DNA from: a virus
IMG/VR virus record: IMGVR_UViG_3300025316_000018
Location: 1-62,598 of that record
Direction: 5' to 3' (one strand)
Length of the DNA stretch: 62,598 nucleotides
Shown here: positions 1-62,598 of the stretch, piece after piece
Numbering within the stretch: position 1 is the first letter of the stretch
Layout of the letters: every line of letters starts with the position of its first letter
The notes under the pieces: model-generated
What the model saw: the letters and a program-made list of their open reading frames with translations, nothing else
What the model was told of the DNA's origin: nothing
Databases searched by the model: none
Made by a program: the position numbers and the translations under genes

Positions 1-87
1 TTCTGGTAATTTCAGTGGTGTTTTGTCTAATCTGTCCAGTGTATCAATGTAATCTGCGCAGGATTTTCCTATTATAAAACTTATCAT
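1..87 (-). CDS. N-terminus of unrecognised protein (partial)
   Basis: Twenty-nine codons (MISFIIGKSCADYIDTL...) start at the ATG at 87 and run off the window edge. AAGGAG lies 4 nt before the start. It sits directly downstream of the DHFR gene on the same strand, so it probably shares that transcript. Too little is visible to assign a family. Confidence 0.6.
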   Translation of the reverse strand, partial: MISFIIGKSCADYIDTLDRLDKTPLKLPE

Positions 88-114
88 TATACTCCTTAAA
101 TAGAATTATATAGG

Positions 115-591
115 TCATTTCATTGAGTTCTTATAATAGTGATATGTTACAAATTCTTCGTGCTTGGTGTAGTTCGATATGAAATATTGACCCCAATCTA
201 TATCGGGGAACGCTATATCACCACCACAATCAAACTTCATGAATGATATGATCATATTATCACAATTAGGAGCTAGTTGTTTGTATATCTCTGCACCACC
301 ACAAAGGTAAAATCGTGAGGCTGCACTATGTGATGCGAACCACAAAAATTTATCGATAGTCATTGTATCGAACCCTTCGAGTTTGTACTCCGGATCTCGT
401 GATAACACAATACATTCACGGCCAGGAAGCTTACCCACCTGTTCTGCCGTTACCCTACCCATTACCAGAGTACCACCCATAGTAATTGCTTTGAATTGTC
501 TCAGCTCATCTTTGCAATGCCAAGGCATATTATCCAGTGTGCTGTCCCCAATTATACCGTTCTCTGATACTGCTGCGATCAGTGTTATCAT
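115..591 (-). CDS. frd: Dihydrofolate reductase
   Basis: A 158-residue DHFR reduces dihydrofolate to tetrahydrofolate with NADPH and so supplies the folate cycle that thymidylate synthase drains. The N-terminus ITLIAAVSENGIIG, the MPW...DE substrate-binding segment with its acidic residue, the TLVMGR cofactor segment and the GGAEIY motif near the C-terminus all match the family, as does the length. I chose the ATG at 591 because the protein aligns from MITLIAA and GAGG lies upstream. An in-frame start at 630 would add 13 unconserved residues. The neighbouring td gene and operon position support a nucleotide-synthesis role. Confidence 0.95.
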   Translation of the reverse strand: MITLIAAVSENGIIGDSTLDNMPWHCKDELRQFKAITMGGTLVMGRVTAEQVGKLPGRECIVLSRDPEYKLEGFDTMTIDKFLWFASHSAASRFYLCGGAEIYKQLAPNCDNMIISFMKFDCGGDIAFPDIDWGQYFISNYTKHEEFVTYHYYKNSMK

Positions 592-600
592 AAATGCCTC

Positions 601-624
601 TGCATTATTAATTCTAGTAATGCA
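601..624. promoter_or_regulatory. Inverted repeat between divergent genes
   Basis: Perfect 7-bp arms TGCATTA (601-607) and TAATGCA (618-624) flank a 10-nt spacer in the 59-bp gap between the DHFR start (minus) and the start at 651 (plus). It may be an operator. No clear promoter boxes accompany it. Confidence 0.35.
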
Positions 625-650
625 TAACATTAACTAAAAGGAAAATCAAA

Positions 651-995
651 ATGTCAACAACATATACCTGGACAGTTAACTCTATTGAGTGTACTGCAAA
701 TAATGATATCGAAACAGATTGTGACGAAATAACATCCGCACTTTGGACGTTAACTGGTAACAATGGAACAATTTCATCTAGTATTACTAGCAGATCTCCA
801 TTGTTAATTGATATGGAACCAACTGGTGAAGAGTCAAACAATGCACCATTCTTGGCATTAACAGAAGCTAATGTAATATCTGCGATTCAATCAACACTTG
901 GTACTAACCAAATAGCTCAAATTGAAGCACAGATAGATGCTGATCTAACAAAGGCAACTGTAAATACTATTACACCCACACTACCTTGGGTATAA
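651..995 (+). CDS. Small phage protein, possibly structural
   Basis: 114 residues beginning MSTTYTWTVNSIECT. It is Thr/Asn/Ser-rich and contains no Cys pair, membrane segment or enzyme motif apart from a hydrophilic beta-type composition. AAAGG precedes the ATG. It is a lone plus-strand gene facing td with 2 bp between the stops. The YTWTVNS-type start recalls short proteins of T4-like marine phages of unknown function; that resemblance is from memory and unverified. Confidence 0.75.
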   Translation: MSTTYTWTVNSIECTANNDIETDCDEITSALWTLTGNNGTISSSITSRSPLLIDMEPTGEESNNAPFLALTEANVISAIQSTLGTNQIAQIEAQIDADLTKATVNTITPTLPWV

Positions 996-997
996 AA

Positions 998-1939
998 TCA
1001 TACTGCTATTGGTGCGGGTATTCTTGCATGACTAATAGCATTATGTAGGGTAAATGATTCATACGTGTAATCATCTATATTATTAATCCCACAAGCTATT
1101 TCTAAGGTTGGCAATGGATATAAACTTAAATCCCGTGACAACAATTCATTAGCCTGTACCAAGTGATTCTTGTATAAGTGTGTATCACCAAATGACATAT
1201 GAAGCATATCAGGAACCATGTTCACAACATTAGCGACCATCTCTGTTAAGAGTGCATACGAAGCGATGTTGAATGGTAAACCTAAGAAAGTATCACAAGA
1301 TCGTTGATACAAATGGCAAGACAAAGCATACCTCGGTGTTTTCAAATCATCCATAATTTTATGATATTCTTCTTCATAATATTCGGACGGTTGAATATCG
1401 GAAACACAATATTTTGTTCGTTCATGGAACGACAACTTCCTCACATAAAACTGAAAGAATGCATGGCAAGGTGCTAGAGCCATTCTGTTATCAGACACAT
1501 TCTGTTGTGGTGATACAGATTCATCAGGAAGATCAGCAACATTCCAAGCAGAAACAATATGTCTACGGCTAAAAGGTTTATTTTTTAATCCTTCAATTAA
1601 GGCAGCTATCTGATCAATACCATTCCAGTCTCTCATTTGCTTACCGTATATTGGACCAAGTTCTCCATTAGGTAAACTCCACTCAGACCAAATGGTTGGT
1701 TTATCATTACCATTCATTCTTCTTAATTCTTCATTATTAGTAGAACCAGATAAGAACCAAAGCAACTCATTTGCTACTAATTTGAATGCAGTGAACTTTC
1801 CTGGTAGTAATGGAAATCCTTTCTTCAAATCGAACTCAAGATGCTTACCAAATAATGATAGTGTACCTGTACCCGTTCTATCATCGGAATCATTACCATT
1901 ATCTAATATATCCTGCAATAGATCATAGTAACACTGCAT
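998..1939 (-). CDS. td: Thymidylate synthase
   Basis: 313-residue ThyA-type enzyme converting dUMP and methylene-tetrahydrofolate to dTMP and dihydrofolate. Visible motifs are DDRTGTGT near residue 20, catalytic Cys158 in APCHAFFQF, QRSCD, and GLPFN, whose Asn selects dUMP rather than dCMP. Two insertions, before and after the catalytic Cys, are like those in T4-family enzymes. I chose the ATG at 1939 because the family starts at this Met. An in-frame TTG at 1963 would add eight residues. It supplies dTMP and returns dihydrofolate to the DHFR encoded next to it. Confidence 0.95.
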   Translation of the reverse strand: MQCYYDLLQDILDNGNDSDDRTGTGTLSLFGKHLEFDLKKGFPLLPGKFTAFKLVANELLWFLSGSTNNEELRRMNGNDKPTIWSEWSLPNGELGPIYGKQMRDWNGIDQIAALIEGLKNKPFSRRHIVSAWNVADLPDESVSPQQNVSDNRMALAPCHAFFQFYVRKLSFHERTKYCVSDIQPSEYYEEEYHKIMDDLKTPRYALSCHLYQRSCDTFLGLPFNIASYALLTEMVANVVNMVPDMLHMSFGDTHLYKNHLVQANELLSRDLSLYPLPTLEIACGINNIDDYTYESFTLHNAISHARIPAPIAV

Positions 1940-1963
1940 AGGTATTTTCTGCTCAGTGTCCAA

Positions 1964-2257
1964 TTATTTCAGCCCCCACATAACCACAGCAACAGTACCC
2001 AATAATACAACATTCAATATCGTAGATATTGCTAGTAGTGTGATAATTTTATCAAATCTTAGGTGTAGGTCGTAATAATCTTTGTGATTACGTTGTAATG
2101 CTGTATATGCAGCTTCTAACTCAGTAGGCTTTTTAACTTTCTTTGTGTATGCACGTTTAGTAGCTACCGGTTCTTCTACAATAGGTTCAACAACTAGTTC
2201 AGCTTTAACTTTTCTGACATATGGACGTTTAACTTTATTCATTTGATTCTTTTTCAT
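1964..2257 (-). CDS. Basic protein with C-terminal membrane helix
   Basis: 97 residues. The N-terminal half is Lys/Arg-rich with repeated KRPYVRK- and KRAYTKK-like patches. The C-terminus (about residues 70-95) is one hydrophobic helix, suggesting a tail-anchored protein. AGGAG precedes the ATG inside the upstream gene, with a 23-nt overlap. A similar KRTYTRK patch starts the AAA ATPase at 27.7 kb. Function unknown. Confidence 0.75.
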   Translation of the reverse strand: MKKNQMNKVKRPYVRKVKAELVVEPIVEEPVATKRAYTKKVKKPTELEAAYTALQRNHKDYYDLHLRFDKIITLLAISTILNVVLLGTVAVVMWGLK

Positions 2258-2396
2258 TTTTATCTCCTATAGACTTAATTAGTATTGCTTTATCTTTCTT
2301 GCTCATATTACTTATATATTGCAATTTTCCTCTATGATCAACCCATGCTACCAACATACTTGGTTTGGCACCAATATGGAATTTCTTTACATCCAT
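2235..2396 (-). CDS. Small hypothetical protein
   Basis: 53 residues (MDVKKFHIGAKPSMLVAWVD...), basic, no membrane segment. It bridges the end of the gene at 2387 and the start at 2257, overlapping both, which supports translational coupling. No family recognised. Confidence 0.6.
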   Translation of the reverse strand: MDVKKFHIGAKPSMLVAWVDHRGKLQYISNMSKKDKAILIKSIGDKNEKESNE

Positions 2397-2659
2397 GAGA
2401 ATATAAATCCTGCAACACCACCAAAGATAATAGCAGACATCACTATAACAGTTAATCTCAATTGATCGAGTTTATCTTCGACAGATTCATCTGTCTTATA
2501 CGCAGCATTAGAAAGTTCTGTAACGTATCTGTTGTATGATTTTTCCATATCTTTGTTGTGAGTCAACTCACTAAGATTGTAATCTTCATACGTGACCCAA
2601 TGGCCATCAGCACATTCTTCTACCGGATACGGTCCCCCAATTTGATTATAGCGTTTCAT
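2387..2659 (-). CDS. Small protein with C-terminal membrane helix
   Basis: 90 residues from the ATG at 2659, which shares a base with the upstream stop (TAATG). The first 65 residues are hydrophilic (MKRYNQIGGPYPVEECADG). The last 22 form a Gly-rich membrane helix. Probably anchored in the inner membrane. No family recognised. Confidence 0.7.
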   Translation of the reverse strand: MKRYNQIGGPYPVEECADGHWVTYEDYNLSELTHNKDMEKSYNRYVTELSNAAYKTDESVEDKLDQLRLTVIVMSAIIFGGVAGFIFSWM

Positions 2660-2853
2660 TACCAAGCACCAAACCAAATACCGATACCATGTACGATACC
2701 TATTGGAGCTGCAATAGCACCAGCAATCAAGAATGCCCATTCTTCTTTCTGAATGCAATAGATCACATGAGTACCCCACGCACCAACTGGTATAGATGCC
2801 ACAGCCACTATTGCTGTCACACCCACAAACAAATCTATATTATAATTTTTCAT
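2659..2853 (-). CDS. Two-helix membrane protein
   Basis: 64 residues with two hydrophobic segments separated by a short charged turn (QKEEW). The ATG at 2853 has GGAG six nt upstream and overlaps the previous stop (ATGA). I preferred it to a TTG at 2865. Function unknown; small early-type phage membrane protein. Confidence 0.7.
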   Translation of the reverse strand: MKNYNIDLFVGVTAIVAVASIPVGAWGTHVIYCIQKEEWAFLIAGAIAAPIGIVHGIGIWFGAW

Positions 2854-3023
2854 CCTAAACTCCAAAATTTTGGATCACATAAAACTACTTCAACCAACTT
2901 AGTACATTCTGGCAAAGCACTCACTTTATCACTCGCTTCAAATGATGATCTCGCATCAATAAATTTGAACTTTGTTTCCTTTTTGTCGTTCAAATATTCA
3001 ACCATATATTCGTTATATGACAT
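2850..3023 (-). CDS. Small hypothetical protein
   Basis: 57 residues (MSYNEYMVEYLNDKKETKFK...), soluble, with two Cys in the C-terminal half. It is coupled to its downstream neighbour by an ATGA overlap and follows the upstream stop by 4 nt. No recognised domain. Confidence 0.65.
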   Translation of the reverse strand: MSYNEYMVEYLNDKKETKFKFIDARSSFEASDKVSALPECTKLVEVVLCDPKFWSLG

Positions 3024-3027
3024 CGGA

Positions 3028-3411
3028 TTACCAATTTTGTGCGTCAGTTAGATCAACTTCTTTACCGTCTACAAACATAACAGAAATAGATTCACCACGT
3101 TCAATAACTTTTACTACCTGAGTTCTGCCACCTTCGTGCTCCTTCTGTACTGAAATAGCAACTAACAATCTTAACACTTCATCTTCACCGATGATAACTT
3201 CTCTAACAACAGTTGGTTTAGTATCTTCTGGCAACTTAGCAATTGCATCTGCCGCTGCGTTCAGGATATTACTTTCAATTTGGTGTTTCTCATCCAACAA
3301 TACTTCTACTACAGATGCATAATAATCAGCATCGCTCGATGATCTTTGGACATGTTCTTCGAATAGTTTAATATCATCTAATACAGTTTGTAGTGCAGTT
3401 TTATTTTTCAT
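3028..3411 (-). CDS. Hypothetical protein
   Basis: 127 residues. The first 60 are probably helical, the rest alpha/beta. No catalytic motif is visible. It is second in the operon and coupled to the first gene by TAATG at 3411. Function unknown. Confidence 0.75.
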   Translation of the reverse strand: MKNKTALQTVLDDIKLFEEHVQRSSSDADYYASVVEVLLDEKHQIESNILNAAADAIAKLPEDTKPTVVREVIIGEDEVLRLLVAISVQKEHEGGRTQVVKVIERGESISVMFVDGKEVDLTDAQNW

Positions 3412-3575
3412 TATTTGTTAGCCTTTGGTTGTCGTGGTTGTCTTGGTTTCTTTGGAATGCCAGTTAAGCATTCACACTTATCTCTTCTATTCTCGCAACG
3501 ATTGATCTTACTGCAAGCAGTTAGTAATCGAAACAGTTGTGATTCTGGTATTGTGTATATATTCTCTTCTTCCAT
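3411..3575 (-). CDS. Cys- and Pro/Arg/Lys-containing small protein, first gene of operon
   Basis: 54 residues with Cys at 21, 27, 34 and 36 and a basic PKKPRQPRQPK tail. The spaced cysteines could bind a metal, but the pattern is not a standard zinc ribbon. GAGAAG lies upstream. It is promoter-proximal in the DHFR/td operon. Confidence 0.65.
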   Translation of the reverse strand: MEEENIYTIPESQLFRLLTACSKINRCENRRDKCECLTGIPKKPRQPRQPKANK

Positions 3576-3609
3576 TTATATCTTCTCAAATACATTTATA
3601 TAGGCGGTC

Positions 3610-3637
3610 ATTATATCATAAGTATTTACAGTGTCAA
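3610..3637 (-). promoter_or_regulatory. Sigma70 promoter of the nucleotide-synthesis operon
   Basis: On the minus strand TTGACA (3637-3632) and TATAAT (3615-3610) are both perfect, with a 16-bp spacer, 35 bp before the ATG at 3575. It should be read by unmodified host polymerase, as an early promoter. Confidence 0.75.
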
Positions 3638-3660
3638 GAGTTGATTAAGTGTAAATACTT
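3620..3660. promoter_or_regulatory. Palindromic operator candidate
   Basis: Perfect 11-bp inverted repeat, AAGTATTTACA (3620-3630) and TGTAAATACTT (3650-3660), with a 19-nt spacer. The left arm lies inside the spacer of the minus-strand promoter. The right arm is 6 bp before the plus-strand late promoter motif. The position suits a regulator that affects one or both directions. Confidence 0.5.
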
Positions 3661-3666
3661 AGTTCT

Positions 3667-3674
3667 TATAAATA
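3667..3674 (+). promoter_or_regulatory. T4-type late promoter
   Basis: Exact TATAAATA, the T4 late-promoter -10 element, 20 bp before the first gene of the curli/holin operon. It implies transcription late in infection through a sigma-gp55-like factor. Confidence 0.7.
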
Positions 3675-3694
3675 TGTGTAATATTGGGGGATTA

Positions 3695-3970
3695 ATGGAT
3701 ATATTAAAATTTATAAGCGATGTGGGATTTCCAATAGCAGCCGCCTGTGTTGGATTCTACTTTGTGTATCTTACGTTGAAGTTTATTCTTGAAGGTGTGT
3801 CTGGTTCAGTCAAAGGATTGACAGGTATCATATCAGCATTGGATAGGCGTGTTGCGACAATGAACCACGATGTCTTGCGTATTGATGTACTTGTATCTAA
3901 TGCACTTCAAATCAAACCTGATGTTGATCGTATAGCACGAGCAGAACAATCTGATGCGAGGCGAGATTAA
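3695..3970 (+). CDS. Single-helix membrane protein, paralogue of next gene
   Basis: 91 residues: a short polar start containing GFP, one membrane helix (about 14-37), then an amphipathic helical tail. The ATG at 3695 follows a GGGGG stretch. The next protein shares the layout, including the GFP motif before the helix, so the pair looks like a duplication. The form would fit a holin accessory or membrane-anchored coiled coil. Its place at the head of a late operon is consistent with lysis or envelope work, but this is inference. Confidence 0.75.
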   Translation: MDILKFISDVGFPIAAACVGFYFVYLTLKFILEGVSGSVKGLTGIISALDRRVATMNHDVLRIDVLVSNALQIKPDVDRIARAEQSDARRD

Positions 3971-4242
3971 TGGATTTAGTATTATTATCAAAATCTATAA
4001 ATGAATTTGGTTTTCCAGTAATAGCATCTATAGGTATGGGTGCTATGATATATTTTATTTGGGTGTGGGCAACAACCGTAGTCAAACCTATGCTGTCGGA
4101 AGCCAGTACAACATTGATAGCACTAATAGACCGAGTTAGATTATTAGATAACGATTTGATAAGATTAACTCAGAAAGTAAATGTGGTTCTTATGTTACGG
4201 GATGTAAAGAATGAAAATTCTAATACTTCTGATACTGATTAG
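3970..4242 (+). CDS. Single-helix membrane protein, paralogue of previous gene
   Basis: 90 residues with the same plan: polar start with GFP, a membrane helix (about 15-38), and a helical charged tail rich in Leu, Asp and Arg. It starts by TAATG overlap with its paralogue and overlaps csgF by 32 nt, so translation is probably coupled. Function unknown. Confidence 0.75.
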   Translation: MDLVLLSKSINEFGFPVIASIGMGAMIYFIWVWATTVVKPMLSEASTTLIALIDRVRLLDNDLIRLTQKVNVVLMLRDVKNENSNTSDTD

Positions 4243-4642
4243 TAATAACACACAAGCAGAACAATCATTCTCATTTAAGTCACCATCATTTTCTGGTATT
4301 GGGTATTCATCCCATGTTCAAACCATAGAGAATACAGAAACCACACGAAAACAAGCAATACAAGCATCAAACTTACAAGCAGCAAAGGATGCTGCTGCAT
4401 TAGCTGGTAATACTACTCTTCAGAAGTTTCTGAACAATTTCGAAAGTCGTGTTTATGCTCAATTATCAACACAATTGATTAATAATCTATTTGGTGTCAA
4501 CCCACAAACGAGTGGTACTGTTACTATTGAGGGTAACACAATACAATACACCAAGACCGCTGATCAGATTTCCATGACTGTAACTGATGCTAGTGGTAAT
4601 ATAACTCAGGTAGTAATCCCTGTCGGTAGTCTGACATTCTGA
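4211..4642 (+). CDS. csgF: CsgF-like curli assembly protein
   Basis: 143 residues with a signal peptide (about 1-16, cut after TQA). The mature N-terminus, Ser/Phe-rich with SPSFSG, matches the segment of CsgF that plugs into the CsgG pore. A helical middle (TTLQKFLNNFESRVYAQL) and a beta C-terminus follow, as in the family (about 138 residues in E. coli). In bacteria CsgF sits on the outer side of the CsgG channel and couples export to nucleation. The csgG gene follows at once (TGATG). No CsgE gene is visible nearby. Assignment rests on pattern and neighbour, not a search. Confidence 0.8.
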   Translation: MKILILLILISNNTQAEQSFSFKSPSFSGIGYSSHVQTIENTETTRKQAIQASNLQAAKDAAALAGNTTLQKFLNNFESRVYAQLSTQLINNLFGVNPQTSGTVTIEGNTIQYTKTADQISMTVTDASGNITQVVIPVGSLTF

Positions 4643-5430
4643 TGCGTATTCTATTGTTGTGTTTATTGTTAACCGGATGTTCATCGTGGCCATCACCCTT
4701 TGTAACATGGACTAATGAACCAGAACTTTTGGATATAAAACCAAAAGAAAAGGTAATTCTGCCGTCACCAAAAGACGGTAAGATTGTTGTTGCTGTATAT
4801 TCGTTTATGGATAAGACCGGACAAAGAAAGGATTCTGCTACTATTGCAAAGTTATCATCTGCTGTAACACAGGGTGGTGAATCAATTCTGTTGAAATCAC
4901 TGGAAGATGCTGGTGGTGGTATGTGGTTTAGGGCAGTAGAACGGGTAGGTTTAGATAACCTATTGAAAGAACGACAATTGATTAGGTCGGCAAGGGATGA
5001 AGCAAAGGATGACAAGCGTATAGGTTCAATATTATATGCTGGTATGATAATCGAAGGTTCCATAGTATCGTATGACACTAATATTCGCACTGGTGGTATT
5101 GGTATACGCTATTTGGGTATAGGACCAGACACACAATATCAGGAAGATATGGTAACTGTCTCACTTCGAGCAATTAGTACACAAACTGGTGAGGTATTAA
5201 TCACCGTTAATGTACAGAAAACAATTTTGAGTTATACATTAGGTGTTGCTGTATTCAAATTTTTCGACACTGGTACACAATCATTTGAAAATGAGATTGG
5301 TGCCACTAAAACGGAAGCTGGGATATATGCATTAAAATCTGCGTTAGATTTAGCTGTAGAGGAATTGATTATTAAGGGTGAGCGAAAATCGTTATGGAAA
5401 TTTTCATCAACTTATAAAGGAAATAACTAA
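4642..5430 (+). CDS. csgG: CsgG-like outer-membrane secretion lipoprotein
   Basis: 262 residues, close to the bacterial length (277). A lipoprotein signal ends in LLTGC with Cys13 as the lipidation site. The body has the CsgG fold landmarks: KIVVAVYSFMDKTGQ, a WFRAVER stretch, the NLLKERQLIRSARDE helix, and a transmembrane beta-hairpin region around residues 135-200. CsgG forms a nonameric pore exporting curlin subunits. It is flanked by csgF and a curlin-repeat gene in a late-promoter operon. A phage might use it for export or to permeabilise the outer membrane during lysis; neither is shown. Confidence 0.9.
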   Translation: MRILLLCLLLTGCSSWPSPFVTWTNEPELLDIKPKEKVILPSPKDGKIVVAVYSFMDKTGQRKDSATIAKLSSAVTQGGESILLKSLEDAGGGMWFRAVERVGLDNLLKERQLIRSARDEAKDDKRIGSILYAGMIIEGSIVSYDTNIRTGGIGIRYLGIGPDTQYQEDMVTVSLRAISTQTGEVLITVNVQKTILSYTLGVAVFKFFDTGTQSFENEIGATKTEAGIYALKSALDLAVEELIIKGERKSLWKFSSTYKGNN

Positions 5431-6138
5431 ATGCACATCTTAAGAAACATTCTGTTGATTAGTATGCTTTTGAGTAGCCAAACAACCATGAGTGATAGTG
5501 GTGGTAATTTTGTTTACATAGACCAAACTAATGCGGACAATTCTACCGTTAGTATTACACAAACAGGATCAAATAACACAGTAGGTGATCCTAATTCAAT
5601 ATCGGCACCATCATTTGTCATTGAGGGTAATTCAATGTTCGTCACTATCCTTCAAGATGGTATGAACAACGCGATAACTGGTAACATAATAGGTGGTGGC
5701 ACAACTGCTAATATTACACAAACCGGTAACAGCAACTTTACCAACTTCAATATGGGTAACATGGGTACGTCTTCTGGTCTATTGAACATGACAATGACTG
5801 GTAGTAATAATATATCTAATATGAACATTGGATTATTACATGATTCAAGTAATTACACATACACAGCATTATTGACTGGTAGTAATAATACATTAACCAG
5901 CACAATTAATAGCAAATATACCGTAGATTCATTCACCGTCACAGGATCAAACAATGCTATCACGACAAACCAAACTGGTGCTAATGGTTCTAATAATGTT
6001 ATTGGTAATAATATTGCCATTTCCAATATTGGAAACTCTAATTCTATAAGCATCGTACAAGATGGAACAACGAATCCGAATAGTGCTATTGTCAACCTTG
6101 TGGGTAATAACGCTGCTGTGTCTGTCGTCCAACATTAA
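5431..6138 (+). CDS. Secreted curlin-repeat protein
   Basis: 235 residues with an N-terminal signal peptide (about 1-20) and then imperfect repeats of the curlin type, such as VSITQTGSNNTV, ANITQTGNSNF, LTGSNNTL and VTGSNNAI. Their regular Gln, Gly and Asn-Asn positions are the ones that stack in curli amyloid. It is probably the export substrate of the CsgG channel encoded just upstream. It resembles CsgA/CsgB by composition and repeat, not end to end. The last 77 nt overlap the next gene in another frame. Confidence 0.85.
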   Translation: MHILRNILLISMLLSSQTTMSDSGGNFVYIDQTNADNSTVSITQTGSNNTVGDPNSISAPSFVIEGNSMFVTILQDGMNNAITGNIIGGGTTANITQTGNSNFTNFNMGNMGTSSGLLNMTMTGSNNISNMNIGLLHDSSNYTYTALLTGSNNTLTSTINSKYTVDSFTVTGSNNAITTNQTGANGSNNVIGNNIAISNIGNSNSISIVQDGTTNPNSAIVNLVGNNAAVSVVQH

Positions 6139-7117
6139 TGCTGGTATTGGCAAGGTAACAGAACAGAAGGGTAGTGCATCTATTACACGAGAGAAATCGG
6201 TAATAGATGCTAAGAAAGATTCCAGTGTTGATAGTTTAGATACTATTGAAACTGGTAAAGGTGAGGTTGGTATCTCATTTGATGATGATACACAAGTAAA
6301 AGTAACCGAGAACAGTAAACTGGTCATAGATGATTTCGTATATGACCCCAAGAATAAATCTGTTGGTAAGTTAGCATTGAAATGTGCTATTGGTACTGTG
6401 AGATATGCTTCAGGTAATATTGCCCACGATAACAATAAGAATGTGGCAATCAATACACCAACAGCAACTATAGCAGTTCGTGGTACTGCATTTACTATGA
6501 CCGTAGATGAAATTGGTCAATCTATGGTCATATTGTTACCTAATTTAGATGGTAGTGTTGGTGAAATTGAGGTCAGAACTGCAATGGGTTCGGTAGTATT
6601 GAACCAAGCATTTCAAGCAACTGTGACTACATCTAATGAGATTAAACCCACTAAACCTGTGGTGTTACTTATTGCTGAGTCTGCTATAAATAACATGATG
6701 ATAGTAAAACCACCCAAGGAAATTAGTCAGAAGTTGATTGATGATAACAAAGCATCAGCATTAGACTTTAAGGGATTAGAAAAGGATGCACTATCGGTAA
6801 GGGTATTTGTTGACCCCTATGCAAAGTTCAACGAATTAAGTGTTGATTTATTGGCGATAGATTATTTGACAAACGTATTAGATAGTTTTGGTACAGTAAC
6901 AACATTTTCGGCTGGATACAATAATAGTAACCAAGTTTATATATTCGACAAAGAATCAAATTGGCTAGTCCAAAGAACGGTGAAACAGAGTGCTACATTA
7001 TTATTGAACAAAGATCGTGGTTATAGTGTGACACTTATACAAGATGGGATTACCGTGAAGATGCAAAGTGCAGATACAACCACTAATACTATTCTAATCA
7101 AACAAGGTGCAAACTAA
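6062..7117 (+). CDS. Secreted FecR-domain protein
   Basis: 351 residues. A signal peptide (about 1-27, ending INA) precedes a FecR domain (about 28-150). The domain shows IETGKGEVGISFDDDTQVKV, GTVRYASG and the INTPTATIAVRGT signature; the rest is beta-rich and unassigned. In bacteria FecR domains are periplasmic and often accompany CHASE2 cyclases, one of which is encoded convergently at 7.5-9.5 kb. The start lies 77 nt inside the curlin gene in another frame and has no strong ribosome site, so it may depend on coupling. Its stop overlaps the holin start. Confidence 0.85.
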   Translation: MEQRIRIVLLSTLWVITLLCLSSNINAGIGKVTEQKGSASITREKSVIDAKKDSSVDSLDTIETGKGEVGISFDDDTQVKVTENSKLVIDDFVYDPKNKSVGKLALKCAIGTVRYASGNIAHDNNKNVAINTPTATIAVRGTAFTMTVDEIGQSMVILLPNLDGSVGEIEVRTAMGSVVLNQAFQATVTTSNEIKPTKPVVLLIAESAINNMMIVKPPKEISQKLIDDNKASALDFKGLEKDALSVRVFVDPYAKFNELSVDLLAIDYLTNVLDSFGTVTTFSAGYNNSNQVYIFDKESNWLVQRTVKQSATLLLNKDRGYSVTLIQDGITVKMQSADTTTNTILIKQGAN

Positions 7118-7410
7118 TGGCAGTAGCAAAAACAATCGTTATAGCAAAAGAGAAAGAACACTGGACATCGACTGGTTGGAGACCAGCACTTGCGTGGAGT
7201 TATGTTTTAATATGTATATTTGACTTTGCGATAGGTCCAATTATATTCAACGTTTTGCAATATTGGAATCCTGGACAATCAATCAGTGCATATACAGCAG
7301 TTACTTTGCAGGGATCGGGGTTGTATCATCTTTCAATGGGTGCGGTATTAGGTTTAACTACTCATGGTCGTACTAAAGAGAAGATAGAAGCAGGAAAAGT
7401 AACAGAATAA
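7117..7410 (+). CDS. 3TM-type holin-like membrane protein
   Basis: 97 residues with the pattern W.STGWRP.LAW, CIFDFAIGP and a Gly/Leu-rich third hydrophobic stretch (GLYHLSMGAVLGL), as in the three-helix holins related to gene-transfer-agent holins. Holins open the inner membrane at the end of infection. It is last in the late operon, coupled by TAATG, which fits lysis timing. The endolysin is encoded 2.4 kb away on the other strand. Confidence 0.75.
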   Translation: MAVAKTIVIAKEKEHWTSTGWRPALAWSYVLICIFDFAIGPIIFNVLQYWNPGQSISAYTAVTLQGSGLYHLSMGAVLGLTTHGRTKEKIEAGKVTE

Positions 7411-7419
7411 ATGCATTAA

Positions 7420-7460
7420 ATACAATGCGTTATTCGACTAAAACGTGTAACGCATTGTAT
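7420..7460. terminator. Bidirectional hairpin between convergent genes
   Basis: Perfect 13-bp inverted repeat ATACAATGCGTTA (7420-7432) and TAACGCATTGTAT (7448-7460), loop 15 nt, in the 56-bp gap between the holin-like gene and the cyclase gene, which converge. No U-run follows on either strand, so it may act as a bidirectional terminator or RNA 3' stabiliser. Confidence 0.6.
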
Positions 7461-7466
7461 ACTATA

Positions 7467-9536
7467 CTACTTACTTGTTGGTCTGTATACCCCATCCCAG
7501 CCTTTGGGTAGTTTCTTACTGAGTTCATAATCAGCAATTCGTTGTATCATCATATCATAGTAGTAATCTAACTCACCATCAAAACATCCTTTCAACGAAT
7601 CACATAAACCCGCAGCATCTTTCCATTGCTGTGCTTGATAATGTGTAAACATTTTATTATGTGTTTCTCTGAATATGTTGCTTGGATATGTCGGTGATGT
7701 TATTACTGTATAGATGTCAACACCTTCAGATTTACCCTTTACGGAAATTGTATCTAACTTAATAAAGAACTCATTCATATGTAAAAACCCACCCAACACA
7801 TTTTCGGATTTTAGTTTATCTAATGTGTTCTTGCTTAGTATTAATGAAACTCCATAATTTTTAGTCTGTCCCTCTAATCGCGCAGCAAGATTAACTTCAT
7901 CACCCAATATATCATAACTAAATCTATCTTTAGACCCCATATTACCAATAAATACCGTTCCTGTACTGAGACCTGCCCCAACTTGTAATGGTGGTTTACC
8001 TTCAGCAACCAATTCAATATTCAATTCTGCTAATGCAACTTCCATTTCTTTTGCTGCTTTTAATGCTTTAGTTGCCTGATTCTCTACATCTAATGGGGCA
8101 CCCCACCAAGCCATTATTGCATCGCCTATCAGCTTACCAACAGTACCATCATTATCCATTATTATAGGAAGCATCTTATCCATATATCTTGTAATAAGAT
8201 TAGTTAAACCTTGAGGGTCGGTTTTATAATGTTCTGAAATAGTTGTGAATGACCTGATATCAGAAAAGTATATAGTTAGTTCTTTAGAATCACCACCCAA
8301 CTTCAACAGTTCTGGATTCTTCTGTAACTTTTCCACATAGTCAGGACTTAAATATGTTCCAAACTGCTTCTTTATCTGAAGTTTTGCTTTAAGTTCTGTG
8401 ATGAATAAGGTGGCGTGTGTGTGGCCAAATACAACTCCCCCTGCCAGAATAGGTATTGTAATGTCAATGAGATAATACAAATGGGTATATAGATACAGAG
8501 AAATAGGATAAACACTAACAATGATACCACAAAATATAAAAATTCCATACTTGATCCTTGATATTAAGATTGAGAAGATGCTAAGTATAATCATAGCAAG
8601 TATTTCTGCACCAGTACTCCAATCAGGTCTTGAAATATTGGTACCGGTTACTAGTGTATTTAGTATTGATGCTTGAAAGTTATGTGGAAAGATAGCACCG
8701 TTAGAAGTGGCGACTGGGTTGTTAAGACCTCTGGCAGTAAGTCCAACAATGACGATACTGGAATTAAAGGACTCTGGAAGGTGAATGGAGGAGTATTCTG
8801 TAAATATTGCTGGTTTAACCCATATTCTACCGATACTGTCTGTTCCAATCTTTCCAAACGTTGGTATCCTGACAGCTTCAATTGATCCATCGTTAACTTT
8901 GACTTGGAAAGATTTATCACCCGAAGCGACTCGCAATGTTTCGAGGCTGATGCTAGGGTACAATAGTCCATTGGAAGAGACCACCATTGGTACTCTTCTG
9001 GTAACGCCATCAATTTCGGGGAGTGTATTAACAACACCAACACCAGCAGCAGTATCATTAAGTGCTTGTATATTAGGTTGAATATTTTCATAAGAGATTC
9101 CCACATCACCTGTACCAATTACCGATACACCTGGTCTAAATGCGTCATAAGTTTTTGTGAATACATCATTAGTACCTGTCTGGGGTAGAACAACAGGGTA
9201 TTCAGTTAGTATTGTAGCAAAACTACTGTCCTGTCCGGATCTATCCGCATCTGGTAGAAATACATTAAATACAACAAGACCAGCACCATGATCGTAAAGT
9301 TCTTTAATAATTGAACCATACTCATTTCGTGGAAATGGCCATTGACCTTTTTGAGAAATCGTTTCATCATCTATATTTACCAGTACAATATCAGAATGTT
9401 GTATATCTTGTGTTAGAAGAGTATCAAAGTATCTTAACCTGATACTCTCCACGAATGTTGGGTCAAGTACTCTTATCCCAATGATGATTGATAATGTTAT
9501 TAATGCACACCAACGGGATAAAAGTATCTTCTTCAT
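7467..9536 (-). CDS. CHASE2-domain adenylate/guanylate cyclase
   Basis: 689 residues, full length for the architecture. An N-terminal membrane helix (about 5-22) is followed by a periplasmic CHASE2 sensor (about 25-310; SDIVLVNIDDETIS, WPFPR, VRVPMVV-like core). Three closely spaced helices (about 312-385) lead to a cytoplasmic class III cyclase domain (about 425-610). That domain has two metal Asp sites (TIYFSDIRSFT and KLIGDAIMAWWG), LGDEVNLAARLEG with the catalytic Arg, and a C-terminal helical extension. It should make cAMP or cGMP in response to an envelope signal. It lies convergent to the FecR gene and is followed by a small gene joined base to base. Class III cyclases are rare in phages. 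Confidence 0.92.
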   Translation of the reverse strand: MKKILLSRWCALITLSIIIGIRVLDPTFVESIRLRYFDTLLTQDIQHSDIVLVNIDDETISQKGQWPFPRNEYGSIIKELYDHGAGLVVFNVFLPDADRSGQDSSFATILTEYPVVLPQTGTNDVFTKTYDAFRPGVSVIGTGDVGISYENIQPNIQALNDTAAGVGVVNTLPEIDGVTRRVPMVVSSNGLLYPSISLETLRVASGDKSFQVKVNDGSIEAVRIPTFGKIGTDSIGRIWVKPAIFTEYSSIHLPESFNSSIVIVGLTARGLNNPVATSNGAIFPHNFQASILNTLVTGTNISRPDWSTGAEILAMIILSIFSILISRIKYGIFIFCGIIVSVYPISLYLYTHLYYLIDITIPILAGGVVFGHTHATLFITELKAKLQIKKQFGTYLSPDYVEKLQKNPELLKLGGDSKELTIYFSDIRSFTTISEHYKTDPQGLTNLITRYMDKMLPIIMDNDGTVGKLIGDAIMAWWGAPLDVENQATKALKAAKEMEVALAELNIELVAEGKPPLQVGAGLSTGTVFIGNMGSKDRFSYDILGDEVNLAARLEGQTKNYGVSLILSKNTLDKLKSENVLGGFLHMNEFFIKLDTISVKGKSEGVDIYTVITSPTYPSNIFRETHNKMFTHYQAQQWKDAAGLCDSLKGCFDGELDYYYDMMIQRIADYELSKKLPKGWDGVYRPTSK

Positions 9537-9790
9537 TAATCTAGGTCCTCATTCATCTTTGTGTGTATATCACATAAGAATGATTTGTAATATTCAACGA
9601 GACTGCCATTGAATGAATCTTTAAGTTCTATACAATTGGTGGCAGCTCTTCTATAACACTTCTTCTCAAAAAGTTCCACGGTTTCATTGTGTAGGTTTCT
9701 CGACAACGAATACGCAAATGTATTGAAATCATTAACGGGTATTTGAAAAGAACCCAATTCCTTTTTATGTGTGACGATTTCCATGTACAT
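9536..9790 (-). CDS. Small hypothetical protein
   Basis: 84 residues, soluble, with three Cys and a helical C-terminus. It starts by TAATG overlap with the endolysin stop; a second ATG at 9784 is possible. It shares base 9536 with the cyclase start. The C-terminal tail of the cyclase has a similar AAGLCDSLKG.FDGEL stretch to this protein's AATNCIELKDSFNGSL, so the two may share a helical repeat. Function unknown. Confidence 0.65.
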   Translation of the reverse strand: MYMEIVTHKKELGSFQIPVNDFNTFAYSLSRNLHNETVELFEKKCYRRAATNCIELKDSFNGSLVEYYKSFLCDIHTKMNEDLD

Positions 9791-10560
9791 TAGAACAAAT
9801 CCGAAAACCAGTTTCCTATAGAATCGAGAAAGTCATCATCTTTCTCTACTGCTTGTTCATCAGGTATAGCAACTTCTTCTGCAACAACTACAGCAATAGC
9901 GGCAGCAGCAATTACTGGAGTCACAACTGGTGCTGGTTCAGAAAATACATCATCACTAATTACTTTCATTGCTTCATCATAGTGTTTCTGTCTGTCTTTT
10001 AGACCAATAACCCCACCATTAATTTTCTTAGTTAATGTGACGAAATCTCCAGAATCACAGAATTGGTTTAGTTTATTTACCGACCAAAACCAACAGGAGC
10101 TAGATGCTGCACCCTCAAGAGTATTGCAATATGATACAGTTTCATCTAATGTCTTGCCAATGGATTTAGCAAAACGTGAATAATTATCCTTACCAGTAAG
10201 CTGTAAAAATCCGACCCCGCGATACTTAAACCCATCACCAGAAGCTTCTGTACCATTGCCCATGCGATCAGCATATACCTTGTTTGCTATACGTTCAGGA
10301 TTACGGTTGTATGGTGCTGCCATCGCAGCAGAGGTGAACCTTTTTGGCCATACTGAGCAAAGACCAGCGGCAGAATAGTTAAGGTTTTCTTTTAGTGCTG
10401 TGAACTGGGCAGATTCGTGGATAGTTTGACTCAAGAATCCACAAACTCTTTTCTTATTGTCTATACCATACTCAGGGAGGATCTTGTTCAATACTGCACA
10501 CAACGCATCCAAGTCTTTATTATTTGGACACAACACTTTTAATTGAGATACACTGATCAT
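9790..10560 (-). CDS. GH19 (chitinase-like) endolysin
   Basis: 256 residues. The GH19 fold is shown by GFLSQTIHESAQF with the catalytic Glu, KYRGVGFLQLTGKDNYSRF, and a C-terminal NGG...DR segment. In phages this family cleaves peptidoglycan glycan strands to lyse the cell. After about residue 205 there is an unusual Ala/Val-rich hydrophobic segment and an acidic DFLDSIGNWFSDLF tail, which could tether the enzyme to membrane or partner. The ATG at 10560 has AAGGA nine nt upstream; an upstream in-frame start at 10608 is not supported. Confidence 0.9.
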   Translation of the reverse strand: MISVSQLKVLCPNNKDLDALCAVLNKILPEYGIDNKKRVCGFLSQTIHESAQFTALKENLNYSAAGLCSVWPKRFTSAAMAAPYNRNPERIANKVYADRMGNGTEASGDGFKYRGVGFLQLTGKDNYSRFAKSIGKTLDETVSYCNTLEGAASSSCWFWSVNKLNQFCDSGDFVTLTKKINGGVIGLKDRQKHYDEAMKVISDDVFSEPAPVVTPVIAAAAIAVVVAEEVAIPDEQAVEKDDDFLDSIGNWFSDLF

Positions 10561-10588
10561 TTTATGTTCCTTAGTTAGTTTCGATATG

Positions 10589-10653
10589 TATAAATAGTTA
10601 CAGGTCACGAGACAGCCATCTCTACCTATTCTAACACTAAACGGAGTATCAGC
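10589..10653 (+). promoter_or_regulatory. Late promoter and hairpin leader of homing endonuclease gene (copy 1)
   Basis: TATAAATA at 10589-10596 is followed by a hairpin (AGGT/ACCT and GAGA/TCTC pairs), then CTATTCTAACACT and GGAG seven nt before the ATG at 10654. Two further copies lie at 12764 and 44058. Confidence 0.75.
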
Positions 10654-11445
10654 ATGACTATATATACATTAATAGATCCAACATATTTATACATCAAACA
10701 ACACTCTGTCACTAAAAAGAAATACTTCGGTAAGACTAGTAAAACAGACCCAATAAAGTATTTAGGCTCTGGCACTTACTGGTTGAGGCACATTAAGAAA
10801 CACGGTAAACAATTCGTAGAAACTTTGTGGGTTTCTGATATATATCACGATACATCTATAGTTGATATAGCATTACATTTTTCATCGGAAAATGATATAG
10901 TAGGGTCCGATGAATGGGCTAATCTACAAGTAGAAAACGGATTGGATGGAGCCAGTACTAGATCACAAGAATCGATATCCAAAGGAAAGTCCACAAACAT
11001 TGAAAGATATGGGGTAGATAATTGGGGTAAAAGTGATGCTGGTAAAGAACATAATAGAGATTCAGTACATCATCAAATATTAAATGGTTTGCACACATCA
11101 ACAAATGGTGGTAGTGAGATTATAAAGAGAACCAACGCTAGGATGTTATCTTTAGGTACACACCCTTTTCAAGGTAAACATGGTAGTGCTCGCTCATCCA
11201 AATTAGCAGAAAAATTAATATCTGATGGTACCCACAATTTCTTATCTCAAGATCATAAAGATAATGTCAGTAAGAGTAATTATACATTATCTAACAGACC
11301 AGAATACTTAGAGTTAAAATTCATATATGAGGACCTTGGGCTGAAACAACCAAAATTCTTACACATGAAATCATTAGAAGATATAGCGATATTAAGATTG
11401 GGTGTTGTTGGACAATATTTCCCATATATCAATAAAGATTGTTAA
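10654..11445 (+). CDS. GIY-YIG homing endonuclease with NUMOD motifs
   Basis: 263 residues. The N-terminal 95 residues are a GIY-YIG-type nuclease of the phage Seg-like group (YLYIKQHS...KKYFGKT, then LGSGTYWLRHIKKHG). The C-terminal part has repeated GTHPFQG- and GTHNFL-type modules (about 170-215), as in nuclease-associated modular DNA-binding regions. It should cut a specific phage site to spread its own gene. It is a lone plus-strand gene inside minus-strand genes, with its own late promoter and leader. Its start is homologous to the gene at 12836. Confidence 0.85.
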   Translation: MTIYTLIDPTYLYIKQHSVTKKKYFGKTSKTDPIKYLGSGTYWLRHIKKHGKQFVETLWVSDIYHDTSIVDIALHFSSENDIVGSDEWANLQVENGLDGASTRSQESISKGKSTNIERYGVDNWGKSDAGKEHNRDSVHHQILNGLHTSTNGGSEIIKRTNARMLSLGTHPFQGKHGSARSSKLAEKLISDGTHNFLSQDHKDNVSKSNYTLSNRPEYLELKFIYEDLGLKQPKFLHMKSLEDIAILRLGVVGQYFPYINKDC

Positions 11446-11596
11446 CTATCAAGATAAAGCTAACCAATCCCAATATTGCCGTCACATCAGCTATAATTCC
11501 TGCAAGGATTGACCAGTTATCTAACTCTAGTGTTCTGATTACTTTATACCATGTGTTCGTTTTCCTCTTAGAGACTTCTTTATTGCTTTGAGCCAT
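11429..11596 (-). CDS. Single-helix membrane protein
   Basis: 55 residues: basic N-terminus (MAQSNKEVSKRKTNTWYK) and a C-terminal hydrophobic helix of about 24 residues. GAGGG lies upstream. Its end overlaps the last 17 bp of the endonuclease gene on the other strand. No family recognised. Confidence 0.6.
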   Translation of the reverse strand: MAQSNKEVSKRKTNTWYKVIRTLELDNWSILAGIIADVTAILGLVSFILIVNNLY

Positions 11597-11635
11597 AATA
11601 TTCTTTCCCTCATCACATCACCATCAACACATGCT

Positions 11636-12415
11636 TTATACATTTTCGATATTATTTTCTTTACTTTCATTTCTATTTGTCCACGTTACTATTTCGAATC
11701 GACCATCATAGTGTTCTACTAATGCGGTCATACTTTCTACCCAGTCACCATCATTCATATACACAATACCATCAATTTCTTTGATGTCGGCAGAGTGTAT
11801 GTGACCACAAATAATGCCGTCAAACTTTCGTTTTCTACAGTATTCTAGTATATTTGTCTCAAATTCGAATATGAATGATACAGCTGTCTTGACCTTGCTC
11901 TTGATGTATTTGCTGAGTGACCAATACCCAAATCCCATCTTGTGTCTAACCCAATTGAATTTGTTGTTCAATATTAGTATTAGATCATATCCTTTATCAC
12001 CAAGTATACTTAACCAAGGTGCTAATTTAGAAATCCCATCAAACATATCACCATGAACTACAAGATATCGTTTACCGTCTATACCAATGTGTTCTATTTG
12101 ATTTACTATTTCTATATCACCAAACCCAATATTATAAGGTATCATTGGACGAAGAAACTCGTCATGATTACCGGCAATATAGATAACTCTTGTGCCTTTC
12201 TTTGCAATCTTTAATATCTGTTGGACAACATTGGAATGGGATTGTTTCCAAAACCACTTGTTCTGTTGAATTCTCCAGACATCTAGGATATCTCCAACAA
12301 GGTATAGAGTTTCACATTTATTGTGTTTAAGGAAATCTAGAAGTTGTAGGGCCTTACAATCTCTAGTACCAAGATGAACATCCGATATAAAGATTGATTT
12401 GTAGTGTTGTTTCAT
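11636..12415 (-). CDS. LpxH-like UDP-2,3-diacylglucosamine diphosphatase / metallophosphoesterase
   Basis: 259 residues of the calcineurin-like phosphoesterase fold with all metal motifs in order: SDVHLG (11-16), GDILDVWR, AGNHDE, VHGD and CGHIHSA. The GDxLDxW and NHDExLR variants are typical of the LpxH group, which cleaves UDP-diacylglucosamine to lipid X in lipid A synthesis, at the inner-membrane surface. A different phosphodiester substrate is possible. It lies last but one in a short minus-strand run between two homing endonuclease insertions and is coupled to a membrane peptide gene upstream. In a phage it may alter lipopolysaccharide or the envelope. Confidence 0.85.
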   Translation of the reverse strand: MKQHYKSIFISDVHLGTRDCKALQLLDFLKHNKCETLYLVGDILDVWRIQQNKWFWKQSHSNVVQQILKIAKKGTRVIYIAGNHDEFLRPMIPYNIGFGDIEIVNQIEHIGIDGKRYLVVHGDMFDGISKLAPWLSILGDKGYDLILILNNKFNWVRHKMGFGYWSLSKYIKSKVKTAVSFIFEFETNILEYCRKRKFDGIICGHIHSADIKEIDGIVYMNDGDWVESMTALVEHYDGRFEIVTWTNRNESKENNIENV

Positions 12416-12513
12416 TTTGTATAGTCAACAACAAATTTAAAGAAAACTAACAATAATCCCATAGAAGCAAGCCAAGTTGCGCCTTTAATGATAAGAAGGT
12501 TTGTGTTTTTCAT
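12412..12513 (-). CDS. 33-residue membrane peptide
   Basis: MKNTNLLIIKGATWLASMGL followed by a hydrophobic run and a short charged end: one membrane helix. It is joined on both sides (TAATG at 12513, ATGA at 12415), which argues that it is translated. Confidence 0.55.
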   Translation of the reverse strand: MKNTNLLIIKGATWLASMGLLLVFFKFVVDYTK

Positions 12514-12737
12514 TAGAATACCAATGTTAATAATAGTAGTGATGCTAGTATATATACCGAGAATTTGAGTTTGACATTTTTACGTGATAACTCATACTGC
12601 CCTAAAATCAGCACTCGAACATCTTCGTTACGTGCTGCCCATCTTCTCTTATAGTCATCTTCGTGGTCTTTGTATAATATCCAAGTACCTTCATTTGATT
12701 CATACATTTTTCCAAGAATTTTCTTATATCGGACCAT
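12513..12737 (-). CDS. Small protein with C-terminal membrane helix
   Basis: 74 residues: a charged soluble region (YKDHEDDYKRRWAARNEDVR) and a hydrophobic C-terminal helix (about 57-74). GGAG precedes the ATG. Its upstream side is the leader of the endonuclease gene at 12836. Function unknown. Confidence 0.65.
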   Translation of the reverse strand: MVRYKKILGKMYESNEGTWILYKDHEDDYKRRWAARNEDVRVLILGQYELSRKNVKLKFSVYILASLLLLTLVF

Positions 12738-12763
12738 AGTTGTCTCCGTTGAGTTTTAATTTA

Positions 12764-12835
12764 TATAAATAGTTATAGGTCACGAGATTGGCGTCTCTAC
12801 CTATTCTAATACTTTCACGGAGCATCAGCATTAAT
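12764..12835 (+). promoter_or_regulatory. Late promoter and hairpin leader of homing endonuclease gene (copy 2)
   Basis: TATAAATA at 12764-12771, hairpin ATAGGT/ACCTAT plus GAGA/TCTC, then CTATTCTAATACT and GGAG. Where copies 1 and 3 have ATG, this copy has ATT (12830-12832), so the start moves to the ATG at 12836. Confidence 0.75.
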
Positions 12836-13606
12836 ATGTATACAGAAATAATACCAACATATCTTTACATCAAACAACATTCAGTAACAGGTCTAAAATA
12901 TTTCGGTAAGACTACAAAACCTGATCCAATAAAATGTCTAGGCTCAGGTAAGTATTGGAAATCCCACATCAAGAAACACGGCAAAGAGCATGTGGTGACT
13001 TTATGGTGTCAGTTGTTTGATACCCAAGAATTACTAACGGATTTTGCATTATTATTTTCTGAACACTGGGATATTGTTAATTCTAAAGTGTGGGCCAATC
13101 TAATATTAGAAAATGGATTAGATGGTACAATACCAGGAACTATTTTCGGTCCAAGATCGGATGAAACAAAAGCAAAAATATCAGCATCCCATATAGGTAA
13201 AATAGTTTCTGATGAAACAAAAGCAAAACTATCAGAAATAAACACTGGGAAAGTTGTTTCCACCGAAACAAAAGCAAAAATATCAGCATCTAATACAGGA
13301 CAGAAAAGGACGGAAGAAACCAAGGCAAAAATGTCAGCATCTCGCATAGGTATGAAAGTTTCTGATGAGGTGAGAATTAACATGTCTAAACCAAAATCAG
13401 ACCAACATAAAGTAAACTTAACTATTGCTCAAAAATTAAGGTGGATCAATAATCCTTGTACTGATGAAACTAAATTAAAAATGTCTAATATCAAAAAGGG
13501 AATACCAAAACGAATAATAGAATGTCCGCAATGTGGTAAATCTGGTGGAGAACCACAAATGTGTCGATGGCATTTCAATAATTGTAAATCCCTTAGTGAC
13601 GATTAA
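12836..13606 (+). CDS. GIY-YIG homing endonuclease with NUMOD3 repeats and zinc motif
   Basis: 256 residues. The nuclease half (YLYIKQHSVTGLKYFGKT, LGSGKYWKSHIKKHG) matches the gene at 10654. At least four NUMOD3-type repeats follow (about 110-190), each with DETKAKIS-like and IGK/TGK segments. The C-terminus has a CPQCG...H..NCK zinc-binding motif (about 230-250), also found in the endonuclease at 62 kb. The gene is plus-strand, alone, with its own late promoter. ATG 12836 is the first usable start; see the ATT at 12830. Confidence 0.88.
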   Translation: MYTEIIPTYLYIKQHSVTGLKYFGKTTKPDPIKCLGSGKYWKSHIKKHGKEHVVTLWCQLFDTQELLTDFALLFSEHWDIVNSKVWANLILENGLDGTIPGTIFGPRSDETKAKISASHIGKIVSDETKAKLSEINTGKVVSTETKAKISASNTGQKRTEETKAKMSASRIGMKVSDEVRINMSKPKSDQHKVNLTIAQKLRWINNPCTDETKLKMSNIKKGIPKRIIECPQCGKSGGEPQMCRWHFNNCKSLSDD

Positions 13607-13810
13607 TCACCATTGGTGGATTGCACCGATTATTACAGCTAAACAGGTAACTATATGTAGTAGCACCCACATTGTTCTAATAACCAAACTTAATCTGGCT
13701 TCTATTTGAGTAAGGATAGGGACTGACGGTTCATCGTGGTCAGTCTCACCCATCATATGGTCAAAACTTCTAGCCCACACCCTTTTCCATCTAATCTTTC
13801 TTAATCCCAT
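13607..13810 (-). CDS. Small protein with C-terminal membrane helix
   Basis: 67 residues, basic start (MGLRKIRWKRVWAR), acidic middle, one hydrophobic helix (about 44-64). It abuts the endonuclease stop on the other strand. No family recognised. Confidence 0.65.
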   Translation of the reverse strand: MGLRKIRWKRVWARSFDHMMGETDHDEPSVPILTQIEARLSLVIRTMWVLLHIVTCLAVIIGAIHQW

Positions 13811-14022
13811 AACCCCTGCCAGTAAGTACCCATTAATCTGAAACCATTATTCATACGGTCTTGGTGCTTTCTCATACCTTCAAAATCTGTTTTCCTAGTA
13901 TGGTTTGGACCATACCCCATACCACCGTCATTATCAAATGTTAAATCAGATTCACCTGTACGGTATTGATCTTCCCATTCAATAGTATATTGAGTAAACG
14001 CCCAAAATTTTCTTATATAATT
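13801..14022 (-). pseudogene. C-terminal remnant of a paralogue of the gene at 14494-15105
   Basis: The minus-strand frame from 14022 to the TAA at 13801 has no start near its beginning, yet encodes FWAFTQYTIEWEDQYRTGES, GPNHTRKTDFEGMRK and NNGFRLMG. These match the last 70 residues of the complete protein at 14494-15105 (WEEQYRTGDA, GPNHTMETDYDGMRK, QHGFRLFG). Its 5' part is replaced by the small gene at 14023. It looks like a decayed or recombined duplicate. Confidence 0.75.
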
Positions 14023-14226
14023 TCATTCGTCTAATCCTATTCGTTTTCTGAAAGCAGCATATTCAGCATCTGAACATATACCAACTGGCATCCTTGCAAA
14101 TTCATCACAAGTCTCAGGTTGGGCGAGAAACTCTACGATTTCATTTCGTATCTTGTCGTTACACTCATAATTAATGTATTGTGTATCCCTGAGTATTTTT
14201 CTTAGTAACTCTCTTTCTTTACTCAT
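14023..14226 (-). CDS. LAQPE-family small protein
   Basis: 67 residues starting MSKERELLRK and containing EFLAQPE at about 32-38, the shared signature of at least six proteins in this window. GGAG precedes the ATG, which overlaps the previous stop. The C-terminal part is unique (DEFARMPVGICSDAEYAAFR). Function unknown; such proteins are common in early regions of phages. Confidence 0.7.
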   Translation of the reverse strand: MSKERELLRKILRDTQYINYECNDKIRNEIVEFLAQPETCDEFARMPVGICSDAEYAAFRKRIGLDE

Positions 14227-14492
14227 TGTTTTCTCCAGTTAATTGAGACTTCAAATACACCCTCGCAAAAGCCATTTTTATCTACAGGGATACCGCACTC
14301 ATCAGCATTAAGATTGTCATAGAAATCTACCATCAAATCACTTATCTCATCGTCATAATATGCTTTTTGAAAGATTGGCTCTTGCTCAGGTTGGGCGAGC
14401 AGTTCTTCAACTACATCAATAAATGAGCCTGTAATCCCATACCCTTCAAAATGCTCAAGTGCACACTTCAATAAATCTCTTTCTTTACTCAT
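14223..14492 (-). CDS. LAQPE-family small protein
   Basis: 89 residues: MSKERDLLKCALEHFE, then EELLAQPEQEP and an acidic C-terminal part. I used the ATG at 14492, where the family signature starts, rather than one 30 nt upstream. It is coupled to the next gene by ATGA. Function unknown. Confidence 0.7.
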   Translation of the reverse strand: MSKERDLLKCALEHFEGYGITGSFIDVVEELLAQPEQEPIFQKAYYDDEISDLMVDFYDNLNADECGIPVDKNGFCEGVFEVSINWRKQ

Positions 14493-14493
14493 A

Positions 14494-15105
14494 TTATGTC
14501 CATAAAGTTTGATATAACTCACCGAATAATCTAAATCCGTGTTGCATACGCTTTTGCTGTTTTCTCATGCCATCATAATCAGTTTCCATAGTATGATTTG
14601 GTCCTCTTTTCACCTCATTACCTTCAAATACAAGATCAGCATCCCCTGTTCTATACTGTTCTTCCCAATCAATATTCAGTTGACCAAATGCAAATATCAT
14701 TTCATCTAATGCCCATTCAAACCTCTTGTGGTAATTATCATCCACATCCCATTCATCTTGTACTCTTGGAGAGTTCATACTCTTTAGATGATCCGGAACC
14801 AATAGATCAGAAACAAACGGTGAACCATGCTTCTGTTTTTTCATTTCTATTAACATAGGTAACACAATCAATCCAAGTGTTTCTGGAAAATTCCACACAT
14901 CAAACTTATCAATCTTTACATAAGAAATGCGTGGATGAATTGTGTCGAGAAACTTTCTTAGGTTCTCGCAGATATTGTGCAGCCAATCAGGTGGTACTTT
15001 ATCGTAGATTTCATCTTCGGTTTTCCAGAACAACACCTTTTCCATTATAGAGAAACTGCTCAACCAGTGGTCGCGGTAATTACTCAGATATACGTGCATT
15101 GCCAT
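14494..15105 (-). CDS. Conserved phage protein of unknown function
   Basis: 203 residues, soluble, rich in Trp and charged residues. Notable blocks are NYRDHWLSSFSIMEKVLFWK, FDVWNFPETLGLIVLPML, KHGSPFV and a C-terminal GFRLFGE. AAGGAG precedes the ATG. The same layout recurs in phages of Gram-negative hosts, as far as I recall, with no known role. A truncated relative lies at 13801-14022. Confidence 0.8.
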   Translation of the reverse strand: MAMHVYLSNYRDHWLSSFSIMEKVLFWKTEDEIYDKVPPDWLHNICENLRKFLDTIHPRISYVKIDKFDVWNFPETLGLIVLPMLIEMKKQKHGSPFVSDLLVPDHLKSMNSPRVQDEWDVDDNYHKRFEWALDEMIFAFGQLNIDWEEQYRTGDADLVFEGNEVKRGPNHTMETDYDGMRKQQKRMQHGFRLFGELYQTLWT

Positions 15106-15136
15106 AACTCCTTAGTACATGTAATGGTTTTATTTA

Positions 15137-15436
15137 CTAATATTTATCAATAGTAATAGATGTGCCTTCTGGAAAATCCTTTGTCCAATCTTCAAGCATA
15201 CCAGCCGTATACGCACTCATACCTTGACTGTCTTTGAAGCATTTATAGATACTGCCAGATTCATTATGGAATAGGTAGTGTCCCTCATTTTCTACAGTTT
15301 CTGTAATGCCACTGCTGCATCTCCAACTATCACTACCCGCAATCCCACCATACCAAGATGCTAACACTTTTTGTATGGTTGTATCTGGTGTCTTTATTTC
15401 AATTACCTCCCATTTATCAGGGTAATAGTCAGTCAT
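15137..15436 (-). CDS. Hypothetical protein
   Basis: 99 residues from the ATG at 15436, with a beta-rich composition (KVLASWYGGIAGSDSWRCSS). It overlaps the previous gene by 8 nt. GGTGGAAA lies upstream. No family recognised. Confidence 0.7.
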   Translation of the reverse strand: MTDYYPDKWEVIEIKTPDTTIQKVLASWYGGIAGSDSWRCSSGITETVENEGHYLFHNESGSIYKCFKDSQGMSAYTAGMLEDWTKDFPEGTSITIDKY

Positions 15437-15620
15437 CGTTTCCACCACACATTCTATAGGCGGCACTACTTTTATCTACCCCTTGGCTACCGGCATAGCG
15501 GTGATCATCTTCGTAATACTTAGTAACTCCATTAGGGGTATCCACCGCATAGCCACCGTTGTTTAATTTTCTATAAGTCCCTTGTTTTTTATTGGCTTCT
15601 TCTCTAAAATTCTTTTTCAT
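15429..15620 (-). CDS. Small hypothetical protein
   Basis: 63 residues, hydrophilic, basic at the start and Asp/Ser-rich later (YYEDDHRYAGSQGVDKSSAA). AGGA precedes the ATG. The start overlaps the gene upstream by 4 nt. Function unknown. Confidence 0.65.
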   Translation of the reverse strand: MKKNFREEANKKQGTYRKLNNGGYAVDTPNGVTKYYEDDHRYAGSQGVDKSSAAYRMCGGNDD

Positions 15621-15850
15621 ATATGCAATCCTATTGTATTTTCAGCATTCGCTCCAGATAACTCTCTCATTCGTTTCAGAAGAATATTTAAAGGTTCAAT
15701 TTTCATACATCTACAGCAACTAATTGTTATAGGATGAAACTCTCTACCAGAATCAGATTCTTCCCAAGTATCAAGGTAATTTTCAAAGAAATCCTTGACA
15801 AGGGATTTCAGTTCTATTGTATTGTTGTATGCTTCATATAGTTTCATCAT
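15617..15850 (-). CDS. Small protein with CCRC cysteines
   Basis: 77 residues (MMKLYEAYNNTIELKSLVKD). A central SCCRCMK stretch holds three close Cys. GAGG lies 5 nt before the chosen ATG at 15850; another in-frame start is at 15868. No family recognised. Confidence 0.65.
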   Translation of the reverse strand: MMKLYEAYNNTIELKSLVKDFFENYLDTWEESDSGREFHPITISCCRCMKIEPLNILLKRMRELSGANAENTIGLHI

Positions 15851-15864
15851 TATTACCTCATTCC

Positions 15865-16347
15865 TCATTCCTCATCTCTAATCCCAGCCCAATAACAGCT
15901 AGCAATTCTTGCTTGCTTATAAGCATGGAACATGTCAGTGGTAGCTTCTTCACTCAAAGGCTCACGTTTTGGCTGCGAGTATTTTCTGTAGGTATGGTCG
16001 TGCATCGCCATCATTGCGTTAGCAAACCAACAAAGCATCGCATCGTCATCTACATTACAGTCTGGATTTGTTTCTCTAAAAAACCTCGTCCAAGCCAATG
16101 CGTCTGGATTGTCGTGGATTTTCATGTCATACGGAGGGGATTCTTCAATCTGCTCAGGTGAATAGCTATCTCCATTCGACCGAAGACCTCTAAAATCTAT
16201 CTTAGACTCTTGCTCAGGTTGGGCGAGTAATTCCTGTATTTTATACAGTGTCGCTGCTAAAACACCGAAATTACCATTGCTAACAGCCACTTCACCTGCG
16301 GCAAAATGACTCATTACCTCTTTCAACAACTCTCTTTCTTTACTCAT
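15865..16347 (-). CDS. LAQPE-family protein with a longer C-terminal domain
   Basis: 160 residues: MSKERELLKEVMSHF, then IQELLAQPEQES at about 40-50, then a unique domain of about 105 residues (WTRFFRETNPDC, WFANAMMAMHDHTYRK). GAGG precedes the ATG at 16347. It appears to be a family N-terminus joined to a separate C-terminal domain. Function unknown. Confidence 0.7.
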   Translation of the reverse strand: MSKERELLKEVMSHFAAGEVAVSNGNFGVLAATLYKIQELLAQPEQESKIDFRGLRSNGDSYSPEQIEESPPYDMKIHDNPDALAWTRFFRETNPDCNVDDDAMLCWFANAMMAMHDHTYRKYSQPKREPLSEEATTDMFHAYKQARIASCYWAGIRDEE

Positions 16348-16621
16348 TATCAACCTCAAAGTGTTTCTTCAATAAGTCGGCAAAGTATTCTTTACGATGC
16401 CTATCTGTGCTGTTCATAATAACATCAATACATTCTTGTACCACAAATTTACTAGTGGGTGTGTGCCAACCAAAATCATATCGTTCTTTGTACGGTTTGT
16501 CACCTGTCATTTGCCAGAATGGTATTAGGTTATCACTAATATCACAATCTTTATTAGGACAGTATTGACCAATACCTGGAGCATCCTTCAATTCTATTTC
16601 GCATTTTGGGCAAGTTATCAT
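16340..16621 (-). CDS. Small zinc-ribbon protein
   Basis: 93 residues with CPKC at about 4-7 and CPNKDC about 20 residues later, a zinc-ribbon pattern, then a helical C-terminus. I used the ATG at 16621, with AAGGAA upstream, placing the CPKC near the start. Possibly a nucleic-acid or protein-binding adaptor. Confidence 0.65.
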   Translation of the reverse strand: MITCPKCEIELKDAPGIGQYCPNKDCDISDNLIPFWQMTGDKPYKERYDFGWHTPTSKFVVQECIDVIMNSTDRHRKEYFADLLKKHFEVDNE

Positions 16622-16622
16622 A

Positions 16623-16784
16623 TCATTCCTTATACTTTTCGGTTTGCCATACAAACATAAAAATTAAAGACAATATTGCCAATACAAACATAGTTTTAGG
16701 AAATAATGCAATAATAAATGCTGAAAGCAAAAAGATCATGAAGATACCAATAGTCTTTATTGCTGTAATTAAAATTTTTTTCAT
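16623..16784 (-). CDS. Two-helix membrane protein
   Basis: 53 residues, nearly all hydrophobic with a Lys start (MKKILITAIKTIGIF) and a charged end (WQTEKYKE). It is coupled to denV upstream by ATGA. Function unknown. Confidence 0.6.
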   Translation of the reverse strand: MKKILITAIKTIGIFMIFLLSAFIIALFPKTMFVLAILSLIFMFVWQTEKYKE

Positions 16785-17188
16785 ATTGTATCCAAATAAA
16801 GGTGTGGTTTCTGACTAATACGTAATTCGATTCTTTCGTGTACTATATTATCATCTTCGAGTGTTGATGTCCAGTCATTATAGAATAAAGAATTAAATCC
16901 ATCAAATGCAGTACGTCTACTTCTATCTGGATTGTATCCACGCCTATCCATTTCATCACACAATGTATCAAATCTGTGTTGAAGGAAGGTGAGCTTATTG
17001 TAGAAGAATTTTACATGTCCGGTGTTCAGCGTGAACTTTTTGGGTATACCGGAAAGAATCATAAGATGAGATCTGGCCATTAAGCTTCTACTCAATGATG
17101 CCGGTACCATCGTTATCTCTCTCAATTCAGCAATCAAATGGAGTCTGTGTAGGAGTTTTGGATCTATATTTGAATTGATGCGTGTCAT
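16781..17188 (-). CDS. denV: Pyrimidine-dimer DNA glycosylase (T4 endonuclease V type)
   Basis: 135 residues, matching T4 DenV (138). The mature N-terminus TRIN carries the catalytic Thr2. Glu24 in IAELREI corresponds to the catalytic Glu. GHVKFFYNKLTFLQHR matches the DNA-binding centre, and a C-terminal RISQKPHLYLD-type segment is present. The enzyme removes UV-induced cyclobutane dimers by N-glycosylase and AP-lyase action. GAGAG precedes the ATG. It is first in its transcript, behind a sigma70-type promoter. Confidence 0.88.
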   Translation of the reverse strand: MTRINSNIDPKLLHRLHLIAELREITMVPASLSRSLMARSHLMILSGIPKKFTLNTGHVKFFYNKLTFLQHRFDTLCDEMDRRGYNPDRSRRTAFDGFNSLFYNDWTSTLEDDNIVHERIELRISQKPHLYLDTI

Positions 17189-17217
17189 AATAACTCTCTT
17201 TGTGTAAAGTATTAGTC

Positions 17218-17246
17218 ATTATAACACGAATATCTAATAAAGTAAA
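17218..17246 (-). promoter_or_regulatory. Sigma70-type promoter before denV
   Basis: Minus strand TTTACT (17246-17241), 17-bp spacer, TATAAT (17223-17218) with an upstream TG. The -10 is perfect and lies 30 bp before the denV ATG. Confidence 0.6.
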
Positions 17247-17253
17247 GACTTAT

Positions 17254-17565
17254 TCAGTTTTCTTTTACTTCAAATTTAACAGGTCTTTCATACATGATTT
17301 CTTTTGAAGCATTCTTTCTATTTTTAGTAAAATTAAATATCCTACCATCTTCACAAATTTGTACAACGTCAAATTCAATGATTTGCGGTTCTGCTGGTGT
17401 TTTAATACTTATCATAAATTGTTCTGAGAGACCCTCTGGTAGAGTTCCAGTCCAAGTTACTTGATTAATCTCTTTACTATAATATTCACCAAATTCATTT
17501 TTATCATATAGAGGAATGGCAAGAGACGAATCATATTCGGTTGATAGAATTGATTCGTCTCTTGG
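17254..17565 (-). pseudogene. C-terminal fragment of an unknown gene, interrupted
   Basis: A minus-strand open frame of about 103 codons ends at 17254 (…FEVKEN) and reads like a real beta-rich protein (INQVTWTGTLPEGLSEQF, IEFDVVQICEDGRIFNF), but has no usable start at its 5' side. Just upstream lie an HNH-nuclease fragment on the other strand and a 23-codon start-only ORF at 17781-17710 (MIEDNTVFAEGKYTK). A likely reading is one small tail-associated gene split by an endonuclease gene that later decayed. Confidence 0.5.
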
Positions 17566-17674
17566 TTACACTTTTGATAATCTTCAGATCATATCTGCAA
17601 AAGCAAATAGAGCCAAAAATAATTTAACAGAAGAAGAGCTTCAAAAATTTGCTTCGTTTATCAACAATTCCTGA
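17516..17674 (+). pseudogene. Fragment of an HNH homing endonuclease
   Basis: 52 codons: SVDRIDSSLGYTFDNLQIIS then AKANRAKNNLTEEELQKF. This is the C-terminal half of the small HNH nuclease family, to be compared with SFDRIDSRKGYSIDNL and WRANRLKSDATHEELKQL of the intact gene at 20776. The N-terminal Cys/His part is missing and no ribosome site is suitably placed. It is a remnant. Confidence 0.7.
17520..17564. repeat. 13-bp inverted repeat at the fragment junction
   Basis: Arms CAAGAGACGAATC (17520-17532) and GATTCGTCTCTTG (17552-17564), perfect, spacer 19 nt. It sits where coding sense changes strand, so it may mark a recombination or foldback event. Confidence 0.6.
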
Positions 17675-17781
17675 TATTAATGACACAAATTCTCATTATT
17701 ATTTAAATTTTAAGTCAACAAAATCAGATGCAATTGCTTTGTGTATTTGCCTTCAGCAAACACAGTGTTATCTTCTATCAT

Positions 17782-18006
17782 TTATAGCCCCAATAATACT
17801 TTAAGTTCATTCACTGATAATCTAGCAGAAGCTAGTTTTTCTTGTGGTGTTAGCTCAACTGGAGCTGGTTGATTAGCCTCAATCTCTGCTTGTATAACCT
17901 GTGCTTCTTCATCTGTAATTGGAGTGCAATCAGCAGGGAGTAAGTATTCAAACTCAGCAGAATCAAGAAAGTGTAGGTTGTTGTTTGTGTCTTTGTAGTT
18001 TTGCAT
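17782..18006 (-). CDS. Small tail-fibre-associated-like protein
   Basis: 74 residues: MQNYKDTNNNLHFLDSAEF, ADCTPITDEEA, a Pro/Glu linker and a Leu-rich end (LSVNELKVLLGL). The layout is that of short tail-fibre assembly or tail-tip accessory proteins. It is coupled to the tail-like gene upstream by TAATG. Role inferred from form and neighbours. Confidence 0.6.
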   Translation of the reverse strand: MQNYKDTNNNLHFLDSAEFEYLLPADCTPITDEEAQVIQAEIEANQPAPVELTPQEKLASARLSVNELKVLLGL

Positions 18007-18368
18007 TATCTTAGCTCCGACCAAACATTAAAAGCTGGCGATCCATTTGATGTACATACGTATGACGCTCCAGCCGGGACAATAGCTGATCCAAAATAAC
18101 TGAAATTTGTACCACTTGGCTCGTTGTCAGTATTATTCATTACTGTTACCCCATTTATAACAATCGTTAATGTTTCGTTCTGGGTCATGCCACCCGACAA
18201 ACTTATATAAATAGGGCGTCCAGTCGTATTGTAATAAGTGGTTCCTGACACTCTACTTGCGGTCACATTCTGCCAAGTCTGCCCATACCCCAAAGCACCA
18301 ACATATGCTGTGCTTTGTGTCGTCCCATCCCCAAATGTTATATTACCATTACCTAATGATGATGACAT
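18006..18368 (-). CDS. Tail-fibre-like structural protein
   Basis: 120 residues, Gly/Ser/Thr/Asn-rich: NITFGDGTTQSTAY, then GQTWQNVTASRVSGTTYYNT, GRPIYISLS and an all-beta C-terminus. The W..V...R..GTTY.NTTGRPI motif is common in short distal tail or fibre proteins. AGGAG precedes the ATG at 18368. It sits downstream of a late promoter at 18.72 kb, as expected for a virion gene. Confidence 0.75.
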   Translation of the reverse strand: MSSSLGNGNITFGDGTTQSTAYVGALGYGQTWQNVTASRVSGTTYYNTTGRPIYISLSGGMTQNETLTIVINGVTVMNNTDNEPSGTNFSYFGSAIVPAGASYVCTSNGSPAFNVWSELR

Positions 18369-18433
18369 ATTATTTACTCCTTTGTTGTATATATATGTTA
18401 TGTATATCAACCCAAACTTTGGATTTGGGATTT

Positions 18434-18466
18434 TCTAAATTCCAATTCATCTTCAAACACTTTTCT
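18434..18466. repeat. Partial duplicate of the 3' end of the gene at 18726
   Basis: About 33 bp here and at about 18746-18778 are nearly identical (shared core ATTCATCTTCAAACA). The second copy encodes the LFEDELKFRQ end of the upstream gene. This is likely a recombination scar. Confidence 0.55.
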
Positions 18467-18617
18467 GATATAATCCTGAATATGAGTTTGAGTCTCCTGC
18501 ACCTGCTAAAGTCCTACCATCAGCATCATTAAGAGTTCTAGTTGCTGTTGCGGATAATCCTAATTCTGTACTAATGGCACCAAAACTTAGTGCGTTAGGT
18601 GATACTGGTAAAGTCAT
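18453..18617 (-). CDS. Short structural-type protein
   Basis: 54 residues: MTLPVSPNALSFGAISTELG and a Gly/Ser-rich rest. Proteins of this kind often sit beside phage tail-fibre genes. AGGAA lies upstream. It is first after the late promoter at 18723-18730. The 84-bp gap to the next gene holds a partial copy of the 3' end of the gene at 18726. Confidence 0.6.
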   Translation of the reverse strand: MTLPVSPNALSFGAISTELGLSATATRTLNDADGRTLAGAGDSNSYSGLYQKSV

Positions 18618-18722
18618 TTTTAATTCCTATTTGATTTTTAATATGCCCTTTTCTACAATAGATACTTCATCATCAAATAATGGCACCAACGATAATATTA
18701 TTTATTATATTCTGTATTTAAC

Positions 18723-18730
18723 TATTTATA
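18723..18730 (-). promoter_or_regulatory. T4-type late promoter for the small tail genes
   Basis: Exact TATAAATA on the minus strand, overlapping the stop of the gene at 18726 and about 106 bp before the ATG at 18617. All three genes downstream look like virion proteins. Confidence 0.6.
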
Positions 18731-19118
18731 ACGCATCGATTATCTGTCTAAATTTCAATTCATCTTCAAACAATTTTACTAGAACTGGCGCAAGATGTGT
18801 TTGGGTTCTTAATACTGCTTCTATGTGACTATCTTCCATATTTTTCAATAGAATTTCATGTAGAGGTTCTGTACCATCTATGCCATACGAACCCCAACCA
18901 AAGTGTTGTCGTATTTCTATATGGTCGGACTCAGTTGTCAATGAGATATATTCTGCACGGATTTCATTGACAGAAGATTTCACATAATCAACCCCACCAT
19001 CGATCATATACCATTCACCATTGGCATCGGTATGTGTTTTGTAGTCGTGTCTATGCCTAGAATACAGCACAGTACCATCAGGAGTTTTCAATCCTGATAC
19101 TAATACTTTCTCAGTCAT
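18726..19118 (-). CDS. Conserved phage protein of unknown function
   Basis: 130 residues from MTEKVLVSGLKTPDGT. Conserved-looking blocks are SRHRHDYKTHTDANGEWYM, DGGVDYVKSS and a C-terminal TQTHLAPV...ELKFRQ. I used the ATG at 19118, which overlaps the stop of a tiny upstream ORF, instead of a longer frame from 19211 that overlaps that ORF. I recall similar proteins in several phages, without a known function. Confidence 0.75.
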   Translation of the reverse strand: MTEKVLVSGLKTPDGTVLYSRHRHDYKTHTDANGEWYMIDGGVDYVKSSVNEIRAEYISLTTESDHIEIRQHFGWGSYGIDGTEPLHEILLKNMEDSHIEAVLRTQTHLAPVLVKLFEDELKFRQIIDAL

Positions 19119-19195
19119 ATAAGTGATACCACTGTGAGCACAATCATGACAAACACCATTATAGATGCTGCCGTTAAAGACATTAATAATCTCAT
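19115..19195 (-). CDS. 26-residue membrane peptide
   Basis: MRLLMSLTAASIMVFVMIVL plus a few residues: one hydrophobic helix. ATGA overlaps on both sides (19195 and 19118) make a three-gene coupled chain. No homology can be judged. Confidence 0.45.
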   Translation of the reverse strand: MRLLMSLTAASIMVFVMIVLTVVSLI

Positions 19196-19293
19196 AATAA
19201 TTTCGCTCCATGCAGTGCCGCGATCATCAATACTTCCATAGCAATCGCAACAGAAATTATAGTCATGTACCATACGCCATTAATTAAACTCAT
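19192..19293 (-). CDS. 33-residue membrane peptide
   Basis: MSLINGVWYMTIISVAIAME and a further hydrophobic stretch. It is coupled by ATGA to the genes before and after. Probably a small inner-membrane peptide. Confidence 0.5.
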   Translation of the reverse strand: MSLINGVWYMTIISVAIAMEVLMIAALHGAKLL

Positions 19294-19559
19294 TTCATAT
19301 CATCCTGTAAAAATTCATTATTCACATCATCGGTAAACATCCTAATGATGACCATTGCTTTCACAATATCATCATCACACACATTTGGGTATAGTGACAT
19401 AAGTTTACCAGCACCAACATTCATTAATTCATCATAGGTAAAATCTCTATGTTTATCTACATGCCAAAGTGACAGAAGTTGTTCACCTTTTGTCGAGGTA
19501 TCTGGCATCACGTTATAAAAACTGTACCATACTCCATCACTCCATCTTGAATAGCTCAT
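19290..19559 (-). CDS. Hypothetical protein
   Basis: 89 residues, soluble, Trp/Tyr-rich start (MSYSRWSDGVWYSFYNVM) and acidic end. It heads the coupled chain running down to 18726. No family recognised. Confidence 0.65.
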   Translation of the reverse strand: MSYSRWSDGVWYSFYNVMPDTSTKGEQLLSLWHVDKHRDFTYDELMNVGAGKLMSLYPNVCDDDIVKAMVIIRMFTDDVNNEFLQDDMK

Positions 19560-19611
19560 TTATTTTCTCACGTTTTCTATTATATAGTTTCTTCGTTTTA
19601 ACTATCTGCAT
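19537..19611 (-). CDS. Possible 24-residue basic peptide
   Basis: MQIVKTKKLYNRKREKINEL and four more codons, overlapping the next start by 23 nt. No clear ribosome site. It fills the only gap in this run, which is the main argument for it. Confidence 0.25.
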   Translation of the reverse strand: MQIVKTKKLYNRKREKINELFKME

Positions 19612-19618
19612 TGCAAAT

Positions 19619-19840
19619 CTAGGTGTTCGGAGCGATTTTGCTACGGGATTCTTCATTGTTGTTCTCGCATGTTGTGTATCTATGCCGAGTACCTTTATCG
19701 TAATAAGCATATGTTTTGCAATTGTCCTTTTCGAAAAGGAGTTCAGGTTCTTGTGTAATCGGTGTTACTATAACAATGGCTATTAATGCAATATATAAAA
19801 GAAGCATCATTCCAACTAGGATATAATAACTATTCATCAT
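19619..19840 (-). CDS. Membrane-anchored small protein with a Cys-pair motif
   Basis: 73 residues: an N-terminal membrane helix (about 5-27), then DNCKTYAYYDKGTRHRYTTC, a motif of two Cys around an aromatic/basic stretch that I recall from small phage proteins. Probably exported domain, inner-membrane anchor. Overlaps its upstream neighbour. Confidence 0.7.
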   Translation of the reverse strand: MMNSYYILVGMMLLLYIALIAIVIVTPITQEPELLFEKDNCKTYAYYDKGTRHRYTTCENNNEESRSKIAPNT

Positions 19841-20144
19841 TAGCCCAAGGTGGTGTCATATCGAACTTAGTTACAAAGGTGTCGATTTTGTGGTCATCAG
19901 ACCAGTCAGCACCAAATTCATTATCCTCATCTATAATCGTCAACGCTTCTTCGCTGGACACCACTCTGTGAGATATAATAGTTTCACCAAGATGCTTCTG
20001 TGAAAATTCGAAAGCTTCTTCCATCGTCACTGCATCTAATGCCCAGTCTTTGTTACCTAATGGAACTTCTATAAAATATCTCATACGGTATTGAGAAATA
20101 GCTTCTACTAATACTAATTCTAATTCTGTTGCGTAATCACTCAT
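19830..20144 (-). CDS. Hypothetical protein
   Basis: 104 residues, acidic, soluble (RYFIEVPLGNKDWALDAVTM). Overlaps neighbours on both sides by 8-11 nt. No family recognised. Confidence 0.65.
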   Translation of the reverse strand: MSDYATELELVLVEAISQYRMRYFIEVPLGNKDWALDAVTMEEAFEFSQKHLGETIISHRVVSSEEALTIIDEDNEFGADWSDDHKIDTFVTKFDMTPPWANDE

Positions 20145-20445
20145 AGTTACCTCCTAACTCTTCGATTGTTAATGCTTTGATGTCGTTGTTTAATCGCTCA
20201 TGGAATCGTTCTTCTCCGGTATCACCCGATAATAACCAATCAACTTCATGCGCATAAATTTGTGCTAAACGCAGGTGACTAATCGCATCCCTGAATTCAT
20301 TAATGGTTTCCGCTGAATATCCTCTACCTAGTGTATCACCCCAACGATTAAGCTCTTCGCTATCATTGTTATGAATAATTTCTTGAATAGCATCAGCAAT
20401 ATTACCCATTTTGAATTGGTCGTAATTAAAATGTCCGCCGCTCAT
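20137..20445 (-). CDS. Conserved small phage protein (SGGHFNYDQ type)
   Basis: 102 residues beginning MSGGHFNYDQFKMGNIADAI, a start I recall from many phages, then a helical acidic body with WLLSGDTGEERF. AAGGAGG precedes the ATG. Function unknown. Confidence 0.75.
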   Translation of the reverse strand: MSGGHFNYDQFKMGNIADAIQEIIHNNDSEELNRWGDTLGRGYSAETINEFRDAISHLRLAQIYAHEVDWLLSGDTGEERFHERLNNDIKALTIEELGGNYE

Positions 20446-20446
20446 G

Positions 20447-20713
20447 TTAGCCTCCTTGATGCCATGTTGGATCCATCTTGTCTGGATTTCGTGCTACTGA
20501 TCCACAGGATTCTGAACCATCATATACTAGCGGGAAATATGCGTAATCATGCGTCCATGCAGTAAATGGTGCTCCTTCTATACCACCATAGCCGTTATCG
20601 AATTCTATATCCAATTCTTCATTGGTCAATGTGCAAACAAACTGACCAATTTCTCGATCATCATTGCTGGCCATCTCTTCTTCTATCATTTTACGCCAAG
20701 TTGTATAGCTCAT
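20447..20713 (-). CDS. Conserved small phage protein
   Basis: 88 residues from MSYTTWRKMIEEEM. Visible blocks are EELDIEFDNGYGG, EGAPFTAWT, YFPLVYDG and SVARNP. GAGAG precedes the ATG at 20713. It is first behind the promoter at 20.74-20.77 kb. Function unknown. Confidence 0.75.
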   Translation of the reverse strand: MSYTTWRKMIEEEMASNDDREIGQFVCTLTNEELDIEFDNGYGGIEGAPFTAWTHDYAYFPLVYDGSESCGSVARNPDKMDPTWHQGG

Positions 20714-20742
20714 AATATCTCTCTTTTCGTTGAATATAAGTA

Positions 20743-20771
20743 ATTGTATCAACATCTCTTCTACTTGTCAA
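20743..20771 (-). promoter_or_regulatory. Sigma70 promoter, small-gene operon
   Basis: Minus strand TTGACA (20771-20766), 17-bp spacer ending in TGA, TACAAT (20748-20743). It lies 30 bp before the ATG at 20713. The HNH gene on the plus strand starts 5 bp beyond it. Confidence 0.7.
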
Positions 20772-20775
20772 CACT

Positions 20776-21096
20776 ATGTATAAATTAAAAGCACCAGACC
20801 CAAAGGTACTATATAACCGACTAAAATCTTCGGCAAAGAAACGCGGGATTGATTTTGATTTAACTGTATTAGATTTGTATGAGATAAGTTATCCTATCAC
20901 ATGTCCAATTTCTGGGGTAGCAATGCATTGGTACACATCTCAGCAACCAAACAGCTATAGTTTTGATCGAATAGACTCCAGGAAAGGATATTCTATTGAT
21001 AATTTGATAGTGGTATCGTGGAGAGCAAACAGACTAAAGTCCGATGCCACACACGAGGAGTTAAAGCAGCTGCACGATTTCTATAATGCTACTTAA
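20776..21096 (+). CDS. Small HNH-type endonuclease
   Basis: 106 residues of the small HNH homing-type nuclease family: a basic N-terminal LKSSAKKRGIDFDLT segment, CPISG, then SFDRIDSRKGYSIDNLIVVS and a WRANRLKSDAT tail. It is a lone plus-strand gene among minus-strand genes, with no clear ribosome site. It is inserted right next to a promoter. It is the intact counterpart of the fragment at 17516. Confidence 0.75.
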   Translation: MYKLKAPDPKVLYNRLKSSAKKRGIDFDLTVLDLYEISYPITCPISGVAMHWYTSQQPNSYSFDRIDSRKGYSIDNLIVVSWRANRLKSDATHEELKQLHDFYNAT

Positions 21097-21160
21097 CAGA
21101 TTTCTTCTTTGAGTCGAATATCCCTTTGAATATACCATTATCAAAATTATCATTGTACAT
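21089..21160 (-). CDS. Possible 23-residue ORF
   Basis: MYNDNFDNGIFKGIFDSKKK and three more codons. It lies after the fragment at 21150 and overlaps the HNH stop on the other strand. It may be the tail of a decayed gene. Weak evidence. Confidence 0.3.
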   Translation of the reverse strand: MYNDNFDNGIFKGIFDSKKKSVK

Positions 21161-21338
21161 GGATTGTACCATCTTTATATATCACGCCCAGATCAATTAT
21201 AGCACAGGATGGAATTGAATCATCGAAAGTTTCCAGAAATATTTCGGATGATTCAATTGGAACAATTTCGAGTTCTTCTGATGCTATTAGTTTAGAATAC
21301 AATGACAATGTTACTGTATCATCTAATTTACGCGAGAT
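21150..21338 (-). pseudogene. C-terminal gene fragment beside a GC-rich hairpin
   Basis: About 60 codons (RKLDDTVTLSLYSKLIASEE, then a FDDSIPSCAIIDLG end) read like the C-terminus of a real protein. The frame enters from a GC-rich hairpin and the only upstream start is a TTG. It was probably truncated when the hairpin sequence arrived. Confidence 0.45.
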
Positions 21339-21360
21339 ACCCCGTCGTTCAGGGCGGGGT
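21339..21360 (+). mobile_element. IS200/IS605-like end hairpin (remnant)
   Basis: ACCCCG (21339-21344) and CGGGGT (21355-21360) enclose TCGTTCAGGG. This GC-rich block in AT-rich DNA resembles the hairpin after tnpB in IS200/IS605 elements. No transposase is present. The resemblance is from memory, so confidence is low. Confidence 0.35.
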
Positions 21361-21404
21361 GATTGACTACTGGGGAGTATTCTCAATTCTACATTCTATA
21401 TATA

Positions 21405-21662
21405 CTATTTGTTATCACATAAAGCATTTTCTGGTAACGCACAGTACATCACCTTGTTGATCACCATGTACATCACCGATACTAATTTAAGACCATCTGC
21501 ATCACGACTCAATAATTGTGCGTTTACCGCTACATCACCTGAGCTATTGAACCGCACACCATTTATATGATGACCAATCAAATCTGTTCTGGCATTGAGT
21601 GTGGCATTAACTAAACCAGTAGCATATTCCAGCTCGTTCTGTCTGCCTAGATTACTGAACAT
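21405..21662 (-). CDS. Hypothetical protein
   Basis: 85 residues from MFSNLGRQNELEYATGLVNA. GGGAG lies 5 nt before the ATG at 21662, which overlaps the upstream gene by 11 nt. Soluble, no known motif. Confidence 0.65.
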   Translation of the reverse strand: MFSNLGRQNELEYATGLVNATLNARTDLIGHHINGVRFNSSGDVAVNAQLLSRDADGLKLVSVMYMVINKVMYCALPENALCDNK

Positions 21663-21864
21663 TGCACTCCCTCTTCCATAGTGCTGTGCGGTTATTTGGT
21701 TCATAGCATTGTTGTAAACCAGCCTTAACAGCTATTTCCATTCCGCTCTTCTCTACACTGCCAATTTCATACGCGATGAACATAACAACAGCAGCAAATA
21801 TAGCAACAAAAACCATAACACAGAACTCACCATCGTCCATAAATTTCAATACAATTTCTTTCAT
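21652..21864 (-). CDS. Membrane-anchored small protein
   Basis: 70 residues: short acidic start, one membrane helix (about 12-33), then GLQQC...ALWKREC with two Cys, probably outside the inner membrane. AGGA lies upstream. The GLQQC...W..EC tail is a motif I recall from small phage membrane proteins. Confidence 0.7.
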   Translation of the reverse strand: MKEIVLKFMDDGEFCVMVFVAIFAAVVMFIAYEIGSVEKSGMEIAVKAGLQQCYEPNNRTALWKRECNVQ

Positions 21865-21959
21865 TCGATTTCCTCGTTAAGATTATAATACCATTCCTGA
21901 AAGTCAGAGAATGTCCATTGTCCCGTTCTAACGAGACAGAAAACTTGTTCAAGCGTCAT
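21861..21959 (-). CDS. 32-residue peptide
   Basis: MTLEQVFCLVRTGQWTFSDF and an acidic end. It overlaps the previous gene by 11 nt and the next by ATGA, filling the gap exactly. Function unknown. Confidence 0.5.
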   Translation of the reverse strand: MTLEQVFCLVRTGQWTFSDFQEWYYNLNEEIE

Positions 21960-22614
21960 GTTGTTTCCTAAAGTGTTTGAATGTTTGTCTATATTCTTTT
22001 ATGAATGGTTTCAATAATTTGGTGTCAATACCAAAATCCTTGCGTAATTCCTTCTTCTTGCTCGTGCTCATATATGCTTGGATTTCGTCATCAATAACGT
22101 GATCAGCATAACCCAATGCAGTTAGCGCACGTACCATGCTACGATATTCAGTGAGTCGACTATAAAATCTGGCGGTGATTTGATCCATTTTAATCATGTA
22201 GTCTTCATCAAGATAATACATTGCATGTGCCAGCTCATGATCGAGTGCGGAATTATCATCTAGGCATCCAATGATGTAAAAATTGTCATGGATACATATA
22301 TTTCCTATTTTAGTATACAGATCTGACTCATGATGTGTGAATTGTGGGTTTCCATAAATTTCTCTTATACTATCAACCCAATCATAATACGTTTCAGAAC
22401 TAAAATTGAATCCATCAAAATATGAATAATAAGATATATTTCCGTTGTCATCCATCTGAGAATTGATCAAATCATAGAAAGTGAAGGATTTCCCTCTTAT
22501 GTGCTCATTGCTATTTTCAAAAAACTCTTGGCAACGTGTCATGGATAACGTAAGGTCTTTACGATTATCAAATGTGAATAAAACCGTGTTAGTAATTGGG
22601 TGTGATATTTTCAT
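21949..22614 (-). CDS. Putative zinc metallopeptidase-like protein (HELAH)
   Basis: 221 residues with DHELAHAMYYL at about 128, an HExxH zinc-binding and catalytic motif. A plausible third ligand lies further on in a helical C-terminal domain. No signal peptide, so it would act in the cytoplasm. It is first after the tRNA cluster. Function and substrate unknown; the motif alone does not prove peptidase activity. Confidence 0.65.
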   Translation of the reverse strand: MKISHPITNTVLFTFDNRKDLTLSMTRCQEFFENSNEHIRGKSFTFYDLINSQMDDNGNISYYSYFDGFNFSSETYYDWVDSIREIYGNPQFTHHESDLYTKIGNICIHDNFYIIGCLDDNSALDHELAHAMYYLDEDYMIKMDQITARFYSRLTEYRSMVRALTALGYADHVIDDEIQAYMSTSKKKELRKDFGIDTKLLKPFIKEYRQTFKHFRKQHDA

Positions 22615-22633
22615 ATGATTCTACACTAGTAAC

Positions 22634-22710
22634 TGGGGGATCTGTTCGGGTATGATCCGAAACTCTCAACCGTTATGAGCGGTGTGTTTTACCAATTAAA
22701 CTACAGATCC
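22634..22710 (-). tRNA. tRNA-Met (CAU)
   Basis: 77 nt with encoded CCA. Acceptor GGATCTG/CAGATCC, D-arm with TAGTTTAATTGG, anticodon loop CTCATAA and T-arm TTCGG/CCGAA. The anticodon stem has one mismatch and the discriminator reads C, which is unusual. CAU could also be an isoleucine tRNA if modified. Confidence 0.85.
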
Positions 22711-22810
22711 AAAATTAGAGACACAGGTCAGGGACTTTTACCCACCATTTTATCAAGCGATGTGCCAACGCTTGTGGTGCTTACTTTTCGGTTAATTACT
22801 CCGATTAATT
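22711..22810 (-). other. Structured spacer between tRNAs
   Basis: It holds nested pairing (CAAGCG/CGCTTG with CCAC/GTGG outside) but no complete tRNA. It may be a processing spacer or a decayed tRNA. No ORF with a start and ribosome site. Confidence 0.35.
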
Positions 22811-22884
22811 TGGAGCCAATACTCAGAATCAAACTGAGGTCTAAAGATTACAAGTCAATTGTATTATCACTATACTATATCGGC
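22811..22884 (-). tRNA. tRNA-Thr (UGU)
   Basis: 74 nt including CCA. Acceptor GCCGATA/TATTGGC (one G-U), D-stem GTAT/ATAC, T-arm CTCAG/CTGAG, anticodon loop CTTGTAA. The anticodon stem has two U-U mismatches, so it may be weakly functional or edited. Confidence 0.75.
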
Positions 22885-23282
22885 ATTAATTCCATTTGTT
22901 AATGTTACTATGTTATGAGATACGCTCAACCGTACCTGTTTGCTTTTAACTTCCACTGCTTACTGTATAAGGTGATCAACCTCGTCTCGTCAGTGTCAAA
23001 CTCGCTAACCTTGATAGTCGACATCCAGTTAGTTTAAAGTGCATTATCCGATACACGGATTTTTCCATAATAACATTAACAAATGGAGTGCCGTCTTCAA
23101 CCTCTTTACAGTCTTATGACTTACGGCATTGCCAATCCTCGCACATGTTTTTAGTATGAGCAATAATAAGTGCTTTCTACCACTATGCGTCCATAATGTT
23201 TCGACTTTCAGCATTGCCGTACCACCCGATGTGTGCATAGTTTAGAGGCATGGATGGTAAATTAGTTATAAAGTGGACATTT
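22885..23282. other. About 400-bp stretch without a gene inside the tRNA cluster
   Basis: No credible ORF. At 23084-23129 (minus) a six-of-seven-pair acceptor stem (ATGCCGT with ACGGCAC) is followed by TCCA, as at a tRNA 3' end, but only 28 nt lie between the arms, so it looks like a collapsed tRNA gene. GCATTGCC recurs at 23126 and 23211. Confidence 0.45.
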
Positions 23283-23354
23283 CTCCATTTCCTAGAATCG
23301 AACTAGGCTCACACGGAGTAACAATCCGGCTGCACACCTTGTGCATTAAATGAA
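23283..23354 (-). tRNA. tRNA-Asn (GUU)
   Basis: 72 nt without encoded CCA. Acceptor TTCATTT/AAATGGA (one G-U), anticodon loop TTGTTAC, T-arm CCTAG/CTAGG with the TTCGATT loop, discriminator G as expected for Asn. The D-loop is short. Confidence 0.85.
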
Positions 23355-23422
23355 GAAATCTCGTTCTTCAATCTCGTACACAGAGCTGATTAAGTTAGTC
23401 GATGATTATGACTCAATAAACG

Positions 23423-23581
23423 TTATCGTGCTTTAAGCACTTTCATACGATTAAAGATTTTATCTTTGTCACGACCACGGCTCGTGGTATCGAACAATTT
23501 TTCCAGTTGTTCAAGACTATATAGCTTAATACGATTTCTACCAGCAATAGTTGTTTTCGGTGTTCTAATTCTATTCTTCAT
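23423..23581 (-). CDS. Small basic protein
   Basis: 52 residues, strongly basic (MKNRIRTPKTTIAGRNRIKL), with a helical C-terminus ending KVLKAR. Likely nucleic-acid binding by charge. GAGGA precedes the ATG and the gene overlaps its neighbour by 11 nt. Confidence 0.6.
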   Translation of the reverse strand: MKNRIRTPKTTIAGRNRIKLYSLEQLEKLFDTTSRGRDKDKIFNRMKVLKAR

Positions 23582-23663
23582 CGTCATCCTCATAATAAAA
23601 CATATAGGTAACAGCCAACATGATCGTTACCGCCATAACTCGCTGTACCAATTCAAGATCCAT
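23571..23663 (-). CDS. 30-residue membrane peptide
   Basis: MDLELVQRVMAVTIMLAVTY and an acidic end (YEDDDEE). One membrane helix. AGGTGG precedes the ATG. Confidence 0.55.
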   Translation of the reverse strand: MDLELVQRVMAVTIMLAVTYMFYYEDDDEE

Positions 23664-23679
23664 TATACCACCTAATTAT

Positions 23680-23874
23680 CTATGCGTCAAGTTTAATGGC
23701 GTTATACACTTCCATTGCTGATTCATACTCTGTTAGAAAAAACTCGGCAAAATCTTCTCTGGACATGGATGATTTATTTTCCATAAAATCTTGCACATCC
23801 ATATTAACCACATACTTAGCCCAAGGTTTAAGTGTTTGTTCATTTAGAATCAATTCAACTGTATCAATTATCAT
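23680..23874 (-). CDS. Small hypothetical protein
   Basis: 64 residues, soluble, acidic (MIIDTVELILNEQTLKPWAK). GGAG precedes the ATG, which follows the upstream stop directly. No family recognised. Confidence 0.65.
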   Translation of the reverse strand: MIIDTVELILNEQTLKPWAKYVVNMDVQDFMENKSSMSREDFAEFFLTEYESAMEVYNAIKLDA

Positions 23875-24039
23875 TTATGCTCCATACATAAAAAGTGTTA
23901 TCATGATCATTGCAAACACTGTCACATATACAATAGACATGTTCACTGATGGTGGTTTAACTGGTTCTGGTTCTATTTGTAGATATAGAGGTTGTGTCGG
24001 TCGTAATGGACAATTTCTGTTCTTGTTGCTGGGTTTCAC
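23875..24039 (-). CDS. Tail-anchored small membrane protein, GTG start
   Basis: 54 residues: basic and Pro-rich N-terminal half, then one membrane helix (about 33-52). The start is the GTG at 24039, overlapping the upstream stop as GTGA. The next gene follows immediately. Confidence 0.55.
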   Translation of the reverse strand: MKPSNKNRNCPLRPTQPLYLQIEPEPVKPPSVNMSIVYVTVFAMIMITLFMYGA

Positions 24040-24335
24040 TTTGGTTTCCCTATAATGCTAATGTCTAAAGAATTGTATCTTTCGTCTAAGTTGTAATAAA
24101 TGTGTCCTAGTTCATCAAACTGTGATTCTGTCACTAAACTGTGGTACTGTGAGTCGAGTTCACTTTTTATTTGTATGATAGTTTCACCTAGTAAAGATGG
24201 ATGTGCCTTCCGTAACAGTTGCATAATTCTTGTTGATTCATCATTCTTTTCCAGACACCGATTAAATATTCTATTTAAGTGATGACAAGCAATAGCAAGA
24301 TCGTCTGCGGTTTGTAAATGTTCTTCTATGTTCAC
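24036..24335 (-). CDS. Hypothetical helical protein, GTG start
   Basis: 99 residues beginning with NIEEHLQTADDLAIACHH after the start. I chose the GTG at 24335 because AGGA lies 8 nt upstream. Longer starts lack a ribosome site. Helical, Cys-containing, no family recognised. Confidence 0.55.
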   Translation of the reverse strand: MNIEEHLQTADDLAIACHHLNRIFNRCLEKNDESTRIMQLLRKAHPSLLGETIIQIKSELDSQYHSLVTESQFDELGHIYYNLDERYNSLDISIIGKPK

Positions 24336-24450
24336 CAATTTTTCCTGTGTAATAATTGTATATATGTCAAAATAAACCATCCAGAAGTGCACTTTTTGTG
24401 CCACCACGTCATCGGTATCTGCGTCAATTTAACATAGCTGGTATTTCATA

Positions 24451-24828
24451 TTAGTTAAGGTACGCTTTTATTTCATCGTTGGTTAATGGTTTTGCGGAAG
24501 TCCAGTAATCAGTATTAATACAGACAAAGTGTTCTCCATCAAATCTTTTAATTATGTTAATAATATCTGAGTTTTTACCAACCCAACATAACCGACCATG
24601 TTCTGGGATAGTATCATACCACGGTGGTGAGTCTGTATAACTGAACTTGTCGGTCGCCCATTCTTTGATAACTATATCAGATATTCTGTTCAGCAAATTC
24701 TCTCTAACCATTATTTGTGCTTCAAGTTCTAGTGTATCCTTAAAATGTGTACAATTCTGTTCTTCTAATGTTTCCACCATTCTCTTCAGACGAGCAATTT
24801 CCGTTTGAGCTACTATGTTAGCGTTCAC
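24451..24828 (-). CDS. Coiled-coil N-terminal hypothetical protein, GTG start
   Basis: 125 residues. The first 45 form a probable coiled coil (QTEIARLKRMVETLEEQN). The C-terminal half, with PPWYDTIPEHGRLCWVG and DYWTSAKPLTNDEI, resembles small domains of phage early proteins. The GTG at 24828 has GAGG upstream and overlaps the previous stop (GTGA). Confidence 0.65.
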   Translation of the reverse strand: MNANIVAQTEIARLKRMVETLEEQNCTHFKDTLELEAQIMVRENLLNRISDIVIKEWATDKFSYTDSPPWYDTIPEHGRLCWVGKNSDIINIIKRFDGEHFVCINTDYWTSAKPLTNDEIKAYLN

Positions 24829-25109
24829 TTCAAAACCTCGATGATTTCGATGCACAAATCAAATTGTTCTTCGGGTGTGTTCTTTTCATTGATAGCTAAT
24901 TCGACAATCTTTCTCAATGAATTGATCTTTAGTTTATTATCTAATTTGTTTTCCACTACATAATCGTTCATGTATTGTACAACATCATTGGTGAATTCTT
25001 GTACAAGGTAATCATTACGGTTCGCCCACGCATCGAACGCTGCACGATCAGTTTTATAGTTTGCGTAAGGTAGGTTATTTGTGTATTTGCTAAAATCTAT
25101 TGGTGTCAT
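24825..25109 (-). CDS. Conserved small phage protein
   Basis: 94 residues with NNLPYANYKTDRAAFDAW near the start, a block I recall from many phage early proteins, and an acidic helical rest. First gene after the promoter at 25.14 kb. Function unknown. Confidence 0.7.
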   Translation of the reverse strand: MTPIDFSKYTNNLPYANYKTDRAAFDAWANRNDYLVQEFTNDVVQYMNDYVVENKLDNKLKINSLRKIVELAINEKNTPEEQFDLCIEIIEVLK

Positions 25110-25137
25110 AAGTTTCTCATTAATTTAAGTTCGAGTA

Positions 25138-25167
25138 ATTGTATCACGTTATTTTGTACTGTGTCAA
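25138..25167 (-). promoter_or_regulatory. Sigma70 promoter
   Basis: Minus strand TTGACA (25167-25162), 18-bp spacer ending TGA, TACAAT (25143-25138), 29 bp before the ATG at 25109. Same extended -10 as at 20.74 kb. Confidence 0.65.
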
Positions 25168-25186
25168 ATATTATTCATTAATACGT

Positions 25187-25363
25187 TCATAATTTATCAC
25201 CAGCATAATACTCATGATCCCACCTTTTACGTGAAGCAATGACTTTATAATCTTTGCACTTATTTTTACATACTACCCGTGTGCCGATTGATGAATGATA
25301 AAATCTCACATCACTTCCGCAATCTGGACATTTTTCGGGTGTGTTTTTACTCTGAATCATCAT
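25187..25363 (-). CDS. Small zinc-ribbon protein
   Basis: 58 residues with CPDCG at about 13-17 and CKNKC about 18 residues later: a compact zinc ribbon. I used the ATG at 25363, inside the end of the upstream gene. Possibly a DNA- or RNA-binding adaptor. Confidence 0.65.
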   Translation of the reverse strand: MMIQSKNTPEKCPDCGSDVRFYHSSIGTRVVCKNKCKDYKVIASRKRWDHEYYAGDKL

Positions 25364-25778
25364 AAACACCAACCCTAGATTTGTACTTCTCATACCACCT
25401 GATACCCATTTTAAACATATGCACACCGTATGGTGTTGGGTCATGACCAGCGGTTACAGCCGAGATTTCATCATCGGTCATCCGTTCTGGTTTTGATGGT
25501 GACCATTCTTCAACTGCACAAATAGCATCTTCCAGCAGTATCAAATACTCACCTTCGTCAGTCCTAAGCATTTCAGTATCGTACAAGCTCTGAAAGTGAT
25601 CTATTAGATTTACTTTCCAAGCCACAGGCTCTTGCGTGACCATGTTCCCGACATCAGGAATATGCTCAGGTTGGGCGAGGAGTTCTTGTATTTCATCCAC
25701 AAGATCAGAAGATTGTTTTAAATCAAAAACTAACAGTTGCACAGCGACTCTTGCTAACAACTCTCTTTCTTTACTCAT
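25347..25778 (-). CDS. LAQPE-family protein
   Basis: 143 residues: MSKERELLARVAVQ, IQELLAQPEHIPDVG, NMVTQEPVAW, then a unique acidic domain. The ATG at 25778 has AGG upstream and overlaps the previous gene by 8 nt. It shares a 57-bp DNA block with the next paralogue. Confidence 0.7.
   Translation of the reverse strand: MSKERELLARVAVQLLVFDLKQSSDLVDEIQELLAQPEHIPDVGNMVTQEPVAWKVNLIDHFQSLYDTEMLRTDEGEYLILLEDAICAVEEWSPSKPERMTDDEISAVTAGHDPTPYGVHMFKMGIRWYEKYKSRVGVYDDSE
25623..25679. repeat. 57-bp direct repeat, copy 1
   Basis: Identical to 26014-26070. It encodes the AQPEHIPDVGNMVTQEPV stretch in both paralogues. Confidence 0.9.
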
Positions 25779-26259
25779 TCCACACCTCTCTTGTTTTAAG
25801 CATTGCGTCTGCACACTTATAGGCAAATTTGGAAACAGAATCAATACCACATTCATCGCTAGCTAATAACCCTTGCATAGCCAAGCCTGCAAAGTGGTCT
25901 CGTAAATCTTGCTCGTCCAACTGTAAGCTATCAGTTGACAGTTCAGGTTGGGCAAGTCGATTTGTTAGATGGTCTATTTCATTCAGCAGTGCCTTCTTTT
26001 CATTTTCCCAATACACAGGCTCTTGCGTGACCATGTTCCCGACATCAGGAATATGCTCAGGTTGGGCGAGTCTTACTCCAGCATCATATCCATCGCGCCA
26101 CATTTCTATCAGTCGTTCCCCCGGTAAAGGAAATTGCTCAGTCTGCTCAGGTTGGGCAAGTAGTTCTGTTATCTCTTTGTGTAGATTTAATGCTTCTTCT
26201 GAAGCATGAGGTTGCAAAAATATTAGCGCCCACTCCAACAACTCTCTTTCTTTAATCAT
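25771..26259 (-). CDS. LAQPE-family protein with three signature copies
   Basis: 162 residues: MIKERELLEWALIFL, ELLAQPEQTEQ, then RLAQPEHIPDV with NMVTQEPVYW, then RLAQPELSTDS. The repeats suggest growth by internal recombination between family members. The C-terminal 50 residues are unique. Function unknown. Confidence 0.7.
   Translation of the reverse strand: MIKERELLEWALIFLQPHASEEALNLHKEITELLAQPEQTEQFPLPGERLIEMWRDGYDAGVRLAQPEHIPDVGNMVTQEPVYWENEKKALLNEIDHLTNRLAQPELSTDSLQLDEQDLRDHFAGLAMQGLLASDECGIDSVSKFAYKCADAMLKTREVWNE
26014..26070. repeat. 57-bp direct repeat, copy 2
   Basis: Identical to 25623-25679, 391 bp away, in the same orientation. Recombination between the two would delete or fuse family genes. 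Confidence 0.9.
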
Positions 26260-26473
26260 CTTGATCTACCCCATACATCATCATTACTTTGTTCTTAATG
26301 GTTGTTATTTCCCCATCATTAAGCGGATAACCTATTGGCATTTGATGATCTATGTCAACTACGCGTTTGTCAGAAATAGCTTTAAGTCTTAGCACAAAAT
26401 CTGTGTTTTCATCTTCGCCATAAACGTTAATTAATCTTCCAACCATCCAGTTTAGAAATTTGCCATCGTTCAC
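26252..26473 (-). CDS. Small hypothetical protein, GTG start
   Basis: 73 residues (NDGKFLNWMVGRLINVYGE after the start). The start is GTG at 26473, overlapping the previous stop (GTGA), with GGGAG upstream. Soluble; no family recognised. Confidence 0.65.
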   Translation of the reverse strand: MNDGKFLNWMVGRLINVYGEDENTDFVLRLKAISDKRVVDIDHQMPIGYPLNDGEITTIKNKVMMMYGVDQDD

Positions 26474-26772
26474 TTATCTACTCCCAAGTAAAGTGGTCGC
26501 ACAAGATCTGGGCGTTTTAAGCTTTCGCTGTCTTTTGCGTACTCATCAGCTTCACGCCTCATCTGAAATACCATATTTGTATATCCTCCCCCTTCATAAT
26601 TTCTAGTCCACATCCAAGCCATTGGTTCTTGCTCTTGCTCAGGCTGGGATAGCACTTCTTGTAGTGTATCAGCTAAGTCAGCAGGTAAACACTCACCATA
26701 TATTCTGCTGTACTTATCTATTTCTTCGAGCAACAGCCTTTCTCTATTTACCACCTCTTTTCCTTTACTCAT
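26470..26772 (-). CDS. Divergent LAQPE-family protein
   Basis: 100 residues: MSKGKEVVNRERLLLEEIDK, EVLSQPEQEQEPMAWMW, then a unique C-terminal part. The ATG at 26772 overlaps the upstream stop (ATGA) and has GGTGA before it. Function unknown. Confidence 0.65.
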   Translation of the reverse strand: MSKGKEVVNRERLLLEEIDKYSRIYGECLPADLADTLQEVLSQPEQEQEPMAWMWTRNYEGGGYTNMVFQMRREADEYAKDSESLKRPDLVRPLYLGVDK

Positions 26773-26948
26773 ACTTTCACCCATTCACAAGCAAAACAAA
26801 CTTTCATCATCCACTGCACAAATCTATTAGGCTCATTGCCTTTTATTGGTACATATATTAAACCATTCGTACCTTTATGGCTACCAAACATATAGCACTT
26901 CCAGTCTGACATTTGTGGTAGTGATAATTCATATTTCACTTCGTTCAT
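26769..26948 (-). CDS. Small hypothetical protein
   Basis: 59 residues (MNEVKYELSLPQMSDWKCYM), soluble, with a C-terminal CFACEW Cys pair. It starts 2 nt after the ATPase stop with GGTGGG upstream. No family recognised. Confidence 0.6.
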   Translation of the reverse strand: MNEVKYELSLPQMSDWKCYMFGSHKGTNGLIYVPIKGNEPNRFVQWMMKVCFACEWVKV

Positions 26949-26949
26949 A

Positions 26950-27750
26950 TTAACCCACCATCACGTAAGTGCTAAGGTTTTTCCAGTCGTTGTCCACGTT
27001 TGCCGCACGAATATTTGTCACCTGTATCATAGTTCTTAGTGTTAGTTCTTTCACCTTGTACATCAGTTTGGTGATAAGTTCTAGTGCGTCAGTTTTATGT
27101 TCAATTGAATGCTCAGGCATGAAGTATTCGGACTCTAATAATGATTGCATACGTTCGATCTTCTCCATAGTAGTCATGGTAACATCGACACACATAGACC
27201 GTGATCTTACAGCCTGATCTATACTCATCATAGACATGTTAGAAATAAATATTACACGACCAGTAAACTTGAACGATGATGGTAATGATTCATCTTTGAT
27301 AGAACTGTTCCAAGAAATGATACGCTCATCGTATGAATCCAGACAACCCTTGAGCAGATTAATTGCTGTGGCATCCTTTAGTACAGAATCACAGTCATCC
27401 ATCACAATAACCGAGTTACGATTCTCAAAAAGTGTCTTATATAGTCCTTTCGCTGTGCTATAACCTTTAATAATCCTGAACAGTTTATACTCAGGAAAGT
27501 CATTAACATTCAGATCAAAGTCACCACTAATGTCTTCGTAACCTTCTTCGGTTAATGTCTGCTTAACAGCGTATGATTTACCAAGACCACCACTACCACA
27601 AATTATAGCAGAGTTTTGTTCCGCTCGTGCCACCATTGCTATTGTGCTGTGAATAAATTTAAACCTCTCCCCAATAGAGAATTGTGATGGCTCTTGTATA
27701 GTTGGTTCAATGTTCTTACGTGTATAGGTGCGTTTGATTCTATCTGTCAT
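26950..27750 (-). CDS. AAA-type ATPase
   Basis: 266 residues. After a basic KRTYTRK start, GSGGLGKSYAV (Walker A, about 52-62), VIVMDDCDS (Walker B), FISNMS (sensor) and a QAVRSRS arginine-finger-like segment define an AAA ATPase of about minimal size. The fold is like that of DNA-linked AAA proteins of phages and plasmids, so a DNA-loading or remodelling role is plausible but unproved. It lies at the downstream end of a transcript of small genes. Confidence 0.8.
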   Translation of the reverse strand: MTDRIKRTYTRKNIEPTIQEPSQFSIGERFKFIHSTIAMVARAEQNSAIICGSGGLGKSYAVKQTLTEEGYEDISGDFDLNVNDFPEYKLFRIIKGYSTAKGLYKTLFENRNSVIVMDDCDSVLKDATAINLLKGCLDSYDERIISWNSSIKDESLPSSFKFTGRVIFISNMSMMSIDQAVRSRSMCVDVTMTTMEKIERMQSLLESEYFMPEHSIEHKTDALELITKLMYKVKELTLRTMIQVTNIRAANVDNDWKNLSTYVMVG

Positions 27751-27769
27751 AATTTATCTCGGCTCAATT

Positions 27770-28105
27770 TTATCTTAATGACTTGTGTAGGTCGTTAGCG
27801 AACTTCATACCTTCGAGATATGCAACCTGTATCTTTTGTGCTGAGTCATTGGGTTTAATATACTTTCGTATGATGTCGGCAAAGTTTTCGACCATACTAT
27901 CATTACAGAAACCTTTTATAAATGAATCCGCTATTTCATTAGCACAATCCATTGCTTTGTCGTTTGTTGGTTTCTTTTTACAAGATTTAACACCATCATG
28001 ATACACCTCATTAGCAAACTGCTCTAACTGTTCCATGTATGATTTATTACTAACTATACCATACTTTGTTGCTAGTTCTACTACTCTACTACTAATACCG
28101 CTCAT
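27770..28105 (-). CDS. Helical hypothetical protein
   Basis: 111 residues, all helical in appearance, with FANEVYHDG and IADSFIKGFC segments and four Cys. Overlaps the next gene by 4 nt. It may be distantly related to the two proteins upstream (all have a ...FA...I...C... core). Function unknown. Confidence 0.65.
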   Translation of the reverse strand: MSGISSRVVELATKYGIVSNKSYMEQLEQFANEVYHDGVKSCKKKPTNDKAMDCANEIADSFIKGFCNDSMVENFADIIRKYIKPNDSAQKIQVAYLEGMKFANDLHKSLR

Positions 28106-28362
28106 TGTTCTACTCCAAAGGTTTTTGAAATAACATCATGACATATCCCAGCACCAATACCTATATACATTGGATCTATGTCATTTTCATCCAAATAATC
28201 ATCTTCAATACTATCACAAATAGACAGGCATTGCCTAATAATTAGTGTAGCAAACTTTACAATATCCTCAGTAATCACATCACTCGTTGTTGGCAGGGAT
28301 ATGACACCATTATTCACATAAAATCCAGCCTGTTCAGCGATCTCTGTTATTTTATCGTTCAT
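28102..28362 (-). CDS. Small phage protein ending in FGVE
   Basis: 86 residues: KITEIAEQAGF, KFATLIIRQCLSICD and a KTFGVEQ end. This plan (RFAELIV.EC ... FGVE) is common in small phage early proteins. Function unknown. Confidence 0.7.
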   Translation of the reverse strand: MNDKITEIAEQAGFYVNNGVISLPTTSDVITEDIVKFATLIIRQCLSICDSIEDDYLDENDIDPMYIGIGAGICHDVISKTFGVEQ

Positions 28363-28619
28363 TATAACACCCCAAACTTCTGTTTAATTGAATCTATCAC
28401 AAGTTCCATACCATACCCGACATCCATAGATTTTTGATCGCCAGCATATCGTATGGTAATTTTCTTCTCGAAATCACCGACACATTCTTTGATGATTAAC
28501 TCAGCAAATCTATCGGTGATTTGTTGTGGAATAGTTACTGTATCTAACTCTGAAAGTTCCCAGTAAATTTTATATTCTTCTACAGATTGTTGTAATAATG
28601 CTAACACATTTCCATTCAT
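28362..28619 (-). CDS. Small phage protein ending in FGVL
   Basis: 85 residues from MNGNVLALLQQSVEEYKIYW, with DRFAELIIKECVGDFEKKI and an IKQKFGVL end: a paralogue of the gene at 28102. GGAG lies 8 nt before the ATG at 28619. Confidence 0.7.
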   Translation of the reverse strand: MNGNVLALLQQSVEEYKIYWELSELDTVTIPQQITDRFAELIIKECVGDFEKKITIRYAGDQKSMDVGYGMELVIDSIKQKFGVL

Positions 28620-28753
28620 GATGTCAACTCCTGCCAAACGTAAATACCTTCATCAACTCCATCAACCAATGCTATACATAATGCAAAACCAAATGCAAAC
28701 ACATAAGCGAATGGGTACACAATAATCTTTTTAATAATAGTAATATATTTCAT
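28616..28753 (-). CDS. 45-residue membrane protein
   Basis: Basic start (MKYITIIKKIIVYPFAYVFA), one long hydrophobic helix, acidic exit. AGGAG precedes the ATG; ATGA couples it to the next gene. Confidence 0.6.
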   Translation of the reverse strand: MKYITIIKKIIVYPFAYVFAFGFALCIALVDGVDEGIYVWQELTS

Positions 28754-28755
28754 TC

Positions 28756-28965
28756 TTAACTCCTACAATGAACTGTGACATCTTGCTCTACCGAGTTGCC
28801 ATTTATTGTGGTGTTGCCGCTAGTATAAATCGCTGATATACCGTCTACCCACTGACTCATGCAATCATCTTGTTCACCTTGACCTGAGTACCACTCGACC
28901 CACTGCGCAGCTTGATCTAGTGTATGAAACCCCTTGAGTACAACATTATAACTAGGTTTCATCAT
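28756..28965 (-). CDS. Small hypothetical protein
   Basis: 69 residues from MMKPSYNVVLKGFHTLDQAA: a helix with QWVEWYSGQG, then beta-type sequence with two Cys. The ATG overlaps the stop of a 22-codon hydrophobic frame from a GTG at 29030 that may also be translated. Confidence 0.65.
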   Translation of the reverse strand: MMKPSYNVVLKGFHTLDQAAQWVEWYSGQGEQDDCMSQWVDGISAIYTSGNTTINGNSVEQDVTVHCRS

Positions 28966-29040
28966 CTCAACAACCACATCCAAATAATAGTAGATAAAAT
29001 AGCACCAATAGCCATTCCTGTTATTGTCACAATACATACA

Positions 29041-29391
29041 CTAACATTCGTCGTCTGCTCCAAGTTTACGCTCCGCTCCAACAATATCCCAGTACACTTC
29101 ATCATCAACTGGTCTATACGATTCTAGTATATCAGCCTGTGTTTTGTTAGCGGTAATGTCACGTCCTTCATACATTTCAAATATTGTATCAGTGACAGTC
29201 ACGTCATCAATTTCCTCGTATTCTGCTGGCTGCCAATGTGTGGCTGGTGTATCTTTACCCGACACACTCACTTCCACTTCCCAGTACACACCAGCAATAG
29301 AACAATCATCAAACCCTAATAGCTTCTCGATCTCGTTATAATCAAACGATGGATTCTTTTCTGCAAACACTATACCAGTATACTTGCTCAT
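29041..29391 (-). CDS. Hypothetical protein
   Basis: 116 residues, acidic, with VEVSVSGKDTPATHWQPAEY, a stretch I recall from phage early proteins. Overlaps the previous gene by 4 nt. Function unknown. Confidence 0.65.
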   Translation of the reverse strand: MSKYTGIVFAEKNPSFDYNEIEKLLGFDDCSIAGVYWEVEVSVSGKDTPATHWQPAEYEEIDDVTVTDTIFEMYEGRDITANKTQADILESYRPVDDEVYWDIVGAERKLGADDEC

Positions 29392-29576
29392 GTTCTATCA
29401 CTCTGTTCAAATCTATCTTTCCATGATGTTAATAGCTCACCACGAACCTTATCTATCAATGGATCATGTAATCCTGAATAAGTATCACATACATCCATAA
29501 CAGTACCTAATGCTTCAATTAATAGCCATTGCTCGTCAGGTGTTAGCTTTAAGTTATAATCGTCTTCGTTAATCAT
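29388..29576 (-). CDS. Small acidic protein
   Basis: 62 residues (MINEDDYNLKLTPDEQWLLI), helical. Coupled to both neighbours by 4-nt overlaps. No family recognised. Confidence 0.6.
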   Translation of the reverse strand: MINEDDYNLKLTPDEQWLLIEALGTVMDVCDTYSGLHDPLIDKVRGELLTSWKDRFEQSDRT

Positions 29577-29794
29577 TTTCGCACCATAACCCCGTTCGCT
29601 TGTTGCTCTGTTTGAAGTTCTGATATGCTGTAGATTCTTTCATCTTTAATATAAAACACACCCGATTTAGTTTTCTGTACAAGAACATAATCCTTGTATA
29701 ACTCCTTAGTATAGTGTGAGTTATATTCAGCACCAATAATACCAGACACTACCATTAATAACGCAATTAATCCTGCCATTTGTAATTTATTCAT
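29573..29794 (-). CDS. Signal-anchor small protein
   Basis: 73 residues with an N-terminal membrane helix (about 5-23, MAGLIALLMVVSGIIGAEY) and a soluble rest. Probably an inner-membrane protein facing the periplasm. No family recognised. Confidence 0.65.
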   Translation of the reverse strand: MNKLQMAGLIALLMVVSGIIGAEYNSHYTKELYKDYVLVQKTKSGVFYIKDERIYSISELQTEQQANGVMVRK

Positions 29795-29796
29795 GT

Positions 29797-29961
29797 TTAT
29801 TCACCTTTTGATTTAATAATATATCGAAACTCATTATAAAGTAATAATACCGCCACCGCAATAAATATTGATGTTGATATTACCGTAATACCATCACGTT
29901 CATAACTCAGTAATAGAAAACTGAATATACAAAGTGTTAACGCTATTGAACCATTAATCAT
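29797..29961 (-). CDS. Two-helix membrane protein, first gene of operon
   Basis: 54 residues with two hydrophobic helices separated by YERDG. AGGA precedes the ATG. It is the first gene after the 30-kb regulatory gap. Confidence 0.6.
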   Translation of the reverse strand: MINGSIALTLCIFSFLLLSYERDGITVISTSIFIAVAVLLLYNEFRYIIKSKGE

Positions 29962-30095
29962 ATAAATCCTGTGTTAATTAAAATCTGATACTTGGGCGTA
30001 GCCCATCGCGTAGCGAGTATTAATACTGTATTAGCACATGTGTTATACGTCCGCTTCGCGAATCAATAGCTACGCCATTGAAGTTCTGGTGCTGT

Positions 30096-30125
30096 ATTAT
30101 ATACTTGTATTAGTTCTTGTGTCAA
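30096..30125 (-). promoter_or_regulatory. Sigma70 promoter (proximal)
   Basis: Minus strand TTGACA (30125-30120), 18-bp spacer, TATAAT (30101-30096). Both boxes are perfect. Confidence 0.75.
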
Positions 30126-30146
30126 TACGTGTTCTAGTGGTAGTGC

Positions 30147-30175
30147 ATTATACTAACACTACATAAACCTGTCAA
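30147..30175 (-). promoter_or_regulatory. Sigma70 promoter (distal)
   Basis: Minus strand TTGACA (30175-30170), 17-bp spacer, TATAAT (30152-30147): full consensus. With the proximal one it forms a tandem pair driving the genes from 29961 downward. Confidence 0.8.
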
Positions 30176-30439
30176 GTGTTTTGCAAAACGACTAGCGAAA
30201 ACTCAGCGGCTAATGGTCATATTAGCACATGAATTATATGCGAAAACATGCTAGTAATAGTGTTGTAACACCCTGATTAGTATGACAATGTGCTAATTTA
30301 ACGTACCTTAAACCACATTTAAGGAATCTGCACGTGTGTCTGTGTGTAAAACCGACATAAAACTCATATTTCTGCTTGTATAACTCTTTATAAATCAATG
30401 AGTTAAAATGGTGTAAATTCTAGTTTTTGTCGATTGTAC

Positions 30440-30467
30440 GGAATAAAGAAACCCTGTGAGAACAGGG
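30440..30467 (-). terminator. Rho-independent terminator
   Basis: Minus strand CCCTGT-TCTC-ACAGGG followed by TTTCTTTATT. It ends the transcript of the small genes at 30.6-34 kb just before the tandem promoters. Confidence 0.75.
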
Positions 30468-30585
30468 CATAGAATGTGCGGAATTTCGAGCGAGGTATCC
30501 GCAACCTTTTCGATCGTGTATTGCGATGGATGCTCATAACATCCATGACAATCAACAATCTCTATTTAACTCATCTTCCTCGACA

Positions 30586-30762
30586 TTACAATTCTCCCAT
30601 CGGTAAGTGACCAGATATTTCTAACAATTCATCATCGTCCCAAGTACCAAACCAATCAGTCATATTTTCTACATAGAACGCACGTAAGTCATCTACTGAC
30701 ATCAATGATAATTTAGAATTGATGTATTTGAATATTAATTCTTTTCTTTCATTAGCACTCAT
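30586..30762 (-). CDS. Small acidic protein
   Basis: 58 residues (MSANERKELIFKYINSKLSL), helical, with a DWFGTWDDDEL stretch. GAGAG precedes the ATG; ATGA couples it to its upstream gene. Last gene before the terminator. Confidence 0.65.
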   Translation of the reverse strand: MSANERKELIFKYINSKLSLMSVDDLRAFYVENMTDWFGTWDDDELLEISGHLPMGEL

Positions 30763-31295
30763 AATTCTCTCCTTAGTTCAGCATCACTCAGACTTTCTAG
30801 AAAATCCACTTGGTTAATACGATAAAATTCACGCATTTCTATATAAGAACAAAAAACAGTATTCCTCTCGGCAATCTGTTCGATCATAGTATCTCGTGGT
30901 ATTGGTTTGGTAATATAATCATTAATGATCCACTCAGGTATTAGATGCTCGAATCCCACGATCTCGTCAGCTTCTAGTGTAGGTTTATCACCACACACAT
31001 TAACACCGCATTCATCATCAAGGTCATCTGTATCAATCAGCAACACATTAACACCATAATCTGCATGATAATCAGCAACACCACCAGACACGACTATCAC
31101 CACACGCTTCATCGCCTGAATAGCTTTATTCCATAACACCCAACAGTCCATGATGTATACACCGTTATGCAATACACTGTAGGGATTCCGTGCGTCATCC
31201 AAATCAAATAGCCTAAAGAACTCTATCACGTCTTCATCGGATGCCATTTCAATCGCGTTCATAAATCTTATTCTATTATTTTCTGATGCAGTCAT
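30759..31295 (-). CDS. Hypothetical protein
   Basis: 178 residues from MTASENNRIRFMNAIEMASD. The core VVIVVSGGVADYHADYGVNV followed by LLIDTDDLDD resembles small domains of unknown function in phage and plasmid early proteins; the C-terminal 60 residues are helical. I used the ATG at 31295, with GAGAG upstream, over a frame-open extension to 31370. Confidence 0.7.
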   Translation of the reverse strand: MTASENNRIRFMNAIEMASDEDVIEFFRLFDLDDARNPYSVLHNGVYIMDCWVLWNKAIQAMKRVVIVVSGGVADYHADYGVNVLLIDTDDLDDECGVNVCGDKPTLEADEIVGFEHLIPEWIINDYITKPIPRDTMIEQIAERNTVFCSYIEMREFYRINQVDFLESLSDAELRREL

Positions 31296-31318
31296 TTTAA
31301 TACTCTCTTTAATTGTTA

Positions 31319-31558
31319 TTATGCCAGTAAATCTTTTTGTACTTGATCCTTTACGGTCTTGCCGAACCAATAGAACTTACTGTTCCTATGCTTACCAACA
31401 CCTGATACAACGTCCCTCTCTGGGAATGTACCAGCCGCTACTCGATGATGTAACCCACGTTTCTTTATACCATAGATCATACAAATATCACCGACACTCA
31501 TATTACTATTATCAGATACATGTGTCAACCATTTAAAATCAACTGGTTTATTGTTCAT
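31319..31558 (-). CDS. Small DNA-binding-like protein
   Basis: 79 residues, basic. MSVGDICMIYGIKKRGLHHR has the look of a helix-turn-helix or excisionase-like segment, followed by GVGKHRNSKFYWF. The role is inferred only from that. Confidence 0.5.
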   Translation of the reverse strand: MNNKPVDFKWLTHVSDNSNMSVGDICMIYGIKKRGLHHRVAAGTFPERDVVSGVGKHRNSKFYWFGKTVKDQVQKDLLA

Positions 31559-31968
31559 GGTTTATCACCGAATGCTTCCTGATATAACAGTTCTATAGTC
31601 TGCTCGTCCATCTTCTCATAGAATGCAGCTAATACAGAATACAGGTAGTTGCTATCATTCACACACGAATCATACACATCATCAACGACCATCATTCTCT
31701 TGTCTTCAATGTGGATGTGAGCATCGTTCTCAAGTTCTTCAACAGCATCCTCTACAGGTGTTTTAAGCTCAATGTCCTGAGCAAATACCTCAATGATAGA
31801 ACCAGAGCCTTTATACTCGTCTATTATAGTGATCTTGTCTATAGGTGACTCAACCAACCCATTATCTGTGTTGATTGACATGATATTGTAATATTCACTA
31901 TTATAATATACGCCATCACCCTTAACTAAATCTTTATAGCCATCTTCTATATCTGCCATGGTCATCAT
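31555..31968 (-). CDS. Acidic hypothetical protein
   Basis: 137 residues, acidic, with a central Val/Glu-rich region and helical end. The ATG at 31968 overlaps the previous stop (ATGATG). No family recognised. Confidence 0.65.
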   Translation of the reverse strand: MMTMADIEDGYKDLVKGDGVYYNSEYYNIMSINTDNGLVESPIDKITIIDEYKGSGSIIEVFAQDIELKTPVEDAVEELENDAHIHIEDKRMMVVDDVYDSCVNDSNYLYSVLAAFYEKMDEQTIELLYQEAFGDKP

Positions 31969-32144
31969 GCACCCCATATACCAAGAGCAAATTGTTCTAG
32001 TTCTTCATCTGTCATGTCTTCTAGGATTTCATACTGTACCAGATAGAAGGCAGCTTGTAAGGCTTCTGTATCAGCCTCATTTGTAAAGAAACTAGCCAGC
32101 CTACTAATCAAATCGTGTCTGCTTCTTTGTGTATTAATACTCAT
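31965..32144 (-). CDS. Small helical protein
   Basis: 59 residues (MSINTQRSRHDLISRLASFF), with an acidic EDMTDEELEQF stretch. GGTGG precedes the ATG. Function unknown. Confidence 0.6.
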   Translation of the reverse strand: MSINTQRSRHDLISRLASFFTNEADTEALQAAFYLVQYEILEDMTDEELEQFALGIWGA

Positions 32145-32146
32145 GA

Positions 32147-32419
32147 TTACACCACCTGTATATCATAGTTTAATTGATCCAATGTCAATACATAAAACAA
32201 GTCTAGCTTAGTAACAGAACCAAAAGAATACGCAATGTCTTCCATTGCTGTCTCCTCACCTGTACCATAAAAGAAACCTGTATATGATTCATCTGTCATT
32301 TGTTCTTCCATAATATCATCGTCTGAATCCCAATATCTAATGCGTATTGGTTCTTCACCTGACTCTGGTACATATACTGATGACCGCCGTACTAAACTCT
32401 TTGCTCGTTCAATATTCAT
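32147..32419 (-). CDS. Hypothetical protein
   Basis: 90 residues from MNIERAKSLVRRSSVYVPES, then an acidic region (YWDSDDDIMEEQ). GGGGG lies before the ATG at 32419. No family recognised. Confidence 0.65.
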   Translation of the reverse strand: MNIERAKSLVRRSSVYVPESGEEPIRIRYWDSDDDIMEEQMTDESYTGFFYGTGEETAMEDIAYSFGSVTKLDLFYVLTLDQLNYDIQVV

Positions 32420-32687
32420 ATATCCCCCAATCGTTTCTAAATTCATACAACCCACCCCATAGATCAGTAGATTCACACTCAGGATCAAAGTGTATCATAG
32501 TACACCCAAGACCCATAGCCCTTTGTGCAATATAATATAACCATATCGGCAAATACTCGTGGTTCTTATCAACCACCACAATTATATTACCGACACCCTT
32601 GGCTATAACGTATGGCTCAAGGTCTTCAAGGTAACTTTCTTTAGGACAATATGACAACGGTATACTGAATATCTTTTCTATGCTCAT
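32409..32687 (-). CDS. Hypothetical protein
   Basis: 92 residues from MSIEKIFSIPLSYCPKESYL. GNIIVVVDKN and an LWGGLYEFRNDWG end are visible. AGGA precedes the ATG; ATGA couples it to the gene upstream. Confidence 0.65.
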   Translation of the reverse strand: MSIEKIFSIPLSYCPKESYLEDLEPYVIAKGVGNIIVVVDKNHEYLPIWLYYIAQRAMGLGCTMIHFDPECESTDLWGGLYEFRNDWGIYEY

Positions 32688-32875
32688 AACCATTCCTGCA
32701 AGTTGCAATCTACCTTGCAACCATCAGCCATGTAGAAGTCTACTGTATGCTCGTTACCCTTTGCATCAGTACCTACCACCTTTAATATATTAAACGCTGG
32801 TGTACCACCACCAGCCTCAAATTCCTGCACATGAATCTTAACGTCTGCCATGTTATGTACTGAATAATTACTCAT
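32684..32875 (-). CDS. Small beta-type protein
   Basis: 63 residues: MSNYSVHNMADVKIHVQEFE, DFYMADGCKVDC. GAGGTGG precedes the ATG. Function unknown. Confidence 0.65.
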   Translation of the reverse strand: MSNYSVHNMADVKIHVQEFEAGGGTPAFNILKVVGTDAKGNEHTVDFYMADGCKVDCNLQEWL

Positions 32876-33132
32876 TGTACCACCTCGTTTAACCATGCTC
32901 TAATCTTAGACATACCATCAGCAGATATTGTCCATGTTGGTACACCAGCATCAATATTCAAACCACTATCGCCATCTAGTATAGTGCTGATGTAATACTG
33001 GAATGTACGTTGACCATACTCAGTGTGCATATATCGACCATCATAAAATGTAATGAAATCCTCGTCTGTGACTGCTGTCCAAGGTTGACCTGTAACGCTG
33101 TCGGTAATTCTTAATACATTATTCATCATCAT
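32872..33132 (-). CDS. Hypothetical protein
   Basis: 86 residues beginning with three Met codons (MMMNNVLRITDSVTGQPWTA). Soluble, with a helical end. Overlaps its upstream neighbour by 14 nt. No family recognised. Confidence 0.65.
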   Translation of the reverse strand: MMMNNVLRITDSVTGQPWTAVTDEDFITFYDGRYMHTEYGQRTFQYYISTILDGDSGLNIDAGVPTWTISADGMSKIRAWLNEVVQ

Positions 33133-33286
33133 TCACCAAATCATTAACCACATTCTCGACAAATTCCATCATGTCACCAATAGCCTGAAATAACTCGTCA
33201 TCAGTAACATCGTCGCGTATAGCCTCTAATGCTATTATGTAATCAGCCGCAGCATCATTAAGTTTACTAGCTAGTTCTTTATCCAT
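33119..33286 (-). CDS. Acidic helical protein
   Basis: 55 residues, very acidic (MDKELASKLNDAAADYIIAL ... VNDDE). TGATG couples it to the gene upstream. Could be a DNA mimic by charge; no evidence beyond that. Confidence 0.6.
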   Translation of the reverse strand: MDKELASKLNDAAADYIIALEAIRDDVTDDELFQAIGDMMEFVENVVNDLVNDDE

Positions 33287-33405
33287 CACACCAACCCCAT
33301 AGTAGCTTCATACAAAGCTAACAGTTCATCATAAGTAATAACATCACCATCAACAGCCGCATTAATGTTATCTACCGCAGTTTTAATCATTGTATTAATG
33401 CCCAT
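33286..33405 (-). CDS. 39-residue peptide
   Basis: MGINTMIKTAVDNINAAVDG and a helical end. TGATG overlaps on both sides indicate translational coupling. Confidence 0.5.
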   Translation of the reverse strand: MGINTMIKTAVDNINAAVDGDVITYDELLALYEATMGLV

Positions 33406-33641
33406 CAGCCCACCATCATCTTAAGTTTCAATTGTGGCACAGTGTGTTCAATTCGTGTGCATACATCGGTGTCCGCATCAATGTGCCATACTATGTCATG
33501 GCTGTAAACAGAACCAGTCTCGGTATAGATACCTTCAACCTCGACCAAGCGGGTGTTACCTTTCATGTTATCAGCCATTGTGCCTTTCCAGCCATTAGCT
33601 AATTGTATTCTCATGCCTTTCTTTAATTCATTAGTTTTCAT
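33405..33641 (-). CDS. Conserved small phage protein
   Basis: 78 residues from MKTNELKKGMRIQLANGWKG, then DNMKGNTR and GSVYSHDIVWHID. The L.KG..V.L.NGW....DN.KGNTR pattern is common in phages of Gram-negative hosts; role unknown. Confidence 0.75.
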   Translation of the reverse strand: MKTNELKKGMRIQLANGWKGTMADNMKGNTRLVEVEGIYTETGSVYSHDIVWHIDADTDVCTRIEHTVPQLKLKMMVG

Positions 33642-33755
33642 ATCAATTCTCATTTAATTATTATCGAGCCTGTATCTTAGCACAGGTAATTTTTATTTGT
33701 TCAACTTTCTTTCAGGACTCATAGATCACTCGCATCCATACAATACCCGTCTTGT
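33642..33755. other. Short regulatory gap
   Basis: It contains a minus-strand TGTGCTAAGAT -10-like element (about 33670-33685) and a CCTGT/ACAGG stem followed on the plus strand by TAATTTTTA. A weak promoter or hairpin; nothing else is seen. Confidence 0.4.
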
Positions 33756-33905
33756 CTAGTCATTGTATACACACTCCACTATTTTAATGTGCTTATATCT
33801 ACCACCATCAACAGCATCAAGTAAAGCAGCCTCACAATAATCATGTGACGGGAATTCTATCTGCTGTACCTGTCCTGTATACATCACCACCAACAACACC
33901 CACAT
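33756..33905 (-). CDS. Small exported or membrane protein
   Basis: 49 residues: a short hydrophobic start (MWVLLVVMYTG), then VQQIEFPSHDYCEAALLDAV and a C-terminal KIVECVYND with paired Cys. It looks like a small periplasmic peptide. TAATG couples it to the gene upstream. Confidence 0.6.
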   Translation of the reverse strand: MWVLLVVMYTGQVQQIEFPSHDYCEAALLDAVDGGRYKHIKIVECVYND

Positions 33906-34306
33906 TAGATGCCCCACTCACCCAAATTATAATCATGACCACGACTAGCACCACTATGTAACAGACAATGCTCTAATTGAGTCAGCATAGCCTTAGCCTT
34001 GCTACCAGTCCAGCCATCATACTCACATGATTGATAATCAAGGCAGTCAACTAGCTTTAACATAGCACCATCACTATACCCAGCAAACAAGTCTAAATTG
34101 CGTATGTTTATCCTGCCTCGTCTACGTGTCTCGTCATATCGTGTATTAACGCTTTTAACATTAGCCGACCATAATGCCTTTGCTACATTCACAATCATAG
34201 TGTAATCACCACTATCTGTACGCCTACGCCCACCTAACTCAACACGACAAACATACTCATTCGCCACCGCTAATACGTGTTTTTCACTAACCAACCATGC
34301 ACTCAT
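33905..34306 (-). CDS. Conserved phage protein (YQSCE type)
   Basis: 133 residues: MSAWLVSEKHVLAVANEYVC, SVNTRYDE, CLDYQSCEYDGW and a helical end. Proteins with the DYQSCE...W motif are common in phages and plasmids and have no fixed role I can name. Confidence 0.75.
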   Translation of the reverse strand: MSAWLVSEKHVLAVANEYVCRVELGGRRRTDSGDYTMIVNVAKALWSANVKSVNTRYDETRRRGRINIRNLDLFAGYSDGAMLKLVDCLDYQSCEYDGWTGSKAKAMLTQLEHCLLHSGASRGHDYNLGEWGI

Positions 34307-34506
34307 ATTCTTGCTCCACTACATACATAAGGTTTCTCAATAGCCACATGACAATCGCCATATAACGCCAGCTTATTCATATCACCACCCGTTATTAATT
34401 CGACAGCCTTCTCTATAGCTCGCTTCTCAGCCTTAGCCTCAACAGATCGACACGAATAACCACCACCATCTTTTCTGTACAACGTGACCCTGAATGTATC
34501 GCTCAC
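34303..34506 (-). CDS. Small protein, GTG start
   Basis: 67 residues, start GTG at 34506 overlapping the previous stop. SDTFRVTLYRKDGGGYSCRS then a helix. The form is that of a small beta-alpha-beta domain. Function unknown. Confidence 0.65.
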   Translation of the reverse strand: MSDTFRVTLYRKDGGGYSCRSVEAKAEKRAIEKAVELITGGDMNKLALYGDCHVAIEKPYVCSGARI

Positions 34507-34745
34507 ACATCACCCATATAGTGGAAAGTCCATATCTGCTCAGTACCCACCTGAACCAATGGCTGCTCACGCTCTGCCCTAACTAGATCAGCCTTAGATC
34601 GACTGATCTTGTAATCGCGACAATTAACCGCATCGCCATTGATCGTGATTGATCCAGCCACACTGATAACATTGCCAGTCTTAGGCGGATAATATACCTC
34701 GCCTATAACCCTGTTGTTCCTGTCTAATAGTGCCGCCCTGTTCAT
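34503..34745 (-). CDS. Small beta-type protein
   Basis: 80 residues: MNRAALLDRNNRVIGEVYYP, SITINGDAVNCRDY. GAGGTG precedes the ATG. No family recognised. Confidence 0.65.
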   Translation of the reverse strand: MNRAALLDRNNRVIGEVYYPPKTGNVISVAGSITINGDAVNCRDYKISRSKADLVRAEREQPLVQVGTEQIWTFHYMGDV

Positions 34746-35008
34746 GCTATCACCTCGTTAGATAGAGCAACAAAACCCAAGCCCTTCAAGTACGCGTTAA
34801 GCTCTGTATTGCGGTTTTCTATCTCGTTCATTTCAGAGAATACACGACACACAATATCTAACATATAGTCATCTAGCTTAGCGATATCAGTAAACTGTCT
34901 GCTGATGTTGTTGTACTTGACTGCCACACTGCCATGCTCTGGGCATGTATGTACATCAATGTGCCGCACCAAATTACCGACCTTAATAGTTCTTTGTAAA
35001 ATCATCAT
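34742..35008 (-). CDS. Hypothetical protein
   Basis: 88 residues with HTCPEHGSVAVKY, a lone CPxH segment, then a helical C-terminal half. Overlaps the next gene by 4 nt. Confidence 0.65.
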   Translation of the reverse strand: MMILQRTIKVGNLVRHIDVHTCPEHGSVAVKYNNISRQFTDIAKLDDYMLDIVCRVFSEMNEIENRNTELNAYLKGLGFVALSNEVIA

Positions 35009-35091
35009 ATCACCTCATTCATTGATTAAAATTAATAATACATCATTGCATTATTATCGTGACCACTCGTTTAAATGGTCACTGTAATAAC

Positions 35092-35226
35092 TTAACGTGC
35101 TTTTAATATACACCGCCTTAAATTGCAATCAGATAGACTCTCAAAGTGACAGCCCACAGTATGCCACTCAATCCAACCATTACTATCGATTGTACCCTTT
35201 ACACCATCACAAATAAATCGTTTCAT
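35092..35226 (-). CDS. 44-residue Cys-containing peptide
   Basis: MKRFICDGVKGTIDSNGWIE, HTVGCHF, DCNLRRC: four Cys in 44 residues. GGTGA precedes the ATG, which overlaps the upstream stop. Function unknown. Confidence 0.55.
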   Translation of the reverse strand: MKRFICDGVKGTIDSNGWIEWHTVGCHFESLSDCNLRRCILKAR

Positions 35227-35435
35227 TATATCACCAAATAATTTTCATAAAGAGACTTACTAGCCAGATATGCCTGTTTTTGCTTAGACACATTTACCCA
35301 GTGCTTACTGATAAATGTACTGCGACTAGCAGACACCTCCCTATAATTGTGTATTGATACATCAACACTAAGCAAATCATTAAGCTTATACTGTTGGCAA
35401 ATCATATTATCAAATAACTCTTTTCTATATTCCAT
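35226..35435 (-). CDS. Small helical protein
   Basis: 69 residues (MEYRKELFDNMICQQYKLND), soluble, basic C-terminal half. AGGTGA precedes the ATG. No family recognised. Confidence 0.65.
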   Translation of the reverse strand: MEYRKELFDNMICQQYKLNDLLSVDVSIHNYREVSASRSTFISKHWVNVSKQKQAYLASKSLYENYLVI

Positions 35436-35454
35436 ACATCACCTATTAATCAAG

Positions 35455-35486
35455 ATTGATGCTCTATCATTACAATAGAGCAACAT
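35455..35486. repeat. 32-bp intergenic hairpin repeat, copy 1
   Basis: Identical to 36294-36325. It contains the perfect hairpin GCTCTAT-CATTACA-ATAGAGC. Confidence 0.85.
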
Positions 35487-35496
35487 ACAACCTTCA

Positions 35497-35712
35497 TTAC
35501 AAACCGTCATCATCCTCATAGAAAGTTATACCGCAAGCACCAAAATCAAATCCGTCGGGGAAGGTTAATATTTCTGCTGGATAGTCTTCGTTCATTGACC
35601 ACGTACTAACATCATATTCCATAGCAGCATTTACACTATCAATATCTTTAAACCAGTGAACAGACGCTGAGCCGTCACCGTTGTCACTAACCAAACCATA
35701 AATTTTTATCAT
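35497..35712 (-). CDS. Acidic hypothetical protein
   Basis: 71 residues (MIKIYGLVSDNGDGSASVHW), acidic end. Located between two intergenic repeats. Function unknown. Confidence 0.65.
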   Translation of the reverse strand: MIKIYGLVSDNGDGSASVHWFKDIDSVNAAMEYDVSTWSMNEDYPAEILTFPDGFDFGACGITFYEDDDGL

Positions 35713-35728
35713 ACATCACCTCATTCAT

Positions 35729-35789
35729 TGATTAAAATTAATAACACTAGAATTAATGCTATTAAGTTTAATCGCCATCCTTGGCAATA
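35729..35789. repeat. 61-bp intergenic repeat, copy 1
   Basis: Identical to 36818-36878. Minus-strand pairing ATTGCC/GGCGAT (loop AAGGAT) lies at one end. Confidence 0.85.
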
Positions 35790-35796
35790 AATCACC

Positions 35797-36231
35797 TTAC
35801 CACTTGCCCTTATTGTATAGATCGTTATGATGTCCGCCAATATACGCAGCTAAACATACGTCTATATCATCAAAGTCCTTATGGCTGCTGGTAAAGTCCT
35901 CGTAAGCATTGATAATAATACTAGATACCGTTCCTATATCAACGCGCCTAAAGATATAACCATGCTTTCTTGATATCCTGTCCGCGACAATATCACTGGC
36001 AGAAAATATAACCGCGTTTTCTGCATCAATATCAGCCTGAACAGCGTCATAATACACCGCCTGAGCCTCTTTTAACAGCCGTATAGAATGTTCTAGCTCG
36101 CCCACGCCATACCAGCCGCGAAGCTCTAATAATAGCGTTCTATTCGCTACATCATCAACACAATACCTAACGTCTGCATGGTCATGCATCAGCTTATTAG
36201 ATTGCATCATTACGCTTTCAATAGATAACAT
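35797..36231 (-). CDS. Hypothetical protein
   Basis: 144 residues, mostly helical (MLSIESVMMQSNKLMHDHAD), several His and Asp, no recognised motif. Its start has the recurrent GAGGTTTTAAA leader. Confidence 0.7.
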   Translation of the reverse strand: MLSIESVMMQSNKLMHDHADVRYCVDDVANRTLLLELRGWYGVGELEHSIRLLKEAQAVYYDAVQADIDAENAVIFSASDIVADRISRKHGYIFRRVDIGTVSSIIINAYEDFTSSHKDFDDIDVCLAAYIGGHHNDLYNKGKW

Positions 36232-36293
36232 TTTAAAACCTCATTATTAAACGATGTCGAATTAACATCAATAATAGCACACTACGTACCATT

Positions 36294-36325
36294 ATTGATG
36301 CTCTATCATTACAATAGAGCAACAT
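36294..36325. repeat. 32-bp intergenic hairpin repeat, copy 2
   Basis: Identical to 35455-35486, same orientation, between the genes starting at 36520 and 36231. Confidence 0.85.
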
Positions 36326-36328
36326 CAC

Positions 36329-36520
36329 CTATTTGTATCTAATGCTAAACTTGCCCACTTCTATCAATACCGCCTCGACCTGATTGTCTAGGTAGTTCAA
36401 CCCATTGATTAAACTTACCACTTCACTAGTCGTAGCATTGCTAATCAATACCGAATTACCATCAGCCGCAAGATTAACCCTATACTCTTTTGATGATAGA
36501 TACTTTGCTAAATTGTCCAT
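36329..36520 (-). CDS. Small alpha/beta protein
   Basis: 63 residues (MDNLAKYLSSKEYRVNLAAD). GAGGTTTTAAA leader. Function unknown. Confidence 0.65.
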   Translation of the reverse strand: MDNLAKYLSSKEYRVNLAADGNSVLISNATTSEVVSLINGLNYLDNQVEAVLIEVGKFSIRYK

Positions 36521-36594
36521 TTTAAAACCTCATTATAATAACACCCACAATTGAGCATTGATATAGATGATAATTAAATCACCTATAGCGATAA

Positions 36595-36717
36595 TCAATA
36601 GAATCTATCTGGTAATGCCTCTGGATTATCCCAGTAAAAAGCCTCCATTTGATCTAGGCTAAAATTATCCAAGTCTAACTCACCATTATCACATAATGGC
36701 ATATCTTTGTAGCTCAT
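36595..36717 (-). CDS. 40-residue acidic peptide
   Basis: MSYKDMPLCDNGELDLDNFS and a Pro/aromatic end. AGGTG precedes the ATG; ATGA couples it to the peptide upstream. Confidence 0.55.
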   Translation of the reverse strand: MSYKDMPLCDNGELDLDNFSLDQMEAFYWDNPEALPDRFY

Positions 36718-36800
36718 AATTGCACCTGAAATAATGCTAACACTATTACACCAGCACAAAACACCGCACCGACCAAATTAATCATTAATTCTCTATACAT
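36714..36800 (-). CDS. 28-residue membrane peptide
   Basis: MYRELMINLVGAVFCAGVIV and a hydrophobic end. It has the GAGGTTTTAAA leader, a strong ribosome site for so small an ORF. Confidence 0.55.
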   Translation of the reverse strand: MYRELMINLVGAVFCAGVIVLALFQVQL

Positions 36801-36817
36801 TTTAAAACCTCATTATT

Positions 36818-36878
36818 TGATTAAAATTAATAACACTAGAATTAATGCTATTAAGTTTAATCGCCATCCTTGGCAATA
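36818..36878. repeat. 61-bp intergenic repeat, copy 2
   Basis: Identical to 35729-35789 at about 1.1 kb distance, again just upstream of a gene leader. Confidence 0.85.
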
Positions 36879-36883
36879 TAACC

Positions 36884-37336
36884 CTATACTAGATTGATGA
36901 TAGAATCCATTTTTATATTGAATACATCACCAGCACCACCAGCACCACCAGCGCGAAACTCACTCGCTAAACAGCGTTCTTTTACTGTATCTCTATCAAT
37001 AACAGCACCATTACATGTATATTCTGTAATGGTATTAAAACTAGAATTAAAGCTATTACACCTTAATTGAAGCGTATCCTTAACACGTATCAGGAACGGA
37101 AATATCGCCCACTCGCCATACTTTAAACCCTGATTTTCTGCTGGTAAATCACCAGCTTCTCTTTTTACCACTACCTTACTAAGATTGTCGTAATCTATCC
37201 CTAGGCGTGTTTGAAATGTGCTAGTTTTTATTATTGCATCCATCCCTTTTCTAGTCTTCATTACCCTAGACGTGGTGATAGTCGCAATTTGACCTTTCTT
37301 TGACAGAATACGGCTCATTAGCACTTCATTGTTCAT
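36884..37336 (-). CDS. Conserved phage protein near Gp88-like gene
   Basis: 150 residues: MNNEVLMSRILSKKGQIATI, DYDNLSKVVVKR, LPAENQGLKYGEW. The RxG.DYDN...KRE.G.LPAEN block is found in phages beside Gp88-type genes, as here. It has a short GGAGGAG-encoded Ala/Gly repeat near the C-terminus. Function unknown. Confidence 0.75.
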   Translation of the reverse strand: MNNEVLMSRILSKKGQIATITTSRVMKTRKGMDAIIKTSTFQTRLGIDYDNLSKVVVKREAGDLPAENQGLKYGEWAIFPFLIRVKDTLQLRCNSFNSSFNTITEYTCNGAVIDRDTVKERCLASEFRAGGAGGAGDVFNIKMDSIINLV

Positions 37337-37421
37337 TTTATAACCTCATTATAATTGTATTAATAATTGACAATCAATTATTGCTATGGATACCCACAAA
37401 GATACCCATAACACTAATAAA

Positions 37422-38147
37422 TCACATCCTAACAACAAATCCGCTTACATCCTTTTTAGCCTTTCCTTTAGCGTATAACGCCACAACACCCGCACCATCT
37501 AAAAAGCGCAAGTCCGTTTTGTCACCGTCAAGGGTGCGCATACCATCAAACATAGATGGAATATTACCCACCTTATCAAACACCACTGCAAAACGCTTGA
37601 ATACTGGATTCAGTTTTGCCTTAGTGTATACATCAATAAACTTCTCTACACCACTATAAGAAAACGTCAAATCGTAATTTGAAGGAATCCCATTGCGAGT
37701 AGGTATTTTAGTATAATCATAAAATTGTACATCTTTAAAGTATTCCATAATATTAGAGTAAATTACACCATCAAACAAAAAGGCGTACTTCTCCCACTGT
37801 ATATCACTTGTACCATTAAGGCGTACCACTGGAATCAATCCCAGTCTTTTGGCGCGTGTTATCAGTCTTTTTATAGACTTTACCATATTGATGAAAAATA
37901 TGGCTCTATCATTAAACCACATAGTAGTCTTTGACAAGCGCGCCAATTGTACATTAGAAAACGCACCTCTGCCTGCCGTATTAAGGCAAGGTTCAGCACA
38001 TCCAGCTAATAAGGCAAATGGACATACATCACCGAAACCACCACCATCACTAGGAGTGAGATAGAGTATTCCTGTAAGATAGCCTTGTGCCTGACCCTTT
38101 ACGGTCTTGGCATCAGCACTCATGGATAGCATCATTTTATAGCTCAT
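37422..38147 (-). CDS. Gp88-like protein
   Basis: 241 residues: CPFALLAGCAEPCLNTAGRG with spaced Cys near residue 45, then ARLSKTTMWFNDRAIFF, VVRLNGTSDIQWEK, a YDYTK segment and a C-terminal beta domain. This matches the widespread Gp88-type phage proteins, whose biochemical role is not established. The Cys cluster suggests a metal centre. It is first after the repeat-rich gap and has the GAGGTTATAAA leader. Confidence 0.8.
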   Translation of the reverse strand: MSYKMMLSMSADAKTVKGQAQGYLTGILYLTPSDGGGFGDVCPFALLAGCAEPCLNTAGRGAFSNVQLARLSKTTMWFNDRAIFFINMVKSIKRLITRAKRLGLIPVVRLNGTSDIQWEKYAFLFDGVIYSNIMEYFKDVQFYDYTKIPTRNGIPSNYDLTFSYSGVEKFIDVYTKAKLNPVFKRFAVVFDKVGNIPSMFDGMRTLDGDKTDLRFLDGAGVVALYAKGKAKKDVSGFVVRM

Positions 38148-38837
38148 TTTATAACCTCATTATAAATTATTACCTATACATCATTAAAACAATGACATAG
38201 GCAATAATCCCTAAAATCTAGGCATTATTGCGCCATCTGTCACATGGCTTGAGGTATAAAAATTCCGTATTGTTAAAGAGCTTAATTTTACACAAGACTT
38301 TCTACAAGGCGTAACTATGCCTATACACGAACTATCATTGTGTGATAGATTCCACGGCAAGGCTATACTCTTGCAACTCATAGACACTACTATAGTGCTA
38401 TGGCGTGGGGCTATCATTAGTTTTTAAAGAGCTAGTTCAAAACTTCTGAACTAGAGGACTTACAGTTTAGCACAATGACAACTTAAAGCAATTTTATCGT
38501 TTTTACTGTACCGCACACAGGATCTAATTGTGTATAAGTGCTTGAATTATAACAAAAAGTATTTTTATGTGTGTCCGCAATGATTGCGAATCACTTTTAA
38601 TATAAAACTGTATAATGCCTTATAAAACAGTGTGTTAGCGCGTTATTGTGTGTTAGAGTCAGCATCCTGTTCTCGTTTTGTTCTCTATTGGCGCGTGTAT
38701 TGTCGCCATAAACAAGTAGTAAGTGATTTTAGTCTCTTAGCACGATTATAAGCACGTTTCAGCACTTAGCAATACCATAGTAGCCATAAACGTATAACAG
38801 GCGTTAAAACGCAATTTTAACGCCTTGGCGCGCGTTT

Positions 38838-38943
38838 GCACAAGCACAAGCACAAGCACAAGCACAAGCACAAGCACAAGCACAAGCACAAGCACAAGCA
38901 CAAGCACAAGCACAAGCACAAGCACAAGCACAAGCACAAGCAC
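38838..38943. repeat. Hexamer tandem array (GCACAA) x 17.7
   Basis: 106 bp of exact GCACAA units with no substitutions, bounded by GGCGCGCG on the left and CGCGCG on the right. Perfect identity suggests recent slippage or maintained use. Confidence 0.95.
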
Positions 38944-39193
38944 GCGCGTAGCAATAAACGTGCCAATTGCTAATTTTAGCCATTTTTTGGCACGTTTTGA
39001 AAATAGCGTTTTTTGCCGTGGTAGCACGGTTTTGTACTAGGTAATGCTACGGTATAGCAAAACCGTAAAAACGCCTTAAAACGCAATTTTAATGCCTTCC
39101 TGATCTAACGTGAAAAGACACTATTTCGGGTGTTTTTACGATATATCTTTACATGGTGTTGATAATGTGGTTATGGTTTTGTGAAATAAAGTA

Positions 39194-39222
39194 TTGACAT
39201 GGTTTTAATAATGTGCTATATC
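39194..39222 (+). promoter_or_regulatory. Sigma70-type promoter reading into the repeats
   Basis: TTGACA (39194-39199), 17-bp spacer, TATATC (39217-39222). Downstream lie parS-like sites and iterons, and no gene. Confidence 0.6.
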
Positions 39223-39245
39223 ATGCCAAGTTTTGCACGTTGTAT

Positions 39246-39261
39246 TGTTCCACATGGAACA
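39246..39261. other. parS-like site (imperfect)
   Basis: TGTTCCACATGGAACA: one change from the perfect palindrome at 39328 and three from the bacterial parS consensus TGTTTCACGTGAAACA. Confidence 0.5.
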
Positions 39262-39267
39262 GTGTTC

Positions 39268-39455
39268 TGCACTGTATTGGTGCGGTGTAAAGTTTGTGCT
39301 GAACGGTTCTGCACTGTATTGGTGCGGTGTTCCACGTGGAACAGTACTAAAAGTGGGAATTTTTGCGCGTTTGCACTGTATTGGTGCGGTGTTGCACTGT
39401 ATTGGTGCGGTGTTGCACTGTATTGGTGCGGTGTTGCACTGTATTGGTGCGTGTG
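39268..39455. repeat. 21-bp iterons (six copies)
   Basis: Core GCACTGTATTGGTGC, itself with GCAC/GTGC pairing. Copies start at 39268 and 39310, then three tandem full copies at 39372, 39393 and 39414 and a diverged-end copy at 39435. The arrangement resembles initiator-binding iterons. Confidence 0.9.
39328..39343. other. parS-like site (perfect palindrome)
   Basis: TGTTCCACGTGGAACA, a perfect 16-bp palindrome differing from the bacterial parS consensus at two symmetric positions and keeping the central CACGTG. It is inserted between iteron copies. Confidence 0.55.
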
Positions 39456-39476
39456 AGCGGGAACGCGAATGGTAAT

Positions 39477-39512
39477 GGTAATGAGAATGGTAATGAGAAT
39501 GGTAATGAGAAT
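39477..39512. repeat. 12-bp tandem repeat x 3
   Basis: Three exact copies of GGTAATGAGAAT directly after the iterons, with a partial copy before them. Confidence 0.9.
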
Positions 39513-39574
39513 GATTCGTATTCGTATAGAAAAGTTCGATTCTGGCTCAAACTCTTATTCTCGTAACTATTTTT

Positions 39575-39691
39575 CTACACAATTTTCCAGTACATTTCGA
39601 ATTTTTTTCTACACAATTTTCCAGTACATTTCGAATTTTTTTTCGCAGAAATTTTCAGTACATTCCGAATTTTTTTTTCGCAGAAAATTTG
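39575..39691. repeat. AT-rich 34-35-bp tandem repeat x 3.4
   Basis: Units start at 39575, 39609, 39644 and 39679, each with TTTTC(C)AGTACATT and CGAATTTTTTT. Very AT-rich DNA beside iterons resembles a duplex-unwinding element. Confidence 0.85.
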
Positions 39692-39699
39692 TGCCCAGA

Positions 39700-39749
39700 G
39701 GAGCGAAGTGAACTCCTTGGGGAGCGAAGTGAACTCCTTGGGGAGCGAT
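39700..39749. repeat. 21-bp tandem repeat x 2.3
   Basis: Units GGAGCGAAGTGAACTCCTTG plus G, each with GGAG/CTCC pairing, start at 39700, 39721 and 39742. Confidence 0.85.
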
Positions 39750-39815
39750 GGATATCTAACAAGAAGTGCTGCACTGTGTTGTACAATGCAGCACATGTAT
39801 CGAGGGTATGGGTGA

Positions 39816-40097
39816 TTAATCGAATATAGCCACGACATCATCTTCATTTACAATAAAGAATGTGTCATCATTAACGTTTGTGGTAGTTGCTTCGTTCTTC
39901 TTAGCTAGTTGCCAATTAGGTAGGATGATATCGCCTTCTTTGACGAATATGCACCCAGCCCCTACTGCTAGTACTCTACCTTTTGTTACTTCTTTTGGGT
40001 CAGCACGGGACAGTACGATACCGCCCTCGGTGATCATTTCTTTTTCGAGCATTTCTACTACGATGTTTTTGTTTATTGGTTTCAGGAAGTGTGCCAT
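39816..40097 (-). CDS. GroES-like co-chaperonin
   Basis: 93 residues, GroES-sized: FLKPINKNIVVEML, a mobile-loop-like MITEGGIVLSRADPKEVTKG, then GRVLAVGAG and VKEGDIILP, ending VNEDDVVAI. It should cap host GroEL and help fold phage proteins, as T4 gp31 does for capsid, though this protein is closer to bacterial GroES. It lies downstream of a small gene and the vWA gene. Confidence 0.88.
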   Translation of the reverse strand: MAHFLKPINKNIVVEMLEKEMITEGGIVLSRADPKEVTKGRVLAVGAGCIFVKEGDIILPNWQLAKKNEATTTNVNDDTFFIVNEDDVVAIFD

Positions 40098-40098
40098 A

Positions 40099-40293
40099 TT
40101 AATCTCTTAGTAGTTTAGGTGCGGATTCGCCATCATGAACGTAGTCTTCTGCGATGGTGTATGGGTTATCGGCGATACCGACATTTCTGTTGTGTACTAG
40201 TACATTATCCTCATAGAAGTTAATTAGGTATCCGGACGGGGTATCCATTATTTCGGATCGTTTATTATTGTGTTGGTACGACATTGGTTTCAT
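40099..40293 (-). CDS. Small hypothetical protein
   Basis: 64 residues (MKPMSYQHNNKRSEIMDTPS), hydrophilic. It sits between the vWA protein (7 bp) and the co-chaperonin (1 bp), probably in one operon. No family recognised. Confidence 0.65.
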   Translation of the reverse strand: MKPMSYQHNNKRSEIMDTPSGYLINFYEDNVLVHNRNVGIADNPYTIAEDYVHDGESAPKLLRD

Positions 40294-40300
40294 ATATTGC

Positions 40301-42301
40301 CTATGATATCATATTAATAAAACGGTTCAGTACGACTCTATTAGTAGTTCTTTGTTTTGAGAACTTAGTAAATGAGGATACCAGACCACGGGTTGTTGCA
40401 TTTTCTTTCACTTTTAGTTCTGCATCTTCAGCTGTATCCATGCCATCAGCTCTTAGTAGGTAGTATTCATCGTAACCGGCGGTAGTAACGACTTTATAGT
40501 TATCTCTTCGGAACTGTGCTTTAATAGCATCATGATCAATTGTATCTGGGAACAGATATTCAATCGCTGATATTGATCGTCTATCCACGACATAGAACCC
40601 TATTATATTACACTTTGTGATGGACTTCAACAGTTTAAGGTAAGCTGATGTGACTAGTCTACCAACATGCGGAGATTTAATAGTTTCTTGGTGTTTTGAT
40701 TTTGGGTCGCGTATCACGAGTGCTTTAAATGTGTCGGGGTCGGGGTCGATACCCAGACCTATTCTGTCTATTCCATCGTTATAGTGTATGGATCTGTTAC
40801 CATCTGATTCGCCATCCGTGAGGAACACTGTGTTAACGATTTGCAGATTATAGTCTTTTTTAAACTTTGGTACTACTGTCATTGCAGTTACTATAGCGGC
40901 ATTTAGTGGAGTACACCCCAGAGAGAACCATTTAGGAGCTGATTGGTACTCATGCATGTTTCTTGATAAGATAAGCAATGATTGTACGGCATAGTTATAT
41001 TCTCTCGTGGTCATTTTATTCGATAGGATGTTCAGCATATTAACTGACGAGAATATTTCCAGATCCCCGTCTTTGTGTTTTTGTTTACTTTCAGCACATC
41101 TATCGGTAAATGCGTATACCTCGAATGGTATATTAACTTGTTTGCAGAACATGACCAGATTGAGCAATTGTTTAACGGTATTATGCAGTGTATTCTGCAT
41201 AGAACCTGACCAGTCTATGAACAGCACTAATCCATGAGATTTACCATTGGGCACGACCGCTAGTTTCTTGAACACGTCATCCGCGAACTTATACGAGAAT
41301 ATAGCATCCATATTGAGTTCACCGGTTTTGGCGACAGAAGCACGTTTTAGTTGTTGAGCATTCTTTTTCAGTTCGAACTCTTTCACTAGGTATGCCACGA
41401 CTTTCTTTGATTCTGTTCTGAAAGTTTGGTACAGGTCATTATTCAGCACTAATCGTTGTTGATAATGTTCTCGGTAGTATTCTGGGTGTATTAGATCGAC
41501 ATATGTGCGATAGTTTCGCCACACGATTTTATGGTCTACTATTACTTTATCCATATCCACGGTTGGTATATTTCCGTAGTAGTATTCAAAATTAGCCTCT
41601 GAGTATAGTTGTTCTTGGTTTTTTCGTAATGCGTTATCGGTTTCTGACTCTACACGTTTTTGATAGTCGCCTGATTCACCATCGCCATCCCCATCACTTT
41701 CTTGTTCCTCTCCTTCATCATCATTTGGATTGGTGGGTTCTTTATCTTCTATTTCGAGATAATCCATCACTTTTCTTGCTACTATTAGCACCTCATCTAT
41801 TGTGGTACAATTCAAGATCTCTTCCATCAGGTCTTGTTCTATTGTTGTGATGAAATCTATACCACTATTAACACCGAGCTTTATGTACATATTAGCTCTA
41901 TCGATGAAATTTAGTTCATTGATATTAGTATCTTCTGTGCCGAAGAAGTTTCTCTGGACAAGATCATTATAGCCTATGATGAATGGTTGTTTTAGTCCTG
42001 GATATTTGGACTTGATCATTTTTTCTATACGAGCATCTTCTATCACATTTAGCACAGAGAATGTGATGTCTAGTTCTTTAGATCGTGTAAGGAGTTCTGG
42101 TGGTGTGAACAGTGCATGACCGACTTCATGGCCCATGAACAGATCATATAATTCTGGGATAATCTTATCGTCTAGTATAGGTATTGTTAGAATACGGTTA
42201 ATCACATCGAAAGATGCTGTTCTAACTTTACGTTGTTCAACGATAAGATTTTCTGATGCCATTAATTTGGCGAGGATTGATTTGGACTGTACTAATTTCA
42301 T
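40301..42301 (-). CDS. Metallopeptidase-like / vWA-domain protein
   Basis: 666 residues. Near the N-terminus HEVGHALFT (His58, Glu59, His62) with a downstream EDARIEK segment resembles a zinc metallopeptidase site. An acidic linker (about 183-212) leads to a von Willebrand A domain starting about 355 with the metal-site motif DWSGSM (363-368) and later conserved Thr and Asp. The combination occurs in T4-like phages and in CobT-like chelatase subunits. It may work with an AAA ATPase in assembly or remodelling; the substrate is unknown. A sigma70-type promoter lies 32 bp upstream. Confidence 0.82.
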   Translation of the reverse strand: MKLVQSKSILAKLMASENLIVEQRKVRTASFDVINRILTIPILDDKIIPELYDLFMGHEVGHALFTPPELLTRSKELDITFSVLNVIEDARIEKMIKSKYPGLKQPFIIGYNDLVQRNFFGTEDTNINELNFIDRANMYIKLGVNSGIDFITTIEQDLMEEILNCTTIDEVLIVARKVMDYLEIEDKEPTNPNDDEGEEQESDGDGDGESGDYQKRVESETDNALRKNQEQLYSEANFEYYYGNIPTVDMDKVIVDHKIVWRNYRTYVDLIHPEYYREHYQQRLVLNNDLYQTFRTESKKVVAYLVKEFELKKNAQQLKRASVAKTGELNMDAIFSYKFADDVFKKLAVVPNGKSHGLVLFIDWSGSMQNTLHNTVKQLLNLVMFCKQVNIPFEVYAFTDRCAESKQKHKDGDLEIFSSVNMLNILSNKMTTREYNYAVQSLLILSRNMHEYQSAPKWFSLGCTPLNAAIVTAMTVVPKFKKDYNLQIVNTVFLTDGESDGNRSIHYNDGIDRIGLGIDPDPDTFKALVIRDPKSKHQETIKSPHVGRLVTSAYLKLLKSITKCNIIGFYVVDRRSISAIEYLFPDTIDHDAIKAQFRRDNYKVVTTAGYDEYYLLRADGMDTAEDAELKVKENATTRGLVSSFTKFSKQRTTNRVVLNRFINMIS

Positions 42302-42332
42302 ATATCACCGATAGATTCATAATGTATGGGTT

Positions 42333-42360
42333 ATTATACCATGTATTAGCACAGTGTCAA
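42333..42360 (-). promoter_or_regulatory. Sigma70 promoter of the vWA gene
   Basis: Minus strand TTGACA (42360-42355), 16-bp spacer containing TGTGCTAATAC, TATAAT (42338-42333). Both boxes are perfect. Confidence 0.7.
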
Positions 42361-42363
42361 GTT

Positions 42364-42786
42364 TTATGGTAGTAGGTCTGGAAATGCTTCTTTAATGAAT
42401 TCATAATCTAGACCAGGAACACCTAGATCTTTGTTAAAGATACCCATGACCACTTCTGCTTCTCTTGGTTCAATTGCTTCCAGAAACTGTGTTAATAGTT
42501 CTTCTCTTCGTTGTGGTGTTAGTTGTTCTGCTTGTGGGTGACCTTTTTGGAACAGATATAGTCTACGGATTTCGGTAGACAGTTGTGTAGATGCCATACC
42601 AGGAACCACATCTTTCGGTACATATTTGTGTGGTACTTCTTTGATCAGCCAATGATGATCTGGGTGATAAGCAAGTACAAACACATCAACGAGAGTTTTA
42701 GAGAGATTCTTCTCTACCACTTTCATCTTATCATGACGGGTTGGCGCATTTTCGATTTCGTCTAGCACTTCATAAATATTTTTCAT
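42364..42786 (-). CDS. Conserved T4-like phage protein
   Basis: 140 residues: MKNIYEVLDEIENAPTRHDK, then a helical region and KDLGVPGLDYEFIKEAFP. The start pattern (IYEVL..I.NAPTK..K) is one I recall from T4-like marine phages, located beside RNase H as here. Its role is unknown; replication or late-transcription links have been proposed only by position. Confidence 0.75.
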   Translation of the reverse strand: MKNIYEVLDEIENAPTRHDKMKVVEKNLSKTLVDVFVLAYHPDHHWLIKEVPHKYVPKDVVPGMASTQLSTEIRRLYLFQKGHPQAEQLTPQRREELLTQFLEAIEPREAEVVMGIFNKDLGVPGLDYEFIKEAFPDLLP

Positions 42787-43631
42787 TAAAATTCATCCAT
42801 CACTGATATAAGGTTTCGTAGTTTATATTGAACCATATAGTCCAATAGGTGTTTTCTTGGTGCAGGTTTTGTTTCTTCGTAGCATTTGATGATATTCTGT
42901 TTAATATGTGTTGGTATAAAAGACAGGTCTATCATCTGTTGGTTTCGTATAAAGTTATTCTTTTGTGTTTCATCTTCCCATTCTGTATGGTTTTCGTACA
43001 GAAGTTTCTCAAGGATGCCTTTTGTCACTGATTTCTGTTTAATATCCATAACGAACGTATCACTTGGCGATAGCACATTTGGTACACCATCGCCACGATC
43101 GCCGCGAATAATCTTCTCTTTAAGTTCTAGAGTAGGGTTTTCTGATTTCAGGAACTTCTTTTGCATTGGTGAGTATTGCTTAACGTTTTTGTGGCTATGC
43201 AATTGCAGAAAGTCTTCATCACCGGATAGTATTAGTATCTTTTGTGTTGGTGCGTGTCTTGGTACCAAAGTCCCGATGATATCATCTGCTTCGGCCATAT
43301 CCACATCGATCACCTTGTATGGGAAATAGTCTTTAAGTTCTTGTCTGAACTTGGTCATCATTTCAAACACAAGTTTCCAATCAAGGTCTGATTTAGCACG
43401 AGATTTTGCTCGACACGCTTTGTAGTATGGGAACTCGGACTTGCGCCAATACGTTCTGTTATCACAGCAAATGACCACTTCACCATACTCTTTGAATGTT
43501 TTCACATGTCCACGTATCATATTAAGTATCATATACCGAATATCATTTTCGGTGGGTTTGCTCAGATTCTTCGGTGATATTTGTGGCATGATACCCGATA
43601 TTAGTATCTGGTTTAGATCAATTAATAACAT
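42786..43631 (-). CDS. rnh: RNase H (5'-3' exonuclease, FEN family)
   Basis: 281 residues of the T4 RNase H/FEN type. Metal-binding acids are seen in LLIDLNQ, VICCDNRTYWRK, DMAEADDIIG, SGDEDFLQL and GDRGDGVPNV. The enzyme removes RNA primers from Okazaki fragments together with the gp41/gp61 replisome encoded in this window. Length is slightly below T4's (305). The gene overlaps its downstream neighbour by one base. Confidence 0.93.
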   Translation of the reverse strand: MLLIDLNQILISGIMPQISPKNLSKPTENDIRYMILNMIRGHVKTFKEYGEVVICCDNRTYWRKSEFPYYKACRAKSRAKSDLDWKLVFEMMTKFRQELKDYFPYKVIDVDMAEADDIIGTLVPRHAPTQKILILSGDEDFLQLHSHKNVKQYSPMQKKFLKSENPTLELKEKIIRGDRGDGVPNVLSPSDTFVMDIKQKSVTKGILEKLLYENHTEWEDETQKNNFIRNQQMIDLSFIPTHIKQNIIKCYEETKPAPRKHLLDYMVQYKLRNLISVMDEF

Positions 43632-43639
43632 AATATACC

Positions 43640-43975
43640 TTACTCAAAAATAGAATCAAAAAATATGTCTGATGTTGTGGTTTTCCTTCCGATGATACCA
43701 TAGAACCCACACTTTATTAGGTGCTCTAGGTATACTACGGGGTCCGCTAATATAGCATCGAAACAGTCTTCGATCACCATAACACCGTCTTCGTTTGGTT
43801 CTATGAACACTATCTCATAGTTCTTACCAAGTTTAGAACCTCCAACGCTTTCGCCTGGATCTTTGTATGTGAATGTTTCTATGTGTGTATGTTCATCCAG
43901 TTCTTCGTGCGGTGAAAAGATAAACCCATCGTATGGGGTTTCTGCCAATTTTCTGATGTTGTCGAGTAGACTCAT
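43640..43975 (-). CDS. Hypothetical protein
   Basis: 111 residues (MSLLDNIRKLAETPYDGFIF), acidic, with VFIEPNEDGVMVIEDCFDA. Eight bp before rnh on the same strand. No family recognised. Confidence 0.65.
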   Translation of the reverse strand: MSLLDNIRKLAETPYDGFIFSPHEELDEHTHIETFTYKDPGESVGGSKLGKNYEIVFIEPNEDGVMVIEDCFDAILADPVVYLEHLIKCGFYGIIGRKTTTSDIFFDSIFE

Positions 43976-44057
43976 ACTGCTCCTATAGTTTCACATGAAT
44001 TAATATTATAACTCATATGTTGGTATTTGTCAACAAATTTACACATATTCTATGTGT

Positions 44058-44123
44058 TATAAATAGTTATAGGCCACGATATTAGAGTATCCGCCTATTC
44101 TAACACTTTCAAGGAGCATCAGC
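44058..44123 (+). promoter_or_regulatory. Late promoter and hairpin leader of HNH gene (copy 3)
   Basis: TATAAATA (44058-44065), hairpin ATAGGC/GCCTAT plus GATA/TATC, then CTATTCTAACACT and AAGGAG seven nt before the ATG. Paired positions covary with copies 1 and 2. Confidence 0.75.
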
Positions 44124-44537
44124 ATGAATATATATACGATATTATCGAGTAAGCCACACAACACACATTATCTAATTAGATACATAAATTTCATTAATAG
44201 TCGAGACAATAATAAAACTGGATACACAGAAAAACATCATATTTGCCCAAAAGCAATGGATCTATTTCCTGAATATGATAATCTCAGAAGGAATCTATGG
44301 AATTCTGTTGTACTAACAGCAAGAGAGCACTTTATAGCCCATTGGTTGCTATGGAAGGCATTTCCAAAAACTACTATGTCAACAGCGTTCATATTAATGG
44401 GTAGAAAGAATTCCAATCGTTTAAATAGTAAATCTTATCAATCATTAAAAGAAGAATATTCGATAATAAATAGTGAATCTCAAATAGGAAGTTATATGTG
44501 CCTGATTTATGAGGGCATTCTTGGCACTAATAGTTAG
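44124..44537 (+). CDS. HNH homing endonuclease
   Basis: 137 residues with YTEKHHICPKAM (first HNH histidines), then NLWNSVVLTAREHFIAHWLL completing the beta-beta-alpha-metal motif. It is short for a homing enzyme, with only about 45 residues after the motif for DNA recognition. A lone plus-strand gene between minus-strand genes, it uses the same leader as the two GIY-YIG genes although its catalytic family differs. Confidence 0.85.
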   Translation: MNIYTILSSKPHNTHYLIRYINFINSRDNNKTGYTEKHHICPKAMDLFPEYDNLRRNLWNSVVLTAREHFIAHWLLWKAFPKTTMSTAFILMGRKNSNRLNSKSYQSLKEEYSIINSESQIGSYMCLIYEGILGTNS

Positions 44538-44956
44538 AGTTTATTCTTTATGTGTGATTTGTGGATTCGGCAGCTAATTTGTCCGTTATAAAATTCGTCA
44601 CTTTCGAGGACTTTTAATAGGAACTGTTCGCTGGCCTCTCTATACGTACACTCCGCTTTCGATGTGCAGTAGAATAATATTTCGCGAGTAAAGTTTTCTT
44701 CCCCGTGTGTCTTAACGTCATTCTGTAATTCTAAAGATGATGACCAATATGTTTTCCAATCGGATTCCACTTGTTTCTTTATCTTTTTCTTCTTTTTCGC
44801 ACCAGATTTTAGTGTTACTGTTTTAATAGATGTTTTTGTGAAGTGTGATAGCTTCTTACCGATATACTTCCGGTTGTTAGTCAGATTTGTTATAAGATAC
44901 ACAAACCCGACACAATCAGGAAGTACTTCGACAGCATCACCGTTGTATAACCACAT
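44534..44956 (-). CDS. GIY-YIG nuclease-like protein of T4-type phages
   Basis: 140 residues: GFVYLITNLTNNRKYIGKK is a GIY-YIG start. A Lys-rich insertion follows, then VESDWKTYWSSSLELQNDV and a QFLLKVLESDEFYNGQISCR end. Proteins of this plan occur in fixed positions in T4-like genomes and look vertically inherited, unlike the lone endonuclease genes here. The ATG at 44956 overlaps the upstream stop (TGATG). Nuclease activity is likely but the substrate is unknown. Confidence 0.75.
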   Translation of the reverse strand: MWLYNGDAVEVLPDCVGFVYLITNLTNNRKYIGKKLSHFTKTSIKTVTLKSGAKKKKKIKKQVESDWKTYWSSSLELQNDVKTHGEENFTREILFYCTSKAECTYREASEQFLLKVLESDEFYNGQISCRIHKSHIKNKL

Positions 44957-45558
44957 CAAATATCCAATGGTTTTTTAGATATGATCATATGTCGATTTTT
45001 AAATTTTTCGTCTTTACCGAATGAGTTTTTTAAATGTTTGTGTATGTTGTCATTGTTAGTTTTATGCAGCCGTTTACCATCGAAATGATATACATGGTGA
45101 CCATCATCCAATGCTTTATGTGTTAAATCCCTCCACATATCATGACCAGTTGTGAATTGCTCTTTAGATGTTACTAGAGGCAGTCCACTATGCTCCATAT
45201 GATGATATATTACAGCTTTAGCGTGTCCACGAGGCAACTTTCCGCCTTTAACTCTATCAACTTCAGATTGAGTATTGTGCTCAAATGGCAAGGAGTTTTC
45301 GTGTGCATTATGGTGCTTTATTACTGCTCTATGAACGAGCTGTTTTTCAACATGATCATTAGTCGAAATGTGTATATTAGTACCATGAGTTTTGGTATGT
45401 ATTTTTACTCCAGGAACATCAACTTGATATGTGTGTTCTGGGTCGTTATGAGTTAGCTTATAGTTGTGTTTTCTGGTATTGATGTCAGAATTAACAATCG
45501 AATACGGAGATCCGATGTCCTGAGACATTTCCCAAATAAATTGTTTATAAGTTTTCAT
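44956..45558 (-). CDS. His-rich hypothetical protein
   Basis: 200 residues beginning MKTYKQFIWEM, a start like that of T4-like prohead or virion-linked proteins. The rest is unusually His-rich (KHHNAHEN, YHHMEHSG, HVYHFDGKRLH). Soluble; no family recognised. Overlaps its upstream gene by 14 nt. Confidence 0.65.
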   Translation of the reverse strand: MKTYKQFIWEMSQDIGSPYSIVNSDINTRKHNYKLTHNDPEHTYQVDVPGVKIHTKTHGTNIHISTNDHVEKQLVHRAVIKHHNAHENSLPFEHNTQSEVDRVKGGKLPRGHAKAVIYHHMEHSGLPLVTSKEQFTTGHDMWRDLTHKALDDGHHVYHFDGKRLHKTNNDNIHKHLKNSFGKDEKFKNRHMIISKKPLDI

Positions 45559-45937
45559 ATTCTTTTATTTTGTCCATTATTGTTTGTTTGTCGATATCGG
45601 TTCTATACATCTTGATTATTGAGCAATATTTGTTTTCCGTAATACCACCAATAACAATAGAATTCACTATACCAATGTTCCAATCTATATGACTAGCAAA
45701 AAACCTACCATTGTTTGTAAACACACATGGATAATCGAACTTACATAAAAATCTATCACATGAGTTGAATATTTTTGTGTTCCATATGTTTTTACTTAAA
45801 TCTACATCACATAGCCAGTAGTTATTTACATATTGCATGAATTCTATTGTTAATAAGTCGAAATTAGGAATAAGTTTAATGACATCATCTAAACTTATTC
45901 CGTTCACTAAGCTATATTCAGTCCCAATCTTCTTCAA
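45545..45937 (-). CDS. Hypothetical protein, TTG start
   Basis: 130 residues (KKIGTEYSLVNGISLDDVIK after the start), several Cys. The start is a TTG at 45937 inside the end of the upstream gene; GGAA lies before it. No family recognised. Confidence 0.6.
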   Translation of the reverse strand: MKKIGTEYSLVNGISLDDVIKLIPNFDLLTIEFMQYVNNYWLCDVDLSKNIWNTKIFNSCDRFLCKFDYPCVFTNNGRFFASHIDWNIGIVNSIVIGGITENKYCSIIKMYRTDIDKQTIMDKIKEYENL

Positions 45938-46106
45938 TTTCCAATTCTTCCTCTACAAACTCTTCGTCATACTCTTCTATTAACTCACCACAGAACGGGC
46001 AGTGTACTGGGATGTCTTTAGAAACCATTTCTGCTTGATATGTTATACTGAAATATGAATCGCAATTAGAGCACTCCTCTTTTATGTTTTTCTTTGTCAT
46101 GTGCAT
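45918..46106 (-). CDS. Zinc-ribbon protein with acidic tail
   Basis: 62 residues: CSNC at about 12-15 and CPFC at about 36-39 form a zinc ribbon; the last 20 residues are almost all Glu/Asp. A second ATG at 46100 is possible. It follows nrdA directly and could be part of the same transcript. Possibly a nucleic-acid or protein adaptor. Confidence 0.7.
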   Translation of the reverse strand: MHMTKKNIKEECSNCDSYFSITYQAEMVSKDIPVHCPFCGELIEEYDEEFVEEELEIEEDWD

Positions 46107-46118
46107 ATGTTATGTTGT

Positions 46119-47825
46119 TTATCCGTGACATGCGATACATTCTCCTTTACTAACATTCACACCCGATTCTGAACGAATATAGTATAAACCTTTGATATAC
46201 GGGTCCTTGAACGCCATTTTGTGCACTTCGCTAATATATTCTTCGTCTTCGTCCGCCGAGAAGAACAGATTGATCGATTGCCCCTGATCTATATATCTCT
46301 GTCTAGCAGACGCTAATCTAATTATTTGTTTCTGGTCAATTTCAAATGCTGTCTTGAATACCGATTTCTCGTCATCAGTTAGCCATTCAACGTGTTGAAC
46401 CGATCCGTTATGTGATATAATATCTTTCACGGTCTCATCGGAGTATACATCACGATCTTTCATAAGATTTAGCAATGTCGGGTTAACTCTATCCATTTTA
46501 CCTGCGGCAGTATTTTGCACATACGCATTCTTGTAGATTGGCTCAATGCCCTGCGATACGGAGCCACATATCAGTGCCGATGATAGATTTGGTGCTATAG
46601 CGATTCTATGGGTGTTTCTAACCCCATACCCTTTACACCAAAAAGGTTCACCAAATTCAGTAGCCATCCATTGTGATGCTCGTAGAGTCTCATCATGCAG
46701 GTGCTTGAATATTTCTGTATTCTTGTAATATGCATCCATTGATTCAAATGGAATGGAGTGTTCTTGTAGGTAAGTATGGAAACCCAGCATACCCAAACCA
46801 AGTGCTCTACTCTTTTCGGCGAACCTTACTACCTTTTCCATTCCTTGTGTTCGCTTACCTATTTCGATCAGGTCTTGGTTAACACAATCAAGAAACACAG
46901 TTGCATTGAATACTGCATCGGTGTCTTTCCATTCATCGTATAGAGAAGCATTCATAGAAGATAATACACAAGAAAACGAGTGATCTTCGTCTGAAAATAG
47001 CTGAACCTCAGAGCACAAGTTTGAAGCTTTTACCGTTAGATTTTTATCTTTATACATCTTTGGGTTTTGTGAGTTCACTTTATCAATAAATTCAAAATAC
47101 CCCTTTCCTGTGATCATCTTCAATTTTAGTGCTTTTTGGTACCGATCAATAGCATCTTTATCACCAGCATCTAATCTATCAATGAACTTATTAGTCACAA
47201 TCCATCCAATATTAGCATCATCGGGATTCTTTGTGATAAAATTCACTAGTTCAAAGAAGTCGCCATGATCAATTTCAATGTATCCTGCCCATGCACCTCT
47301 GCGTTGAGAACCCTGGCTAATATCTCTTGACATCTGCACAAAGTCCTTAAATACAGGAAGAACACCAGATGCCGAACCTTTTAGTCCTGTAATCTTAGAT
47401 CCTCTTGGCCTAATACCACCAAGATAGCTAGATGTACCAAAACCGTTTTTAGACAGGATAGCATTTTCTTTTTGTGCGTCATAGAACGCATATACAGAAT
47501 CGCCTACATAATTTCCAGAACAACTCACTGGACAACCGACACCGGTGCCCATATTGGACAACACGGGCGTTGATGCTGCTAGATGACCATTCCATAATAG
47601 GTTATAGAACTTTTCTTGCCATTCTGCTGGTGTTGTTGTGTATGATGCTGCATGTTTAGCCACTCGTGTATACACCGATTCTAGGTCGGGATATTTCGTA
47701 GAAAGGTAGTTCTCCTTCAGCATCTGCCACGCAACCGTAGTCACCCAATTGGGCAACCTACCTTGTTCTTGAAGACGTTTTCGTTCTTCACCGAGTTCAT
47801 CGTATATACTTACGTCTTTTACCAT
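46119..47825 (-). CDS. nrdA: Ribonucleotide reductase large subunit
   Basis: 568 residues, class I. The active-site Asn-Cys-Glu is N269-C271-E273 in NLCSEV. The redox Cys pair is near C98/C102 and C286, the radical-transfer tyrosines are Y548-Y549, and the C-terminal shuttle is C563-x-x-C566. It reduces ribonucleotides to deoxyribonucleotides with NrdB. It is about 190 residues shorter than E. coli or T4 NrdA and lacks an N-terminal ATP-cone, so dATP feedback through that site is probably absent. The start overlaps the nrdB stop by 7 nt. Confidence 0.95.
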   Translation of the reverse strand: MVKDVSIYDELGEERKRLQEQGRLPNWVTTVAWQMLKENYLSTKYPDLESVYTRVAKHAASYTTTPAEWQEKFYNLLWNGHLAASTPVLSNMGTGVGCPVSCSGNYVGDSVYAFYDAQKENAILSKNGFGTSSYLGGIRPRGSKITGLKGSASGVLPVFKDFVQMSRDISQGSQRRGAWAGYIEIDHGDFFELVNFITKNPDDANIGWIVTNKFIDRLDAGDKDAIDRYQKALKLKMITGKGYFEFIDKVNSQNPKMYKDKNLTVKASNLCSEVQLFSDEDHSFSCVLSSMNASLYDEWKDTDAVFNATVFLDCVNQDLIEIGKRTQGMEKVVRFAEKSRALGLGMLGFHTYLQEHSIPFESMDAYYKNTEIFKHLHDETLRASQWMATEFGEPFWCKGYGVRNTHRIAIAPNLSSALICGSVSQGIEPIYKNAYVQNTAAGKMDRVNPTLLNLMKDRDVYSDETVKDIISHNGSVQHVEWLTDDEKSVFKTAFEIDQKQIIRLASARQRYIDQGQSINLFFSADEDEEYISEVHKMAFKDPYIKGLYYIRSESGVNVSKGECIACHG

Positions 47826-48811
47826 TTGAATTTAGCCTCTACCCAATTTCTATTATAGTCATTTCCAGTAGAACTGAAAAAATCATGAAGTGTACTACTC
47901 TCTATATCTTTGTAGAACCACTTTGCTATAGGATTATACGTTGGTTTGAATATTCCTGCGAATCCTAGATTTTCTAGACATATATCAAGTCTTGATTCAA
48001 CAAAGTGTTTCAATTGGTTTTCGGTAATACCTTTGATGTGACCCTTTTCGAAGATTTTGTCGATAATGATCGATTCATGTTCTAGGATAACTCTGGCGGT
48101 ATCTTCTAGTTCGTGGACTAACAAGTTACGTTGTGCTGTTGGTAATTGACCATCAGCCTCCGCTTCTTCGAGCAGCGTTCTGAACAACCACGCACCAGCT
48201 TGACTGTGTATAGTTTCTTCGATAGCACTAAAATTGATACCAGCATTAACATTTATGAGTTTATTCTTTCCAGCACTATTAAAGTGTTTCAAGAATGCAA
48301 AACTAGAATAAAGTATAGCACCTTCGATCATCGAGAATATACCGACAGATTTTAGTATATCGTATACAGTATCGCGTTTTTCTGTGCGTTTACCGATCCA
48401 TGCCATGCGATTAGAAAGAACTTCGTCCTCTTTATATGAGTTGTAGAATTCTTCGTTATCAAGACCCAGCACTTCATTGATTTTGTTATAGAATGGTGCA
48501 TGGACACCAATTTCTACGTAAGAGAATGTTGCTGCCATTCGTTGTATGTCTGGTCTAGGGAAAACCACGGACACATAGTTTTGCCAATAATCATTACCTA
48601 CATTCAGTTCGTATAGAGTGAACAGTTTTAGTGTTGAAATAACACCGTGGTATTCTGCTTCTGTGCAATTGGTCTTCAGATCATGAAGATCTTTCTCAAC
48701 TTCAATTTCATCGGGTAGCCAGAAAATTTCAGCTTGCTGTTTAGCAAATTCTATTGCTACCGGATAATCGGTGATGTATTCCGATTTCGGGGTCAAAATC
48801 CTTATTGCCAT
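47819..48811 (-). CDS. nrdB: Ribonucleotide reductase small subunit
   Basis: 330 residues with a di-metal site. The likely ligands are E68, E100, H104 for site 1 and E163, E199, H202 for site 2. Y108 lies four residues after H104, as the radical Tyr122 does after His118 in E. coli. The Glu-His spacing at site 1 is EIGVH, one residue longer than the usual ExxH. The C-terminus EAKFKW is suited to bind NrdA. The subunit supplies the radical for nrdA, encoded directly downstream. Confidence 0.93.
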   Translation of the reverse strand: MAIRILTPKSEYITDYPVAIEFAKQQAEIFWLPDEIEVEKDLHDLKTNCTEAEYHGVISTLKLFTLYELNVGNDYWQNYVSVVFPRPDIQRMAATFSYVEIGVHAPFYNKINEVLGLDNEEFYNSYKEDEVLSNRMAWIGKRTEKRDTVYDILKSVGIFSMIEGAILYSSFAFLKHFNSAGKNKLINVNAGINFSAIEETIHSQAGAWLFRTLLEEAEADGQLPTAQRNLLVHELEDTARVILEHESIIIDKIFEKGHIKGITENQLKHFVESRLDICLENLGFAGIFKPTYNPIAKWFYKDIESSTLHDFFSSTGNDYNRNWVEAKFKW

Positions 48812-48852
48812 ATTATAATCCTATCAGTAAATTCGTGTGGTGTAGTATGTAG

Positions 48853-49227
48853 TTACTTGAAATCTGGGTGATCTACCAGTATTGTTTTGATATCTGGTGT
48901 TGTCCAATCATGAGGTTTTAGTATTTTACCATCTTCACGTCTTAATACGGTGCCATCATCAGAAATTTTCGCCAGATTACTTCTCGCAACTTCGTCCCAG
49001 ATTTGTTGTTGTGGTAATTGCATGGTGTGTTCTAATCCTTCAACAACCCATTTAAGATCAGCACAAGCATCAGCGATTTCAACAATATTTCGTGTAGAAA
49101 CTGCTAATTTCAACTCATCATACTCTTCGGCAATAAGTTTCATATACAAATCTGCTTGATCACCATAACCAACTTCAGTCTGACCACACGCTCTCATAAA
49201 TTTTAAAACATCATTTCTACTAAACAT
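48853..49227 (-). CDS. MazG-like nucleotide pyrophosphohydrolase
   Basis: 124 residues, all-alpha NTP-PPase type: LIAEEYDELKLAV carries the first acidic pair and EIADACADLKWVVEGL the second. Such enzymes hydrolyse nucleoside triphosphates to monophosphates, for example dUTP, aberrant dNTPs or (p)ppGpp. Here it lies between primase and nrdB, which fits nucleotide-pool control. It could also be a HisE-like relative. Confidence 0.8.
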   Translation of the reverse strand: MFSRNDVLKFMRACGQTEVGYGDQADLYMKLIAEEYDELKLAVSTRNIVEIADACADLKWVVEGLEHTMQLPQQQIWDEVARSNLAKISDDGTVLRREDGKILKPHDWTTPDIKTILVDHPDFK

Positions 49228-49242
49228 TCACTTCTCCAATTA

Positions 49243-50247
49243 TTAAATTTCTATCTTCTTCCAGTTAATCCAAGCCATTTTAGCACGAAGATTAACAAAT
49301 GTATTCTTTTCTATTATATCTTGAATATCTTCTGCATCAAATCCTGCTAGGATCATATCGTTGATATCCTTTTCTTCTATCATTTCTGGCCAGATACATA
49401 TAGCAAAATGGTTATCTATGGCACTTTCCATCAATTTCAATATTTCTTTGTTTCTTGGTTCGTTATCGAATACCAACACCACCTGAGTTTTGTCGTACAG
49501 CTCGGCAGCAAATTGTAAGTTAGAACTCGATATAGCGATACAGTTCTTCAGGAACAGAGAATCAATAGGACCTTCCACTACCAGTATAGGATCTTCTTCA
49601 TTGATTCTATTAAGACCAAATACCTTTGGTGAGTTTTCATCTATCTTTATTGTTATATATCGTAGCTTAGAATCGTTTAGTGTTCTTCCTTGAAACCCTA
49701 TTAGATTATCATCTGCATCATAGAACGGTATTACTAGCCTGGTATCATTCTCACCTAACTTCTTTTCGATACCCATATCAACATTAACAAATTTGTTGAA
49801 GTCTTCGCAATAGTATAGCTCAGACCATTCAGCTTCGGGGATCTTCCGCTTTATCACATATGCCTTAGCAAAGTGGTCGTCTGGTAATCTGTGTATCTTG
49901 GGTAGAGGTATTGCCTTTTTAACTTTGTGCTGAACAACCTTGATTGGTTTCACTGGTACATTATATGCGCCCTTGTCTTTGTATCTTTCTAGTGAATACT
50001 CTTTCAATAACGATGGGTCTACTTGTTTCAGCAGGTTATAGAAGTTTGTACTAATACCGCAGTTATGGCACATATAGAAATAGTCATTATCTTTCTTGTA
50101 CACGAATCCACGTGCCTTGGTTTTGTCTCTTGCAGAGTCTCCACACATAGGGCACCTGAATTGGTACAGATCGTCTTTCTTTTTGGTGAATCTAGATAGT
50201 TTTGCTGAAATTCGAAGAAGGAATGTTCTATCGATGTAAATGCTCAT
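49243..50247 (-). CDS. 61: DNA primase (gp61 type)
   Basis: 334 residues. The N-terminal zinc ribbon has C32-C35 (CPMCGDS) and C60-C63 (CHNCG). The TOPRIM core has ILVVEGPIDSLFL and VVLVFDNE. The length fits T4 gp61 (342). It makes RNA primers for lagging-strand synthesis with the gp41 helicase encoded at 59.7 kb. GGAC-type spacing before the ATG is unremarkable. Confidence 0.93.
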   Translation of the reverse strand: MSIYIDRTFLLRISAKLSRFTKKKDDLYQFRCPMCGDSARDKTKARGFVYKKDNDYFYMCHNCGISTNFYNLLKQVDPSLLKEYSLERYKDKGAYNVPVKPIKVVQHKVKKAIPLPKIHRLPDDHFAKAYVIKRKIPEAEWSELYYCEDFNKFVNVDMGIEKKLGENDTRLVIPFYDADDNLIGFQGRTLNDSKLRYITIKIDENSPKVFGLNRINEEDPILVVEGPIDSLFLKNCIAISSSNLQFAAELYDKTQVVLVFDNEPRNKEILKLMESAIDNHFAICIWPEMIEEKDINDMILAGFDAEDIQDIIEKNTFVNLRAKMAWINWKKIEI

Positions 50248-50306
50248 AATCAGTTGTCCTTGAGTTGTATATTTCCATTATACCCATGCAACGTAGTTAT
50301 GTCAAG

Positions 50307-50708
50307 TTATTTAAATATACCCAAATGGTTTAGTAAGAACACGAACCCTGCCGCACCACCAATTAACAACCATCGCCAGTTTTCTAATGCTGACAATCTA
50401 TCAGAAATAGCTCTGCTCTGTGTTGATGATATATCTGCATGTTCCTTGATCTTTTCTTCTATTCGAGTCTCCATGTCTTCTATCTTGGCGACTATTTCTC
50501 GTGTATTATCTGCCATTTTACTATATAGGTCCCTTACATCAGTTAATGTCTCTTTATTACCATCTTCGAGATGATTTATTCTTGAATCATGTACTGCTAA
50601 TAATCTAGTTACTTCTGATGATGCTTTTGCTATTTCTGCAACAGTGTTATCTATTTTGTATACTACTGTACGTAATACCGCAACTTCAACGTTAATGTCA
50701 CTTTGCAT
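50307..50708 (-). CDS. Coiled-coil protein with C-terminal membrane helix
   Basis: 133 residues: a long helical region with heptad-like spacing (about 1-108) and a tail anchor WRWLLIGGAAGFVFLLNHLG. The plan is like XhlA-type lysis accessory proteins, and it follows the spanin genes with an 11-nt overlap, so a lysis role is plausible but unproved. Confidence 0.7.
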   Translation of the reverse strand: MQSDINVEVAVLRTVVYKIDNTVAEIAKASSEVTRLLAVHDSRINHLEDGNKETLTDVRDLYSKMADNTREIVAKIEDMETRIEEKIKEHADISSTQSRAISDRLSALENWRWLLIGGAAGFVFLLNHLGIFK

Positions 50709-51288
50709 TGTCTAGCTCCTTCTGTTGCCTAACCCAATCTTGCAGGGCCTTTAGTTGTTCAACTACTTCGTAATATGTGCCGTAGTTTCTGCTGACGTTT
50801 TCGGCAACACCAGAGAGTTTAATGTCGGTGGGGGTGTCATTAGCAATTCCGGTGGATTCGGGAACTTCATTTTTTGCGGCAGAGTTGAGCAGCTCGACAA
50901 AACCGTTATTGATAACACACTTAGCATCAGAAGCTTTATTGATGTATTCAGGTACTTTCTTAATAATAACATTAGTTTTTCCTTTGACTATTTGAACTCT
51001 ATCAACATATTTAGTAACCACTTGTGTAGTTATTTCAGCGGCGGCAAGTTCTTGCTTTGCTATTTCTGATTGCATCTGAAGTACTTTTATTTGCCATGCT
51101 GCTTCGTTGGTAATAGCACCGACCATAAACACACCAAATGTGAATAGTGCAACAGATAGATATTTTAATGCTAATCTATATGTTATCGGTATTAGTATAC
51201 CGAACGCGAATGCTATGAATAGACCAACCATACCGAGTAAGGTTATGACATAAAATATCCATTGTGGCAGAAATTCTAAAATAAACAT
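50698..51288 (-). CDS. Rz-like inner-membrane spanin
   Basis: 196 residues. Two hydrophobic segments near the N-terminus (about 8-33 and 40-58) precede a long periplasmic helical region and an LKALQDWVRQQKEL end. The complete Rz1-like lipoprotein gene lies inside it in another frame, which is the classical Rz/Rz1 arrangement. Spanins fuse inner and outer membranes in the last step of lysis. Two N-terminal helices instead of one is unusual for Rz. Confidence 0.78.
   Translation of the reverse strand: MFILEFLPQWIFYVITLLGMVGLFIAFAFGILIPITYRLALKYLSVALFTFGVFMVGAITNEAAWQIKVLQMQSEIAKQELAAAEITTQVVTKYVDRVQIVKGKTNVIIKKVPEYINKASDAKCVINNGFVELLNSAAKNEVPESTGIANDTPTDIKLSGVAENVSRNYGTYYEVVEQLKALQDWVRQQKELDNAK
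50763..50972 (-). CDS. Rz1-like outer-membrane spanin lipoprotein (embedded)
   Basis: 69 residues in an alternative frame wholly within the Rz-like gene: MLLLRKYLNTSIKLLMLSVL, lipobox VLSSC, then a Pro-rich mature part (PNPPELLMTPPPTL). AAGGA lies 10-11 nt before the ATG at 50972. Signal, lipobox, Pro-richness and nesting together make the call strong. Confidence 0.82.
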   Translation of the reverse strand: MLLLRKYLNTSIKLLMLSVLSITVLSSCSTLPQKMKFPNPPELLMTPPPTLNSLVLPKTSAETTAHITK

Positions 51289-51497
51289 ATTGTTACCCAG
51301 CCCTCATCGGAAAATTTATAGCATTTGTGTTCTTTAACAATTACGTGGACTTTATCGAATTCGGATAATATCCAGTTAGATAGACTGCAATTGTCTATCC
51401 CAACTATCCTAATACGTATTAATCCATCTTCTGACATAGTTTTACACTTTAATTGAAATTTTGTTTCAATGCGTTCAACTACATCGGATAGAATCAT
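51276..51497 (-). CDS. Small hypothetical protein
   Basis: 73 residues (MILSDVVERIETKFQLKCKT), alpha/beta, three Cys. Overlaps the Rz-like start by 13 nt and the upstream gene by ATGA. No family recognised. Confidence 0.65.
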   Translation of the reverse strand: MILSDVVERIETKFQLKCKTMSEDGLIRIRIVGIDNCSLSNWILSEFDKVHVIVKEHKCYKFSDEGWVTICLF

Positions 51498-51664
51498 TTT
51501 CTGGAGGTCATCCCAATCACAACAGGATTGCGTTTTTTCTTTCTATCGACACCTGGTTCACCTTGTGCACCAACACCGATTCCGGCAACTTGACCACCAC
51601 CAGCAGTATTACCACCACCAGCAGCAGCACCCATTTCTAGAATGAAATCTTTAAACTTTTTCAT
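51494..51664 (-). CDS. Short Gly-rich virion-type protein
   Basis: 56 residues: MKKFKDFILEM, a Gly/Ala-rich stretch, GIGVGAQGEPGV and a basic KKKRNPV segment. The FKDFILE start resembles cleavable start peptides of T4-like prohead proteins, and AG.GVG.QGEPGV..KK sequences recur in T4-like phages. AAGGA precedes the ATG. Confidence 0.65.
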   Translation of the reverse strand: MKKFKDFILEMGAAAGGGNTAGGGQVAGIGVGAQGEPGVDRKKKRNPVVIGMTSRK

Positions 51665-52047
51665 AGCTTCCTTAACCTATCAGCTACACCCATATCCATT
51701 AGGATGTCGGATGAATGTATGTCTATACCATTGATACCAATTATTCTATCGGGCATCATGTTCAAATATATTAAAAACGTTTTGAGTAACCCATAATCTT
51801 CTTCATCGACTTTAAAGAACAATATTCTTGTTGTCGGCTCAGGTCCAAATACATTACTCAATAAAATTATATGGTTCAGTATAAGTCTTTCTTTCAAATC
51901 ACTTATTGTATTGTATCTTCTGAATAATCTCTTGATATATTTGGTACGTCTGATATCAGATTCGAATTCGGACATTATGCATCTAGGTGCCGAATAGCAC
52001 TTCAATGCATATATCTGAAAGTTGTCGTCACATAATATAGAAAACAT
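51661..52047 (-). CDS. Conserved T4-like phage protein
   Basis: 128 residues: DIRRTKYIKRLFRRY, LKERLILNHIILLSNVFG and TRILFFKVDEEDYGLLKTFL, a highly conserved-looking helical protein that I recall from many T4-like phages in the structural region. No enzymatic motif. Function unknown. Confidence 0.75.
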   Translation of the reverse strand: MFSILCDDNFQIYALKCYSAPRCIMSEFESDIRRTKYIKRLFRRYNTISDLKERLILNHIILLSNVFGPEPTTRILFFKVDEEDYGLLKTFLIYLNMMPDRIIGINGIDIHSSDILMDMGVADRLRKL

Positions 52048-52055
52048 CAGACTAA

Positions 52056-52658
52056 TTATAGACCAGTATAGATCTGACCAGTGCTAGTATTACCAGAGTT
52101 CACATTAGCAGCAGATGCGTTTGTTAATGCAACTAAGGTTTCTTTCAAATACCGAACAGTACCATCGTTGTTGGTCTTCTTCTGAATATGAACCCATCCT
52201 GCACTAGTATCACCAATACTAGCAGTTAATGATGTATTAGCATTAGATGTTCGTGTAGTGGTAACAAGAATAGTGTCTTGGTTATATGTAGATTGTGCAC
52301 TAGATGATTGTACAATAGGTTTGTCAAATTCAATACTTGCGCTGATGGCAACATTTGAAGCGACATTTTGACTTAGTGTTACTGTAGTACCAGTCACGCT
52401 TAGTACAGTTGTATTAGCGGTGAACATTCCTGGAGTACCTGTTCCATTTACGATGTTTGCACCGAAAACCGACCAACCAGCTAGGATTCCTACATTAGCA
52501 ACATCAGAAGATCCTGACGCGAAAGTTAATACATTTGAGATTGCATCAGTAGTATTTGCCGCTGATGTTACTGATAAACTAACTGATTCCCTAATTTGTC
52601 TTTCTAAAGGAAATTTTGGTTTATTGATTGCTGTGTCTGTGTTACCCCAAGCTGGCAT
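52056..52658 (-). CDS. Virion structural protein candidate
   Basis: 200 residues from MPAWGNTDTAINKPKFPLER, then Ser/Thr/Asn/Val-rich beta sequence. The MPAWGN.D...KPKFP start is one I recall from structural proteins of T4-like marine phages. AGGAG lies 8 nt before the ATG at 52658. It belongs to the run behind the late promoter at 55.3 kb. Confidence 0.75.
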   Translation of the reverse strand: MPAWGNTDTAINKPKFPLERQIRESVSLSVTSAANTTDAISNVLTFASGSSDVANVGILAGWSVFGANIVNGTGTPGMFTANTTVLSVTGTTVTLSQNVASNVAISASIEFDKPIVQSSSAQSTYNQDTILVTTTRTSNANTSLTASIGDTSAGWVHIQKKTNNDGTVRYLKETLVALTNASAANVNSGNTSTGQIYTGL

Positions 52659-52688
52659 CTTATTACTCCTAATTTTTAAATTATACAA

Positions 52689-53285
52689 CTATTTAGTTGA
52701 TTTCTTATCTTCAGTTTTCTTTTCTTTGTCTTCGCCCTTCTTTTCACTACGACCTCTGGGTGAAGGATCGATCTCTACTATACCCTTGTCCTTGGTGGTG
52801 CCGTCAGGATTTTTGGGTCCTGTCATTGGGGTGCCCAAAGTGAGTACTGCTAATGCATCGGGTTTATTATCGCCTGTTGAATCTTTAGGGTCAGTTTTCT
52901 CGAATTTTGGTTTGTTACTAGATTTTGGTTTTTCTTCAGAATCTTCTAGTCTAAGTTGTTTATATATCTCTTTAATTATGCTTGATGCTCTACCAGGTGA
53001 ATACTGTTCTAGTCCATGTGTAAGTCTAGCTTTATCATAATGATCTTGTTTCCATTTCTCGAAGTCACCAGTTTTAGCATGACTAATCATTTTTGCTCTA
53101 GTAACATATCTTGGATCTAATCCTTTAGATTTTAGGAACTTTCCTAGTGCTGGATCTTTTTGCCATGTTTCGTCTAGTGGATAAAATTCTTCGTACTTTT
53201 GTCCAGAAGAATCATAAGGATCATTTCTAGCTGGTCCTGTAGCTGAGGATTTAATATCTTTTAGGAACGTTTTAATTTTCTTCAT
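52689..53285 (-). CDS. Basic/acidic, Lys-rich late protein
   Basis: 198 residues: basic start (MKKIKTFLKDIKSS), a central helical part, then a low-complexity Lys/Glu/Pro/Asp tail. Its composition suits a scaffold or prohead-core protein. GTG at 53288 is an alternative start. No family recognised. Confidence 0.65.
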   Translation of the reverse strand: MKKIKTFLKDIKSSATGPARNDPYDSSGQKYEEFYPLDETWQKDPALGKFLKSKGLDPRYVTRAKMISHAKTGDFEKWKQDHYDKARLTHGLEQYSPGRASSIIKEIYKQLRLEDSEEKPKSSNKPKFEKTDPKDSTGDNKPDALAVLTLGTPMTGPKNPDGTTKDKGIVEIDPSPRGRSEKKGEDKEKKTEDKKSTK

Positions 53286-53287
53286 CA

Positions 53288-54208
53288 CTATTGTTTGTCC
53301 TTTAGATTTCTAATGTGCTTGGCTGCTATCTTTTTGATGTTTCTAATTGATTTCGATGCTTCGTTAGTGACGAAAGGTACGTTGTCATCGACAGGAGTTC
53401 TTGCTTCGTCTAATTCACCTTTCATTTCTGCATTTTTAAAAGCGCGTTTATTATGCACATCCATGTCGTCAGCTGATTCAGTCATTGCCATTTTAGTGGC
53501 AGTAGCATACATAACATTTTGCCAGTTCTTGCCATACTTCTTCTTGAAATCCTTTTCCTTAGACTTCATTGATAATACGATTTCTTCTTTCTTCTTTGTT
53601 TGTGCTGGTGTCATAGTTTCTTCATCGACATCAGAGAAGTCTGGTGTTGATATTGGTTTCATTGCTTCTAGTATTTTGCTAGAGAATGAAGTTTCTTCAC
53701 GACTCAACACTTTATGTGTACCGGCAAAACTTTTGCTGATCTTTCTGTGGCTATCATCACCTAACTTACCAGTGGCTGCTAATGATTTTCTCTTTTCTGC
53801 GCTTTTATCTAGATATGATTTAACTGCTGATGGTTTGTCTAGTACTTCAGATATAGCGGTATTCTCTGGAGTATACTGTACTTTTGCGCTGAAGTGTTCA
53901 TTATCACCGATACCTGGTGGTAATTCTCTACGAACACCATCTAGTCCATCCATGTATTTCTTATCAGCCTTTGGTCTTATTACTTTAGTCGTTTTGTGTA
54001 GTTTAATGATGTGTTGCTGGGTATTAACTTCGGCATTTTTCATCATTCTATCTAGACTAGAAACAACATCCTTTAATTTCTGGCCACGCTCACTCTCGTT
54101 TAATTCTTCGGACAGCATTGCAACTTCGTGCTTTTCAGTGTCAACCTTTTCTAATACACTATTTACTGCGTCTATCATTGATTGTGAGATTTTGTCTTTT
54201 GTGAACAT
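53288..54208 (-). CDS. Hypothetical late protein, possibly prohead/assembly
   Basis: 306 residues, charged and helical. Segments KKKYGKNWQNVMYATATKMA and LDEART resemble parts of T4-like marine-phage structural proteins. It is in the late run between the P-loop protein and the Lys-rich protein. Role inferred from position. Confidence 0.65.
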   Translation of the reverse strand: MFTKDKISQSMIDAVNSVLEKVDTEKHEVAMLSEELNESERGQKLKDVVSSLDRMMKNAEVNTQQHIIKLHKTTKVIRPKADKKYMDGLDGVRRELPPGIGDNEHFSAKVQYTPENTAISEVLDKPSAVKSYLDKSAEKRKSLAATGKLGDDSHRKISKSFAGTHKVLSREETSFSSKILEAMKPISTPDFSDVDEETMTPAQTKKKEEIVLSMKSKEKDFKKKYGKNWQNVMYATATKMAMTESADDMDVHNKRAFKNAEMKGELDEARTPVDDNVPFVTNEASKSIRNIKKIAAKHIRNLKDKQ

Positions 54209-54209
54209 T

Positions 54210-55292
54210 CTATCCTACCTTCTTCTTTTTGATTCTTGGGGGTGATTTGCTTAATTCATTTTCTAATGGGGTTCGCATTTTCTCTTGGTCTGTACTGTTA
54301 ACAGTACCTAATTCATAACCAGTATCACCAGAAGCTAATCCTTCTAGTATTTCTTTGCGAAATTTCATGAATTGTTTCTGTTCTACTTGAGCGTTTCCAA
54401 ATGCACCAGAACCTTGATTTGGTCGGTCGCTCCATGTGTCACCGATACCATCGACAGGCCTGAATTTACCACCTTGTGTATTATATTTAGGTTTTACTTT
54501 AGAGTCTTTATCTTTTTGAAAATTCGGAATTTTCTTTTCTGGACTAATCTTAAGCGAGGGCTGCGCTTGCTCGTGGTAGGCTCTATTAGAATATCCGGTA
54601 TTTTGGGCAACATCACCATATTTAACATTATCGGGTTTACCTGATATGCGTACCAACTGGCATGTTGGACAATTATTATCAGACAATAGATTGCTATGTT
54701 TCTTATCTCGCCCCGCCGCTCCATTAGTAAATTTTGATATGTCCTGTTTAGTATTAGTTGGTTTACATGTGCACTCTAGAAATATTTTCGTTTTAGTACA
54801 CACACGATCAATTGACTCGTTGAATTTTGTTAATGTGTCTATGTTGTCTACTACAATGATATCCTCAAACATGTCGGTATACACGCCAAGGTTTTCTTGT
54901 GCGCTACACCATCTGCTATACCTAATCTCTTCAGATAGGGTTTTGTTCAACTTAGAGTTCCTATCAATACTTATAGTATTTGTAGTATTAACAAACACCA
55001 TATTTGTAGCATATCCAATCTTAGTAAGGTCTTCGTTTATCTGTGAAATTGTATCTATATCTGTGGCTGGTGCAGTTATCAGTAGTGGTGATTTATCTGT
55101 TAATGTGCCTTGGCAAATCACAGAGTATGCCTGGTGGTGGTTCATTTCTAAAATAGAAATGTCTTTCATGATACCGCGTATCACCACGTCTTTACCAGAG
55201 CCAGGTACACCAACAACAAATATAGCTTTAGATTTGCCTATATCGCCGAAGTCTTCTGAGATAGTGTTTAATAATTCTTTGAAATTTTTCAT
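54210..55292 (-). CDS. P-loop kinase/ATPase-like protein
   Basis: 360 residues. FVVGVPGSGKDVVIRGIM (about 25-42) is a Walker A loop. An EDIIVVDNIDTL segment may be Walker B. A CxC ... CPTC group near 175-210 could bind zinc. The C-terminal 150 residues are low-complexity and basic. First gene behind a late promoter. An assembly-linked NTPase or a polynucleotide-kinase-like function are both possible. Confidence 0.75.
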   Translation of the reverse strand: MKNFKELLNTISEDFGDIGKSKAIFVVGVPGSGKDVVIRGIMKDISILEMNHHQAYSVICQGTLTDKSPLLITAPATDIDTISQINEDLTKIGYATNMVFVNTTNTISIDRNSKLNKTLSEEIRYSRWCSAQENLGVYTDMFEDIIVVDNIDTLTKFNESIDRVCTKTKIFLECTCKPTNTKQDISKFTNGAAGRDKKHSNLLSDNNCPTCQLVRISGKPDNVKYGDVAQNTGYSNRAYHEQAQPSLKISPEKKIPNFQKDKDSKVKPKYNTQGGKFRPVDGIGDTWSDRPNQGSGAFGNAQVEQKQFMKFRKEILEGLASGDTGYELGTVNSTDQEKMRTPLENELSKSPPRIKKKKVG

Positions 55293-55323
55293 TATTTTTA
55301 TGATTATCTATTCAACATAGTAG

Positions 55324-55331
55324 TATTTATA
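55324..55331 (-). promoter_or_regulatory. T4-type late promoter
   Basis: Exact TATAAATA on the minus strand, 32 bp before the ATG at 55292. It should drive the run of late genes down to the spanins. Confidence 0.65.
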
Positions 55332-55347
55332 ATATTATAATTATCAA

Positions 55348-56031
55348 CTAATCCAGCATGATCTGGCCATTTAATGCCATGATCATTTCGCAGTGAAGCA
55401 TATCGTGCTCTATTAGTTTGGTTGGATCGATATTCAGCATATGTGAATGTTCTGTATCTAATCCAAGTTCAAATTTACCGAAGTTCTTGATTATTACCTT
55501 GCTATAATCTTCTACTAAAGATAAGCACCACGAGTATAATCTTGTCTCTAATATATGGGGTGATCCATATCCTTGTTGGATATCCTCGCTCATCCAAGAG
55601 TTTACACGTTTCTTGAATACGTATTTACCATGAATATCGTGATCAGCTATATCAAACTCATCTTGTAGTTTACATCGCCCACCAATCTTAAACATCCGAC
55701 CTTCCATAGATTTGAACTCGTATATGGAGTTTAGATGTTCTATTGCCTTTAGTAGTAAGTAATTTTCGCCATGACTCTTTAGTCCGTGATGGTTAAAGTA
55801 TCTGCAATTTTCATCATCACTAAAATCCAGCATGATGTGTGTTTTGGATCGAATGACTTCCTGTTCTATTAGAGTTAATGGATAAGCAGAGCTGTCAGAG
55901 AATACTATTAATGCCTTTGGGTCTTTTCGTGCAATAGAATCAAATGTTTCTAGTGTTTGCTTGTATCTATCATCTGCATTAATAACTCCGAATAATGGTT
56001 TCATACACGAAGTAACTATAAATATATTCAT
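55348..56031 (-). CDS. Glycosyltransferase-like protein
   Basis: 227 residues: NIFIVTSCMKPLFGVI start, ALIVFSDSSAYPL, FKIGGRCKLQDEFDIA in the position of a GT-A acceptor/donor loop, and a C-terminal EHSHMLNI. No clear DxD. It sits in a glycosyltransferase cluster, which supports the call. Substrate unknown. Confidence 0.55.
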   Translation of the reverse strand: MNIFIVTSCMKPLFGVINADDRYKQTLETFDSIARKDPKALIVFSDSSAYPLTLIEQEVIRSKTHIMLDFSDDENCRYFNHHGLKSHGENYLLLKAIEHLNSIYEFKSMEGRMFKIGGRCKLQDEFDIADHDIHGKYVFKKRVNSWMSEDIQQGYGSPHILETRLYSWCLSLVEDYSKVIIKNFGKFELGLDTEHSHMLNIDPTKLIEHDMLHCEMIMALNGQIMLD

Positions 56032-56837
56032 TTCAGGGTGTTCTCATACTGTGATCTTGGCCAATTATATTGAATTGGTGTTCCTTGTGGTGGCTGTACT
56101 GGGCAGCTAATGATATTATAGAAATCGTGGTAGTATGATGTACCTATCCACATTTCTGGTTTATTTCTATTAGAATCCCATGTATTTAGTGGTGTGTATT
56201 TCATCAACATTTCCCACCAATCATTTGTCTTTATATCAGGCAGTTTTCTGATGTAAGATGATTTGGTCCACCAAAACGTACCTGAATAATGTGGCATTGG
56301 CCACATACACAGATTAACCCCAGCACATGAGTGGTCTTGTAGTTTCTCGATACAAGTTTCCCACTTCTCTATACAACCCCATTCTAAGAACTTTCTCCAC
56401 AGATAATAGTTGACGAATGGTTGATAGATCTTTTCTTGTCTCATTCTCCAAGGAGCGGTAATACCCTTGCAATGGAAATACAAGAAATATGCGTCTTCAC
56501 GTTTAGCATGTTCTTGGAGTTCGTACATAGTTTCTGTTTCATCAAAAACTTCAGAATCTCCGTCATACGTTACTGTTTGCACATGTTGCAGTGACAAGTT
56601 TTCTACTTTGTTCTCATCGGTAACAATCTTCTTGATTATTTCAATCTTATCGAATGTATTACAGATCCCACTAAACATATCGACTTGTTCTGCCTTACCG
56701 ATACAAACAACATATATCTTTTCCAGTTCCTCGTATAATCCATGATTAATGACTTCGTGTATTTGATCAAGGAACACATTATACCAGCAGCCGGTCTCAT
56801 CGGTTAGATATACATGATAGTACGCATATTTCTTCAT
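56028..56837 (-). CDS. Glycosyltransferase-like protein
   Basis: 269 residues: YYHVYLTDETGCWYNVFLDQ, AYFLYFHCKGIT, CAGVNLCMWPMPHYSGTFWW and KSSYIRKLP. The FH.KG ... HYSG.FWW.KSSYI.KLP pattern is that of a glycan-modifying transferase family found in polysaccharide loci and phages. Overlaps the next gene by 4 nt. Confidence 0.65.
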   Translation of the reverse strand: MKKYAYYHVYLTDETGCWYNVFLDQIHEVINHGLYEELEKIYVVCIGKAEQVDMFSGICNTFDKIEIIKKIVTDENKVENLSLQHVQTVTYDGDSEVFDETETMYELQEHAKREDAYFLYFHCKGITAPWRMRQEKIYQPFVNYYLWRKFLEWGCIEKWETCIEKLQDHSCAGVNLCMWPMPHYSGTFWWTKSSYIRKLPDIKTNDWWEMLMKYTPLNTWDSNRNKPEMWIGTSYYHDFYNIISCPVQPPQGTPIQYNWPRSQYENTLK

Positions 56838-56841
56838 AATA

Positions 56842-57561
56842 TTATTTCGGGTAGTAGTTCTTGTATAAATGCACTATTGGATATTTATCAGCGTCAACTA
56901 TACTAAGATCAAAGTTTTTGTTCAGTGGTTTGATCTCGTATATACCATTATTAACAGTATATGGTTTTCCGCACAGAAAGTAAACTATAGTCATGAAACA
57001 ATCATACCAACCGAATGTGGGGTAGTGTTCTTGTATCTGATCAAACACCTGTTCAAAGATTTCCACGATCTGAAGATAGTTATTAACAAATGTGTCTATC
57101 TTATATATTGTACCGCCGCCAGCACCATAGTATCTAGTTAGTGGTTCTATTCCAGAAACCTGTTTGCACAAATCAAATACAAAATCTGGCACATAGTTGG
57201 TTGGTGTATTATGTGCAAATATTTCACAATCATCGGGTATGGTGATTTTACCAATAATAGCGACATCGTCCTCTGCACACATGATATGTGTACCTTTTGC
57301 TAGTAGACAAGCAACATAGAACCGTTGCATCCAATTTAGTGCTTTATCTTTCCTGTATCCATGTGGCATTTCTGGATATCCAAGATTCTCTGTATAATAC
57401 TGGAACTGACAATCATACTCTTTTGCGGCAGAGTAATAATCAGGACCAGCATCAGAACTTATGATAATAGAACTATCCGGATAAAACTTCCGGATGTTCT
57501 TTATACATTCGACAGAGGCATCCTCAAAGAAACCTGGTATGTAGAATGATAGTTCGCTCAT
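56842..57561 (-). CDS. GT-A glycosyltransferase-like protein
   Basis: 239 residues from MSELSFYIPGFFEDASVECI. IIISSDAGPDY and THIMCAEDDVAI (an EDD in the DxD position) fit a GT-A fold; RYYGAGGGTIYK is a typical acceptor-side loop. The ATG at 57561 overlaps the methyltransferase stop (ATGA). Confidence 0.7.
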   Translation of the reverse strand: MSELSFYIPGFFEDASVECIKNIRKFYPDSSIIISSDAGPDYYSAAKEYDCQFQYYTENLGYPEMPHGYRKDKALNWMQRFYVACLLAKGTHIMCAEDDVAIIGKITIPDDCEIFAHNTPTNYVPDFVFDLCKQVSGIEPLTRYYGAGGGTIYKIDTFVNNYLQIVEIFEQVFDQIQEHYPTFGWYDCFMTIVYFLCGKPYTVNNGIYEIKPLNKNFDLSIVDADKYPIVHLYKNYYPK

Positions 57562-58106
57562 CGTTTGATAAGATACCATGCATCATTAGATACCAATTTA
57601 AGATCAGACACATCATAGCTGTTTGCTTGAAGGAATTCGCCTAGTGCTTTATTAACACCAACTAGGCTGTAATCATGACCAGAGAACATACCACCAGACT
57701 TAACTTTTGGATAAAAATTCAGCATATCTTCAGATGCTCTTTCGTATGAATGGTCACCATCAATAAACACGAAGTCTAATTCATCATCGGCAATTTTAGA
57801 GACTGCTTCATTTGAAATCATTTCCAAGAAAGTTACTTTACTTGCTTGTGTGATTTTAGTAAGGTTGTTCATTGCAATAGCTTTACATTCGTTGATGCGT
57901 TGCTCTGAAATAGCACCACACCAATCCATATATGCTAGATAAGGATCAATTGCATACATGGTTGAAATGTTATCACAATGTTCTAGCATTTGGCACAAAT
58001 TTGTACCTTCACATACACCAAGTTCACATCCTACGATGTTATCACCAAGTGATTTGATTGCTTCTAATAAACCGTTGCTAGATTCTGCTGAGTTGTTAAA
58101 TATCAT
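57558..58106 (-). CDS. Class I SAM-dependent methyltransferase
   Basis: 182 residues: VGCELGVCEGTNLCQML is the SAM-binding glycine motif, MYAIDPY carries the acidic ribose ligand, and LDFVFIDGDHSYE is the post-II motif of the methyltransferase-24 type often seen in sugar and glycan loci. It may methylate a glycan made by the neighbouring transferases. Confidence 0.82.
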   Translation of the reverse strand: MIFNNSAESSNGLLEAIKSLGDNIVGCELGVCEGTNLCQMLEHCDNISTMYAIDPYLAYMDWCGAISEQRINECKAIAMNNLTKITQASKVTFLEMISNEAVSKIADDELDFVFIDGDHSYERASEDMLNFYPKVKSGGMFSGHDYSLVGVNKALGEFLQANSYDVSDLKLVSNDAWYLIKR

Positions 58107-58115
58107 ATAGTTTCC

Positions 58116-58970
58116 TTATGTGTTGATTGTAAAGTAATCGTTTTCGTTATGTTGGTTATATTTCTGTTCTATGAACTTCTTCCATTCAGGCACTCTATCG
58201 TATTGATGAACAATACAGAAAGGTTCGCCCCAATATGTTTTAACCACACCATCTTCAAAGAGGGGTTCTGCTTCTGTAAGAAATGGTCTAAACCCTTCAA
58301 TCTTGCTGGGGTCAGCAGTAGTTCCTGCTTGACATGCCCATGATTGCCATTGTTCAGCAAAGAATGTTCTAGATTTATAAGGTTCAGTTTGCAGCAATAC
58401 ATTATAAACAGCCTGGTCTACTATTGGGATCGGTCTATTGATAGCATTGGTGAAAATATTGAACATCAAATCTTTAACATATTCAGACGCACCACCAATT
58501 GTACCAACATTATAAATGATATTATCCTTGAATAATTCATGAACATATGGACCATAGGTTTCTAGTAGGTTTTGATTACCCCAAGATTCATCTTTGTATC
58601 TAATAGATTCTGAACCAGCAACTAGTCTATGAGGAGGTAGACCTCCACTCAACCAATCTACAGGATTTGTTTGGAAATATACATCTTTGACATCGGTGGT
58701 GATGACATATTCGTAGTCTTGCCATGTATCTTTCAGATAGTCGTAGATAGACAAGAATCGAGCAACATGAATTGGTGCATCAACCTGAATCATTTCTACA
58801 ATCTTGAATCCTTGTTCTAGTATCTTTGTTCGTGTTTCTTCTGATGCTTGTCCTAATACAAGAACTTTATCACCTTCAAATCCACATTCATTGATAGATT
58901 CAATCCAAGGTTTTAACTGGTTGTAGTTGTAACCAGTTGCGGCACCAATAATTAAACTTTGTTTAGCCAC
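58116..58970 (-). CDS. Glycosyltransferase (GT-A type), GTG start
   Basis: 284 residues: SLIIGAATGYNYNQLKPWIE, VITTDVKDVYFQTNP (TDVKD as the DxD-like site), YNVGTIGG, and a C-terminal WGEPFCIVHQYDR. The start is a GTG at 58970 within the end of the upstream gene; GGAG precedes it. The donor sugar cannot be read from sequence. Confidence 0.75.
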   Translation of the reverse strand: MAKQSLIIGAATGYNYNQLKPWIESINECGFEGDKVLVLGQASEETRTKILEQGFKIVEMIQVDAPIHVARFLSIYDYLKDTWQDYEYVITTDVKDVYFQTNPVDWLSGGLPPHRLVAGSESIRYKDESWGNQNLLETYGPYVHELFKDNIIYNVGTIGGASEYVKDLMFNIFTNAINRPIPIVDQAVYNVLLQTEPYKSRTFFAEQWQSWACQAGTTADPSKIEGFRPFLTEAEPLFEDGVVKTYWGEPFCIVHQYDRVPEWKKFIEQKYNQHNENDYFTINT

Positions 58971-59665
58971 GGGAATTCTCCATTATATTTGTCGTTCATA
59001 AAGTTGTTGCCCTGATCAAAGAATTCTTTGGATACAGAACCATCATTTCCAGCTAATCTATATGCAACTGTATGTACACCAGTGCCTATGTACTTTGGGT
59101 AGTTTGTCATTAGCACATCACGATATACCCTATCTTGTCCCCACCCACCGTGCCATACACTGGCAACATGAGCGGCAACATTTGTACGTATACAGTAGCA
59201 ATTGGTATCTATGTGTTTGTATCCAGCACACGAATCCCAGTTACCGAGAGATTCACAATTATCATCACATATATAAGTACCATCTTTATCGAATATTCTT
59301 CTTAGTGAATATGTCCAATCTAGATTATTTTCTTCTATGGTATCTATACAAGATTTTACATGATTAATTTCAAACCAATTATCCTGATCTAAGAACAATA
59401 CATATTCAGTATTAACCAAGTGACTGAATGCTGCATATATTCTATGACCATAATAACCATTAGCACCAACATTATCATTAAGATAACACACTTTTAGATT
59501 TTTGTTTCCAAGGTATTCACTAACGATAGCACTAGTTTTGCCTTTAAATTGTACACCATCACACACAACAAGACATTGTGTATCTGTGCTCTGACTAAGA
59601 ACAGATGTAATAGCAGTTCTTAATTCAGGAACACCTGTAGTGGGTATTATCACCGTAGCCGTCAT
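58952..59665 (-). CDS. Family 2 glycosyltransferase
   Basis: 237 residues with the GT2 landmarks: ATVIIPTTG..ELRTAITSVL, NVGANGYYGHRIYAAF, YVLFLDQDNWFE (DxD) and a C-terminal WGQDRVYRDVL. It is the first of the glycan cluster and overlaps the gp41 stop. Possible targets are phage DNA, virion proteins or host surface sugars. Confidence 0.85.
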   Translation of the reverse strand: MTATVIIPTTGVPELRTAITSVLSQSTDTQCLVVCDGVQFKGKTSAIVSEYLGNKNLKVCYLNDNVGANGYYGHRIYAAFSHLVNTEYVLFLDQDNWFEINHVKSCIDTIEENNLDWTYSLRRIFDKDGTYICDDNCESLGNWDSCAGYKHIDTNCYCIRTNVAAHVASVWHGGWGQDRVYRDVLMTNYPKYIGTGVHTVAYRLAGNDGSVSKEFFDQGNNFMNDKYNGEFPWLNKV

Positions 59666-61023
59666 ATTTTAAAATTCCCAAAGTCTTTCTTCTGTGTTTT
59701 AGGTGCACTAGTTTGACCAGCATCTATGATATCATTTTGCGATGATTGTTCTGTATCATACAGTTTCATTTTAGCTCTATCAATACCAATGGTGAATCTC
59801 TTATGGTGTGTTAAATCGGAATATCGATTCTTTAACTGCTTTACCATAATTTGATCCATTTGCTCAAGTTCTTCAGATGAAATCAATGCAAACATCATAT
59901 CGGCAGTAGCTGGCAGACCAAAACTCTCACTGACATCTTCCATACCTGGATCTGATGATCCAAAGCCACTTCTTGTTGTCTGTGTTGCTGTTACCAACGG
60001 AACATTATATTCAACTGCTAATCCTCTCAATTCCTCGGCAATTGCTTTAACATATGTGTATGAGTTTACGTTAGAACCAACCTTTAATCTTGAACTGCAA
60101 CATATGTTCAGATAATCTATGAATATGATATCTGGTTCAAAATTACGTTTCAGGTTCAATTCATTCAACAATGTTCTAAAGTGTGCCGATGATGCTGATG
60201 CTGTTGGATATTCTTTGATAATAAGTTTACCAACAGTTTTAGATCTGACTCTTTCAACTTTCTTGATGTATGATTCTTCATTCAACGACATCAATTCATC
60301 CATAGTAACATTCAACAAATTAGCATCGATACGTTCGGCAATTCGTTCTTCCGCCATTTCCATTGTGATGTATAGTACATTCTTACCCTGTGCCATACAA
60401 GCAGCTGCAACATGACACATGAACAAAGATTTACCAACACCAGTCCCAGCAAGAATCACGTTAAGAGTTTTAGTGGATAATCCTCCCTTCGTGATCTTAT
60501 TGAAATATTCCAGATCAAATGGTATCTTGCTTTCTTTCCTATGGTAGAACTCATATCTTGATGCGGCATCTTCAAGATAATCATGTCCAACAGAGTTATC
60601 AAATGATACAGCTAGTGCATCAGTCAATAACTTTGGAATTGTTCCTGTATCTCTTGCTTTATCTGAACCATCAAAGATAGCGACAGAATCCATTAGAGCA
60701 TTGTATATAGATTTATCTTTACAAAACTCTTCGGTCTGATCAATCAACCAATCTATCTTAGAAGAATCACCACCCTCAAGATCATTGATATAGAAGTTCA
60801 GTTCAACGAAACCATCTTGTGATAGATTAAGATCATTTACAGCAATCCTAAGTGCTTCTATTGATGGTGGTGTGTTGTACTTATTAGTAAAATCAATGAT
60901 TGAGGTGAATATCGCGCTTTCTTTCTTACCAACGAAATATTCAGGTTTTAAAAATGGTAATACTTTTCGCAAATATTCTTCATTATGTATTAAGTTCTTC
61001 AGTATTACTAGTTCTAGATTCAT
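59662..61023 (-). CDS. 41: Replicative DNA helicase (gp41, DnaB-like)
   Basis: 453 residues, T4 gp41-sized (475). An N-terminal helical domain is followed by a RecA-like motor with Walker A GTGVGKS (193-199), TMEMAEERIAERI, Walker B IIFIDYLNI and TATQTTRSGFG. The hexamer unwinds DNA ahead of the polymerase and binds the gp61 primase. The order uvsX - 40 - 41 is as in T4. It is intact, with no intein, although gp41 genes are a known intein site. Confidence 0.95.
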   Translation of the reverse strand: MNLELVILKNLIHNEEYLRKVLPFLKPEYFVGKKESAIFTSIIDFTNKYNTPPSIEALRIAVNDLNLSQDGFVELNFYINDLEGGDSSKIDWLIDQTEEFCKDKSIYNALMDSVAIFDGSDKARDTGTIPKLLTDALAVSFDNSVGHDYLEDAASRYEFYHRKESKIPFDLEYFNKITKGGLSTKTLNVILAGTGVGKSLFMCHVAAACMAQGKNVLYITMEMAEERIAERIDANLLNVTMDELMSLNEESYIKKVERVRSKTVGKLIIKEYPTASASSAHFRTLLNELNLKRNFEPDIIFIDYLNICCSSRLKVGSNVNSYTYVKAIAEELRGLAVEYNVPLVTATQTTRSGFGSSDPGMEDVSESFGLPATADMMFALISSEELEQMDQIMVKQLKNRYSDLTHHKRFTIGIDRAKMKLYDTEQSSQNDIIDAGQTSAPKTQKKDFGNFKI

Positions 61024-61297
61024 CTACGATTTCCTGTCCTGCGCTGTTGGCCATGATAGCTATTAAAATATTTCCTATAAAATCTCTGAACTCTATGCTG
61101 TCTAGATCATCGAATTTATTATATTCTACTATATCATGAGTAAATTGTAAATACATTTTACCATCTTCTTCTTCAACACCCACTTTACCGAAATTAAATA
61201 CTACCCCTTGATACCCACCAGACAATAGTTTTATGTGTACAATTTCAGGATCATATTCAGGTATCAAGAATGAATAATCAATGCCTTCCTCCATCAT
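60983..61297 (-). CDS. Protein in the gene-40 position
   Basis: 104 residues, acidic (MMEEGIDYSFLIPEYDPEIV), alpha/beta. It lies between uvsX and 41 exactly where T4 has gene 40, a head-vertex assembly factor of similar size. I infer equivalence from position; sequence similarity could not be judged. ATGA overlap with the uvsX stop and a 41-nt overlap with 41. Confidence 0.6.
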   Translation of the reverse strand: MMEEGIDYSFLIPEYDPEIVHIKLLSGGYQGVVFNFGKVGVEEEDGKMYLQFTHDIVEYNKFDDLDSIEFRDFIGNILIAIMANSAGQEIVDESRTSNTEELNT

Positions 61298-61839
61298 AGC
61301 ACATCCTCAATAGCTTCTAGTTCACTAGCAATATCATCATCAGAGATAATTGCACCATTAGATACCTGATAGTTTTCTTTGATCCATTGCTGGAAGCTAG
61401 TGCTTGAAATAAGAGGCATCCAGAAATCTTTAGTGTCGGTATCTTTTGCACGGTATTTCTTTTCGGAAATCTCACCTGTTTCAACATCAACCTTAGAGTA
61501 CCAGCCATTAGATGGTTTAACCACATGACCAGATTCTAGTGCCATTTCAAGTAAACCAGACCATTTACTAAGACCACCATCAAATTTAACGGTAACAGGA
61601 ATCTTAGACTTTTCACGTGAATGTCTAGACTTTTCTACGTTAATGATGAAGTTGTATCCAGTTAATTCAGTACCATCTTTCTCTTGTTGTCTACCAAGGA
61701 TGAAAATGTTGTCGGCAGAAAGATAGATACCAGTATTATGAGTTATCACTCCATTTTCTAAAACATATTGGTGATTATCTGCTACTGTAATATCAAAAAC
61801 TCTTTTTTTGCCCACTTTTTCAATGCTAGTTATTTTCAT
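61294..61839 (-). CDS. uvsX: C-intein plus C-terminal half of UvsX recombinase
   Basis: 181 residues. The first 35 are a C-terminal intein fragment: VFDITVADNHQYV and ENGVITHN, with the splicing-motif His-Asn and Thr36 as the +1 extein residue. After it the UvsX core resumes at TGIYLSADNIFILGRQQEKD and continues through LTGYNFIINVEKSR, KIPVTVKFDGGLSKWSGLLE and WYSKVDVETGE. The breakpoint is in the DNA-binding loop of RecA-type proteins. The gene has its own ATG with GAGAG upstream, and the Walker A half is outside the window. Two half-proteins would have to be joined by trans-splicing. Confidence 0.92.
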   Translation of the reverse strand: MKITSIEKVGKKRVFDITVADNHQYVLENGVITHNTGIYLSADNIFILGRQQEKDGTELTGYNFIINVEKSRHSREKSKIPVTVKFDGGLSKWSGLLEMALESGHVVKPSNGWYSKVDVETGEISEKKYRAKDTDTKDFWMPLISSTSFQQWIKENYQVSNGAIISDDDIASELEAIEDVL

Positions 61840-62598
61840 ATTTTCTCTCTTTACAATTATCGTTATGCCAACGAACTATATTACCAACCGTAGAAGTTAT
61901 TCCGCAATGTTCACAAGATGCTCTCTTTTGGATTGTTGCAGGATTTTTCCAAATATTTACATCATATAAATCTAAATCTAATCGATCAACCTTTAATACT
62001 TCTCCAGTATCAAAATTCTTAAGCATTATTTTATCTTTATTTGCTATCGATACAATTAACTTATGTTCTTCAGTCATTGGAAGTTTAGCAACTTTTTCTA
62101 TCCAATTGGATATTTCCTCTGGACTTTTAATCCTACCCTTATTTCCAATGCCCTGCAATATCTTAGATTCATCTGTATGTTTCTTCCCATAAAAACTATT
62201 TTCTTCTCCTGATCTTCCCCTTAATTTTTTCTCTTCTTCCGATAAGATTGTCCCCTTTGTAACACCAACCCAGTTACCGTTTAAAACCTCTGGATGTAAT
62301 CTAGGCAATCTAGCTATCTTACCCGTTAATAAATTTTTATATGTTGCATAATCTGGATCTGTATAGGAATTGATAGATGCAACACTTTTATTAAAATAAT
62401 TAGGAGACGCAACAACATCGTTAGCAATATGACTATCTTTTTCTGCCATTAAAGCGTCATTATACACATCAAACTCGCCCAATACAAAAACTTCATAATC
62501 ACACTCCGCTAATGCAGACAAATACAAATCAGACTCACTAGAACCTTCATATATTTTACCTCTTTTATCCTGTATTTTTCCATTTATAATTGAACAAT
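61826..62598 (-). CDS. Homing endonuclease inside the split uvsX locus (partial)
   Basis: At least 256 residues, open to the window edge. A NUMOD3-type segment (GEENSFYGKKHTDESKI) follows HPEVLNGNWVGVTKG. The C-terminus has a CEHCG...H..NCK zinc motif shared with the gene at 12836. The visible N-terminal part (KIYEGSS..., FVLGEFDVYNDALMAEKDSH) is consistent with a nuclease of the same group, but the catalytic start is off-window. It ends 14 nt inside the C-intein gene. It may be free-standing or joined to the N-intein upstream. Confidence 0.75.
   Translation of the reverse strand, partial: CSIINGKIQDKRGKIYEGSSESDLYLSALAECDYEVFVLGEFDVYNDALMAEKDSHIANDVVASPNYFNKSVASINSYTDPDYATYKNLLTGKIARLPRLHPEVLNGNWVGVTKGTILSEEEKKLRGRSGEENSFYGKKHTDESKILQGIGNKGRIKSPEEISNWIEKVAKLPMTEEHKLIVSIANKDKIMLKNFDTGEVLKVDRLDLDLYDVNIWKNPATIQKRASCEHCGITSTVGNIVRWHNDNCKERKYENN

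Follow-up and report, generated by a model that had tools for sequence, protein, structure and literature searches.

Why would a phage carry genes of the curli (type VIII) secretion system, and which genes at such a locus form a functional unit? The window, i.e., the whole stretch of DNA that was analyzed, is a 62.6 kb fragment of a phage (62,598 nucleotides), and the gene absences given below apply to this fragment. An initial annotation had described CsgF, CsgG and a curlin-repeat substrate in one operon behind a late-type promoter, flanked by two small membrane proteins and a holin-like protein, and had considered amyloid export, superinfection exclusion or opening of the outer membrane at lysis as its function.

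A curli-type operon in a phage

Profile matches and ORF layout agree with the described core, in which csgF, csgG and the curlin-repeat gene form one tightly coupled operon on the + strand. All seven ORFs from 3695 to 7410 overlap or abut on that strand, in the order listed here. The earlier gene list was correct for these three genes but incomplete, as a FecR-domain protein and a CHASE2 adenylate cyclase had been missed. The features of the locus are as follows.

3667..3674, + strand: T4-type late promoter octamer TATAAATA, exact sequence, closely 5' of the first ATG at 3695
3695..3970, + strand: TM1, 91 aa, with a single membrane segment at the N-terminus and a DxRRD motif conserved at the C-terminus (phrog_18771, 4.9e-30)
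3970..4242, + strand: TM2, a paralogue of TM1 (phrog_18771, 1.9e-26; alignment)
4211..4642, + strand: CsgF with signal peptide and N-terminal motif FxFKSPSFxGxGYSxH (PF10614, 2.1e-15)
4642..5430, + strand: CsgG outer-membrane lipoprotein pore with lipobox LTGC (PF03783, 3.4e-53)
5431..6138, + strand: curlin-repeat protein that bears a signal peptide and is presumably the amyloid subunit to be secreted (PF07012; PDB curlins by profile)
6062..7117, + strand: exported FecR-domain protein with signal peptide (PF04773, 1.1e-8)
7117..7410, + strand: holin-like protein (GTA_holin_3TM, 5.8e-4, below cut-off; phrog_3427 holin, 1.3e-4)
7467..9536, - strand: CHASE2-domain class III adenylate cyclase (CHASE2, 1.7e-35; cyclase, 6.6e-19)
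9790..10560, - strand: GH19-type endolysin, a neighbouring lysis gene outside the module (phrog_181 endolysin, 3.3e-70)
50698..51288, - strand: candidate Rz-like inner-membrane spanin, outside the module (phrog_2536, 5.5e-5, and two further Rz-like families)

Both CsgG and CsgF scored above the cut-off in the Pfam profile search. CsgG aligned to E. coli CsgG over nearly its full length (phmmer, 1.5e-47), and the lipobox cysteine (Cys13) is invariant in the alignment of CsgGs. The constriction loop is curli-like: where E. coli CsgG has F56, Leu or Phe is found, as it is in bacterial relatives. Loss of the constriction as a phage trait was considered and rejected, because many bacterial CsgGs likewise have Ser at position 51 and Leu or Phe at position 56. 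The residue aligned with E. coli F48 is Arg or Lys in all 97 viral proteins and Tyr or Phe in 72 of 75 bacterial ones, and by this alignment position 48 appears to be the only phage-typical one in the constriction. For CsgF, the N-terminal motif is the predicted counterpart of the part of E. coli CsgF that binds CsgG, and 14 phage CsgFs show no variation at F22, P25, F27, G29, G31, S33 and H35. A weak alignment to E. coli CsgF in 6l7a (E = 0.35) likewise covers the N-terminus, and the single CsgF gave no true match against PDB by phmmer. The putative CsgG-binding N-terminus is strongly conserved; it has been proposed that phage CsgF has possibly diverged from pore binding (PMC9004378).

The curlin-repeat protein is more divergent. 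PF07012 remained below the cut-off for the whole protein (E = 0.0029, 18.0 bits) and reached 27.6 bits over neighbouring repeats in the genome-level search (cut-off 20.7), and a profile of phage curlins matched the solved curlins 8c50 (7.8e-18) and 8enq (4.5e-4). The AlphaFold model is all-beta (pLDDT 84, pTM 0.80), and Foldseek returned no close solved match for it, only weak beta-helix matches (best E = 0.21). No curlin match was obtained by tblastn in cultured phages because the protein diverges fast; neighbourhood and profiles did find curlins there. The initial annotation had staked its reading on profile homology of the 4211-4642 product to CsgF and of the 5431-6138 product to curlins, and the PF10614, PF07012 and PDB matches bear out both. 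Its statement that CsgE is missing also holds, as PF10627 was found neither in the window nor in nine related phage records, with a positive E. coli control. Secretion in E. coli without CsgE is lowered, not abolished (PMC7029224), and CsgE is not part of alphaproteobacterial modules (PMC9599517).

The octamer TATAAATA occurs in the whole window at chance level (10 found, 9.66 expected). Its position, closely upstream of the module, is kept in relatives: of 58 modules that begin with the TM genes, 30 have it no more than 80 nt 5' of their first gene, compared with 11 of 320 regions upstream of other ORFs, although these loci are related and a formal P-value overstates the difference. Modules with relocated TM genes seldom have the octamer ahead of csgF (4/36), and none was seen ahead of the moved TM pair (0/19), the cyclase (0/71) or GH19 (0/9). 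Because there is no window-wide enrichment, the support for a promoter comes from this conserved position across relatives only. On that basis, the claim of a late-type promoter stands, and the module is probably a T4-type late transcription unit.

Genes of the module and their neighbours

Comparison of about 100 relatives sorts true module genes from neighbours. Among 97 viral loci, with each gene scored where the flank sufficed, CsgF accompanies CsgG in 96/96, a curlin lies 3' of CsgG in 88/88, and FecR, whose gene directly follows curlin in the window, is present in 78/78. The pore was never found without its substrate, which points to secretion. Purifying selection acts on these genes, with dN/dS of 0.05-0.12 for CsgF and CsgG and 0.12-0.22 for curlin. 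In the 53 well-covered viral loci, the adenylate cyclase is present in 49 and TM proteins in 48. The cyclase has its catalytic signature (FSD, GKxIGD, YDxxGDxVNxAAR); it is mostly encoded on the csgG strand in relatives and is inverted in the present lineage, and it belongs to the conserved module in spite of its opposite strand.

The association also holds in the other direction. Matches of the TM family among 50,697 phage records came only from six csgG phages, and csgF/csgG were present in 83 of 84 loci found with a TM protein; the exception has the cyclase, FecR and curlin near a truncated end. These loci were retrieved with single sequences, while the family alignment as a collection query gave no conserved stretch. 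TM1 and TM2 are therefore true, phage-specific members of the module, not flanks as first described. Neither has a kinase family match in Pfam or NCBIfam, so a reading as histidine kinases is unsupported and the published 'HK' label of the upstream genes looks wrong; the identity of TM1/TM2 with these genes was checked through HTVC008M and Melnitz only. As holins they are not convincing either (one 19-residue match at 0.0097).

The proposed link to the holin-like gene was not retained. By ORF layout this gene shares a transcript with the csg genes. However, the other loci with a holin homologue contain a csg gene in 0/9 and a GH19 endolysin in 6/9, and a holin lies near csg in only 5/53 well-covered modules (GH19 in 7/53). 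Across 53 csg loci and nine holin loci, csgG was not regularly accompanied by holin, endolysin or spanin genes. As the gene travels with GH19 and most csg modules have no holin, it was rejected as a module member, and we judge it to be a lysis-cassette neighbour.

Relation to known curli systems

The curli arrangement is already known in phages, from pelagimyophages, the methylophage Melnitz and uncultivated pelagiphages (PMC7029224, PMC9004378, PMC9599517). The pelagiphage module (PMC9599517; HTVC008M, KC465899, PMC7029224) has the same genes in the same order, with one or two small upstream genes, adjacent CsgF, CsgG and curlin, then FecR and adenylate cyclase, and CsgE was not found there either. 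The window differs by its inverted cyclase, by the missing second curlin and by the holin-like gene between FecR and cyclase, and the upstream genes published as 'HK' are here 90-aa membrane proteins without histidine-kinase signal. Melnitz (MZ577097, PMC9004378) has the order TM-TM-CsgF-CsgG-curlin-FecR-curlin-AC, and its CsgG is 47% identical to the present one over 79% of the protein. Unlike the window, it has two curlins, the cyclase on the same strand and no adjacent holin, and its published reading is lysis.

By its sequence features the locus matches bacterial type VIII secretion, with a CsgG lipobox lipoprotein, CsgF and a curlin-repeat substrate. E. coli curli (csgBAC, csgDEFG) shares these three, whereas here CsgE is not found, the genes form one operon, and FecR, the CHASE2-cyclase and the TM pair are extra. 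Alphaproteobacterial curli operons share CsgF-CsgG-curlin, and the chromosome of Hyphomonas sp. TMED17 (locus L098) also has FecR, without a Q-ended tail, and the CHASE2-cyclase. This CsgF-CsgG-curlin-FecR-AC order without a TM pair fits descent of the phage module from an alphaproteobacterial operon, in agreement with PMC9599517.

Function of the module

The locus is best explained, with fair though not high confidence, as a phage-borne curli module for late secretion of curlin amyloid through CsgG-CsgF. Curlin would be exported by Sec to the periplasm, pass the nonameric CsgG lipoprotein pore with the CsgF N-terminus docked in its barrel, and polymerise into amyloid on the infected cell or close to it. 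The FecR-domain protein may act as a periplasmic partner. It consists of a signal peptide, a FecR/PupR-type domain, a weakly ordered linker and a C-terminal beta domain; the domain matches PupR (6ovk, VIA Z 15.1) and a 'cell surface anchoring domain' (5ix9, Z 7.3 over 73/76 residues, below the clear level of Z 8 and only a lead). It is no FecR iron regulator of the classical type, since it carries a signal peptide and lacks a cytoplasmic anti-sigma part. Its C-terminus ends in a suggestive curlin-like tail (QDG...NTILIKQG) that resembles curlin weakly (hhalign probability 13%). The folded N-terminal domain together with this tail suggests tethering or nucleation of the fibre. The CHASE2-adenylate cyclase would be a sensor in the inner membrane and probably signals the state of the envelope or of fibre export through cAMP. 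We infer that the module most likely benefits the phage through adhesion, by keeping neighbouring cells or released progeny together in dilute water; Melnitz-infected cultured cells showed no clumping (PMC9004378), which counts against such a benefit. The missing CsgE, the divergence of phage CsgF argued for in PMC9004378, the weak resemblance of the FecR tail and the lack of a close Foldseek match for curlin also count against late curlin secretion. A more specific proposal, which we regard as possible but rather unlikely, is that the curli system has been rewired: the exported FecR protein, having gained its curlin-like tail, would anchor and nucleate amyloid in the periplasm in place of CsgB, and the phage-only inner-membrane TM pair would, together with the CHASE2 cyclase, link fibre export to the late lytic programme.

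A role of CsgG in lysis, in which the pore would make the envelope permeable in the manner of a pinholin or secretin and set the time of progeny release, was proposed for Melnitz (PMC9004378), and it fits the late-type promoter, the holin-like gene on the same transcript, the nearby GH19 endolysin and the lack of a CsgE gate. The comparison of relatives speaks against bursting of the cell: a bare pore needs neither the curlin after CsgG (88/88) nor FecR (78/78), the holin travels with GH19 and not with csg, and candidates for an endolysin and an Rz-like spanin are encoded separately in the window. CsgG family members are outer-membrane lipoproteins, whereas pinholins act in the inner membrane. 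Furthermore, csgA/B were published as missing in Melnitz (PMC9004378), yet the gene that immediately follows csgG in that phage encodes curlin repeats. The earlier suggestion of a pore opened at lysis is thus disfavoured, and we consider it improbable. Superinfection exclusion, in which fibres or the altered surface of the infected cell block competing phages, was proposed in PMC9599517 and is consistent with secretion of a surface polymer; late expression would leave the cell exposed for most of the infection, and this role seems just as doubtful. Least probable of all is an ungated CsgG that admits nutrients, siderophores or vitamins to the infected cell (PMC7029224, PMC9599517). Lack of a CsgE gate and the FecR-domain partner would suit such uptake, but the always-present curlin and CsgF and the late expression are left unexplained, and the FecR protein, as described above, is not an iron regulator of the classical type.

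The question is thereby narrowed, as the pore always comes with its substrate, expression of the unit is apparently late, and the small membrane genes are true members while the lysis genes are not; curlin secretion is the thing to test, in an already existing cultured phage. Relatives of the present CsgG are encoded on at least 583 viral contigs, which indicates that carriage of a bacterial amyloid secretion system is widespread among aquatic phages. The carriers include phages of SAR11 and OM43, hosts reported to be without a curli system (PMC7029224, PMC9004378).

Conservation of the curli genes in phages

The ORFs of the operon, their tight coupling and the T4-type late promoter octamer (3667-3674) were all found as the initial annotation had described them. 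The proposed identities also held, with Pfam matches of 2.1e-15 for CsgF (4211-4642) and 3.4e-53 for CsgG (4642-5430); CsgG carries a lipobox and aligns to E. coli CsgG at 1.5e-47. The curlin repeats (5431-6138) scored under the whole-protein Pfam cut-off and over it once neighbouring repeats were summed, and a profile of phage curlins matched solved curlins (8c50, 7.8e-18; 8enq, 4.5e-4), which bears out the curlin homology. The predicted curlin structure is an all-beta chain (pLDDT 84). Comparison of close relatives revealed purifying selection on the operon genes. The first gene list had overlooked two conserved members of the module:

6062-7117, + strand, exported FecR-domain protein, the gene next after the curlin gene
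7467-9536, - strand, CHASE2-adenylate cyclase (AC), with catalytic signature motifs present

The ORFs of 97 viral loci (14 and 80 from scans, two cultured phages and the window) were all searched with profiles derived from the window proteins. Where the flank suffices, CsgF was present in 96/96, curlin in 88/88, FecR in 78/78, AC in 49/53 and the pair of small membrane proteins (TM pair) in 48/53 loci; the cultured phages HTVC008M and Melnitz share the window's gene set. Nearly all of the 80 bacterial genome loci have CsgF, CsgG and curlins alone. In L098, a 705 kb chromosome contig of Hyphomonas sp. TMED17 with ordinary bacterial neighbours, CsgF-CsgG-curlin-FecR-AC are present and the TM pair is absent. 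The TM-bearing "genome" loci L099, L103 and L120 probably derive from phages, their contigs having been binned with bacterial ones. The residue aligned with F48 of E. coli CsgG, beside the constriction, is Arg or Lys in all 97 viral proteins and Tyr or Phe in 72/75 bacterial proteins; judged from sequence, the viral residues would put charges in a ring close to the constriction. A short unannotated record with csgG (OR851715.1, Salmonella phage S.Kent 1-2-1, 1499 bases; 41% identity to the window csgG) is perhaps a piece of host curli DNA that was wrongly labelled as phage.

The window DnaB helicase shows 62-63% identity to cyanophage homologues, and the peptidase at 40301-42301 occurs almost solely in cyanophages, marine viruses and pelagiphages; the window is therefore taken to be part of the genome of a T4-like (Kyanoviridae-type) phage. 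A UvsX-like recombinase (61294-62598, - strand; phrog_18112 recombinase, 9.8e-71), cut by the window end, is apparently split by an intein that includes a stretch resembling an endonuclease.

FecR-domain protein and adenylate cyclase

In the model of the FecR-domain protein, a FecR/PupR-type domain (Z 15.1 to 6ovk) and a C-terminal beta domain are predicted with confidence, and the linker (~200-280) only poorly. The label "iron regulator" is doubtful, because classical FecR has a cytoplasmic anti-sigma part that is missing here. Phage FecR-domain proteins tend to finish with Q-x-G ... N-x-h-x-h-x-Q, resembling the last curlin repeat, and this ending is absent from the bacterial homologue in L098. 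With a repeat profile, 62% of phage tails exceed the 95th percentile of shuffled tails (5% expected); hhalign of the last 38 residues against the curlin end gave a probability of only 13%, compared with <1% for unrelated segments of the same module. The tail suggests that the FecR-domain protein may touch or cap the fibre. The first 77 nt of its gene overlap the curlin gene in a different frame (6062-6138), and the overlap is of equal length in relatives, e.g., L004 and L006.

Motifs read from the AC sequence are both metal aspartates, the Lys/Asp pair that characterises ATP cyclases, and the Asn and Arg of the catalytic signature. An LpxH-like metallophosphoesterase (11636-12415, - strand), which perhaps alters lipid A, is a recurrent but optional module neighbour, with homologues adjoining the csg module in L010, L023, L035, L041, L043 and L071, mostly between FecR and cyclase.

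TM pair and probable late promoter

The TM pair precedes csgF in one group of loci and sits behind the cyclase on the opposite strand in another, and has thus been kept with the module through rearrangement. In TM-seeded scans, separate from the csgG scans, csgF or csgG was found in 83/84 loci (at least 1.5 kb downstream; some contigs represented twice), and the sole exception, L242, has AC, FecR and curlin near a truncated contig end. Cultured phages with TM matches are exactly the six csgG phages, the seventh csgG match among cultured-phage records being a 1.5 kb fragment. The protein of TM1 (3695-3970) is identical to that of L005 7136-7411 despite strongly diverged synonymous sites (dS ~1.0), with only 60% identity to the L004 homologue, so that this small gene has changed at a very uneven rate.

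The octamer is no more frequent in the window than expected by chance. Within 80 nt upstream, it precedes 30/58 TM-first modules and only 11/320 other ORFs; the loci are related, so independent events are far fewer than counted. This placement points to late transcription of the module. Two related ORFs resembling homing endonucleases (10654-11445 and 12788-13606, + strand) each lie close behind a TATAAATA, oriented opposite to neighbouring genes.

Possible roles of the module

A curli cluster, with "sibling capture" proposed, was described in pelagimyophages (PMC7029224). The full gene set, HK-CsgF-CsgG-CsgA/B-FecR-CsgA/B-AC, was reported from both podo- and myophages, as alphaproteobacterial in origin and expressed in the ocean (PMC9599517). 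Novelty is limited accordingly, and the literature searched contained no later experimental study. Within that literature, the additions here are the two-way membership of the TM pair, for which the histidine-kinase label is unsupported, the holin exclusion, the promoter conservation, the CsgG Arg/Lys signature and, possibly, the curlin-like FecR tail.

Most simply, a curlin amyloid would be secreted late in infection through CsgG-CsgF; the FecR-domain protein would be a periplasmic partner and the CHASE2 cyclase a sensor, alongside two phage-specific membrane proteins. The benefit to the phage would most likely be adhesive; superinfection exclusion and uptake are rival roles. A further rival is lysis: PMC9004378 proposed a pinholin or secretin role in it, and also reported that infected cells did not clump. 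It is the rival most opposed by this locus comparison. The holin-like gene (7117-7410) was rejected as a module member: nine further loci with homologues contain no csg genes, and six of them have a GH19 endolysin. The window also has a GH19 endolysin (phrog_181, 3.3e-70), as well as a candidate Rz-like spanin. The holin is therefore judged to be a lysis gene lying beside the module by chance in this lineage. Adjoining the spanin candidate is a coiled-coil, hemolysin-like protein with a C-terminal membrane segment (50307-50708, - strand; phrog_1193, 4.8e-5), forming a second lysis-type locus.

Follow-up and report, generated by a model that had tools for sequence, protein, structure and literature searches.

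A predicted CHASE2 adenylate cyclase beside the curli secretion module of a T4-like phage, with an apparently exchangeable catalytic half

What does a membrane sensor cyclase do in a phage genome, where it converges on an operon encoding a periplasmic FecR protein? The question is raised by a 62,598-nucleotide stretch of DNA, referred to here as the window, which covers positions 1 to 62,598 of IMG/VR virus record IMGVR_UViG_3300025316_000018. The locus belongs to an already published phage module built around the secretion of curli, a surface amyloid fibre, and shows it in a rearranged layout. The features that are apparently unreported in the literature on this module are (i) a swappable catalytic half of the cyclase, (ii) the replacement of an active-site Asn by Ser, (iii) a curlin-like tail on the FecR protein, and (iv) placement in an endolysin operon. 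Phage-encoded second-messenger sensors are rarely considered, and the CHASE2 cyclase is abundant in viromes.

The preliminary description took the cyclase to belong to the phage, and the surrounding genes agree. The contig, filed as a virus record, is that of a T4-like phage, with T4-type helicase, primase, RNR, RNase H, DHFR, ThyA, and endolysin genes and three tRNAs; its gp41-type helicase is about 62% identical to those of cyanophages. Because an independent contig, L004, shows the same gene order around the cyclase, host misassembly is unlikely. An origin in host DNA was likewise rejected on the basis of this repeated layout and of the separate clade formed by the phage cyclases.

Other features of these contigs may be recorded here. 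Between tRNA-Thr and tRNA-Asn, window positions 23221-23257 (minus strand) match the Rfam abiF RNA with 39.7 bits against a gathering threshold of 37 and could represent a phage mimic of an abortive-infection RNA. A calcineurin-like phosphoesterase at 11636-12415 (minus strand) weakly resembles LpxH-type lipid A enzymes, with scores well under the equivalog cut-offs. In L004, a 600-aa thymidylate synthase ORF (10150-11952) matches the enzyme as two segments, of 107 and 219 aa, on either side of an in-frame insert that is possibly an intein. L005 and L006, relatives of the window phage, carry permuted/alphaproteobacterial-type tmRNAs (L005 15518-15908; L006 15239-15535 and 16717-16873), and L006 also harbors a Polynucleobacter-1 RNA; these RNAs offer hints as to the hosts.

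The cyclase ORF occurs once in the contig and matches Pfam CHASE2 over residues 15-323 (E 1.7e-35) and Guanylate_cyc over residues 418-603 (E 6.6e-19), both far over cut-off. Its AlphaFold2 model has a mean pLDDT of 88.6 and comprises an N-terminal transmembrane helix (8-24) followed by the periplasmic CHASE2 domain, membrane helices at 307-325, 331-353, and the start of 360-392, a cyclase core (416-613), and a helical tail (619-673). CHASE2 is thus flanked by N-terminal and C-terminal membrane helices, as in CHASE2 receptors. The only segment with pLDDT below 50, residues 582-586, is likely a surface loop in the model. The ORF, its Pfam domains, and the model all support the original description of an intact 689-residue membrane sensor cyclase.

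The closest solved catalytic domains are those of Cya2, CyaB, OaPAC, and CyaC. Both metal-binding aspartates and the catalytic arginine that had been claimed for the protein are found as D426, D472, and R553, and the aspartate pair is kept in 97/97 phage copies. The adenine-selecting K468 and D542 and the transition-state N549 are also present, so that the full set of six catalytic residues is that of a canonical adenylate cyclase. The product had initially been given as cAMP or cGMP. In the printed alignment, Lys468 occupies the position of a Glu in the guanylyl cyclase Cya2 (2w01); cAMP is therefore favored, a guanylate cyclase identity is unsupported, and the residue set as a whole predicts cAMP, not cGMP. 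The enzyme type is well supported by these residues, and the protein is very probably an active adenylate cyclase.

Table 1. Features of the cyclase locus and the facing curli operon (window coordinates)
Feature	Position	Strand	Basis or remark
T4-late-promoter-like TATAAATA	3667..3674	+	about 22 nt before the first ATG of the curli operon (3696)
Small membrane and coiled-coil-like protein 1 (phrog_18771)	3696..3970	+	ORF as listed starts at 3539
Small membrane protein 2, paralogue of protein 1 (phrog_18771)	3970..4242	+	
CsgF, curli secretion chaperone	4211..4642	+	Pfam CsgF E 2.1e-15
CsgG, outer-membrane curli secretion channel, lipoprotein-type N-terminus	4642..5430	+	Pfam CsgG E 3.4e-53
Curlin-repeat protein, CsgA/B-like fibre subunit	5431..6138	+	Curlin_rpt E 0.003, just under cut-off
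Periplasmic FecR-domain protein	6062..7117	+	Pfam FecR E 1.1e-8
97-aa holin-like membrane protein, final gene of the plus-strand operon	7117..7410	+	phrog_3427 holin E 1.3e-4
Perfect 13-bp inverted repeat between the convergent genes	7420-7432/7448-7460		read from the sequence
CHASE2-class III adenylate cyclase (predicted)	7467..9536	-	689 aa, uninterrupted from its ATG start
Block that differs by exchange from sister phage L004: catalytic domain, residues 420-644	7605..8277	-	blastn and sliding identity
Cyclase catalytic domain, residues 418-603, with D426, K468, D472, D542, N549, R553	7728..8285	-	Pfam, residue alignment, model
CHASE2 region with the first membrane helix, residues 15-323	8568..9494	-	Pfam and AlphaFold2 model
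84-aa protein resembling the cyclase C-terminal tail, overlaps cyclase start	9536..9790	-	BLASTP E 5e-6
GH19-like endolysin, upstream of the cyclase in one closely packed run	9790..10608	-	phrog_181 endolysin E 5e-71

On the plus strand, two small membrane proteins are followed by CsgF, CsgG, a curlin-repeat protein, FecR, and a holin-like protein, while on the minus strand the genes for endolysin, the 84-aa protein, and the cyclase follow one another with overlapping frames (Table 1). The FecR gene does converge on the cyclase as first described, with the 97-aa holin-like gene and a hairpin in between; the inverted repeat of this hairpin is a probable bidirectional terminator. Repeats are visible in the translation of the curlin-repeat protein, and its gene is syntenic with the curlin genes of Melnitz and HTVC008M. 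No kinase domain is found in the two ~90-aa upstream proteins with Pfam (both) or NCBIfam (first). The 97-aa protein also resembles Pfam GTA_holin_3TM (E 5.8e-4, under cut-off), and its holin-like assignment is tentative.

Within the endolysin operon the cyclase comes third, and the order endolysin-84 aa-cyclase recurs in L004. Because the gene lies in an overlapping endolysin run with the same layout in both phages, it is placed in a predicted lysis operon there. The 84-aa tail-like protein is directly upstream of the cyclase in L004 too. Endolysin homologues lie at most about 3.2 kb from the module in 18 phage loci including the window, and holin-like genes are close to it in 6 (both raw counts); an endolysin is near the module in a minority of loci only. 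As for transcription, TATAAATA precedes the first curli-operon gene family in 16/139 cases versus 45/781 control ORFs (5.8%). It is not enriched across the window (10 seen versus 9.7 expected) and was discarded as a general late-promoter signal there; its position ahead of the curli operon weakly suggests late transcription of that operon.

The FecR protein comprises a signal peptide, a FecR domain (60-156), a disordered linker (232-279), and a small C-terminal beta domain (AlphaFold2 pLDDT 77). Its fold matches the PupR periplasmic/cell-surface-signalling domain (E 6.5e-5), which together with the Pfam match identifies a periplasmic FecR domain of the classical FecR/PupR regulators; a search of its profile against PDB sequences returned no match. 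In the model, the signal peptide runs straight into the FecR domain, and both a cytoplasmic anti-sigma domain and a mid-protein membrane helix are absent, ruling out a classical anti-sigma factor. The C-terminus is a curlin-like half-repeat (N-x5-Q strand) in 54/65 phage FecR proteins, compared with a mean of 2.3 on shuffling and 6/840 internal windows. This tail, which goes undetected by the Pfam curlin model, suggests that FecR may touch the curlin fibre physically.

How general is the arrangement? Cyclases of this kind had been called rare in phages, a claim that was rejected: at least 558 IMG/VR stretches, possibly redundant, encode relatives, and rarity applies only to deposited records, where 8/50,697 carry one (HTVC008M, Melnitz phages, and two Acinetobacter assemblies that match in the catalytic part only). 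Nor is the combination novel, as the cyclase, FecR, and curli module is already present in PMC9599517, HTVC008M, and Melnitz. Co-occurrence of FecR, CHASE2, and CsgG was found among 91 non-duplicate phage cyclase loci, with FecR in 71/91 and CsgG in 66/91. Most of the 20 loci without FecR end at a contig edge near the operon side, and FecR and CsgG accompany nearly every phage cyclase whose contig is long enough; L058 and L073, with no curli or FecR matches within about 9 kb on each side, are true exceptions. Curlin-repeat genes are almost always there in phage modules. Among the 71 loci with FecR, 62 have the cyclase downstream on the same strand, 8 are convergent (the window, L004, and six others), and one is divergent; the cyclase lies several kb from the curli operon in some phages.

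The FecR-cyclase pairing had also been described as seen in bacteria, and CHASE2-FecR neighbors are indeed common there, with cyclase or other outputs, as in a Burkholderia operon (PMC5192318). No CsgG was found near the bacterial copies sampled. Five contigs (L093, L094, L095, L115, L136) are filed as bacterial MAGs (Rhodobacteraceae, Flavobacteriaceae, Pirellulales) and encode cyclases of the phage type, accompanied in most cases by the phage curli module; they are probably mis-binned phage contigs and were counted as phage.

The 97 phage cyclases fall into four active-site types: Thr-Asn (56), Asp-Ser (29), Asp-Asn (7, including the window), and Ser-Asn (5). Of 46 bacterial relatives, a sample confined to the nearest ones, 43 are Ser-Asn or Thr-Asn, three are of other types, and none is Asp-Ser. 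Loss of the transition-state Asn should lower cyclase activity. All the same, the 29/97 phage cyclases in which Ser replaces it are under purifying selection, and the Asp-Ser site is the least explained feature of the family. Wherever dS is unsaturated, the catalytic domain gives dN/dS values of about 0.02-0.15, indicative of strong purifying selection.

In a tree with 22 bacterial sequences, all sampled phage cyclases group as a single clade (SH-aLRT 100, stem 0.87), within which the two halves of the gene have different histories. Half-to-half distance correlations reach 0.86 within CHASE2 and 0.84 within the catalytic domain, and only 0.18-0.25 between the two. Each of the four catalytic types has roughly one origin on the catalytic tree, whereas the sensor tree needs 22 changes in all; 17 of these concern the Asp-Ser type, at least 13 being forced by well-supported branches, and 108/500 shuffles do as well. 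CHASE2 is 91% identical (dS 0.29) between the window and L004, compared with 51% for the catalytic domain, and the exchanged block has no DNA match in L004 while its flanks retain 83-87% identity. These comparisons indicate that phages keep the sensor half and exchange the catalytic half as a swappable cassette. Synonymous sites within a catalytic type are near saturation for most pairs, and the alleles are therefore old and maintained; a recent transfer of the Asp-Asn domain among the window, L005, and L006 was rejected on the same grounds.

One clear case points to a mechanism. L005 and L033 share 97-98% DNA identity over several kb on both sides of a replaced block that contains only the catalytic domain and an adjacent nuclease cassette (L005 11184-12795 versus L033 4579-5199). 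The nuclease ORF sits at a fixed site and the flanking DNA is replaced, which would be the signature expected of homing-endonuclease co-conversion; the L005 copy is identical in a second IMG record, L010. In L005 and L006, a GIY-YIG-like ORF with a leader of TATAAATA and a hairpin interrupts the cyclase after residue about 585, and L009 carries a similar cassette in antisense near residue 328. A self-splicing intron was rejected for the split genes, since Rfam gives no intron match there and almost the whole insert is taken up by the nuclease ORF. No nuclease is found inside the cyclase gene of the window or L004, though a swap between these two is seen. Upstream of the window endolysin, two cassettes with the same leader lie at 10589 and 12764.

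The mobile nuclease cassette was observed in 27 IMG/VR contigs (window 10589-11445 and 12764-13606; L005, L006, L009, L173-L199). Its conserved leader consists of TATAAATA, a hairpin ATAGGTCRCGA...CCTATTCTAA, and a ribosome site, and precedes both GIY-YIG-like and unrelated HNH-like ORFs.

A broader proposal is that aquatic phages keep one envelope-sensing cyclase in several catalytic versions (Thr-Asn, Asp-Ser, Asp-Asn, and Ser-Asn) and exchange these beneath an unchanging sensor, at least in part through homing endonucleases. The preserved Asp-Ser allele would then point to another product or mode of regulation and to an arms race over second-messenger output. This proposal is somewhat unlikely as a whole; if true, selfish nucleases reshuffle the output of a viral signalling protein.

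What, then, might the cyclase do? There is about an even chance that it is a FecR-coupled, envelope/curli-sensing adenylate cyclase that acts late in infection and provides the signalling component of a virus-borne curli (type VIII) secretion module. The periplasmic FecR protein would partner the CHASE2 sensor, a pairing that is rather likely. FecR has a folded domain in the periplasm, a linker that is long and flexible, and a tail that resembles curlin; it could thus seed the CsgG channel or plug it, and inform CHASE2 whether curlin subunits are leaving the cell. Curli or envelope status as the input is plausible but slightly doubtful. The paired cyclase domains in the cytoplasm would change in response and cAMP would rise late in infection; host proteins responsive to cAMP would then adjust envelope physiology or lysis timing, an output that can be put forward only tentatively. 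The position of the cyclase as third gene of the endolysin operon and the holin-like gene closing the curli operon fit a coupling to lysis. Against this reading, no cNMP-binding protein was seen among the window proteins scanned, and OM43 cells infected with Melnitz did not clump (PMC9004378). CHASE2 distances correlate with those of FecR at 0.36 and with those of the cyclase's own catalytic domain at 0.24; the bootstrap interval spans 0, so closer tracking of FecR is suggestive and not significant. If this scheme is right, viruses possess a full circuit in which amyloid is secreted and sensed and cAMP gives the signal.

Intact catalytic residues would also suit a cyclase that simply raises host cAMP and resets metabolism via a CRP-like regulator, with FecR and curli as unrelated passengers of a hypervariable region. 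In several phages the cyclase is not part of the curli operon but convergent with it (8 loci), divergent (1 locus), or several kilobases distant. This and the solitary cyclases of L058 and L073 speak for such a free-standing cargo gene, but curli and FecR genes stand alongside in 66-71/91 contigs across many layouts and FecR-CHASE2 pairing extends to bacteria, leaving this explanation fairly unlikely. It is also conceivable that CsgG/F forms an outer-membrane pore in lysis, independently of curli and timed by the cyclase. CsgGF has been proposed to serve lysis timing in Melnitz (PMC9004378). The endolysin-84 aa-cyclase operon and the holin-like gene, found in the window, L004, and partly in L005 and L009, are in keeping with a pore; the near-constant presence of curlin-repeat genes argues for fibre secretion instead, and the minority of loci with a nearby endolysin adds to making this an improbable account.

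The cyclic nucleotide could also be aimed at defence or competition. Phages would then swap catalytic types to escape a factor of the host or of a rival phage, or to keep their cyclase from forming mixed dimers with those of co-infecting phages, and some types (Asp/Ser) may make a different nucleotide. The scatter of catalytic types on the sensor tree, set against about one clade each on the catalytic tree, and the purifying selection on the Asn-to-Ser site speak for this idea. Gene conversion by homing endonucleases can, however, yield swaps without selection, and no defence gene partner was seen, so that it is improbable. The notion of host DNA, misassembly, or a decaying pseudogene draws on the bacterial origin of the gene in the distant past and on the homing-endonuclease insertions that split some relatives; it is essentially refuted by the intact window gene, the matching arrangement in L004, the single phage clade on its long stem, and low dN/dS.

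The proposed FecR-coupled sensor cyclase is best placed by comparison with known systems. Curli genes csgF/G in pelagimyophages were first reported in 2020 (PMC7029224); the fuller module, which includes FecR and adenylate cyclase, was described in aquatic phages in 2022 (PMC9599517). Like the type VIII module of pelagiphages HTVC008M and Melnitz, the window has small membrane proteins, csgF, csgG, curlin, and FecR in order and a CHASE2 cyclase nearby, which is 36% identical over its full length to the pelagiphage cyclase. Unlike theirs, its cyclase lies on the opposite strand within the endolysin operon, departing from the usual but not strictly defining same-strand position downstream of FecR; the window has a single curlin gene, and a holin-like gene follows FecR; and the catalytic type is Asp-Asn, compared with Asp-Ser in Melnitz and Ser-Asn in HTVC008M. 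PMC9599517 names the upstream genes of the module histidine kinases ("HK"), whereas the corresponding window proteins are only ~90 aa long and those of HTVC008M and Melnitz are similarly small.

Bacterial CHASE2 class III cyclases, such as Bradyrhizobium/Afipia relatives L096 and L097, share the order of CHASE2 domain, membrane helices, cyclase domain, and conserved WDG tail, and frequently have a FecR neighbor; S. meliloti CHASE2 cyclases are named in PMC13001267. The phage copies differ in forming one separate clade with about 32% identity to them. The Burkholderia biofilm operon likewise encodes a periplasmic FecR protein next to a CHASE2 membrane sensor, but its output is a histidine kinase and a response regulator instead of a cyclase, and its FecR protein has LysM and lacks the curlin-like tail (PMC5192318). 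Finally, the freestanding homing endonucleases of T4-like phages, the subject of review PMC2988022, also insert in or near genes, co-convert their flanks, and have a late-promoter-like start; the cassettes described here differ in targeting a signalling gene and, in L005/L033, in a tract that carries an entire catalytic domain.
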